This document shows positions 1-36,436 of a DNA stretch of 36,436 bases, in pieces. Every line of letters begins with the position of its first letter. Position 1 is the stretch's first letter. Source of the stretch: Candidatus Brocadiaceae bacterium. GTDB lineage: Bacteria > Planctomycetota > Brocadiia > SM23-32. A program made the position numbers and the translations under genes. Below the pieces are notes generated by a model, which was not told where the DNA came from, ran no database searches, and saw only the letters and a list, made by a program, of their open reading frames with translations. Location of the stretch: contig PUMJ01000281.1 in NCBI GenBank assembly GCA_003551305.1, positions 1 to 36,436 on the forward strand. Reading direction: 5' to 3'.

Positions 1-170
1 ATCCTCTGGCCATGGCTGAATGTGGGTCATGACAGGCTCTCCACATCATTCCACGTGCCCGCGACGATGTGGAAGCGATCTGCCATCTGGCGCCAACGCG
101 ACCGTATTGCCCGAGCGCGGCTGGCGCCGTTCCACAGAGAACCGCCCCCCGGTGTTCGCCGGATGGGGCA

Positions 171-1730
171 TCAGTCGGGTTCGCGGTTCGTCACCAACCA
201 CTGCATCTGGTGGACCGGCCAGAAAACAAGGAAGGCCCGACCTATAAAGTTATCCCTCGGGATTCCCGGCTGGCGCCAGCTGCGGCTGTCACTGCTGGCA
301 GGGCTGTTGTCCCCCAGCACGAAGTATTCGTCTGGCCCGAGTTCATACACCGGGCTGTCCGTGCCGTCCCGGCGCACGTTGGCGTAGTAGACGTCGCGGT
401 CAATGGCGATGCGATCCCACTCGACGCGGGCGTTGCCGCCACCGAAGCGCACGCGATGGCCCGGCCCCGGCTCGCCCTGGTACTCGTAGGTCAGCACGTC
501 TTGCCCGTCCAGACGCGCCACAACACGGTCGTCGTAGTTCTCCAGGGCGACCCACACAGCCCGGTCGGCCGGCAAGGCGGCGGCAGTTCCGGAAGCCACG
601 AACTCGCCCCGGTCGTAGAGCTCCACCCCCGAGCCGTCTGCGGCGAAGACGCAGAGGAACCGATGGGCCCCGTCCTCGATGGCCAGGACCACGCCCGCGC
701 CCTCTTGCTGCTCGGGCACCCGCACCTGCGCCCGGATGCGGCAATCGCCCACCGTGTTCCTTCCGGCCGGATACAAGGTGCGCTCGCCGCCCTGCAAGCC
801 GGGGCCATCATAGGCGTAGTTGTCCGTGATGGGCTGAGCGTATGCCGCCAGCACAGGGCCGTCCGCCCCGGTGGCATCCAGCGACAGGCGTGCCCCGCCG
901 TCGCGCCGCTCCCAGCGGTCCGCGTGCGGGGAAAGGTCCCAGACCTGCCGCACCTCCTGTTCGGGCCAGAAAAGGGAGTCGAAGACGTGGAACCATAGCT
1001 GGGACTGCACGCGCGGCGGCTTGCGCGCCAGCGCGCCGTTGACGTAGACGTCCCCGTCTACCAGCTCGACTGTCTCCCCCGGCAGGCCGACGACGCGCTT
1101 GATGAAGTTGCGACTGCGCAGCTCCAGCTGTCGCGACCCGCACTCAGGGCACAGCGCATCAAGGGAGTCCACCCGTCCCCGCCAGTCGCACTCTCTGCAG
1201 CGCGCGTCGTAGCGGGGGTAGACGAACACGGTCACCTCCCAGCGCCGGGGTTCGCGGAACTGGTAGACGAACTTGTTGACGAAGATGCGCGCCGCCCCCC
1301 GCATGACACGGTTGGCGGCCGCAGTGCCCGTGATGACCCTCCCGTCCTCGCCCCGAGCGCTGTTCCACAGCCACTCCGGGGAGCGGAACTGCAGCCGCAG
1401 CCCCAGCTCGTCGGCCCGGCCGGCCCCCGGCCACTGCCAGCCACAGTTGAGGCATTCCACCTCCCCCCGGCGATTGACCATGCCCCGGCCGGTCTCGAAA
1501 CTCCAGCCGCAGTTCGGGCAGCGGATCTCCTGATGCTCCCCCACCAGCGTCGGCGCCATGCTGCCGTGGCGGATGCGGAATGCCTCCACCACCACCTGCC
1601 TGACGCACAGCACCAGCAGTATGGCCAGTGCGATGGACTCCAGGTTGTCCCGCAACGGCGTCTGTTCCCGGGGCGGCCCGGAGCGGAACGCGCCCTGCCC
1701 GGCCGACCCCTGCCCGTGTCTTTTGCTCAC
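171..1730 (-). CDS. lepB: Signal peptidase I (S26 family), enlarged, with two zinc-ribbon-like insertions and a LamG/3-keto-disaccharide-hydrolase-like insertion
   Basis: Catalytic Ser box 'RIRHGSMAPTLVGEH', Lys box 'NFIKRVVGLPGETVELVDGDVYVNG' and 'EYFVLGDNSPASSDSRSW'; N-terminal TM segment; CPNC/CLNC and CREC/CPEC pairs; directly downstream of lepA. Confidence 0.9.
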   Translation of the reverse strand: MSKRHGQGSAGQGAFRSGPPREQTPLRDNLESIALAILLVLCVRQVVVEAFRIRHGSMAPTLVGEHQEIRCPNCGWSFETGRGMVNRRGEVECLNCGWQWPGAGRADELGLRLQFRSPEWLWNSARGEDGRVITGTAAANRVMRGAARIFVNKFVYQFREPRRWEVTVFVYPRYDARCRECDWRGRVDSLDALCPECGSRQLELRSRNFIKRVVGLPGETVELVDGDVYVNGALARKPPRVQSQLWFHVFDSLFWPEQEVRQVWDLSPHADRWERRDGGARLSLDATGADGPVLAAYAQPITDNYAYDGPGLQGGERTLYPAGRNTVGDCRIRAQVRVPEQQEGAGVVLAIEDGAHRFLCVFAADGSGVELYDRGEFVASGTAAALPADRAVWVALENYDDRVVARLDGQDVLTYEYQGEPGPGHRVRFGGGNARVEWDRIAIDRDVYYANVRRDGTDSPVYELGPDEYFVLGDNSPASSDSRSWRQPGIPRDNFIGRAFLVFWPVHQMQWLVTNREPD

Positions 1731-1761
1731 CGCGCCTCCTCCGTCCGGCCCGCCGGCCGAC

Positions 1762-3555
1762 TCATTCCTCTCCCTCCAGCACGGCCAGGAAGGCTTCCTG
1801 GGGGATGTACACGTTACTAACGGACTTCATCCTTTTCTTGCCTTCCTTCTGCTTCTCGCGCAGCTTGCGTTTGCGCGTGATGTCGCCTCCGTAGCACTTG
1901 GCCGTCACGTCTTTGCGCAGGGCACTTATCGTCTCGCGCGCTATGACGCGTCCACCGATGGCCGCCTGCAACGGCACGGGGAACAGGTGCCTCTCGATGT
2001 TCTTGCGCAAAAGCTGCACGATGCGGCGGCCGCGGGACTCCGCCTGTTCACGATGGCAGATGGTGGAGAGCGCGTCAACCGGACGCTCATTGACCAGGAT
2101 GTCTACCTTCACAAGGTCGCCCGCCCGGTTGCCGATCATCTCGTGGTCCATCGTGCCGTAGCCGCGCGTCAGGGACTTGAGCCGGTCGAAAAAGTCGTAG
2201 ATGACCTCGGCCAGCGGAAGCTCATACACCATGATCGCCCGCCGGCCGCTGAAGAACTCCGTGCTCACCTGTTGCCCCCGGCGCTGCTCGGCCAACTTCG
2301 TGACGTTACCGATGTACTCGGTGGGCAGGATGATCCGCATCCGCACCCACGGCTCCCGTATCTCCTCGATCTCCCCCGCGTTCGGCATCTGGGCGGGGCG
2401 GTGGATCTCCACCACCTCTCCGTCGGTGCGCACAACCTCGTAGGTCACGTTCGGCGCCGTCTGCAGCACCGGCACGTCGTTCTCCCGCTCCAGCCGCTCC
2501 TTGATTATCTCCATGTGCAGCAGGCCCAGGAACCCGCACCGAAAGCCGAAACCCAGAGCATCCGAGGTCTCCATCTCCCAGTCGAAAGAGGAATCGTTCA
2601 GCGACAGCTTCTCAAGCGCCGACCGCAGCGTCGGCAGGTCCTCGTTGTCCTGGGGGAAGAGGCCGCAGAAGACCACCGGCTTCGGCTCCTGGTAGCCGGC
2701 CAGGGGCCGGTCGGCCGAGCGGTCCTGGTGGGTCACGGTGTCCCCCACGCCCACCTCACGTATGTTCTTGATGCCGGCCATGATGTAACCGACCTGCCCG
2801 CACTGGAGTGAGTCCTGCGGGGTCAGGTCCGGCCGGAAGATGCCGAGCCGGCTGACCTCGTACGACTTGCCGGCCCCCATCATGCGTATGCGGTCGCCCA
2901 TGCACACCGAGCCGTCCACCACCCGCACAAGCGTGACGACGCCCTGGTAGCGGTCGTAGAACGAATCGAACACCAGCGCCCGCAGCGGCCCCTCCGGGTC
3001 ACCCAGCGGGGACGGCATGCGCTCCACGATGGCCTCAAGCAGTTCCTCAACGCCCTCCCCCGTCTTGCCACTGACAGCGAGGATGTCGTCCGGGTCGAAC
3101 CCGAACGTCTCCTCCATCTCCACCATCGTGTCAATGGGCCGGGAGTCGGGCAGGTCGATTTTCGTCACCACGGGGACGATGGTCAGGTCTTCCGCCCGCG
3201 CCTGGTCCAGGTTCGCAACGGTCTGGGCCTCGATGCCCTGGTTGGCGTCCACCAGCAGGATGGCGCCCTCGCAGGCCTTCAGGCTGCGGGAGACCTCGTA
3301 GCTGAAGTCCACGTGGCCCGGCGTGTCGATGAGGTTGAGCTGGTAGACTTCCCCGTCCACGCTGTGGTGCATCGTCACGCTGCTGGCCTTGATGGTGATG
3401 CCGCGCTCCCGCTCAAGCTCCATGTCGTCCAGCATCAGTTCGTGGAACTGCCGTTCCGGCACGGCGTGAGTGATCTGGAGGAACCGGTCGGCAAGCGTGG
3501 ATTTGCCGTGGTCTATGTGCGCGATAATGCAGAAGTTGCGGATGTTCTTAAGCAT
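1762..3555 (-). CDS. lepA: Elongation factor 4 (LepA GTPase)
   Basis: MLKNIRNFCIIAHIDHGKSTLADRFL, DTPGHVDFSYEVSRSL, C-terminal KRKLREKQKEGKKRMKSVSNVYIPQEAFLAVL. Start placed at the internal Met (3555) rather than at the ORF limit 3771. Confidence 0.97.
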   Translation of the reverse strand: MLKNIRNFCIIAHIDHGKSTLADRFLQITHAVPERQFHELMLDDMELERERGITIKASSVTMHHSVDGEVYQLNLIDTPGHVDFSYEVSRSLKACEGAILLVDANQGIEAQTVANLDQARAEDLTIVPVVTKIDLPDSRPIDTMVEMEETFGFDPDDILAVSGKTGEGVEELLEAIVERMPSPLGDPEGPLRALVFDSFYDRYQGVVTLVRVVDGSVCMGDRIRMMGAGKSYEVSRLGIFRPDLTPQDSLQCGQVGYIMAGIKNIREVGVGDTVTHQDRSADRPLAGYQEPKPVVFCGLFPQDNEDLPTLRSALEKLSLNDSSFDWEMETSDALGFGFRCGFLGLLHMEIIKERLERENDVPVLQTAPNVTYEVVRTDGEVVEIHRPAQMPNAGEIEEIREPWVRMRIILPTEYIGNVTKLAEQRRGQQVSTEFFSGRRAIMVYELPLAEVIYDFFDRLKSLTRGYGTMDHEMIGNRAGDLVKVDILVNERPVDALSTICHREQAESRGRRIVQLLRKNIERHLFPVPLQAAIGGRVIARETISALRKDVTAKCYGGDITRKRKLREKQKEGKKRMKSVSNVYIPQEAFLAVLEGEE

Positions 3556-3799
3556 ATACGCCGCAAGAGAAAGGCGAAAAGGTGCCGCAACCGACAAAAG
3601 ACGCCCGGGCGCTTGCAACGGCCGCCCGGATGGGCGCCCTCTTCCCTTGAAGGATATCAGAGACGCCCCTTCCCCGCAAGCAGCGGGCCACTGCAATGGT
3701 CTCAAGAGTATTGCGCAAAAGCGGCTGATCCGGCCAGCCTTGGAGGGCATCACGGCGGGTTTGCCTGTCATTGCTCACACCATGTGTGCTCGTCGCCCT

Positions 3800-3828
3800 T
3801 TGAAGACGCGCATGTTTTGCTCCACAAT
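3800..3828 (+). promoter_or_regulatory. Putative sigma70-type promoter of nadE (TTGAAG-N17-CACAAT), possibly giving a leaderless mRNA
   Basis: -35 at 3800-3805, 17-bp spacer, -10 at 3823-3828. The ATG at 3837 is only 8 nt beyond the -10 and no clear Shine-Dalgarno is seen. Each hexamer matches consensus at 4/6. Confidence 0.3.
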
Positions 3829-3836
3829 GCCGGGCT

Positions 3837-5375
3837 ATGAAGATCCTCGTCGGACAGACGAACCCGACCACCGGGGACATCCGGGGGAACCTGGACCGCA
3901 TCAGGGCCTGCCTGAAGGATGGCCGGAGGGCGGACGCCGACCTGGCCGTCTTCCCGGCCTGGGCCCTGACCGGCTATGAGCCCCGGGACCTCGCCCGCGA
4001 GGCGGGCTTCCTGCGGCGTCAGCAGAACGCGCTGGCCGGGCTTGTCGAATGCTCCGGGGATCTGCCCGTGCTGGTGGGCCACGCGGACTCGAAAGGCACA
4101 GGCCGCTGCGTGGTCTCTCACATTTGGGATGGGCGGTGTCGCCGTATCGGGGGGGTGGGAGCCCCCGGATGGGTGCGCATCGGCGATGTCCGTCTCGGCT
4201 TTACCGTGGAGGGGCTGCCGGATAAGACGGCGCGGGACTGCGACCACCTGCTCAGCCTGGAGCCCCGGCCCTTCCGCCTGCTGGAGCACGGCGAGTGGGC
4301 CGCCCGTTGCGCGGAGCGGGCCCGCCGCAAGGGCGCCCCGCTCCTGCACGTCAACCTGGTGGGTGGCAACGGAGAGGCCGTCTTCGCCGGTGGGAGCGCA
4401 CTGTTCGACGCGCAGGGGCGCCGCGTCGCGCGCGCCGCGCGCTTTGCGGCGGACAGCCCTCTGTTCGACACCCAGGAAACCGGGCACGCACCGGCCGGGA
4501 GCGTGGACGAGGTCGCCGACCTGCATGCCGCGCTGAAGCTGGGGCTGGCGGAATTCCTCCACAAGAACGGCTTCCGGGACGCCGTGCTCGGCCTGAGCGG
4601 CGGGCTGGACAGCGCCGTGGTGGCCGCCCTGGCCGCCGATGCACTGGGGCCGGACCGCCTGGCCGCCCTCGTCATGCCCACCCGCTTCTCCAGCATCGCC
4701 AGCGTGCAGGCCGCCGAGCAGATTGCCGCCAACCTGGGCATCGAGTGTCGCATGGTGGAGATAGAACGCCTGCGACAGGAGTTCGAGGCCGCCCTCGTAC
4801 CCGTCCTGGGCGGGACTGAACGCGGGACGGCCGAGGAGAACATCCAGGCGCGCATCCGCGGAGCCGCGCTCATGGCCTATGCGAACAAGTACGACGCCAT
4901 GACGCTGGCCACCGGCAACCGCAGCGAACTGGCCGTCGGCTACTGTACACTCTACGGCGACATGGCCGGGGGGCTGGCGGTCATCGGCGATATCCCGAAG
5001 ACGTGGGTCCATCGGCTGGCGCAGCATATCAACCGGGAGGAGGAGATCATCCCCCCGTTTGTCATCGAGCGACCGCCGAGCGCCGAACTCAAACCCGGCC
5101 AGACGGACCAGGACGACCTGCCGCCTTATGATGTTCTGGACGGGATTCTGGAACTCCTGCTCGATGAGCGGCTGGACGAGGGGGAGATCGCGCAGAGAGG
5201 CTTTGAGCAGTCCCTCGTGGCGGACGTGGCGGCGCGCGTGAAGCAGTCCGCCTTCAAACGGCGCCAGGCCGCCCCGGCCCTGCAGGTCTACTCGCGGGGC
5301 TGCCCCTGGCCGCGCCTGCCGACGGCGGGCATGCTGGTCGTCCCTCGGGGTGAGGAGGCCCTGCGCGATGGCTGA
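3837..5375 (+). CDS. nadE: NAD(+) synthetase of glutamine-dependent architecture (nitrilase-like N domain plus synthetase C domain)
   Basis: N domain 'MKILVGQTNPTTGDIRGNLDRI', 'VNLVGGNGEAVFAGGSALFDAQGRRVAR'; synthetase 'VLGLSGGLDSAVVAALAADALG', 'NRSELAVGYCTLYGDMAGGLAVIGDIPKTWV'. Confidence 0.93.
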   Translation: MKILVGQTNPTTGDIRGNLDRIRACLKDGRRADADLAVFPAWALTGYEPRDLAREAGFLRRQQNALAGLVECSGDLPVLVGHADSKGTGRCVVSHIWDGRCRRIGGVGAPGWVRIGDVRLGFTVEGLPDKTARDCDHLLSLEPRPFRLLEHGEWAARCAERARRKGAPLLHVNLVGGNGEAVFAGGSALFDAQGRRVARAARFAADSPLFDTQETGHAPAGSVDEVADLHAALKLGLAEFLHKNGFRDAVLGLSGGLDSAVVAALAADALGPDRLAALVMPTRFSSIASVQAAEQIAANLGIECRMVEIERLRQEFEAALVPVLGGTERGTAEENIQARIRGAALMAYANKYDAMTLATGNRSELAVGYCTLYGDMAGGLAVIGDIPKTWVHRLAQHINREEEIIPPFVIERPPSAELKPGQTDQDDLPPYDVLDGILELLLDERLDEGEIAQRGFEQSLVADVAARVKQSAFKRRQAAPALQVYSRGCPWPRLPTAGMLVVPRGEEALRDG

Positions 5376-6003
5376 ACTCCCGCCCATGATGTACGTGACG
5401 ACGGACGCCGTGGGCTTCTCGCTCGGCGCCGGGGGGCGGCTGCGTGTTCTGCTGATACGGCGCGCCAACGACCCCTACAGGGGTCGATGGGCCCTGCCGG
5501 GCGGCTTCGTTGACGAGGGCGAAGACCTGCCGGACGCCTGCGCCCGCGAGCTGCATGAGGAGACCGGCCTCAGGCCGACGGCCATGGCGCAGATCGGCGC
5601 CTGGGGCACCCCCGGCCGGGATCCGCGGGGGCGGAACGTCACCGTGGCCTACCTGGCGGCGATGCGCCCGGGGGAGACCAACGCCGTGGCCGGGGATGAC
5701 GCGGCGCGGGCGGCGTGGCACCCGGCGGACGAGTTGCCCCCGCTGGCCTTCGACCACGCCGACATCCTGGCGACCGGACGGCGCAAGCTGGCCCGGATTT
5801 GCCGGCGGACGCATTTCATCTTCGCCCTCCTGCCGGAACTGTGGAGCCGTGAGCAACTGGAAGGTGCCCTGACCGCCTGCGATGTGGCCGGCGACGCAGA
5901 GGAGGTGCGGGCGCTGACGGACGCGGCTCGCGTCGAGCCCACCGGGGATGGGCGGTTCCGGTGCATGGCGGGCTTCCTCGAACCGCTCGGTCAAGGGGGC
6001 TGA
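5368..6003 (+). CDS. Nudix domain protein, NrtR-like (Nudix plus C-terminal helical region)
   Basis: Exact Nudix box GFVDEGEDLPDACARELHEETGL (GX5EX7REUXEEXGU); C-terminal 'HFIFALLPELWSREQLEGAL' resembles the NrtR winged-helix start; overlaps the nadE 3' end. Confidence 0.8.
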   Translation: MAELPPMMYVTTDAVGFSLGAGGRLRVLLIRRANDPYRGRWALPGGFVDEGEDLPDACARELHEETGLRPTAMAQIGAWGTPGRDPRGRNVTVAYLAAMRPGETNAVAGDDAARAAWHPADELPPLAFDHADILATGRRKLARICRRTHFIFALLPELWSREQLEGALTACDVAGDAEEVRALTDAARVEPTGDGRFRCMAGFLEPLGQGG

Positions 6004-6014
6004 GGCGCGCTGGT

Positions 6015-6614
6015 TCAGAGCACGCCCTTCGTCGAGGGGACGTCGTCGGCCCGGCGCGGGTCCACCTGGACGGCCTGCCGCAGGGCCCTGGCCGTCGCCT
6101 TGAAGATGCACTCGGCGACGTGGTGGGAGTTGCCGCCGCGCACGAGGTCCACGTGCATGTTGACCCCGCCGTTGACGCAAAAGGCGTTCAGGAACTCCTC
6201 GACCAACTCCACGTCGAACTGCCCGACTTTCTGCGAGGGAAACGTGACATTGTAGTGGAGGGAACCGCGGCCGCTCAGGTCCAGGGCCACGGCGCAGAGG
6301 CTCTCCTCCATGGGCACGCGGGCGCCCGCGAAGCGCGAGATGCCCTTCTTCTCGCCCAGTGCCTCTCGGAAGGCGCCGCCGAGCACGATGGCGACGTCCT
6401 CGGTGGTGTGGTGGGCGTCCACCTCGAGGGCGCCTTCAGCGCGGCAGACAATGTCCATAGCGGAGTGCCTGGCCAGCAGGTCGAGCATGTGGTCCAGGAA
6501 CCCGACACCCGTGCTGACTTCTGAGCGGCCCGTTCCGTCGAGATCAACCTCCACGGTGATGCAGGTCTCGCGGGTCTCCCGTTCGGCTGTGGCGCGGCGC
6601 GTGCGGTCGGCCAT
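6015..6614 (-). CDS. hisB: Imidazoleglycerol-phosphate dehydratase
   Basis: TGVGFLDHMLDLLARHSAMD, DAHHTTEDVAIVLGGAFREALGEKKGISRF, GGNSHHVAECIFKATARALRQAV. Confidence 0.97.
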   Translation of the reverse strand: MADRTRRATAERETRETCITVEVDLDGTGRSEVSTGVGFLDHMLDLLARHSAMDIVCRAEGALEVDAHHTTEDVAIVLGGAFREALGEKKGISRFAGARVPMEESLCAVALDLSGRGSLHYNVTFPSQKVGQFDVELVEEFLNAFCVNGGVNMHVDLVRGGNSHHVAECIFKATARALRQAVQVDPRRADDVPSTKGVL

Positions 6615-6617
6615 GGT

Positions 6618-7685
6618 TCAGGCGTCTCCTGTCCTGGCGGCGGCGATGATCTCTTTCAGGGTGTTGAGCAGGGCCTCGACTTCCTTCTCGGAGCCGACGG
6701 TGATGCGGAGCCACTCGTCCAGTCGCGGCTCATCGAAGTAGCGCACCAGTATCCTGCGGTTGAAAAGCTCCTGGAACAGCGCCTCCGCCGCGAAAGGCTC
6801 CGGCGGCCGGGCCAGGACGAAGTTCGTCTCGGATGGCAGGCACTCGAAGCCCAGGTCCTGGAGCGCGGCTCTCATGTGACGCCGCGTCGCGCGGATGCGC
6901 TCGACGTTGTCCTGCAGGTAGAGCTGGTCCCGGATCGCCGCGGTGGCCCCGGCGATGGCCAGGGCGTCCACGTTGTAGGAGTCCTTGACTTTGGCCAGGC
7001 CGCGGATCAGAGCGCGACTTGCCAGGGCGTACCCGAACCGCAGGCCGGCCAGGCTGTAGGACTTGGACATGGTGCGCATGACGATGACGTTATCCATGCG
7101 GCGGTGCAGGTCCAGGCAGTTGGCGGAGGCGAACTCGGCGTAGGCTTCGTCCACGATGAGGACGCCGTCCAGGTTCTCGGCCAGGCGGGCCACCTCCTCG
7201 GGGCAGACCATCGTGCCGCTCGGGGCGTTGGGGTTGCACAGGATGGTCAGGGGGGCGCCGGTGCCGGCCAGCTCGGGCGGCAGGCGGTAGTCCTGCGGAA
7301 ACTCGACTCTGACGGCTCTGGCCCCCTGTATCTGCGCCAGGGTGACGTAGAGGCTGTAAGTGGGATACGGGAACGCCACGGGGGCGCCCTGCTCGCAGAA
7401 GGCACGCACGGCCATGTTCAGCAGGTCGTCAGAGCCGTTGCCGCACAGGATGCAGTCCGGCGAAGTACCCAGCACGTCGGCAGCCGCCTCGCGGAAGGCG
7501 TCAGCCATGGGGCCCGGGTACTTGCGCAGGTCCTCTGAAACCGCCTTGCGGAGCGCCTTCAGCACTCGGGGGGAGGGCGGGTACGGGTTCTCGTTCGTGT
7601 TCAGCTTCACCCACCCGCTACCCTTCGGCTGGTAGCCGGGGGTGTAGCCCTCCATGGCTTCGATGTCGGAGCGGAAGTAGCTCAT
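6618..7685 (-). CDS. hisC: Histidinol-phosphate aminotransferase
   Basis: VKLNTNENPYPPSPRVLKAL, LCGNGSDDLLNMAVRAF, TMSKSYSLAGLRFGYALAS; ends 3 bp before hisB. Confidence 0.94.
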   Translation of the reverse strand: MSYFRSDIEAMEGYTPGYQPKGSGWVKLNTNENPYPPSPRVLKALRKAVSEDLRKYPGPMADAFREAAADVLGTSPDCILCGNGSDDLLNMAVRAFCEQGAPVAFPYPTYSLYVTLAQIQGARAVRVEFPQDYRLPPELAGTGAPLTILCNPNAPSGTMVCPEEVARLAENLDGVLIVDEAYAEFASANCLDLHRRMDNVIVMRTMSKSYSLAGLRFGYALASRALIRGLAKVKDSYNVDALAIAGATAAIRDQLYLQDNVERIRATRRHMRAALQDLGFECLPSETNFVLARPPEPFAAEALFQELFNRRILVRYFDEPRLDEWLRITVGSEKEVEALLNTLKEIIAAARTGDA

Positions 7686-7950
7686 CGCGAGGCGTCCCAG
7701 AGGTCAACAGGCGAGACTCCACATTATAGGGAAGAGGCGGCCGGAGCCGCAAGACCCGGAGCGCTGAAAGCAGGGGCCATTCGCCCGGCGGCGGATGGCG
7801 GAACACAACGAGGACGAGAACGAGGACGATTGGCCGGGTGCGGCTCGCCTGCCTGTCGGTTGCCTCATTGCTTGCATGAAGGGTCGGCGGCGCGTATGCT
7901 GTCCGCTCGCCGCGATTCCGTGCACGCAGGCCACCGATCGGAGAACCGCC

Positions 7951-9519
7951 ATGGAGCCCCGACGCCCGAACGTGCTGCTGTTCATATCAGACGACACCGA
8001 CTTCTCGATGCTGGGCTACAGCGGCGGCGCCGCGCTGACGCCCAGCATTGACCGCATCGCGGCCGAGGGCGTCCGGCTCACGCGTTACCACACCGCCTCG
8101 CCCGTCTGCACCCCCGCCCGGTACAACACCCTGACGGGCCACTATGCCGGCCGCTGCCCCGCCGACAGCTTCCGCAACGCCTTTCCCGAGGACGAACCCT
8201 ACTGCGTGGGCTGGAACACCGACCTGCTGCCCGAGCGTGAGTTCTCCCTCGGCCGCGCCCTCCAGCGGGGCGGCTACGTGACCGGCTACGTCGGCAAGTG
8301 GCACACCGGCCCTAGCAAGGCCGCGCTGGGCGTGGACTGGTTCGAGCCGGACGACGACCCCGCCGACCCGGCGGTGGTGGCCCGCCTGAAGGAGCGCCAG
8401 CGCATCTTTGTCGAGCAGGTGAAAAAGAACGGCTTCGACTACGCCGCCGCCATCACCTGGGGTAACACCGACGATCGCAAGATGAAGAAGCTCCAGGACC
8501 ACAACCTGGAATGGACGGCGAAAGGGGCCCTCGACTTCCTGGACCACCATGGCGGCGACGAACGGCCCTTCTTCCTCAACGTCGCTACCACGACCATCCA
8601 CGGCCCCAGCCACATCAACTCCCTGCGCTCGGACGTGCGCCTGACCGGCGTCGGCTACCAGGACGACCACGTCGGCTGCATGCCGCCGCGCGAGTCCGTC
8701 TTCGAGCGTATCGAACAGGCGAACGGGGTCGAGCTGACGCACCGGACCGCGGGGGCGCTGTGGATGGACGACCTTCTCGGCGCTGTCATCGGCCGGCTGC
8801 GCGAGATGGGGCTCGAAGACGATACCATCATCATCTACACCACCGACCACAACTGCTTTGACGGCAAGGCCACCTGCTGCCAGGGCGGGGTGCACATCCC
8901 GTTCGTGATGCGCTGGCCGGGACGGGTGGCGGCCGGCTCACGCTCCGACGCCCTCACCCAGCACATTGACCTGCTGCCCACGCTGCTGGACGCCTGCGGC
9001 GTGGACAGGCCGGGCGCCATGGTGGTGGACGGCCGGAGCATGCTGCCGTGGCTGACGGGCAGGCCCCAGAACTCACAGGAGCGGGACGAGCTGTTCTTCG
9101 AGATGGGCTACACGCGCGCGGTGGCGACCCGGCGCTGGAAGTACATCGCCTTCCGCCTGCCGCAGCGGCTGGTCGAGCAGATGAAGTCAGGAGAGGTGGA
9201 CCGGGCCTACGACCAGGTCGGTCGCTTCGGCTCACAGCTTCAGGCGCAACGCTATCCCCACTACTGGGACCCCGACCAGCTATACGATCTGGAGAACGAC
9301 CCCGAGGAGCAGCACAACCTGGCCGGCGACCCCGACTATGCCGATGTGCTGGCGGAGATGAAGGACCGCCTGCGCGCCTGCCTGGAGACCTTCGACCGGC
9401 CGTTCGATCTGGACCACGTGGACGACTTCCTCTTCTCCGACCGTTACCGGGAGATGGCCCGCAAGACGGCGGAGATAGACATGAACCGCTTCGAGTGGTA
9501 CCGCAAGGGCTGGTATTGA
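7951..9519 (+). CDS. Sulfatase (type I, Cys-type formylglycine motif)
   Basis: RPNVLLFISDDTDFSMLGYSGG, FGly motif CTPARYNTLTG (CxPxR), GYVGKWHTG, DTIIIYTTDHNCF. Met at 7951 preferred over the ORF start 7795. Confidence 0.92.
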   Translation: MEPRRPNVLLFISDDTDFSMLGYSGGAALTPSIDRIAAEGVRLTRYHTASPVCTPARYNTLTGHYAGRCPADSFRNAFPEDEPYCVGWNTDLLPEREFSLGRALQRGGYVTGYVGKWHTGPSKAALGVDWFEPDDDPADPAVVARLKERQRIFVEQVKKNGFDYAAAITWGNTDDRKMKKLQDHNLEWTAKGALDFLDHHGGDERPFFLNVATTTIHGPSHINSLRSDVRLTGVGYQDDHVGCMPPRESVFERIEQANGVELTHRTAGALWMDDLLGAVIGRLREMGLEDDTIIIYTTDHNCFDGKATCCQGGVHIPFVMRWPGRVAAGSRSDALTQHIDLLPTLLDACGVDRPGAMVVDGRSMLPWLTGRPQNSQERDELFFEMGYTRAVATRRWKYIAFRLPQRLVEQMKSGEVDRAYDQVGRFGSQLQAQRYPHYWDPDQLYDLENDPEEQHNLAGDPDYADVLAEMKDRLRACLETFDRPFDLDHVDDFLFSDRYREMARKTAEIDMNRFEWYRKGWY

Positions 9520-9554
9520 GCGGCCCGAACCCCTTCGCGAAGGAGACTCAGCCC

Positions 9555-10202
9555 ATGGCGTTTGCCATCGAGCCGGGCCAAACGGTTCTGTTCACCGGCG
9601 ACTCCATCACCGACTGCGGCCGCCGGGGCGAACACCGCCCCCTGGGGGCGGGATACGTGCGCATGGCCGTTGACCTGACAAACGCCCGGTACCCCGACAA
9701 CGGCTGCCGCTTCATTAACACGGGCATCGGCGGCAACGTGGTGCGCGACCTGAGGGACCGCTGGACCGACGACTGCATCCGCCACCGACCCGACTGGCTC
9801 TCGGTGATGATCGGCATCAACGACCTGCACCGGCGCCTTTCGGGCGGCGCGGACAGCTATGACGCGGACACCTACCGTCGCTACTACGAGCAGATACTGG
9901 AGCGGGCGAGGGAGGAGACCGAGGCGCGCCTGGTGCTGATGACGCCGTTCTACATGTCCACGGCCGCGCCCGGCCCGCACGACGACTGGCGAGGGCTGGT
10001 AATGCGGGCGCTGCCGGCCTACCTGGAGGTGGTGCGGGAACTGGCCGACGCGTTCGAGGCCCGCCTCGTGGAGACGCACGCCATGTTCCAGCGGCAGCTT
10101 CAGTTCCACCGGCCGGACGAGTTCGGCCAGGAGCCGGTCCACCCCAACGCCACCGGCCACCTGATGATAGCGCACGAGTGGCTCCAGGCCGTGGACTGGT
10201 GA
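9555..10202 (+). CDS. SGNH/GDSL-type esterase/hydrolase
   Basis: Block I 'VLFTGDSITDCGR', block II-III 'NTGIGGNVVRDL' and 'IGINDLHR', block V 'DEFGQEPVHPNATGHLMIA'. ATG 9555 is in frame with the 9048 ORF. Confidence 0.88.
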   Translation: MAFAIEPGQTVLFTGDSITDCGRRGEHRPLGAGYVRMAVDLTNARYPDNGCRFINTGIGGNVVRDLRDRWTDDCIRHRPDWLSVMIGINDLHRRLSGGADSYDADTYRRYYEQILERAREETEARLVLMTPFYMSTAAPGPHDDWRGLVMRALPAYLEVVRELADAFEARLVETHAMFQRQLQFHRPDEFGQEPVHPNATGHLMIAHEWLQAVDW

Positions 10203-10218
10203 AGGCCGGGCGCTGGGG

Positions 10219-10246
10219 TTGAAACGGCGCGGACACGGGTTAGACT
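10219..10246 (+). promoter_or_regulatory. Putative sigma70-type promoter upstream of the rhamnulokinase operon (TTGAAA-N16-TAGACT)
   Basis: -35 at 10219-10224 and -10 at 10241-10246, in the intergenic region before rhaB. Confidence 0.35.
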
Positions 10247-10320
10247 GACGGTCTACTGATGGGACCAGCATTCATGGTTAAGCGAACATCAGACGCGATG
10301 CCTTGCGCGGGAGGGTGCCG

Positions 10321-11802
10321 ATGGACCTGAGACGCTTCCTGGCGGTGGACCTGGGCGCGGAGAGCGGGCGTGTCGTTGTGGGAAACCTGCAGGACGGGCG
10401 ACTCACCACCGAGGAGATACACCGCTTCCCCAACGAACCGGCCCGCGTGCGCGGGACGCTCTACTGGGACGTGCTGAACCTCTACAACAACATCCTGGCC
10501 GGCATGCGGCAGTACGTGAGGGAGTACGGGACCGAGGCCGAGGCGCTGGGCATAGACACCTGGGCCGTTGACTTCGGGCTGCTGGCCCGGGACGGCTCCC
10601 TGCTGCAGAACCCCGTCTGCTATCGCGACTCGCGCACCGACGGCATGCCGGACTACGTGCGCCGCCGCATGCCGGAGGCCGACCTCTACGGCCGCACCGG
10701 CATATACATGCTCCCCATCTACACGCTGTGCCAGATGGTCTCGCTACGGGCGGCGGAGAGCCCGGTGCTGGAGTGCGCGGACGGGTGGTTGATGATGCCG
10801 GACCTGCTGGCCTACTTCCTGACCGGCCGGCGCGGCTGCGAGCGGACCAACGCCATCACCACGCAGCTTTACGACCCCCGTCGCGGCTGCTGGCACGAGG
10901 AGGTCTTCGAGACCTTCGACCTGCCGCTCGACATCATGCCGGATTTCGTCGAGCCGGGCACCGAGCTGGGCCCGCTGACGCAGTCCGTGCGGGACGAGAC
11001 CGGCCTGGGGCCGGTGCCCGTGGTGGCGCCCTGCACCCACGATACCGGCTCGGCCGTGGCGGCCGTGCCTGGCCAGGGGCACGACTGGGCCTTCCTGAGC
11101 TGCGGAACCTGGTCCATACTGGGCAGCCTCTGTGAGGAGGTCGCCACGGGCAAGGAGGCGCTCGAGGCGGGGCTGTGCAACGAGCTGACCCTGGACAGCT
11201 TTTTCCTCTGCCAGAACATCATGGGGCTCTGGCTGCTGCAGCAGTCGCGCACCTCGTGGGTGGCCGCGGGAGATGACTACTCCTACCCCGAACTGGTCGA
11301 GATGGCCCGGAAGGCGCCCCGCGCCGAGGCCATGCTGGATCCCAACGACGACGGCTTTATGGCGCCGGATGACATGCCCACCGCCATCGTCGACTACTGC
11401 CGCCGCACCGGCCAGGCCGCCCCCCAGGGGCCTGCGGACCTGACGCGTTGCATCCTGGAGAGCCTGGCTTTCTCCTACCGCTACGCCCTGGAGCGCATCG
11501 GCCGGATACTGGGGCGTTCCTACCGGACGCTCCACATCGTCGGCGGCGGTTCGCTCAACACGCTGCTCTGTGAGCTGACGGCTGGCGTGACGGGCCTCCA
11601 GGTAGTGGCCGGCCCGGTCGAAGCCACGGTCGCGGGCAACATCCTGGTCCAGGCCTACGGCCGGGGGCTGGTCGAGTCGCCCCAGCAGATACGCGACATC
11701 GTGCGGGCATCCTTTGAGCCCGTCCATTACGAGCCCGCGGAGACGGACTACTGGCAGGAGCGCTACGAGCAATACTGCGAGATGCTGACGCGGAAGACCT
11801 GA
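10321..11802 (+). CDS. rhaB: Rhamnulokinase-like FGGY kinase
   Basis: FLAVDLGAESGRVVVG, RGTLYWDVLNLYNNILAG, GIDTWAVDFGLL, SCGTWSILGSL, LHIVGGGSLNTLLCELTAG. Confidence 0.9.
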   Translation: MDLRRFLAVDLGAESGRVVVGNLQDGRLTTEEIHRFPNEPARVRGTLYWDVLNLYNNILAGMRQYVREYGTEAEALGIDTWAVDFGLLARDGSLLQNPVCYRDSRTDGMPDYVRRRMPEADLYGRTGIYMLPIYTLCQMVSLRAAESPVLECADGWLMMPDLLAYFLTGRRGCERTNAITTQLYDPRRGCWHEEVFETFDLPLDIMPDFVEPGTELGPLTQSVRDETGLGPVPVVAPCTHDTGSAVAAVPGQGHDWAFLSCGTWSILGSLCEEVATGKEALEAGLCNELTLDSFFLCQNIMGLWLLQQSRTSWVAAGDDYSYPELVEMARKAPRAEAMLDPNDDGFMAPDDMPTAIVDYCRRTGQAAPQGPADLTRCILESLAFSYRYALERIGRILGRSYRTLHIVGGGSLNTLLCELTAGVTGLQVVAGPVEATVAGNILVQAYGRGLVESPQQIRDIVRASFEPVHYEPAETDYWQERYEQYCEMLTRKT

Positions 11803-11827
11803 ACATGTTCGGTCGGGAGGAATTCCG

Positions 11828-12808
11828 GTGAGAATCGTCGTCCTGGACGGCAACACCCTCAACCCCGGTGATTTGAGCTGGGACGAACTTCGCGAGCTGG
11901 CCGCGTGCGAGATATACGACCGCACGCCGGGCGAACTCACGGTCCGGCGGGCCGCGGGTGCCCCCGTCGTGCTGACGAACAAGACCTTGCTGGACCGCGA
12001 GGTCATCGCCGCGCTGCCGGAGCTACGCTACATCGGCGTGCTGGCCACGGGTTACAACGTGGTGGATCTGGAAGCGGCGGCGACGCGCGGCATACCGGTC
12101 ACCAACGTCCCCGCCTACGGGACGGATTCGGTGGCCGAGATGGTGTTCGCGCACATCTTCGCCCTGGCGCGGCGCGTCGCCGACCACGCGGCCGGGGTGC
12201 GCGAGGGCCGCTGGGCGCGCAGCCCGGATTTCTGCTACTGGGACCATCCCCAGCTCGAACTGCTCGGCCGTTCCATGGGCATCGTCGGGTTTGGGCGCAT
12301 CGGGCGGGCCGTCGCCGCGCGGGCGATGGCCTTCGGCATGCGCGTGCTGGCCCATGACGCGGAACCGCCCGACGAGGTGCCGGACGGTGTCGAGATGGCC
12401 ACACTGGACCAACTGTTCCGCGAGGCCGACATCCTGACCCTGCACGTGCCCCTCACTCCGGAGACGGAGGGCCTGGTCGGACGGGAACGGCTGCGGCAGA
12501 TGAAGCCGACGGCCTTCCTCATCAACACAAGCCGCGGGCCGGTGGTGGATGAGGCGGCGCTGGCGGAAGCGCTGCGGCAGGGACGCCTGGCCGGGGCCGG
12601 GCTGGATGTGCTCGCCGAGGAACCCCCTGCCGAGGACAATCCCCTGCTGACCGCACCGAACTGCCATATCACGCCTCACATCGCGTGGGCCACCAGGGAA
12701 GCACGCGCCCGGCTGATGGCCGTCGCCGTCGAGAACGTGAAAGCCTGGATGGAAGGGCGACCTCGCAATGTGGTCAACGGCGCGACGGCCTGGAGGGGCG
12801 AGACCTGA
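11828..12808 (+). CDS. D-isomer-specific 2-hydroxyacid dehydrogenase (glycerate dehydrogenase-like)
   Basis: GTG start with GGGAGG upstream; VVLDGNTLNPGDLSWDEL, VLATGYNVVDLEAA, GRSMGIVGFGRIGRAVAARA, LINTSRGPVVDEAAL, NCHITPHIAWAT. Confidence 0.9.
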   Translation: MRIVVLDGNTLNPGDLSWDELRELAACEIYDRTPGELTVRRAAGAPVVLTNKTLLDREVIAALPELRYIGVLATGYNVVDLEAAATRGIPVTNVPAYGTDSVAEMVFAHIFALARRVADHAAGVREGRWARSPDFCYWDHPQLELLGRSMGIVGFGRIGRAVAARAMAFGMRVLAHDAEPPDEVPDGVEMATLDQLFREADILTLHVPLTPETEGLVGRERLRQMKPTAFLINTSRGPVVDEAALAEALRQGRLAGAGLDVLAEEPPAEDNPLLTAPNCHITPHIAWATREARARLMAVAVENVKAWMEGRPRNVVNGATAWRGET

Positions 12809-12861
12809 CGGCGTGGTGAGGGCGGCCGTCTGCCCTACGCGCGCCGGCAATCCTGCAGACG

Positions 12862-14406
12862 ATGAGGACCATGACCATGGGCGAGAATACCGATAGGACC
12901 ACCGTGCTGTTCCTGCCCGTCGTTCGCGGCAGGGCCTACAACCTGGATTGGACCCGCGACGTGCTGGCCGCGGTGCGCAGCGCATGCGAGCGACTGGGCA
13001 TAGACGCCATCTTCCCCCCGGAGGGCATCGGACTGGACGGCCTCCTGGGGGACCTGCCCGACGAAGAGGCATTCTACGCGCACTGGCGCCCACGCATGGC
13101 CGACATAAAGGGCGTTATAGCCTTCAGTTCCGACTTCATGCGCGAACGCGTCATCCAGGACACCCTGCGCCGACTTCCGCCGGACGTGCCGGCCTTTCTG
13201 ATGGTCAATAACGACTGCCCGGCCGACGTGACGGCCGGGGGCGGCGGCGACTCGCTGTGCGGCTCGCTGTCCGTGCACCACAACGCCCGTATGCTGGGCC
13301 GCCCCCTGCTGCGTTCATGTCGCATTGACATGGACGACCCCGGCGGCCTGGACGAGTTCCTCTCCACGTACGTGCGCATCATGGACGGCATCGAGTGCCT
13401 GCGCAACATGCGCCTCGGCATGATCGGCGTCAACCCGGACTCCTTCGCCACGACCTTCACCAACCAGCTCAAGCTGTTCGAGCTCGGCTTCTCCCTCCAT
13501 ACCTATGAGTTGCTTACGCTGTGGGGTGATACCGCGCTGGCGGCGCAGTTGGCCGAGGGGCAGGACGCATGGCAGGGGCCGTTCGGAGACGTGAAACTCT
13601 GGCGTCCCGTCGCCGGGGACGACGAGCGGGTCGAGGAGGTGAAGTCCCGCCTGGGCGAGACACTGGCTGCACTGCCCGAAGACGAACGGAAGGTGGACGC
13701 CGTCGCGCGGTGCTTCCTCTGGATACAGGACGTCTTCCAGCAGGATGCCATTGACGCGGGCGCCATCCACTGCTGGGCGGAGTTCCCGCGCTTCTTCGGC
13801 CTGGCCCCCTGTAGCGTGGCCATGCTCTGCAACCTGCTGCTGCGCAGGCCGGTCGTCTGTGAACAGGACATCTGCCACGCGGTCATGGCGAAGCTGGCCT
13901 GGCCGCTGACCGGTGAGGCCGGCGTCATCCTGGACATCAACAACAACGGGCCGGACCGGCGGGTCTTCAACGCCTTCCACTGCTCCCAGACGCCGCCCAA
14001 CTGGCTGGCCGAGGCGGGGCGGCTCGGCGGCTGGGGCGGCATCGAAGGCGCCATGGCGCCGGGGGCGTTCACAGGCATATCGGCCGCCACGACATCGGAC
14101 GACTTCCTCGCCACGGTCTTCCACGGGCGGTTCCTGCGGGGGCCCGCGCCGGCCCGAGGCGGCAGCGGATGGGCCTTCGTGCCCAACCTGCCCGAGGTGC
14201 TCGAGGCCGTCGAGGCCGGCGGCATCCACCACTTCGTGGCGCTCAAAGGGCACCTGGGCGGAGATGTGGCGGACGTGCTGCGCTTCCGCGGCCTGAACGT
14301 GACCGACCTTTCCCGCGTGGTGCCGTCGCTCGATGAGATCGAGGCCGGCCTGCCGGAGATGAAGGCCGAGGCGCGGACCCCGGCCTGCCGCGTGTACTCG
14401 AGCTGA
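12862..14406 (+). CDS. L-fucose/L-arabinose isomerase-like protein
   Basis: Overall FucI/AraA-superfamily-like pattern (MRLGMIGVNPDSFATTFTNQLKLFELGF; DINNNGPDRRVFNAFHCSQTPPNWL; FVPNLPEVLEAVEAGGIHHFVALKGHLGGDVADVLRFRGLNV) in an operon with sugar kinases. Confidence 0.75.
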   Translation: MRTMTMGENTDRTTVLFLPVVRGRAYNLDWTRDVLAAVRSACERLGIDAIFPPEGIGLDGLLGDLPDEEAFYAHWRPRMADIKGVIAFSSDFMRERVIQDTLRRLPPDVPAFLMVNNDCPADVTAGGGGDSLCGSLSVHHNARMLGRPLLRSCRIDMDDPGGLDEFLSTYVRIMDGIECLRNMRLGMIGVNPDSFATTFTNQLKLFELGFSLHTYELLTLWGDTALAAQLAEGQDAWQGPFGDVKLWRPVAGDDERVEEVKSRLGETLAALPEDERKVDAVARCFLWIQDVFQQDAIDAGAIHCWAEFPRFFGLAPCSVAMLCNLLLRRPVVCEQDICHAVMAKLAWPLTGEAGVILDINNNGPDRRVFNAFHCSQTPPNWLAEAGRLGGWGGIEGAMAPGAFTGISAATTSDDFLATVFHGRFLRGPAPARGGSGWAFVPNLPEVLEAVEAGGIHHFVALKGHLGGDVADVLRFRGLNVTDLSRVVPSLDEIEAGLPEMKAEARTPACRVYSS

Positions 14407-14453
14407 GCCGGCGCTCACGTTTCGCGCGCCGGGCTCGTCCCGGGAGCCGCCAT

Positions 14454-15956
14454 ATGCCCGACGACCTCATACTGGCCCACGATGTCGGCACGAGCGGGAC
14501 GAAAAGCTCGCTCATGGATGCCGCGGGGTCGCTGCTCGACTCCGCCTCCACCCCCCACCGAACCCGCTACGGGCCGGGCGGCGCCGCCGAGCAGGACCCG
14601 GAGGACTGGTGGGCCGGCGTCTGCGCCAACACGCGGGCGCTGATGCAGCGGCATCCCGAGTGGCGCGCCCGGGTGGCCGCCATCGGTGTGAGCGGGCAGA
14701 TGCTGGGTTGCCTGGCCGTGGACGCAGAGGGCAAGCCCCTGCGGCCGCACATGACGCATTCCGACGCTCGCGCCGGCGCCCAGGCCGAGCGCGTGGAAAA
14801 TGTCATCGGGGCGGACCGCGTCTATCGCCTCACCGGCAACGTGCTCGACCCCCGCTCCCCGCTGTGCAAAATGCTCTGGATGCAGGACAACGAGCCCGAC
14901 CTTTACAGGCGCGCAGCGTGGTACCTGCAGGCCAAGGACTTCATCGTCGGGCGCATGACAGGCTCGTTCGCGACGACCGACTTCTCCGATGCCGCCCACG
15001 CCCAGTGGCTCGACATACGCCGGCAGACGCCGGCCGAGGCCGTGCTGGGCGAACTGGGACTGGACGCCGCGCTGCTGCCCGAACCTCACCCTTCCACTGA
15101 CATCGTGGGGGCGCTGGGCCCGGCCGCCGCACGGGCCTTTGACCTGCCCGACGGCATCCCCGTCGCGGCCGGCGGCGGCGACGGTTCCTGCGCCACCGTT
15201 GGGGCCGGCGCCGTGCGCCGGGGGGACACCTACTGCTGTCTCGGCACAACAGCCTGGATCGCCTCCGTGGCGCACGAGCCCTTCATAGACCCGCAGATGC
15301 GCGTTTTCAATCTCCCGTCGCTCGACGGTCGGGGCTGCGCCGTCTACGGAACGGTGCAGGCGGCCGGTCGTTCGGTGGAATGGGCGCTGGAACTGTTGGG
15401 CGAGGAGGGCTTCGCCCGCCTGGACGAGTTGCTGGCCGCCGTGCCGCCCGGCTGCGACGGCCTCGTCTTCCTCCCGTACCTGGAGGGGGAGCGCTCCCCG
15501 ATCTACGACGCGAACGCCCGCGGGGTCTTCTTCGGCATCGAGCCGACCCACGGCCGGGAGCATTTCCTCAGGGCCACCGTCGAGGGCGTCTCGTTCGCTT
15601 TGCGGGCCGTGCTGGAGGTCATCCGGGAACGAACGCCCGTGCGGGAGATGCGGCTCATCGGCGGGGGCGGGCGCTCGGGCGCCTGGCGGCAGGTGCTGGC
15701 GGACGTGTGCGACGTCGAAGTCAAGGAGATGTCCACGGGTGCCGCGGACGCCACGTCGGTCGGGGCAGCCCTGGCGGCCGGGGTCGGCGTGGGCATGTTC
15801 GCGGACCTCGCCGGGGGCGCGGCGAGTATCACGGCAAGCGGCTGCAGACGACCCGATGAGAGTGTCCGCCCGCTCTACGACAGGCAGTTCGAACTCTACA
15901 GTTCTCTGTATCCGGCCCTCAAGTGCGCCTTCGGCCGCCGGCAGGACCTGATGTGA
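14454..15956 (+). CDS. Xylulokinase-like FGGY carbohydrate kinase
   Basis: ILAHDVGTSGTKSSLMDAAG, AIGVSGQMLGCLAVD, GIPVAAGGGDGSCATVGAGAV, MRLIGGGGRSGAWRQVLADV. Confidence 0.9.
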   Translation: MPDDLILAHDVGTSGTKSSLMDAAGSLLDSASTPHRTRYGPGGAAEQDPEDWWAGVCANTRALMQRHPEWRARVAAIGVSGQMLGCLAVDAEGKPLRPHMTHSDARAGAQAERVENVIGADRVYRLTGNVLDPRSPLCKMLWMQDNEPDLYRRAAWYLQAKDFIVGRMTGSFATTDFSDAAHAQWLDIRRQTPAEAVLGELGLDAALLPEPHPSTDIVGALGPAAARAFDLPDGIPVAAGGGDGSCATVGAGAVRRGDTYCCLGTTAWIASVAHEPFIDPQMRVFNLPSLDGRGCAVYGTVQAAGRSVEWALELLGEEGFARLDELLAAVPPGCDGLVFLPYLEGERSPIYDANARGVFFGIEPTHGREHFLRATVEGVSFALRAVLEVIRERTPVREMRLIGGGGRSGAWRQVLADVCDVEVKEMSTGAADATSVGAALAAGVGVGMFADLAGGAASITASGCRRPDESVRPLYDRQFELYSSLYPALKCAFGRRQDLM

Positions 15957-16013
15957 CAACCTCCTCTTGCCCGCGCACGCTGCCGCCCTCGCCAATCGGC
16001 GGTGCGAGCGGCC

Positions 16014-16652
16014 CTAACTCCGCGCCGCCTGCACCTCCTGGACCGTCCGGCGTGCGGCGTGCTCAATCGCGGCCCAATCCTCGGCTTGAATGCGGGATGT
16101 GTTGACCAGGGCGCCTCCCAGGGCCACGGCGCAGGCGCCCGCCCGGATGTAGTCGCCGGCGTTCTCGGGGCTCACCCCTCCCACCGGCATCAGCCGCACC
16201 TGTGGCAGGGGCCCTTTGAGCGCCTTCAGGTAAGCCGGCCCGCCCAGCGACGCCGGGAAGACCTTCACGATGTCCGCCCCCGCCTGCCATGCCGTGATGA
16301 CCTCCGTGGGCGTCAGGGCGCCGGGGCAGACCACCTTGCCGTAGCGCCGGGCCAGTTCGATCGCCGCAACGTCCGTGGTGGGCATCACCAGGAACTCCGC
16401 CCCGGCCAGAATGCAGGCGCGCGCCGTCTCCGCGTCCAGCACGCTGCCGGCGCCGACGATGAACCCCCCGCCGCTCTCGGCCGTCAGGTCTTCGACCGCC
16501 TGCAGGGCGCCGGGCGTGGTCATGGTGACCTCGATGGCCCGGACGCCGCCGCGCGCCAGGGCCCGGCCGGCCTCGACCAAGCCCGTCGGCACGTCCGCGC
16601 GGATGATCGCCACAACGCCCGTCTCAAGCAACGTCCTCAGTGTGTCGGCCAT
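16014..16652 (-). CDS. eda: 2-dehydro-3-deoxy-phosphogluconate (KDPG/KDPGal) aldolase
   Basis: GVVAIIRADVPTGLVEAGRAL, AIEVTMTTPGAL, FIVGAGSVLDAETAR, PGALTPTEVITAWQAGADIVKVFPAS, LMPVGGVSPENAGDYIRAGACAVALGGALV. Confidence 0.95.
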   Translation of the reverse strand: MADTLRTLLETGVVAIIRADVPTGLVEAGRALARGGVRAIEVTMTTPGALQAVEDLTAESGGGFIVGAGSVLDAETARACILAGAEFLVMPTTDVAAIELARRYGKVVCPGALTPTEVITAWQAGADIVKVFPASLGGPAYLKALKGPLPQVRLMPVGGVSPENAGDYIRAGACAVALGGALVNTSRIQAEDWAAIEHAARRTVQEVQAARS

Positions 16653-16671
16653 GGTGCGGTCTCCCCCGGTG

Positions 16672-17718
16672 TCAGCGCGATATGCGGGCCGTGCCGCCGC
16701 CCATTATCTTGCGGGCCTCGGCCTCACTCGCCCAGTTGATGTCGCCGGGGAAGGTATGCGCCAGGGCGCTGTAGGCGGCACCGAACTGGCATATCTCCTC
16801 TATCTCCCAGCCTTCGAGCGACCCGTAGATGACGGCCGAGGAGAAGCTGTCCCCCCCGCCGACCCGGTCCACCAGTTCCAGGTCCTCGTAGATGTGGCTC
16901 AGGTGGAAGTCCTCGCCGTCGTAGAGCAGCGTGCGCCAGTCGTTCAGCAGGCCCGTCTTGGCGTTGCGCAGCGTGGTGCCCACCAGCTTCACGTTCGGGA
17001 AGCTCTTCATCGCTTCCTTCGCCACGTCCTTGTAGCTGTGCGGGTCGAGTTTGGAGTATTCCTCCGTAGTGCCGGCGGCCTTGATGCCGAGGCACTTCTC
17101 GAAATCCTCCTCGTTGCCGACCAGCACCTCCACGTAGGGGACGACCTGCTTGTTGGCCTCCTGCGCCTCCTCCGGCGACCAGAGTTTGCCCCGATAGTTC
17201 AGGTCGTAACTGGTGCGCACGCCGGCCTCCGAGGCGGCCTTGAACGCCGCGAGGGTGGTGTCCCGGAGCGTCTCCGAGAGGGCGGGGGTGATGCCGCTGC
17301 AGTGGAACCACCGGCACCCCTCGAAGATCGCCTCCCAGTCCAGCATCTCGGCCGTCATCTGGCTGACGGCGCTGTGGCCGCGGTCGTAGGTGACGGCGCT
17401 GGCGCGGGGCCCGACGCCGACCTCCAGGTGGTAGAAGCCGTTGCGCTCCCGCCCCACCCCGTCGAACTCCGCCCAGACGACGTTGCTCACGTCCACGCCG
17501 TGGGAGCGGGCGTGCTGGGCGATGAGCCGGCCGGACCAGTTTTCCACCAGGCGCGAGACCCACGCGCTGTGCAGGCCGAGGCGCGAGACGTTCACCGCCA
17601 CGTTCCATTCGGCCCCCCCGACTGACAGCTCAAGGGTTGTCGAGTTCTCCAGCCTCATGTGGTCGGGCGAGGTCAGTCGGACCATCGCTTCGCCGAATGT
17701 CACCACGTCGTAGCCCAT
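16672..17718 (-). CDS. kdgK: PfkB-family sugar kinase, likely 2-keto-3-deoxygluconate kinase
   Basis: DVVTFGEAMVRLTSPDHMRLENSTTLELSVGGAEWNVAVNVSRLG, HCSGITPALS, DRVGGGDSFSSAVIYG; adjacent to eda. Met 17718 chosen. Confidence 0.88.
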   Translation of the reverse strand: MGYDVVTFGEAMVRLTSPDHMRLENSTTLELSVGGAEWNVAVNVSRLGLHSAWVSRLVENWSGRLIAQHARSHGVDVSNVVWAEFDGVGRERNGFYHLEVGVGPRASAVTYDRGHSAVSQMTAEMLDWEAIFEGCRWFHCSGITPALSETLRDTTLAAFKAASEAGVRTSYDLNYRGKLWSPEEAQEANKQVVPYVEVLVGNEEDFEKCLGIKAAGTTEEYSKLDPHSYKDVAKEAMKSFPNVKLVGTTLRNAKTGLLNDWRTLLYDGEDFHLSHIYEDLELVDRVGGGDSFSSAVIYGSLEGWEIEEICQFGAAYSALAHTFPGDINWASEAEARKIMGGGTARISR

Positions 17719-17749
17719 CGTCAATGCCTCCGGTCTCAGGTCTGCTGGG

Positions 17750-17759
17750 GTAACGTTAC
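17750..17759. promoter_or_regulatory. Perfect 10-bp palindrome GTAACGTTAC, candidate LacI/GntR-type operator
   Basis: Central-CG dyad 31 bp upstream of the kdgK start, in the divergent intergenic region. Confidence 0.4.
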
Positions 17760-17833
17760 ACTTTGCGGGCGGCGCGGTCAAACCCGACCCTGCTCATACG
17801 GCGCAGGTGTCACCGGGACTCGGCGCACGCCCA

Positions 17834-17861
17834 TTGCAGCCGGAACTGCATGCATTATACT
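17834..17861 (+). promoter_or_regulatory. Putative sigma70-type promoter TTGCAG-N16-TATACT for the transaldolase-like gene
   Basis: -35 at 17834-17839, -10 at 17856-17861; Shine-Dalgarno-like AAAGGGGGA just before ATG 17898. Confidence 0.5.
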
Positions 17862-17897
17862 GACAAGGGGGACGAGACCAACAGAAAGGGGGACGTC

Positions 17898-19172
17898 ATG
17901 CCGATAACCGACTACGGCTCCGAACTGGATGCGCGGGTACGCCGGCTTGTGCGCGAGGATTTCACGCCACACTTCGGCGAGTTGCGCGACACCTTCCCGT
18001 CCAGTCCCCTCTGGCTGCGGCTGCGGGAGCTGGGCACCGACCTCTGGCTCGACACCGGCGCACTCGACGACATAAGCGACCTGTGGACACGCGAGATGGG
18101 CGCGCTCACCACCAACAACACTCTGCTGAACCGCGAGGTGCAGACGGGCGTCTATGATGGCCTCATCGAGCGCGCGGCCGAACTGCTGGACGAGTTCCCG
18201 GACCTCTCCGAGCAGGACCGGAAGCTCGAGTTCGCCTTCATCCTCAACGCCCGCCACGGGCTGCGGCTGGTGGAGGAGTTCGACGCTTACGTCTCGGTCG
18301 AAGAGCACACCGACCTGGCCTCCGACGTCGCGGGCGCGGTCCGCTACGCGCGGCGGTTCCAGGCGGTCAGCCCCGAGCGCTTCATCGTCAAGATACCCCT
18401 TTCGCCGGCGGGGCTGCTGGGCACGCGGCGGGCCCGCCGGGCGGGCGTGCCCGTCAACCACACGCTGGGCTTCTCCGCGCGGCAGAACTACGTCGTCGCC
18501 CGCATTGCTGAGCCCGCTTTCGTCAACGTCTTTATGGGCCGGCTCAACGCCTTCGTGGCGGACAACCGCCTCGGCGACGGCGCCTGGGTGGGGGAGAAGG
18601 CCACCCTGGCCAGCCAGCGCGTCATCCGGGAGTTGCGGGACCGGCACGGCCTGGAGACGCGCCAGATCGGCGCCAGCTTCCGCGAGGGAGGGCAGGTCCG
18701 GGACCTGGCGGGGATGGACGTGATGACCGTGCCGCCGAAGGTCGCGCGCGAGTTCCTCGACCTGGGACTCGACCCCGCCGACCTGGCGGACCGGACCGAC
18801 GAGAGCTACGAGCCGCCGCTCAACGAGGAGGTGGACCCGGAGACCGTCAGGCTCAACACCCTGTGGGAGGTCGGCGAGGACCTGCGCGAGTGCGTGGACG
18901 CCCTGCTGGAGGAGGACCTGGACCGGTTCGATCCGGACCGGCTGCTCGACTTCTTCGCCGAGCACGGCTGCGGCGACGTGCTGGTGCGCTGGAGCGACCG
19001 GCAGGTCAGCACCAGCGCCGAGGAGGGCAAGATACCCGACCTGGACAACTGGCGCGACCTGCTGGCCGAGGGCGCCGTCGGGCTGGACAGCCTGATGAAC
19101 CTGGCCGGCTGGAACAGCTTCAGTGCCGACCAGCAAGCCATGGACGAACGCGTCCGCCAGATCACCGGGTAG
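17898..19172 (+). CDS. Transaldolase-family protein with about 150-residue C-terminal extension
   Basis: LWLDTGALDDISDLWTREMGALTTNNTLL resembles the transaldolase 'DTad...GvTTNPsLl'; 'FIVKIPLSPAGLLGTRRARRAGVPVNHTLGFSARQNYVVARIAEPAFVNVFMGRLNAF' matches the Schiff-base Lys/'vN.TL.FS..QA'/'VGR' region. Confidence 0.7.
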   Translation: MPITDYGSELDARVRRLVREDFTPHFGELRDTFPSSPLWLRLRELGTDLWLDTGALDDISDLWTREMGALTTNNTLLNREVQTGVYDGLIERAAELLDEFPDLSEQDRKLEFAFILNARHGLRLVEEFDAYVSVEEHTDLASDVAGAVRYARRFQAVSPERFIVKIPLSPAGLLGTRRARRAGVPVNHTLGFSARQNYVVARIAEPAFVNVFMGRLNAFVADNRLGDGAWVGEKATLASQRVIRELRDRHGLETRQIGASFREGGQVRDLAGMDVMTVPPKVAREFLDLGLDPADLADRTDESYEPPLNEEVDPETVRLNTLWEVGEDLRECVDALLEEDLDRFDPDRLLDFFAEHGCGDVLVRWSDRQVSTSAEEGKIPDLDNWRDLLAEGAVGLDSLMNLAGWNSFSADQQAMDERVRQITG

Positions 19173-19184
19173 GACGCCACCGCC

Positions 19185-19199
19185 GCCCGGGAACCGGGC
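19185..19199. terminator. Short perfect hairpin (GCCCGG-GAA-CCGGGC) between convergent genes
   Basis: 6-bp perfect stem with GAA loop, 13 nt after the transaldolase-like stop codon. No U-tract, so intrinsic termination is uncertain. Confidence 0.3.
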
Positions 19200-19321
19200 T
19201 GCCGGCATGCTGCGCTCCTCAGGGTGTGCCGAAGAGGCACGACGCGAGGCATAGCGCGCTTTCGCTCCGCCTGGTGGCGGGGGCGGGCGCAGCGGTTGGT
19301 CGGCGTCTCCCCGCGGCGAGT

Positions 19322-20152
19322 TCAGGCTTCGGCGGCGCGCCATTCCCCCCACGGGCATTCGGGATAGAACCACTCCAGGGCCCGGACGGCTTCCTGCGGG
19401 GCCTCCTGCAGCACGGGGGTGCGCTCGACCAGGAAGTAGTGCAGGTCGTCGGGCGTCATACGGTATGTGGCCAGCAGCACGTCCAGCGGCGTGCGGTCAC
19501 GGAAGAATTCGTTGATAAGTTCCTCGTTGCCCTCACACCGGCTGCGCACGGTGTCCAGGTCCAGCCTCCGGGCCAGGGCCGGGTTGCTGCGCACGCTGGG
19601 GTAGGTCTTCAGCCCGCCCAGGTGGGAGAACAGCAGATAGCGCTCGTAGTAGGTCTCGTGGCGGGGATTGATGGTGATGCACAGGTCATTGGCGTTCAGG
19701 ACGAGCGTGGCCAGGTCAAAAACGCGCTTCATCATCAGAAGCAGCATGGACAGGGACCTTCGGATCTCCAGACGCCGGTCCGCCAGCATGGTGACCTCCG
19801 CGACGGACCTGCCCTGGTCTCGGAGCTTCTGCACTTCCGCATGGTAAATCTCATCCATGGGCAGGCCGATGGGGCTGTCGGGGACGAGTGAGACGGTGGC
19901 GATAATCTGCCGGCTTCGCAGCACCGCCACGAACGTGACCGTCGTGGGGAAGGCGTTGAAGACAGAGAGCCGCATGCGGGAGGGATCTGGCGGCACGTAG
20001 CCGCGCTGCAGATAGCTGGAGTAGACCAGGCGGTAGGCATCCTCCAGTTCCTGCCGCGACGCGGCGGGCCTCACCGTCAGCTCCTCGGATCTGAGATCGA
20101 ACCGCTTCCGCGCTCGGCGCCTCTTTCCGGCCACGGTCCCTTCTCCCCGCAT
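19322..20152 (-). CDS. FeeM-type N-acyl amino acid synthase / exosortase-associated acyltransferase-like GNAT protein
   Basis: 'DAYRLVYSSYLQRGYVPPDPSRMRLS', 'TTVTFVAVLRSRQIIATVSLVPDSPIGLPMDEIYHAEVQKLRDQGRSVAEVTMLADRR', 'CITINPRHETYYERYLLFSHLGGLKTYPSV' fit the FeeM/TIGR03694-like pattern. Confidence 0.72.
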   Translation of the reverse strand: MRGEGTVAGKRRRARKRFDLRSEELTVRPAASRQELEDAYRLVYSSYLQRGYVPPDPSRMRLSVFNAFPTTVTFVAVLRSRQIIATVSLVPDSPIGLPMDEIYHAEVQKLRDQGRSVAEVTMLADRRLEIRRSLSMLLLMMKRVFDLATLVLNANDLCITINPRHETYYERYLLFSHLGGLKTYPSVRSNPALARRLDLDTVRSRCEGNEELINEFFRDRTPLDVLLATYRMTPDDLHYFLVERTPVLQEAPQEAVRALEWFYPECPWGEWRAAEA

Positions 20153-20238
20153 GGTCTGGACGTCGGTTAGGCCATCCGCCGACCCGCTGCACCCCCGGTC
20201 TGCATTCCGGCCCGCAGGCATACCCATGAGAACAGGGC

Positions 20239-20267
20239 ATTATACGAATCGCTCGTTCGGTTTACAA
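20239..20267 (-). promoter_or_regulatory. Putative sigma70-type promoter TTGTAA-N17-TATAAT for the FeeM-like gene
   Basis: Minus strand: -35 at 20262-20267, -10 (perfect TATAAT) at 20239-20244, about 80 bp upstream of the start. Confidence 0.5.
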
Positions 20268-20346
20268 TCCTTTTTTTGGCCGACACCGCGCACACCGCCG
20301 GGCAACGGTCGGCCTCGGCGCACTCGCTGTCCGCCCGGAGCGCCGC

Positions 20347-20377
20347 CGTGTTGAATATATCCAACATGCGTGTTGAA
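20347..20377 (+). promoter_or_regulatory. Candidate upstream activating sequence: two CGTGTTGAA half-sites 22 bp apart
   Basis: CGTGTTGAA at 20347-20355 and 20369-20377. The first lies in the near-perfect dyad TGTTGAATATATCCAACA (20349-20366). They sit 148 and 126 bp upstream of the -24/-12 element at 20495. Confidence 0.65.
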
Positions 20378-20494
20378 TTCCATGCGACACAGCCGGTACG
20401 GGACAACATGAGGACGACCTGGCAGAAGAACTCTCGACCGGCCCTGGAGGCCGCAGAGGACGTTACTGACCGCCTCGACGGAAGCTGCCAAAGC

Positions 20495-20510
20495 TGGCAT
20501 AAGGTTTGCG
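20495..20510 (+). promoter_or_regulatory. Candidate sigma54 (-24/-12) promoter TGGCATAAGGTTTGCG
   Basis: GG-N10-GC spacing with TGGCA and TTGC blocks; immediately upstream of the degenerate NtrC-like gene. Confidence 0.7.
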
Positions 20511-20525
20511 AAAGTGTGGGGCACA

Positions 20526-21914
<1,389 letters not shown>

Positions 21915-22055
21915 AACTGCAGACCTGACACGCCTGTGCCGGCGCCGAGGTCACAAGCCACTTCGGGGGGGCCGCAGGCCATAGACGAGCGGTGACGATT
22001 TCTGGAGCCGGGACGGCGCCGGCGGCGTCGGCCCGGGGGTCATCGAACGACGGTT

Positions 22056-22442
22056 GTGTTCCTGTCATGCAGGGTCCACCCATTGGATGGCGAAAGGGAA
22101 CGAAGGAAATGGCCACGCCTCGAGTTGAAGCTCAACGTTGAGTTTGCCGTCCGAGACGACGACTGCGAGTCGAGCGGCCACGGAGTAACCGAGAATGTCT
22201 CTGCGGGTGGCATCTATTTTGTCACCCCGGACTGGCGCGCGCTCCATGTGGGAGAGGACGTCGCCCTGCGGCTGTCCGGGCTGAGCGGCTACAATGAGGG
22301 CGCACTCTTCAGAACCCTGCGTGGCGAGGCAAAGATAGTCAGGCTGGAGCCACCCGAACAGCGGCGCGCCGGCCGTCCGGCCGGTGTGGCCGTGCGGTTC
22401 GAAGAACGCCCACGCGTCGAGCTTTACCGCACGCCCGCCTGA
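22056..22442 (+). CDS. PilZ domain protein (putative c-di-GMP receptor)
   Basis: RKWPR (RxxxR) followed by 'ENVSAGGIYF' (NxSxxG) and a C-terminal beta-strand pattern. GTG start at 22056 or TTG at 22083. Confidence 0.78.
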   Translation: MFLSCRVHPLDGERERRKWPRLELKLNVEFAVRDDDCESSGHGVTENVSAGGIYFVTPDWRALHVGEDVALRLSGLSGYNEGALFRTLRGEAKIVRLEPPEQRRAGRPAGVAVRFEERPRVELYRTPA

Positions 22443-22487
22443 ACGCCGCATGCCCGCGGGCGACCGCACAGGTCCAATGGCGGCCGC

Positions 22488-23855
22488 TCAGGCGTCCATG
22501 ATGTCGTATTCATGTAATTTGTTGTACAGGGTCGTGCGGTTGACCTCGAGCTGCCGGGCCGCCTCTTTGCGGTTGCCGTCCGTGGCCTCCAGCGCCTTCA
22601 GGATCAGCTTCCGCTCCACGCGTTTCATGGCTTTTTTCAGCGGCACGACCTTCCCGTCGGGCAACAGCGGCTCCTCCGGTGGGGCCTGATCCACCGAGAT
22701 GTCCTCCGCCGTGATGTAGGGGGCCCGCGCCAGCAGAACGGCACGCTGCATGACGTTCTCCAGTTCGCGCACGTTGCCCGGCCAGTCGTACCCGGTCAGC
22801 AGCCGCATGGCATCTTCGTTGATGCCCTTGATGTCCTGGCGGGCGCTGCTGCGGTATTTTTCGACGAAATGATGGGCCAGCGGAGGTATCTCGTCCCGGC
22901 GCTCGCGCAGCGGCGGCAGGGTTATGTTCATGACGTTCACGCGGTAGTAGAGGTCCTCGCGAAACTCCTCTTGCTGGACCAGTTCGGCCAGGTCCTGGTT
23001 GGTGGCCAGTATGAGTCGGACGTCCACCTCGCGGGTGTCGTTGCTGCCGACGGGCTCGAACTTGAAGCTCTCCAGCACGCGCAGCAGCTTCATCTGCAGA
23101 GACGGGCTGGCCAGGGATATCTCATCCAGGAACAGCGTGCCCTTGTGGGCGGCCTCGAAGCGGCCGCGCTTATTGGCCACCGCGCCGCTGAAGGCGCCCT
23201 TGACGTGGCCGAACAGTTCGCTCTCCAGCAGTGTCTCCGGCAGCGTGCCGCAACTGACCTCGACGAAAGGCTGGCCCGCGCGGGGAGAGTTCATGTGGAT
23301 GGCGCGCGCCACCAGGGTCTTGCCGGTGCCGCTCTCACCGGTTATCAGCACGGTGGCGTCCGTGGCGGACATGACGTTCACCATGTCGAGCACGCGCTTC
23401 ATCCGCGGGTTACAGCAGACGAAGTTGTCCACCTGGAACGTCATGTTGAGCTGGCGGCGCAGGTCGTTGTTCTCTTCGAGCAACTGCTGCTGCTGCAGCG
23501 CCCTCTCGACGGTGAGCTTGACCTCGTCGTCGGCGATGGGCTTGGTGACGTAGTCGAACGCGCCCATCTTGATGGCGGTGACCGCGTCCTCGATGGTGCC
23601 GTATCCGGTCAGCATGATGACGGCGGTCGGCAGATTCAACTCCCGCACCTGGCTCAGCAGGTCGAACCCGCTGCCCTCCGGGAGCCTGACGTCCGTGATG
23701 GCAACGCGGAACCGCTCGCTCCCCAGCAGGTTGCGGGCCTGCTCGAGGGTCTCGGCCGCTCGCACCTGGTATCCCTCCAGGCGCAGAAACTCCGAAAGGC
23801 TCTTCAGCACGATCAGATCGTCGTCCAGTACCAGCACGGGCGTCTTATCCGGCAT
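22488..23855 (-). CDS. Sigma54-dependent response regulator, NtrC family
   Basis: Receiver '[11 protein letters not shown]...[11 protein letters not shown]...KPI', '[15 protein letters not shown]', '[13 protein letters not shown]', '[11 protein letters not shown]', '[30 protein letters not shown]', Fis-type HTH '[23 protein letters not shown]'. Confidence 0.97.
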
Positions 23856-23863
23856 CTTTCCCC

Positions 23864-25960
23864 CTACTCCTCCGATTCGTCAATGGGCACGGTGACTTCA
23901 AAGGTCGCGCCCTCTTCGGAGGGCAACAGGCGGATGGAGCCGCCGCGGCTGCTGAGCAGGTCTTTGCACGTCGCCAACCCCAGGCCGACACCGTTGCCTT
24001 CCCGCTTGGTTGTGAAGAAGGGCTCGAATATCTTCTCGCGTATCTCCTCCGGCACGCCGGGGCCGTTATCCGAGACCAGCATGCAGTAGTGACCGTCCTC
24101 GCGGGAAGCCTTCAGGCGGAGCGTGCCGCCGTCCTCCATTGCATCCACGGCATTGCGGATCAGGTTTTCCAGCACTTCCGGCAGCTCGATGCCTTTGTAA
24201 AGCGGCATATCGTCCTCGACTTCGATCTCGACTTCGACACCGCATTCCCGGGCCCTGTCCTGGTAGAACGCCAGCGAGTCCCGGAGCAGTTGCTCGATGC
24301 CGATGGGCTCCTGCCGGCCGGGATGGCTGCGGGAGAAGGCAAGCAGTTGGGTCACGATGTTGCCCATCCGCAGCAGCCCCTTGCGGCTTTCCTGCAGGTA
24401 GGAGCGCGCCTTGTCGGGATCCTCCTCCATGCAGCGCATGGTCAGGTGAAGAAACCGGAGGATGCCGTCCAGGGGGTTGTTCAACTCGTGGGCCACCTTG
24501 GCGGCTATCTTGCCGATGAGCGCCAGGCGCTCGGCGGCCGAGAGCTTCTCCTCCATCTCGACGTCCTCGGTCACATCGCGCACCGTGAGGATGCCGCCGA
24601 TGACGGCACCCATCGAGTCTCGCAGGGGCGAGCCGTGGATGTCAAGTATGACCGTACTCTCCTCCCGGTCGTAGCGGACACGCTGCAGGCGGAACTCCTC
24701 GCCCTCCACGACGTTGCGCAACCGGTCGTGCCACCGCTCGGGGTCAACGTCGAGGCCGTTGTCCACGGGGCCGTTTGCCAGCTCGAGCTCATCGGCCGCC
24801 GAGGCGCCCAGAAAGCTCTGGGCGGCCGCGTTGCAGGAACGCACGTGCAACTCCGGATCGTAGGCCACCACGCCGACGGGAATGCTGTCCAGGATGTCGG
24901 AGCTGAGGACGCGGAGCGCCTCGACCTGGGTGTCTTTTTCGACCACCAGGTCGGAGCAGGACTTGAAGACGCCCGTGATGCGCTCGTTGAAAAACTGGAG
25001 TTCTGACAGCACCCTGAGCGGCAGCAACAAGGCGCCGAGTTTCTGAGACAGCGTCTGAGCCAACCGGAGGTCCTCCGGCTGGAAAGGCCGGCCGCCCCGC
25101 CGCATGGTAACGCAGACGACCCCGAAAAGCTGCTCCCCGTGGCTCATGGGCGTGGCCAGGCAACTGAAGTCCGGGTAGCGCTCCGAGGGCCGGTCCTGCA
25201 GGCGGGGGATCTTGCGCGTGTCGGTGACCAGGATTGGTTCCTGCACTTCGGCCACCCAGCCGGCCAGCCCTTCGCCCAGCTTCTGGCGAAGCCCGAGCCG
25301 GCTCTCCCGCTCCGGCCCTTCGGCGGCTTTCAGCACCAGGGTCTCGGCGCGCTCGTCCCACAGGTAGATGCTGCCGGCTTCGCATTCCAGCAGGTCCATC
25401 TGGCGGTGAAGGGCCGCCTCCAGCAGCGCATCAACATCCGTCAACCCGGAGAGGGCCCGGGCGAACTCCATGACTTTCCGGGCGGTCTCGTCCTGGCGCT
25501 TGCCGGCGGCGCCCGTGACGTGCAGAGGGAAGTCAGGGCTGCCCCGCCGCTCGCGCAACTGGCTGCCCCATCGGTAACCCTCCGGCTGGAGGAACTGGCG
25601 CACCTGCTGCACGTCGGCTGAGCTGTCGAGCGCCCCCTCAACGCAGAAGATGCGCTCGCGGCCGAGCCGTTGGGCCAGCGATCGGCCGACGCCATCTACG
25701 CCGCTGGGATAGAAAACGAGGAACTTCGCGCCGGGGAGGCGTTCGCCGGCTTCCTCGATCAGGTCTTCGAATCCGTCGGGCGCCCCTGAGTCCACGGCCA
25801 CCAGCAGCGCCGCGCAAAGGTCGGGATCGGCGCTATCGAGCGCCTCGGCGAGCGAACCAACCTCTTGAACTTCGTATCCTTTCAGCCCGACCGCTTTCCG
25901 GAGGGACTCTGCCGACGCCCCGCCGGCGTTTACGACAACGATCTGTTCTCGCACGCTCAT
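23864..25960 (-). CDS. Sensor histidine kinase (pseudo-receiver-like N-terminus, GAF, PAS, HisKA, HATPase_c)
   Basis: GAF '[14 protein letters not shown]...[10 protein letters not shown]'; PAS; H-box '[21 protein letters not shown]'; N-box '[12 protein letters not shown]'; '[39 protein letters not shown]'. Confidence 0.95.
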
Positions 25961-26178
25961 CTTTCCACCCCCTCGCGCCCCGGTTCTTCCTGATGGGCCG
26001 CCCCGTCGCATAACAGCGAGCCGGGGGCCGCCTTCGCCTGAACTGCCGTGCTCCCCAGAACCGGAGGTTCTCCCCAGCCGCAGTCGAGCGTCGCCCGAAA
26101 AAGCGCAAAGCGCTGCGAGCCGCGCGCGACCGGACGCGGCCGCCTGACACGACCCCGCAGAATGCGAACATCGGCTCG

Positions 26179-26206
26179 ATTATAGCGCATGCTCGGCACC
26201 TGTCAA
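26179..26206 (-). promoter_or_regulatory. Full-consensus sigma70 promoter TTGACA-N16-TATAAT upstream of the histidine kinase/response regulator genes
   Basis: Minus strand: -35 TTGACA at 26201-26206, -10 TATAAT at 26179-26184. Implies a leader of about 210 nt before the kinase start (25960). Confidence 0.7.
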
Positions 26207-26209
26207 GTT

Positions 26210-26434
26210 TGCTGACACAGCATCGGAGGGGTCCGGGCGGCGCAGACCGGCCTCACCCAGCTCCTCCCATACCCTGTCCATCACCTGCATCACCTCGACC
26301 CCCTCCTGCGCCGTCACGGGGGCTCTTCATCCGTCACCAGATGCGGCCGCGTGCGGCATGACAAAACACGCACCCCTGCATATCCCAATTCGGAAAGCCG
26401 CTCGCGCCGGTCACAAGTACTTTCATCGAGTCTC
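26210..26434 (-). pseudogene. Gene-remnant scar: epimerase N-terminus fused near a frameshifted Gfo/Idh/MocA-like C-terminus
   Basis: Minus strand encodes 'MKVLVTGASGF' then unrelated sequence. In other frames 'LVTDEEPP' and 'VTAQEGVEVMQVMDRVWEELGEAGLRRP' would join if one base were added at the C5 run. Confidence 0.5.
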
Positions 26435-27619
26435 CGATCGAAGCTCCCGTTGATGTGTGCGCACTGAAGCCAGCACGCGTTCGGCATTCCTGCGCCACGT
26501 ATGCTCTTTGAGGACTTGCTCGCGCGCCCGGCACCCCAGGCGGCCGCGCAAATCGCTGTCGCCGGCCAATCGCCGAACGGCCTCCGTGAATGAGTCAGGG
26601 CACCCGGGTTGGAACAGGATCCCCGTCCGCCCATGCTCGATGACCTCTTCGATGGCGGGGGTTGCGGGGGCCACCACGGCCGCGCCCATGGCCATGTACT
26701 CGAAGAGCTTGACGGGCGAGTTGAACGAGGCGCAACCGGGCAGCACCGCGATGTCCATCGCGCGGACGAAACGCGGCACGTCGGGGTGCTCGACGCGTCC
26801 GGGCATCCAGAAGACCTCCTGCAGGCCGCTCTGCTCGATAAGGGCCTCAACTGCTGGACGCTCCACGCCGTCGCCCACCAGCAGCCAGCGCAACGCCGGT
26901 GCTTCCCGTCGCAAAGCGGCGGCGGCCTCGACGAGTTCGCCCAGGCGATGGTAGGCAAGAAAGGAACCGACATAGCCCACTACCACTGACTGTGGACCCA
27001 CGTTGGCCGGCCCGGGGACGGGGTCCGTGGCGTCCGGGTCGAACCGGGCCGGGTCAATGGCGTTCTGGCAGACGCAGACGCGGTCCGCAGGGAAGCCCAG
27101 GCGTTGCAGTTTGCGATGGAATTCGCGGGACACCGTAACAATGACCGTTGCCTGCCGCGCAACCCACCGCTCGACACGGCGGGCGAAATCCCCGAGGGCA
27201 AGCGGACGGAAGCGACCGAGGTCGGCCGTGACGTTGACCTCCTGGACGATGGGCACGCCCCACTTGCGCGCCAGCCACGTGGGCGCGATGCTGTTGGAAG
27301 TGGCGCGCTCGTAGATGAGGTCGGGCTTCCGGCGGCCGGCCCGCCGTTCCATGTCTCCGAGCGAGTAAGCGTTATAGGCGATCTCTCCCAGCTCGAACGC
27401 CACGGGGGGCGTCCGGCGCGCGGCGTACTTCAGCCCTCGGCGCAGCACTCCGTCGCTCCCGCTGCCCGCCGGCACGGTTCCGTTGCGCTCCGGCGCACAG
27501 CCGGGCGGGCTGCTTATCTCCACCGTGTGGCCCAGCTCCCGCATGGCGTTCACCATGCCCATGATGTGCACGCCCTCGACGCGGTCGCCGGCCGTACGAT
27601 GGTGGTAGAGGATGTGCAT
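26423..27619 (-). CDS. Glycosyltransferase family 4
   Basis: 'MHILYHHRTAGDRVEGVHIMGMVNAMRELGHTVEISSPPG', 'VVVGYVGSFLAYHRLGELVEAAAAL', 'VLPGCASFNSPVKLFEYMAMGAAVVAPATPAIEEVIEHGRTGILFQPG'. Confidence 0.93.
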   Translation of the reverse strand: MHILYHHRTAGDRVEGVHIMGMVNAMRELGHTVEISSPPGCAPERNGTVPAGSGSDGVLRRGLKYAARRTPPVAFELGEIAYNAYSLGDMERRAGRRKPDLIYERATSNSIAPTWLARKWGVPIVQEVNVTADLGRFRPLALGDFARRVERWVARQATVIVTVSREFHRKLQRLGFPADRVCVCQNAIDPARFDPDATDPVPGPANVGPQSVVVGYVGSFLAYHRLGELVEAAAALRREAPALRWLLVGDGVERPAVEALIEQSGLQEVFWMPGRVEHPDVPRFVRAMDIAVLPGCASFNSPVKLFEYMAMGAAVVAPATPAIEEVIEHGRTGILFQPGCPDSFTEAVRRLAGDSDLRGRLGCRAREQVLKEHTWRRNAERVLASVRTHQRELRSETR

Positions 27620-27641
27620 GGGTTCCTGACAGGTCCGTTCT

Positions 27642-28790
27642 CTAAGTTGATCCCGATGAGGGTGCGCCGGCGCCTCGGCGCGCGGCCGCTTCGACGGCGC
27701 CGTCATCATCCCCCTCCTGGGCCGTCCCGTCGAGCAGGGCGTCTATCCAGCGGACCCTCACGGGCTCTGTGACCGACTCGCCGTCCGCCCTCCCCGCAAC
27801 GAACCAGGTGTAGTAGGCGGCCAGGAACTCCTCCGGCATGCGCTCGAACCGCCCCGCCGGCACAACGGTCCGCCCCAGCTCGCTCCGGAGCGCCTTCCGG
27901 TCGAGGGCGTCCGCCCAGAGGTGCAATCCCAGCCCCGCCTCGCGCAATATCCCGGCGTGCTCGCAGGAGCGCAGGCGGTTGTGATACGAGAGCCCGGAGC
28001 CGCCGAGCCACCGCCACGCGCCCTCCGAGAAGCGCAGGAAGTTCACCGTGGACCCCGTCAACTCGACGAAGTGGTCCCCGGGATTGAGGCGGTGGACCAC
28101 CAGCCCGTCCGGCCGCAGCATCCGCCCTATCTGCCGGTGGATCTCCCGCAGCTCAGCCGGCGGAATGTGCTCCAGCACGTTCGAACTGAAGACCACGTCA
28201 AAGCTCTCCGCCGGCAGCGGCCCCTCCGTCAGGTCGCACGGGCAGCGGTAGTCTATACCCGCCGCTTGAAGCACATCCTGAAGCTCCGCCGCCCGGCGCG
28301 CGGCGGACAGGAGCCGCCGGTGCCGCTCGCGCACCGTCTCCGCCTCTGCCCCGGCTCGACGCGCCATATCGTCCAGCATGGGTCCGAGTTCCTCGCCGGT
28401 CCGGATCAGGTTGCCGAGCCTCAGCCAGGGGTGGACGTCCACCGTCACAACGCTGCGGGCGCCCAGCAGATGCGCCATCACCGGCGTGAAGGGGAACCAG
28501 CCCGTGCCGACCTCCAGGACGTCCTTCCCGCTCAGGTCCCCCCCGGCGTGCCGATGGAGCCTGAACAGTTCGAGCGCCCGGCTGAACATCTCCGGGGCGT
28601 CCAGGCGATGCCGCCCCAGCAGCCGCTGCAGGTTGTAGTGGATCTGCTCGGCGAGCGGCAGGCGGCTCAGCAGGTTCACACCCACGGCCTTGGGCACCCA
28701 GAGTTTGGCCTTGAGGGCCTTTCTCAACCCCCGGGCAGTCCCGCGGCCGGCGCCCTGCGCTGCTCCCCCCTCCGGTGCACCTTTCGGCAT
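27642..28790 (-). CDS. Class I SAM-dependent methyltransferase
   Basis: 'DVLEVGTGWFPFTPVMAHLLGARSVVTVDVHPWL', 'FDVVFSSNVLEHIPPAELREIHRQIGRMLRPDGLVVHRLNPGDHF'. Start uncertain (Met 28790 chosen; ORF extends to 28895). Confidence 0.85.
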   Translation of the reverse strand: MPKGAPEGGAAQGAGRGTARGLRKALKAKLWVPKAVGVNLLSRLPLAEQIHYNLQRLLGRHRLDAPEMFSRALELFRLHRHAGGDLSGKDVLEVGTGWFPFTPVMAHLLGARSVVTVDVHPWLRLGNLIRTGEELGPMLDDMARRAGAEAETVRERHRRLLSAARRAAELQDVLQAAGIDYRCPCDLTEGPLPAESFDVVFSSNVLEHIPPAELREIHRQIGRMLRPDGLVVHRLNPGDHFVELTGSTVNFLRFSEGAWRWLGGSGLSYHNRLRSCEHAGILREAGLGLHLWADALDRKALRSELGRTVVPAGRFERMPEEFLAAYYTWFVAGRADGESVTEPVRVRWIDALLDGTAQEGDDDGAVEAAARRGAGAPSSGST

Positions 28791-28890
28791 CAGCACTCGC
28801 TCGCGCGCAAAAGAACCGGGATTTCCTCGAAGCCCCGCGCCACCAGACACGGCGACGAAGCACACGCATGGTGCGGGTTCGGTCAACATG

Positions 28891-28906
28891 TGCAATGCGC
28901 GTGCCG
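28891..28906 (-). promoter_or_regulatory. Candidate sigma54 (-24/-12) promoter CGGCACGCGCATTGCA
   Basis: Minus strand. Matches TGGCACG-N4-TTGCW at every defined base except the first; upstream of the methyltransferase/GT4 genes. Confidence 0.78.
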
Positions 28907-28998
28907 TGCAGATGTAAACGGCGTGCCGACAGCGCTCATCGGGCTGCGGGCGGCCCTCAGGGCGTGCCCCGGCCCCCAGCGCCCCGGCAGCCGCTGGG

Positions 28999-29032
28999 GC
29001 CGCCCGGCGTGGTGTGCGATTATCTCAACACG
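28999..29032. repeat. 34-bp direct repeat, copy A (gccgcccggcgtggtgtgcgattatctcaacacg)
   Basis: 31/34 identical to 30111-30144. Confidence 0.8.
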
Positions 29033-29054
29033 GGTGTCCACATATCTCAACACG
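29021..29054 (-). promoter_or_regulatory. Candidate upstream activating sequence: two CGTGTTGAGATA half-sites 22 bp apart
   Basis: Minus-strand CGTGTTGAGATA at 29054-29043 and 29032-29021, each part of a GTGT-N12-ACAC dyad; 148 and 126 bp upstream of the -24/-12 element at 28906. Confidence 0.7.
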
Positions 29055-29120
29055 CCCCGCTACGGCCCCGTCCGGCCAGGGGCGACTCACCACTGCGCCT
29101 CCGGCAGGCACGTGACATCC

Positions 29121-29220
29121 TGTAATATGTTGCCTTACGGGCGCATATCGCAGATTGGGTTCGTTTCGCGAAAACGCTCCCGCACGCAACGCCTCCCGGG
29201 GACCGGGTCCGTCCTCCTCG
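29121..29220. repeat. 100-bp imperfect direct repeat, copy 1 (contains ATTGGGTTCGTTTCGCGAAAAC)
   Basis: Ungapped alignment with 29367-29466; I count 13 mismatches in 100 positions. Confidence 0.85.
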
Positions 29221-29366
29221 CCTCCACCCACGTCTGGCGGCGGTAAGCCCCGCCGGCGCCCCCCCCCGAACGAACAGGGAACGGCGGCCGGCACCGCGAG
29301 CAACGGCAGAGCGGCGGCAAGCCGCCGCACTCCAAAGGCCGCCCCACGGGCACATGCCTGACACCG

Positions 29367-29466
29367 TGCAATACGTTGCATTACGGGTGCATAGCGCACA
29401 TTGGGTTCGTTTCGCGAAAACACTTCCGCGCGCACCTCCTTCCGGGGACCGGGTCAGTCCTCCTCG
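29367..29466. repeat. 100-bp imperfect direct repeat, copy 2, overlapping the 3' end of the STGPKT ORF
   Basis: As above; includes the stop codon (29454-29456) and last codons of the minus-strand ORF. Confidence 0.85.
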
Positions 29467-29996
29467 GTGTGGATGGTCAAATCCCCGGTCAGCGGCGCGG
29501 CCACCTGCTCCCCGCCGCGCAGCCGCTGCAGCCGTTCTATCTCGTGCAGCAGCTTGATGAGCTGGTTCGTCAGAGTTTTGTCGTAGCGGGCGAACAGCTT
29601 CACGGTCATCTTGAACCTGTGGGCGTCGAACCAGCTCGCGTGCCGCCCGTCGCTCTTGGCCCGCTCGTATTCGTCCAGATCCAGCCCGTGCCTCTTCGGC
29701 TCCCAGGTGCGGATGTGATATTCGGCCTCCGCGCGGGCGCACCGCTGCAGGCGCAGGTAGGTGTGCGCGAGCTTCTCGAGGAGTATCTCCTCCAGCGGCC
29801 CGACCGGCTGGATCCACGCGGCCAGTTCCTCGTGGATGCCGGCCAGTTCCTCCTGGTCGTGTTCTGTGAGCGCGGAGGCGAAGATGCCGTGCTTGCGTGC
29901 ATTTAGCCGACTGACCGCCTTCCCGTCGTCCGTCTTCGGTCCGGTGCTCTTTTTCGCGTTCCTGCGATTCGCCTTTACTTGCCGCCTCGTCCCCAT
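29454..29996 (-). CDS. Small repeat-associated hypothetical protein ('STGPKT...NARKHG' N-terminal motif family)
   Basis: 'MGTRRQVKANRRNAKKSTGPKTDDGKAVSRLNARKHGIFASALTEHDQEELAGIHEEL' is a recognisable recurrent N-terminal motif of uncharacterised bacterial proteins. Confidence 0.75.
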   Translation of the reverse strand: MGTRRQVKANRRNAKKSTGPKTDDGKAVSRLNARKHGIFASALTEHDQEELAGIHEELAAWIQPVGPLEEILLEKLAHTYLRLQRCARAEAEYHIRTWEPKRHGLDLDEYERAKSDGRHASWFDAHRFKMTVKLFARYDKTLTNQLIKLLHEIERLQRLRGGEQVAAPLTGDLTIHTEED

Positions 29997-30034
29997 GCTA
30001 CACCTCGTTCCATAAGAGCGTAAAAGACCCTACC

Positions 30035-30048
30035 TATAGTATACTATA
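30035..30048. promoter_or_regulatory. Perfect 14-bp AT-rich palindrome TATAGTATACTATA upstream of the STGPKT ORF
   Basis: Self-complementary, 39 bp before the start codon; unusually AT-rich for this window. Confidence 0.5.
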
Positions 30049-30110
30049 CACGATATGTGCTCGTGGCGCAAGGAAAAAACCGGCGAGATGTGGAGCCGCC
30101 CCCCGGCACG

Positions 30111-30144
30111 GCCGCCCGACGTGGTGTCCGGTTATCTCAACACG
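30111..30144. repeat. 34-bp direct repeat, copy B; carries an orphan CGTGTTGAGATA activator half-site (30133-30144, minus)
   Basis: 31/34 identity to 28999-29032; GTGT-N12-ACAC dyad conserved. Confidence 0.75.
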
Positions 30145-30250
30145 CCGCGTGGCGCCGCCGCGCGCTCGGCGGCGCGGCTCAGGATGTGGAAGAGCCGCTG
30201 CCCGTTCTGCTCCCAGGACATGCCGAGCGCGTTGCAGCGGGCATGGCTGA
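30131..30250 (-). pseudogene. C-terminal remnant of a glycosyltransferase
   Basis: Minus-strand frame reads '...LISHARCNALGMSWEQNGQRLFHILSRAAERAAAPRGVLR*' just beyond the stop of the intact GT4 gene; the SWE..a..l..il pattern resembles GT4 C-termini; no N-terminal body. Confidence 0.5.
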
Positions 30251-31474
30251 TCAAGCGCGGTATCCGCGCGCCGCCTGCCGCAGGATATCATCCAGCTCCC
30301 GGGCGTTTTCCTCCCAGGTCATGTCTTCCACCCTGGCCCTGACCTGCCGCCTGTCCCAATCCCGCTGCCCCGCCTTCCACAGCGCCTCCGCCAGCTCCGC
30401 CGGTTCTCCAGGTGCAGCGAGGATCCCACAATTCTCATCCAGAAGCAGGGGGATCTCCCCGACTCGTGACGCCACCACGGGGGTGCCACAGGCCTGGGCC
30501 TCCAGCACCACGAGTGGGCAGCCCTCGTTCCGGCTGGGCAGAACGAAAACATCCGCTGCGTTCATGTAGAGTCTGACCTCTTCCCGGGCCAGGTATCCCG
30601 GGAAATCCACCATGGAGCCAACGCCCAGCCGCCGCGCCTGCTTGTGCAGCCTGCCCTTCTCGGATCCGGCGCCCGCCAGGACCAGCCGCAGGCCTCTCTC
30701 CTGGAACCGGTCCCTGAGCAGGCCAACGGCATCCAGCAGAACGTCCAGGCCCTTGACCGGAAGAAGATTCCCGACGAACAGCACGATCCAGTCCTCAGGG
30801 TCCAGGCCCAGCCGGGCCCGTGCCTCGGCCCGCGGCACGATATCAAACATCTCCAGGTCCACCGCGTTCGGCAGGCTGTGGATTCGCGCCGGGTCGGTGC
30901 CCAGTTCCCGCGCAATACGCACCAGGTTCTCGCTGACGGCGATCACGGCGGCCGCGCCCCGCAGTGCTTCGGCGGTGAGCCGTCGCCGACTGCCGCCGGC
31001 CGGCAGCGCGTGCAGGTCGCTGCCCCGCACCTTCACCGCGTACGGTATTCCGAACTCCGCCGCGAGGTGTTGCGCCGCCTTCCCGTAGGGGTAAGCGAAC
31101 GTGGCCAGCACAATCTCCGGCGTTGCGGCGCCGCTGTCGCACAACGCTCGCGACGCCGCCGAAACCACCCCCCGCCAGTGCCGACCGCGGGCCACGACCG
31201 GCAGATACCAGAACACCGGATGCCGGACATCCATCCGCCTGAACATGGGGTCCGGACCGCCCCGCAGCTTCAAGAGTCTGGGCTTCTTCAGCAGGCGCAC
31301 CCACGGGATGGGAGCGATCACCTGAACCCCCCGCCGCCGGGCCAGTTCCCGGAACTGGTGCAGATGGTCCGGGCGAAACCCCGGCTCCAACGCGTTGGGG
31401 AACTCGCCCGCCAGCACCAGGCACGTCCCGGCAGGAACCCGGCTCGCGCCCTCATCCTTCGGCCTTCCGGACAC
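30251..31474 (-). CDS. Glycosyltransferase family 4
   Basis: 'LAGEFPNALEPGFRPDHLHQFRELARRRGVQVIAPIPW', 'WIVLFVGNLLPVKGLDVLLDAVGLL', 'FVLPSRNEGCPLVVLEAQACGTPVVASRVGEIPLLLDENCGIL'. Confidence 0.94.
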   Translation of the reverse strand: MSGRPKDEGASRVPAGTCLVLAGEFPNALEPGFRPDHLHQFRELARRRGVQVIAPIPWVRLLKKPRLLKLRGGPDPMFRRMDVRHPVFWYLPVVARGRHWRGVVSAASRALCDSGAATPEIVLATFAYPYGKAAQHLAAEFGIPYAVKVRGSDLHALPAGGSRRRLTAEALRGAAAVIAVSENLVRIARELGTDPARIHSLPNAVDLEMFDIVPRAEARARLGLDPEDWIVLFVGNLLPVKGLDVLLDAVGLLRDRFQERGLRLVLAGAGSEKGRLHKQARRLGVGSMVDFPGYLAREEVRLYMNAADVFVLPSRNEGCPLVVLEAQACGTPVVASRVGEIPLLLDENCGILAAPGEPAELAEALWKAGQRDWDRRQVRARVEDMTWEENARELDDILRQAARGYRA

Positions 31475-31479
31475 GTCGC

Positions 31480-32547
31480 TCAGCTCCCCAGAAGTCTCGT
31501 GTAAAGCTCCGCATACGACCGGGCCATAACGCTGCTGTCGAAATCCCGCGCCACCTGTTCTGCGCAGCTCGCAACCCGCCGCCTCAGTGCCTCATCATCG
31601 CGCAGCGTGCGCACGGCGCGGGCCAGTTCTTCCGGTCGGCCCGGCGGCACCAGCAAGCCGGTGCGCCCTTCCTGCACCAGTTCCGCCACGCCGCCCACCC
31701 GTGCTGCAATGACGGGCAGTCCGCTGGCCATCGCCTCCAGCACGGTCAGCGGCAGCCCCTCCGTCAGCGACGGCAGCACGAAGATGTCGAACGTCTTCAG
31801 CACGGCCGGTATGTCGCCGCGCTCGCCCAGGAACTCGACCCGCCCGCTGATGCCGAGACTCTCCGCCAGTTCGGCCAGGTCCCCGCGCGACGGTCCGTCC
31901 CCGGCCATCCTCAGGCGCACGTCCAGCCCGTCTCCGAGCACCTGCGCCAGGGCCCGGAGCAAGAACCGATGTCCCTTCTCCGGGGACAACCGCCCCACGC
32001 ATCCCAGCGTCAGCCCTTCGCCGCATTCCTCGTAAGGCGTCGCGAGCCGGAAGCGCGCCGTATCTATGCCGTTATAGATGACACTGAGCCGGCGGCCGCG
32101 CGTGCCCAGTTGCTGCTCCCGGCGCAGCACCTGGCGGCAGACAGCCACCTCGTGCCCCGCCAGCATGCCCGTGACCCTCTCCATGGCCGAGACGCCCCCG
32201 TTGCGCATCCCGTGGTGCGTGCAGAGCACTGCCGGTACGCCGGCCGCCTTGCCGGCCAGCACCCCGTAAACGTGGGCCCGGCGGTTGTGGCAGTGAAGCA
32301 CGTCGGTCTGCTCCCGACGCAGAACGCGGGCCAACCGCGGCACCAGCCCTGCCTTGAACCCCGCCTCCTGCGGGACCGCCGCGATCAGCCGCGTCCTGAT
32401 GCCATCCCGACGGAAGCGCTCCCGCAGCCCGCCCCCGGCGAACAGGGCGCACGCCATCGGCTCGAACCTGCTGCCCAGCATCTGCCGCGCCAGGGAATGC
32501 GCCACGCACTCCGCGCCCCCCACCTCGAAGGTGGACAGCAGGTGCAT
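31480..32547 (-). CDS. Glycosyltransferase family 4
   Basis: 'MHLLSTFEVGGAECVAHSLARQMLG', 'LTLGCVGRLSPEKGHRFLLRALAQVL', 'FVLPSLTEGLPLTVLEAMASGLPVIAARVGGVAELVQEGRTGLLVPPG'. Confidence 0.94.
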   Translation of the reverse strand: MHLLSTFEVGGAECVAHSLARQMLGSRFEPMACALFAGGGLRERFRRDGIRTRLIAAVPQEAGFKAGLVPRLARVLRREQTDVLHCHNRRAHVYGVLAGKAAGVPAVLCTHHGMRNGGVSAMERVTGMLAGHEVAVCRQVLRREQQLGTRGRRLSVIYNGIDTARFRLATPYEECGEGLTLGCVGRLSPEKGHRFLLRALAQVLGDGLDVRLRMAGDGPSRGDLAELAESLGISGRVEFLGERGDIPAVLKTFDIFVLPSLTEGLPLTVLEAMASGLPVIAARVGGVAELVQEGRTGLLVPPGRPEELARAVRTLRDDEALRRRVASCAEQVARDFDSSVMARSYAELYTRLLGS

Positions 32548-32645
32548 GACGCACGCACTGGAAGACGCTCTTCTCACGCCAGCACACTCCCATCTTAGCG
32601 AGCTGCAGGAACACCGCACCGGAACGGCACACTCCATGCAACTGA

Positions 32646-32661
32646 AGCAATCACGATGCCA
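32646..32661 (-). promoter_or_regulatory. Candidate sigma54 (-24/-12) promoter TGGCATCGTGATTGCT
   Basis: Minus strand. TGGCA and TTGC blocks with GG-N10-GC spacing, 99 bp upstream of the GT4 start (32547). No paired activator sites seen at the expected distances. Confidence 0.45.
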
Positions 32662-33751
32662 CACCGTCGACGGTGTCAAAAGCCCTGTCGAGGCAATTCT
32701 TCATGCGGGCAGCCGGCTGGAGCTGCCGACGGTAGTAATCATGCACATTCCGCCGCAATCGGTCGCGAAGCGCAGCGCCCTCCAGCAGGCGACTGCAACG
32801 CTCCACACATTCGTCCGCTGTACGGTAGGCGAGGTAGTGCGCACCATCCTCCAACTTCTGGGGCAATTCTATGCTCACGGGCTTCGCCACCATACACTTT
32901 GACCCGGCGATATACTCTCCCATGGAAAACCCCTCCGAACGGGCCCGCCCGGGCCCCACGATGCCAATAAGGGCACGCCGGCAGAGCCGAATATAATCGG
33001 GCTTGCGCGTGGGAGCGTTGGTCAGATCGTCAGGGTAATGCTCCCGGGCATAGTCCGTGGGGATGAGACCCCCAACAAACCGCCGGCCGAAGGCATGTCG
33101 CAGAGTCCGCACCAGTTGAACTCGGCCCGCGTTGATCTCCTCGGCACTGTCTGGAAGCAGCTCCCCCGGACGCCAGACGCGAGTCTGCAACAGGATCACG
33201 GGCCTGAGGGAAACCGACGGGGACTGCTCAAAACGAGTGAAGTGTGGAGTATGCAGGTAAATCCACCAGGCATGCATGTACTCGCCTTTGCTCGACATAA
33301 ACTGCGCGGGGTCACTGAGGAACTGACGGACATACTCCCGCCCCAGGCAACCGCACAGACGCCAGAAGCTGCCGGGGGTCCGGCATGCGTAGTTCAACCC
33401 GAAAGGCAACACCTGCCGAGACGTACCGACCGGGGCATACTCCTCAGGACGATGGAACGTGCGTTTGAAGTACACATCCGAGTCTCTGATGACAGAGACA
33501 TCGAATTCGTCGTGCCGGTCGTGAAGATCTATAGCGATGCTCTTGCAGATCCCTTCACCCGTCCGCCAGACGTCCATTAGAACGGTAAGCGGGCCGGGGA
33601 CGGGCGCCTTATCTTGCGCGCGTACCGGCGCGACCCATCGGAGCGCCACCTCTCCTTGCCGGCAAAGCTCGTCAAGGCCGGAGAAGATGTGCGAAGCATG
33701 GTACACGTTTTGTCGCGGGCCTAGGTAGACCTTTACCTGATAGGTGGCCAC
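32651..33751 (-). CDS. Glycosyltransferase-like hypothetical protein
   Basis: GTG start 33751 ('VATYQVKVYLGPRQNVYHASHIFSGLDEL'); C-terminal 'FSMGEYIAGSKCMVAKPVS...YLAYRTADECVERCSRLLE' resembles GT-B C-terminal organisation; located among GT genes. Confidence 0.6.
   Translation of the reverse strand: MATYQVKVYLGPRQNVYHASHIFSGLDELCRQGEVALRWVAPVRAQDKAPVPGPLTVLMDVWRTGEGICKSIAIDLHDRHDEFDVSVIRDSDVYFKRTFHRPEEYAPVGTSRQVLPFGLNYACRTPGSFWRLCGCLGREYVRQFLSDPAQFMSSKGEYMHAWWIYLHTPHFTRFEQSPSVSLRPVILLQTRVWRPGELLPDSAEEINAGRVQLVRTLRHAFGRRFVGGLIPTDYAREHYPDDLTNAPTRKPDYIRLCRRALIGIVGPGRARSEGFSMGEYIAGSKCMVAKPVSIELPQKLEDGAHYLAYRTADECVERCSRLLEGAALRDRLRRNVHDYYRRQLQPAARMKNCLDRAFDTVDGVAS
32661..32676. repeat. Perfect 16-bp palindrome ACACCGTCGACGGTGT
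   Basis: Self-complementary; lies at the 3' end of the upstream GT-like gene and abuts the candidate sigma54 element. Confidence 0.6.
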
Positions 33752-33842
33752 ATCCGAACCTCCGCGTTGTGATTCGATCGCCGGGCCGGCCCCAACACCT
33801 TCCGGTGCCGGGTCACGCGCCAGGGCTGGAAGCAGCCCTGGA

Positions 33843-34862
33843 TCACCACGCAAACAATCCCGGCAAAGTCATCATGGCGTGGAAGTAGTCAAGGGACTGC
33901 CATGCCTTCACCGGCTGGCGCGGCACGGCGAAACGTGCGTCCGGGCTCGCGCGCTTAAGCAACGGCTTGCCGCCGTAGCAAAGACCCAAACTGTAACCCG
34001 CTGCCCGCGCTCGACGTACCACATGCGCGTCCGTGGCGCCCCCGGGGTAAGAGATCGTCTCCACGTTCACTCCCAGTCGCTCTCGTATCAGCCGACGGGA
34101 CTCCCTCAGTTCAAGCTCAAGCTCATTCTCGCTCAGACCCGTTAGCGGGCGGTGCCGCATGCCGTGGGCTCCCACCTCGTGGCCCTCATCAATCCACTGC
34201 CGTAGCATATTCCAGGTCACAATGTTGTGCTCGGCCAACTCGCTCTGTGCGACGCCGACGCCGGTGGCGCCCTCCACTTCAGCCTTCAGGCGGCCCAGAT
34301 CGAGGTCGCGAGCGCGTCCGATCGCACCAATCATGCCCCGGACCGCTGCCTCGCAGGCACCATCGCCCGTCATAGGGAAACGGCATCTCTCGGGGTAGCC
34401 AACGCGCACTTCCTCTCGCTCCGTGTGGTGGAAGCAGTGGGCCACCCAATCCCACCATGGCACGTCCCTCTCCTCCACATAGTAAGGCGCCACGAACAGT
34501 GTAGCCTTCACGCCATGGCGCCGCAGTACAGGCAATGCGCATGTTACGACATCGGCATAGCCGTCGTCGAAGGTCACCAAGGCGGGCCGGGCCGGCCATG
34601 CCTGCTCCTGTGCCAGCATCCTGCCAGCTTCGGAGGCGGTCAGAGACACAAACGACGATCCCACCAGTTCCATCTGGGCGTCGAACTTGCTGCGGTCCGT
34701 GTCCAGCACCCCGCAGTGGAGTGAGAAGCGCCGGACCGCCTCGCTGTCCACACGGTGGAACGCGGGGGCAACCAGCACCCGGCTCTGGCCACGCGCCTTC
34801 ATCAGGTTCAGAATTCCGGCCTGGCCCATCGCCCGTGCCAGCAGGTCCTTCTTGCCCACCAT
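33843..34862 (-). CDS. Polysaccharide deacetylase (NodB/CE4)
   Basis: 'ALVTFDDGYADVVTCALPVLRRHGVKATLFVAPYYV' (TFDDG), 'VGAHGMRHRPLTGL' (H..H), 'ISYPGGATDAHVVRRARAAGYSLGL'. Confidence 0.92.
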   Translation of the reverse strand: MVGKKDLLARAMGQAGILNLMKARGQSRVLVAPAFHRVDSEAVRRFSLHCGVLDTDRSKFDAQMELVGSSFVSLTASEAGRMLAQEQAWPARPALVTFDDGYADVVTCALPVLRRHGVKATLFVAPYYVEERDVPWWDWVAHCFHHTEREEVRVGYPERCRFPMTGDGACEAAVRGMIGAIGRARDLDLGRLKAEVEGATGVGVAQSELAEHNIVTWNMLRQWIDEGHEVGAHGMRHRPLTGLSENELELELRESRRLIRERLGVNVETISYPGGATDAHVVRRARAAGYSLGLCYGGKPLLKRASPDARFAVPRQPVKAWQSLDYFHAMMTLPGLFAW

Positions 34863-36106
34863 TCTATCGTCTCCCTCCCGAAATCGCGGCCGACGGGCCC
34901 GGTGCAGAGCGGCGGGCCGTCCGGCCCCCGCACCGGAGCCGGCCCCAGGGCGCCGGCCACTCGGTGCGGGCGGCTCTGCGCCGCCCGCACCGGCACGGTC
35001 ACCTCGGCCAGCACCATGTTGTGGTCGGAGAAGCGTGTCGGCACCGCCGTCGCGTAGTGGACCTGCGCCTCGTCCTGCACGTAGATGTGGTCAATCCGCA
35101 GCACCGGCAGCCACGAGGGCACCGTGCGGCCCCAGCCGCGCCCGGCGACGCAGAAGGCGTTCTTGAGCCTCTCGCTCGCCCGCCGCAGGGGCGGGTAACG
35201 CGCCGGCAGGTTGAAGTCGCCCGCCAGGATGAGCGCATCCGCGCCGTACTTCTCCAGCGTCCCCCGCAGGCCGTCCAGCCGCCGCTGCGTGTCCTCCAGC
35301 GCCTCCAGGATGTACCTCGGGCTCGGGCGCCGCACCAGGTTCGGCCGCAGGATGTCCCGGTAGAGGTGCACGTTCACACAGACGACCCACCGACCCGGGG
35401 CCACCTCCACCCGCCACACGGTCCCCCGCCAGTGCTCCAGCGGGCCGACCGGGAGCCGCTCGACCGGGAACCGGCTCAGCAGTTTCCGCCCGCCGCCATG
35501 GACCTCGTAGTCCTCGAACAGGCCCGACTCTTCGATCATCCGCCGCATCTTCGAGGCGCTCTGCTGCAGGAAGATCAGGTCCGCATCCAGCGCCGCCAGT
35601 TCGGCGATGCCTTCCTCTTCCATCCAGGTCGCACTGCGCACGTTCCAGGAGACCACGCGCAGCGGGACCTCCGCCGTCCCGCCGGCCGCGCCCCGGGCCG
35701 GACCGTGGAACTCCGCGCGCGCCGCCTCGAACTCCTCCCTTGCGCGCCGCGGGGCGGGCCGCAGCAGGTGCCCCGCCTCCTCGGTCACGCCGAAGGCCGC
35801 CAGCCACACGGCCCAGCCGGCCAGAAGCCACCGCCCCCGCACGCCCAGCGCGCCCGGCGCCATGGCCGCCGCCAGCATCAGCAGCGGCACAAACGGCGGC
35901 ACCGCCGCCGTGTAGAACAGGCCGGGCACCGTCACCGGCCACCGGTACAGAACGGCACACGCAACCGCGCCCAGGCACCCGAGCGCGAACAGCGCCGCCG
36001 ACGCGAGGTGGTACCACCGCCGCCCGCGCAACACGCCCAGAGCGAACGCGGTCCGCTCCATCGGCTCGCTCGCCTCCACTTCCTCCACCTGTATCGTCTC
36101 TTTCAT
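34808..36106 (-). CDS. Membrane-anchored endonuclease/exonuclease/phosphatase (EEP) family protein
   Basis: N-terminal hydrophobic segments; 'LRVVSWNVRSATWMEEEGIAELAALDADLIFLQQ', 'LILAGDFNLPARYPPLR', 'IDHIYVQDEAQVHYATAVPTRFSDHNMVLAEV'. Confidence 0.88.
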   Translation of the reverse strand: MKETIQVEEVEASEPMERTAFALGVLRGRRWYHLASAALFALGCLGAVACAVLYRWPVTVPGLFYTAAVPPFVPLLMLAAAMAPGALGVRGRWLLAGWAVWLAAFGVTEEAGHLLRPAPRRAREEFEAARAEFHGPARGAAGGTAEVPLRVVSWNVRSATWMEEEGIAELAALDADLIFLQQSASKMRRMIEESGLFEDYEVHGGGRKLLSRFPVERLPVGPLEHWRGTVWRVEVAPGRWVVCVNVHLYRDILRPNLVRRPSPRYILEALEDTQRRLDGLRGTLEKYGADALILAGDFNLPARYPPLRRASERLKNAFCVAGRGWGRTVPSWLPVLRIDHIYVQDEAQVHYATAVPTRFSDHNMVLAEVTVPVRAAQSRPHRVAGALGPAPVRGPDGPPLCTGPVGRDFGRETIEWWARRTCWHGRWARPEF

Positions 36107-36144
36107 CGCTGAGTCATGCGGACGGCCTTCGCGCCACCCTCTCC

Positions 36145-36436
36145 TCATTCCTGCGCATGAAGAACCCGCTCACGGATTCCCCTCCTCAAGGGCCGCCTGT
36201 CGCTGAGCACGGATTCGTACAGTTTCTCGTAGCGACGAACCATCGTTTCCACGGAGAACTCCTTCAGCGCGCGCCGGCGGGCTTTCTCGGCCAGTTCACG
36301 GCGCAGGGACGGGTCGCGCCCCAGGCGCACTATCGCCCGCGCCATCGCTTCCGGCTCGCCCGGGGGCACCAGCACTCCCGCCCTTCCCTCGTCGAGCGCG
36401 TAGTGCAGACCGGAAACGTCCGTGGCCACCACCGGC
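36145..36436 (-). CDS. Glycosyltransferase family 4, C-terminal part (truncated by window edge)
   Basis: 'VVATDVSGLHYALDEGRAGVLVPPGEPEAMARAIVRLGRDPSLRRELAEKARRRALKEFSVETMVRRYEKLYESVL', typical GT4 C-terminal. Confidence 0.85.
   Translation of the reverse strand, partial: PVVATDVSGLHYALDEGRAGVLVPPGEPEAMARAIVRLGRDPSLRRELAEKARRRALKEFSVETMVRRYEKLYESVLSDRRPLRRGIRERVLHAQE

Follow-up and report, generated by a model that had tools for sequence, protein, structure and literature searches.

A short DNA motif linked to the STGPKT gene family across bacterial phyla and dispersed between genes in a planctomycete genome

A short DNA motif lies beside genes of an uncharacterised protein family in several bacterial phyla, and in the genome of Candidatus Brocadiaceae bacterium (assembly GCA_003551305.1) it is also dispersed between genes. 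The family, which we call STGPKT after a conserved stretch of its N-terminal module, shares this module with the small terminase subunits of phages. Our window is one entire contig (PUMJ01000281.1, 36,436 nucleotides) of this 3.9-Mb draft genome; its relevant features are collected in Table 1. The explanation that we propose, and to which we would give an even chance, is that the gene encodes a terminase-like protein, predicted to bind DNA, whose cognate cis site lies next to the gene, and that the site has proliferated as REP-like repeats in some hosts.

Table 1. Features of the STGPKT locus in the window
Feature	Coordinates	Strand	Evidence
STGPKT-type gene, 180 aa, helical, uncharacterised family	29454..29996	-	ORF, coding score, homologues in several phyla
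N-terminal module, residues 1-41, xxNAxKSTGPKTxxGKAxSxxNAxKHG	29874..29996	-	profile-profile match to phage small terminases
Proximal 126-nt repeat copy, including the gene's last codons and stop	29341..29466	-	repeat search, direct comparison
Distal 126-nt repeat copy, 82% identical	29095..29220	-	repeat search, direct comparison
Core motif TTTCGCGAAACGAACCCAAT, ~35 nt past the stop codon	29400..29419	-	genome family of 57; cross-phylum at gene 3' end
Second core motif TTTCGCGAAACGAACCCAAT	29154..29173	-	pattern match in distal copy region
35-nt direct repeat, downstream side of the gene-plus-repeats segment	28998..29032	+	32/35 identical to 30110-30144
Partner 35-nt flanking direct repeat, upstream side of the gene	30110..30144	+	32/35 identical to 28998-29032
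Third copy of the 22-nt flanking repeat, 19/22	29033..29054	+	word search

The open reading frame at 29454-29996 is coding by score and has homologues at 27-60% protein identity in several phyla, which together argue that it is a real gene. The same follows from the coding score taken with an alignment in which members from organisms of the same family match the window gene over its full length, with many residues invariant. The nearest named relative belongs to a Planctomycetota bacterium, and the neighbouring genes encode a methyltransferase and a glycosyltransferase.

Downstream of this gene, the preliminary description had reported two ungapped direct repeats of about 100 bp, and direct comparison of 29121-29220 with 29367-29466 confirmed them, with 13 mismatches in 100 positions. 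Extended to 126 nt (29095-29220 versus 29341-29466), the copies still align without gaps, with 23 mismatches. The likeness ends sharply on the gene side, 5 of 40 positions being identical past the boundary. As had been described, the proximal copy takes in the stop and final codons of the ORF on the minus strand, and ATTGGGTTCGTTTCGCGAAAAC is present in both copies. What found no support is the idea that 'gene tail plus downstream sequence' forms the dispersed unit. A genome search with the proximal repeat returned the two local copies and then matches of 21-31 nt only, and beyond this locus only ∼20-35 bp are common. Uniqueness to the locus, which would have spoken against a repeat family, therefore applies to the 100-bp unit and not to the core of ∼20 bp, which is dispersed. 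The tandem pair may have arisen by local duplication of the gene tail together with the site. A search for inverted repeats found no pair framing the repeat unit. The 35-nt direct repeats frame a 1.1-kb segment that holds the gene and both repeats, and their 22-nt core, GGTGTCCGGTTATCTCAACACG, has three copies in the whole genome, all on this contig; these flanking repeats could be an insertion scar.

Conserved among the copies is the core GCGAAACGAAYCCAWT, preceded by a T-tract. The genome contains 57 copies, compared to none of a reversed-pattern control, and 53 of the 56 distinct copies are intergenic as judged by a simple codon-usage gene caller. The palindrome TTTCGCGAAA, which had been put forward as the conserved core, was ruled out, being present in 6 of 56 copies. 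Most copies have no family gene nearby. Only one other STGPKT-type gene exists in the genome (contig C77), and it carries the core ∼530 nt downstream, so that both such genes are followed by the core in the same orientation. With 57 genome copies, both STGPKT genes and the cross-phylum 3' ends described below, there is strong support for the earlier suggestion of dispersed repeats associated with this gene family. Around the second gene we also noted repeated units of the form AACCGCAGATGAACGCAGAT...GGCAAAGGCCGCTCTGTATG... (L038, G000:C77, positions 1030-2600).

Outside the core, the copies form two main groups, one bearing a promoter-like sequence (TTGACA-17-TAnnnT; ∼22 copies) and the other, about equal in number, bearing a GC-rich upstream hairpin. 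A promoter-like site (TTGACA-16/18-TAnnnT) lies 65-97 nt upstream of the core in 23 of 56 copies, compared to 50 of 2432 control windows (2%). Such an enrichment would be expected if the protein were a regulator that binds the motif as DNA or RNA and controls transcription of the neighbouring genes and its own. We regard this as decidedly unlikely, given that genes downstream of the copies are found in both orientations and that other phyla have the motif at the 3' end of the gene, in either orientation, as the sole copy in the genome. The same promoter-like sites, and a hairpin weakly conserved in the second class of copies, would also suit a motif that acts at the RNA level, as an RNA element or as a family of small RNAs to which the protein binds. 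This reading we set aside as having little chance of being correct: no Rfam covariance model matched over the motif, the window copies fold no better than shuffled sequences, compensatory change is almost absent with no strong covariation, and both orientations occur at gene ends.

We then consider the motif across phyla, in 80 loci retrieved from GTDB genomes with a five-sequence profile. These span the Planctomycetota, Patescibacteria, Acidobacteria, Chloroflexi, Elusimicrobia and others, and in about half of them the motif is at the 3' end of the gene. Allowing ≤1 mismatch, we counted 28 instances of the 13-nt core in the 30 kb that lie within 200 nt of the gene's stop codon and 10 in the 595 kb further away, as compared with 0 and 1 for a reversed control word. 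De novo counting of 10-mers around the stop codons put the motif at the top of the list, with 20 of 71 loci; the best unrelated word reached 6, and no word exceeded 5 in control stretches. With ≤2 mismatches allowed, 42 of 71 loci have the motif in the interval from −250 to +300 nt relative to the stop, versus an estimated ∼1 by chance; the loci share ancestry, and these counts are not independent. A second common word, TGCCGAAATCATTA, was seen downstream of six STGPKT genes (including L094, L099 and L121).

The placement of the motif varies between groups. Two relatives (G001, G006) have an identical or near-identical core 25-440 nt downstream of the gene, and a Gemmobacter plasmid gene has the exact core 25 nt past its stop. 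Most Patescibacteria have the motif on the strand opposite to the gene, starting at the stop codon (TAA then AATGGGTTCGTTTCGC); proteins whose reading frame runs into it have NGFVSQN as their C-terminus. The motif is co-oriented with the gene in several Planctomycetota and Acidobacteria, where its translation is NEPN, KRTQ or ETNPI. Short peptides of this kind, cited in the preliminary description, are indeed translations of the core in different frames. Because both strands and different frames are used, conservation at the protein level is excluded as the cause of the motif. One family of the class has a related single-copy gene that for the most part aligns outside the N-terminal module; this gene lacks the motif (1 of 59 loci, a set that includes repeats of the same genes).

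Protein identity between the window gene and 29 aligned relatives is only 27-60%. Unselected DNA would have diverged over such distances. These data leave hardly any room for hitchhiking, in which an unrelated repeat would have landed by chance beside an ancestral gene and been carried along. The gene is indeed horizontally mobile, but at this level of protein identity unselected DNA would not remain nearly identical over 13-20 bp, and the motif persists though its side, spacing and orientation vary.

Motif counts differ widely among hosts. The 20-nt motif (≤3 mismatches) is contained in 36 of 45 gene-bearing genomes. Several Patescibacteria genomes of 0.7-1.2 Mb have exactly one copy, at the stop of the gene (L087, L099, L100, L119); multi-copy genomes include G428 (100), G456 (24) and G452 (13). 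Many copies in G428 form direct pairs 107-109 bp apart; of four copies sampled in G456, at least two overlap additional STGPKT genes. Of 392 genomes sampled from the phylum, four contain the motif (≤2 mismatches), two of these with a strong match to the gene. In viral contigs the motif is rare (25 contigs), with a relative of the gene in one. Several further observations were made at individual loci. The paired-motif elements of G428 (L290-L303) are dispersed, and their partly conserved middle may form a short hairpin. One locus (L309, G447:C78:14500-15900) holds an array of at least five motifs (TTTTACGAAACGAAGCCAATT) at ∼38-bp spacing with variable spacers, giving it an iteron-like or CRISPR-like look. 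In two unrelated genomes, sub-threshold matches to the Acido-Lenti-1 RNA (RF01687) lie near the motif (L300 185-230, L056 1627-1671).

A precedent for such a distribution is the REP/RAYT system, in which a gene family is paired with a short cognate sequence, dispersed intergenically in some hosts and scarce in others (PMC3733652). The present system likewise joins a gene family to a short sequence dispersed between genes in some hosts, and its motif is, like REP, high-copy and extragenic in this genome. The STGPKT protein might then be a mobilising enzyme, or partner of one, that copies or moves motif-bearing miniature elements between genes. In favour of this are the gene's association with a dispersed cognate sequence, the host-specific repeats built on one core (promoter and hairpin forms here, pairs in G428, an array in G447) and the invariance of H36, R85 and Y138 in 30 homologues. 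However, library searches of the family found no transposase or nuclease domain, and many gene-bearing genomes have a single genome-wide copy of the motif and hence no second end for a mobile element. We consider this account unlikely. RAYT identity as such was ruled out: no search related the STGPKT protein to Y1/HUH transposases, and the only Y1_Tnp gene in the genome lies elsewhere, in motif-free surroundings. Unlike REP sequences, the core lacks a GTAG or CGTC tag and is seldom palindromic, and unlike REP/RAYT, the motif is near-identical across phyla and often stands alone beside its gene. There is also a resemblance to MITEs, as short, gene-free intergenic repeats tied to a gene-bearing relative, but the copies taken together have only ∼20-35 bp in common, and no inverted-repeat pair was found around the local unit.

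The protein itself offers a different connection. In Pfam, NCBIfam, PHROGs and PADLOC the window protein had no match that passed a family cut-off, nor did the PDB yield a significant one, and a Pfam search with 30 homologues gave no match beyond chance. Whole-protein matches to small terminase subunits (TerS) in the libraries were below threshold. The module STGPKTxEGKAxSxxNAxKHG is, however, common to viral proteins that PHROGs calls terminase small subunit, and a profile-profile alignment of the family with these phage small terminases gave 98.9% probability over 35 columns, the shared region being only ∼35 residues long. The viral TerS relatives lie before the large subunit gene (TerL). 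Structure prediction gave an entirely helical model of moderate confidence (pLDDT 78), which matched neither solved nor viral folds.

In Patescibacteria the STGPKT gene is part of an integrative element. The recurring gene order is a DUF5659 protein, a small protein, a TOPRIM primase-helicase, the STGPKT gene, the motif, a CxxC protein of ∼200 residues and a large serine recombinase, and two of these element loci adjoin tRNA genes. The CxxC protein has no Pfam match; it regularly adjoins the STGPKT gene in Patescibacteria (L094 5839-6498 and relatives) and also does so in a planctomycete (L121). On a cyanobacterial plasmid, the gene upstream of the STGPKT relative encodes a PriCT-2 protein, and a plasmid collection yielded six partial homologues; a phage collection yielded no homologue. 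We also considered the motif as the attachment site of the recombinase. This is unlikely, because in single-copy genomes the motif sits inside the element beside the gene and not at both element ends.

Some phage-inducible islands of the SaPI type encode a TerS for their own pac sites (PMC10690885). The STGPKT elements resemble these islands in having a primase-helicase and an integrase, and the STGPKT gene resembles terS in its N-terminal module and in having a site beside it. There are also differences. The C-terminal half is not common to the two groups, no large terminase was noted in the Patescibacteria elements, the window gene is not next to one, and phage TerS genes with the module are without the motif. 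For pac sites, dispersed copies in the host are not known. A role in packaging is weakened by the phage terminases that have the module and not the motif, by the lack of a noted TerL and by the rarity of the motif in viral contigs.

Taken together, the linkage between motif and gene, the element context and the shared module lead us to infer a terminase-like protein with a cognate site. The STGPKT product would be a sequence-specific DNA-binding protein, and the 16-20 bp motif TTTTGCGAAACGAACCCATT (here TTTCGCGAAACGAACCCAAT) would be the cis site that it binds; its retention next to the gene parallels the position of pac sites, within or adjacent to terS. In the integrative elements, where the CxxC protein may act as a zinc protein, gene and single site would travel together, and the pair probably marks element DNA for packaging, or else for replication or segregation. 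In this planctomycete, some Acidobacteria and others, the site would later have multiplied between genes in the manner of REP sequences, sometimes with a promoter or hairpin attached. It is conceivable, if somewhat doubtful, that the pair represents a new gene-plus-site class, in which a terminase-type module is joined to a near-universal 16-20 bp site, conserved in many phyla, that can seed host-specific families of intergenic repeats without a known transposase.

We found no paper on this motif. Outside transposon ends, pac or cos sites and replication origins, it is rare for the same short non-coding word to be kept beside a gene family across phyla, and this family, unnamed in the libraries searched, spans the Planctomycetota, Patescibacteria, Acidobacteria and more. 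One small protein and one 20-bp DNA make a concrete, testable pair. In the Patescibacteria, whose biology is poorly known, the family sits in integrative elements, and in planctomycete and acidobacterial genomes the motif may account for intergenic repeats that yield spurious short ORFs.
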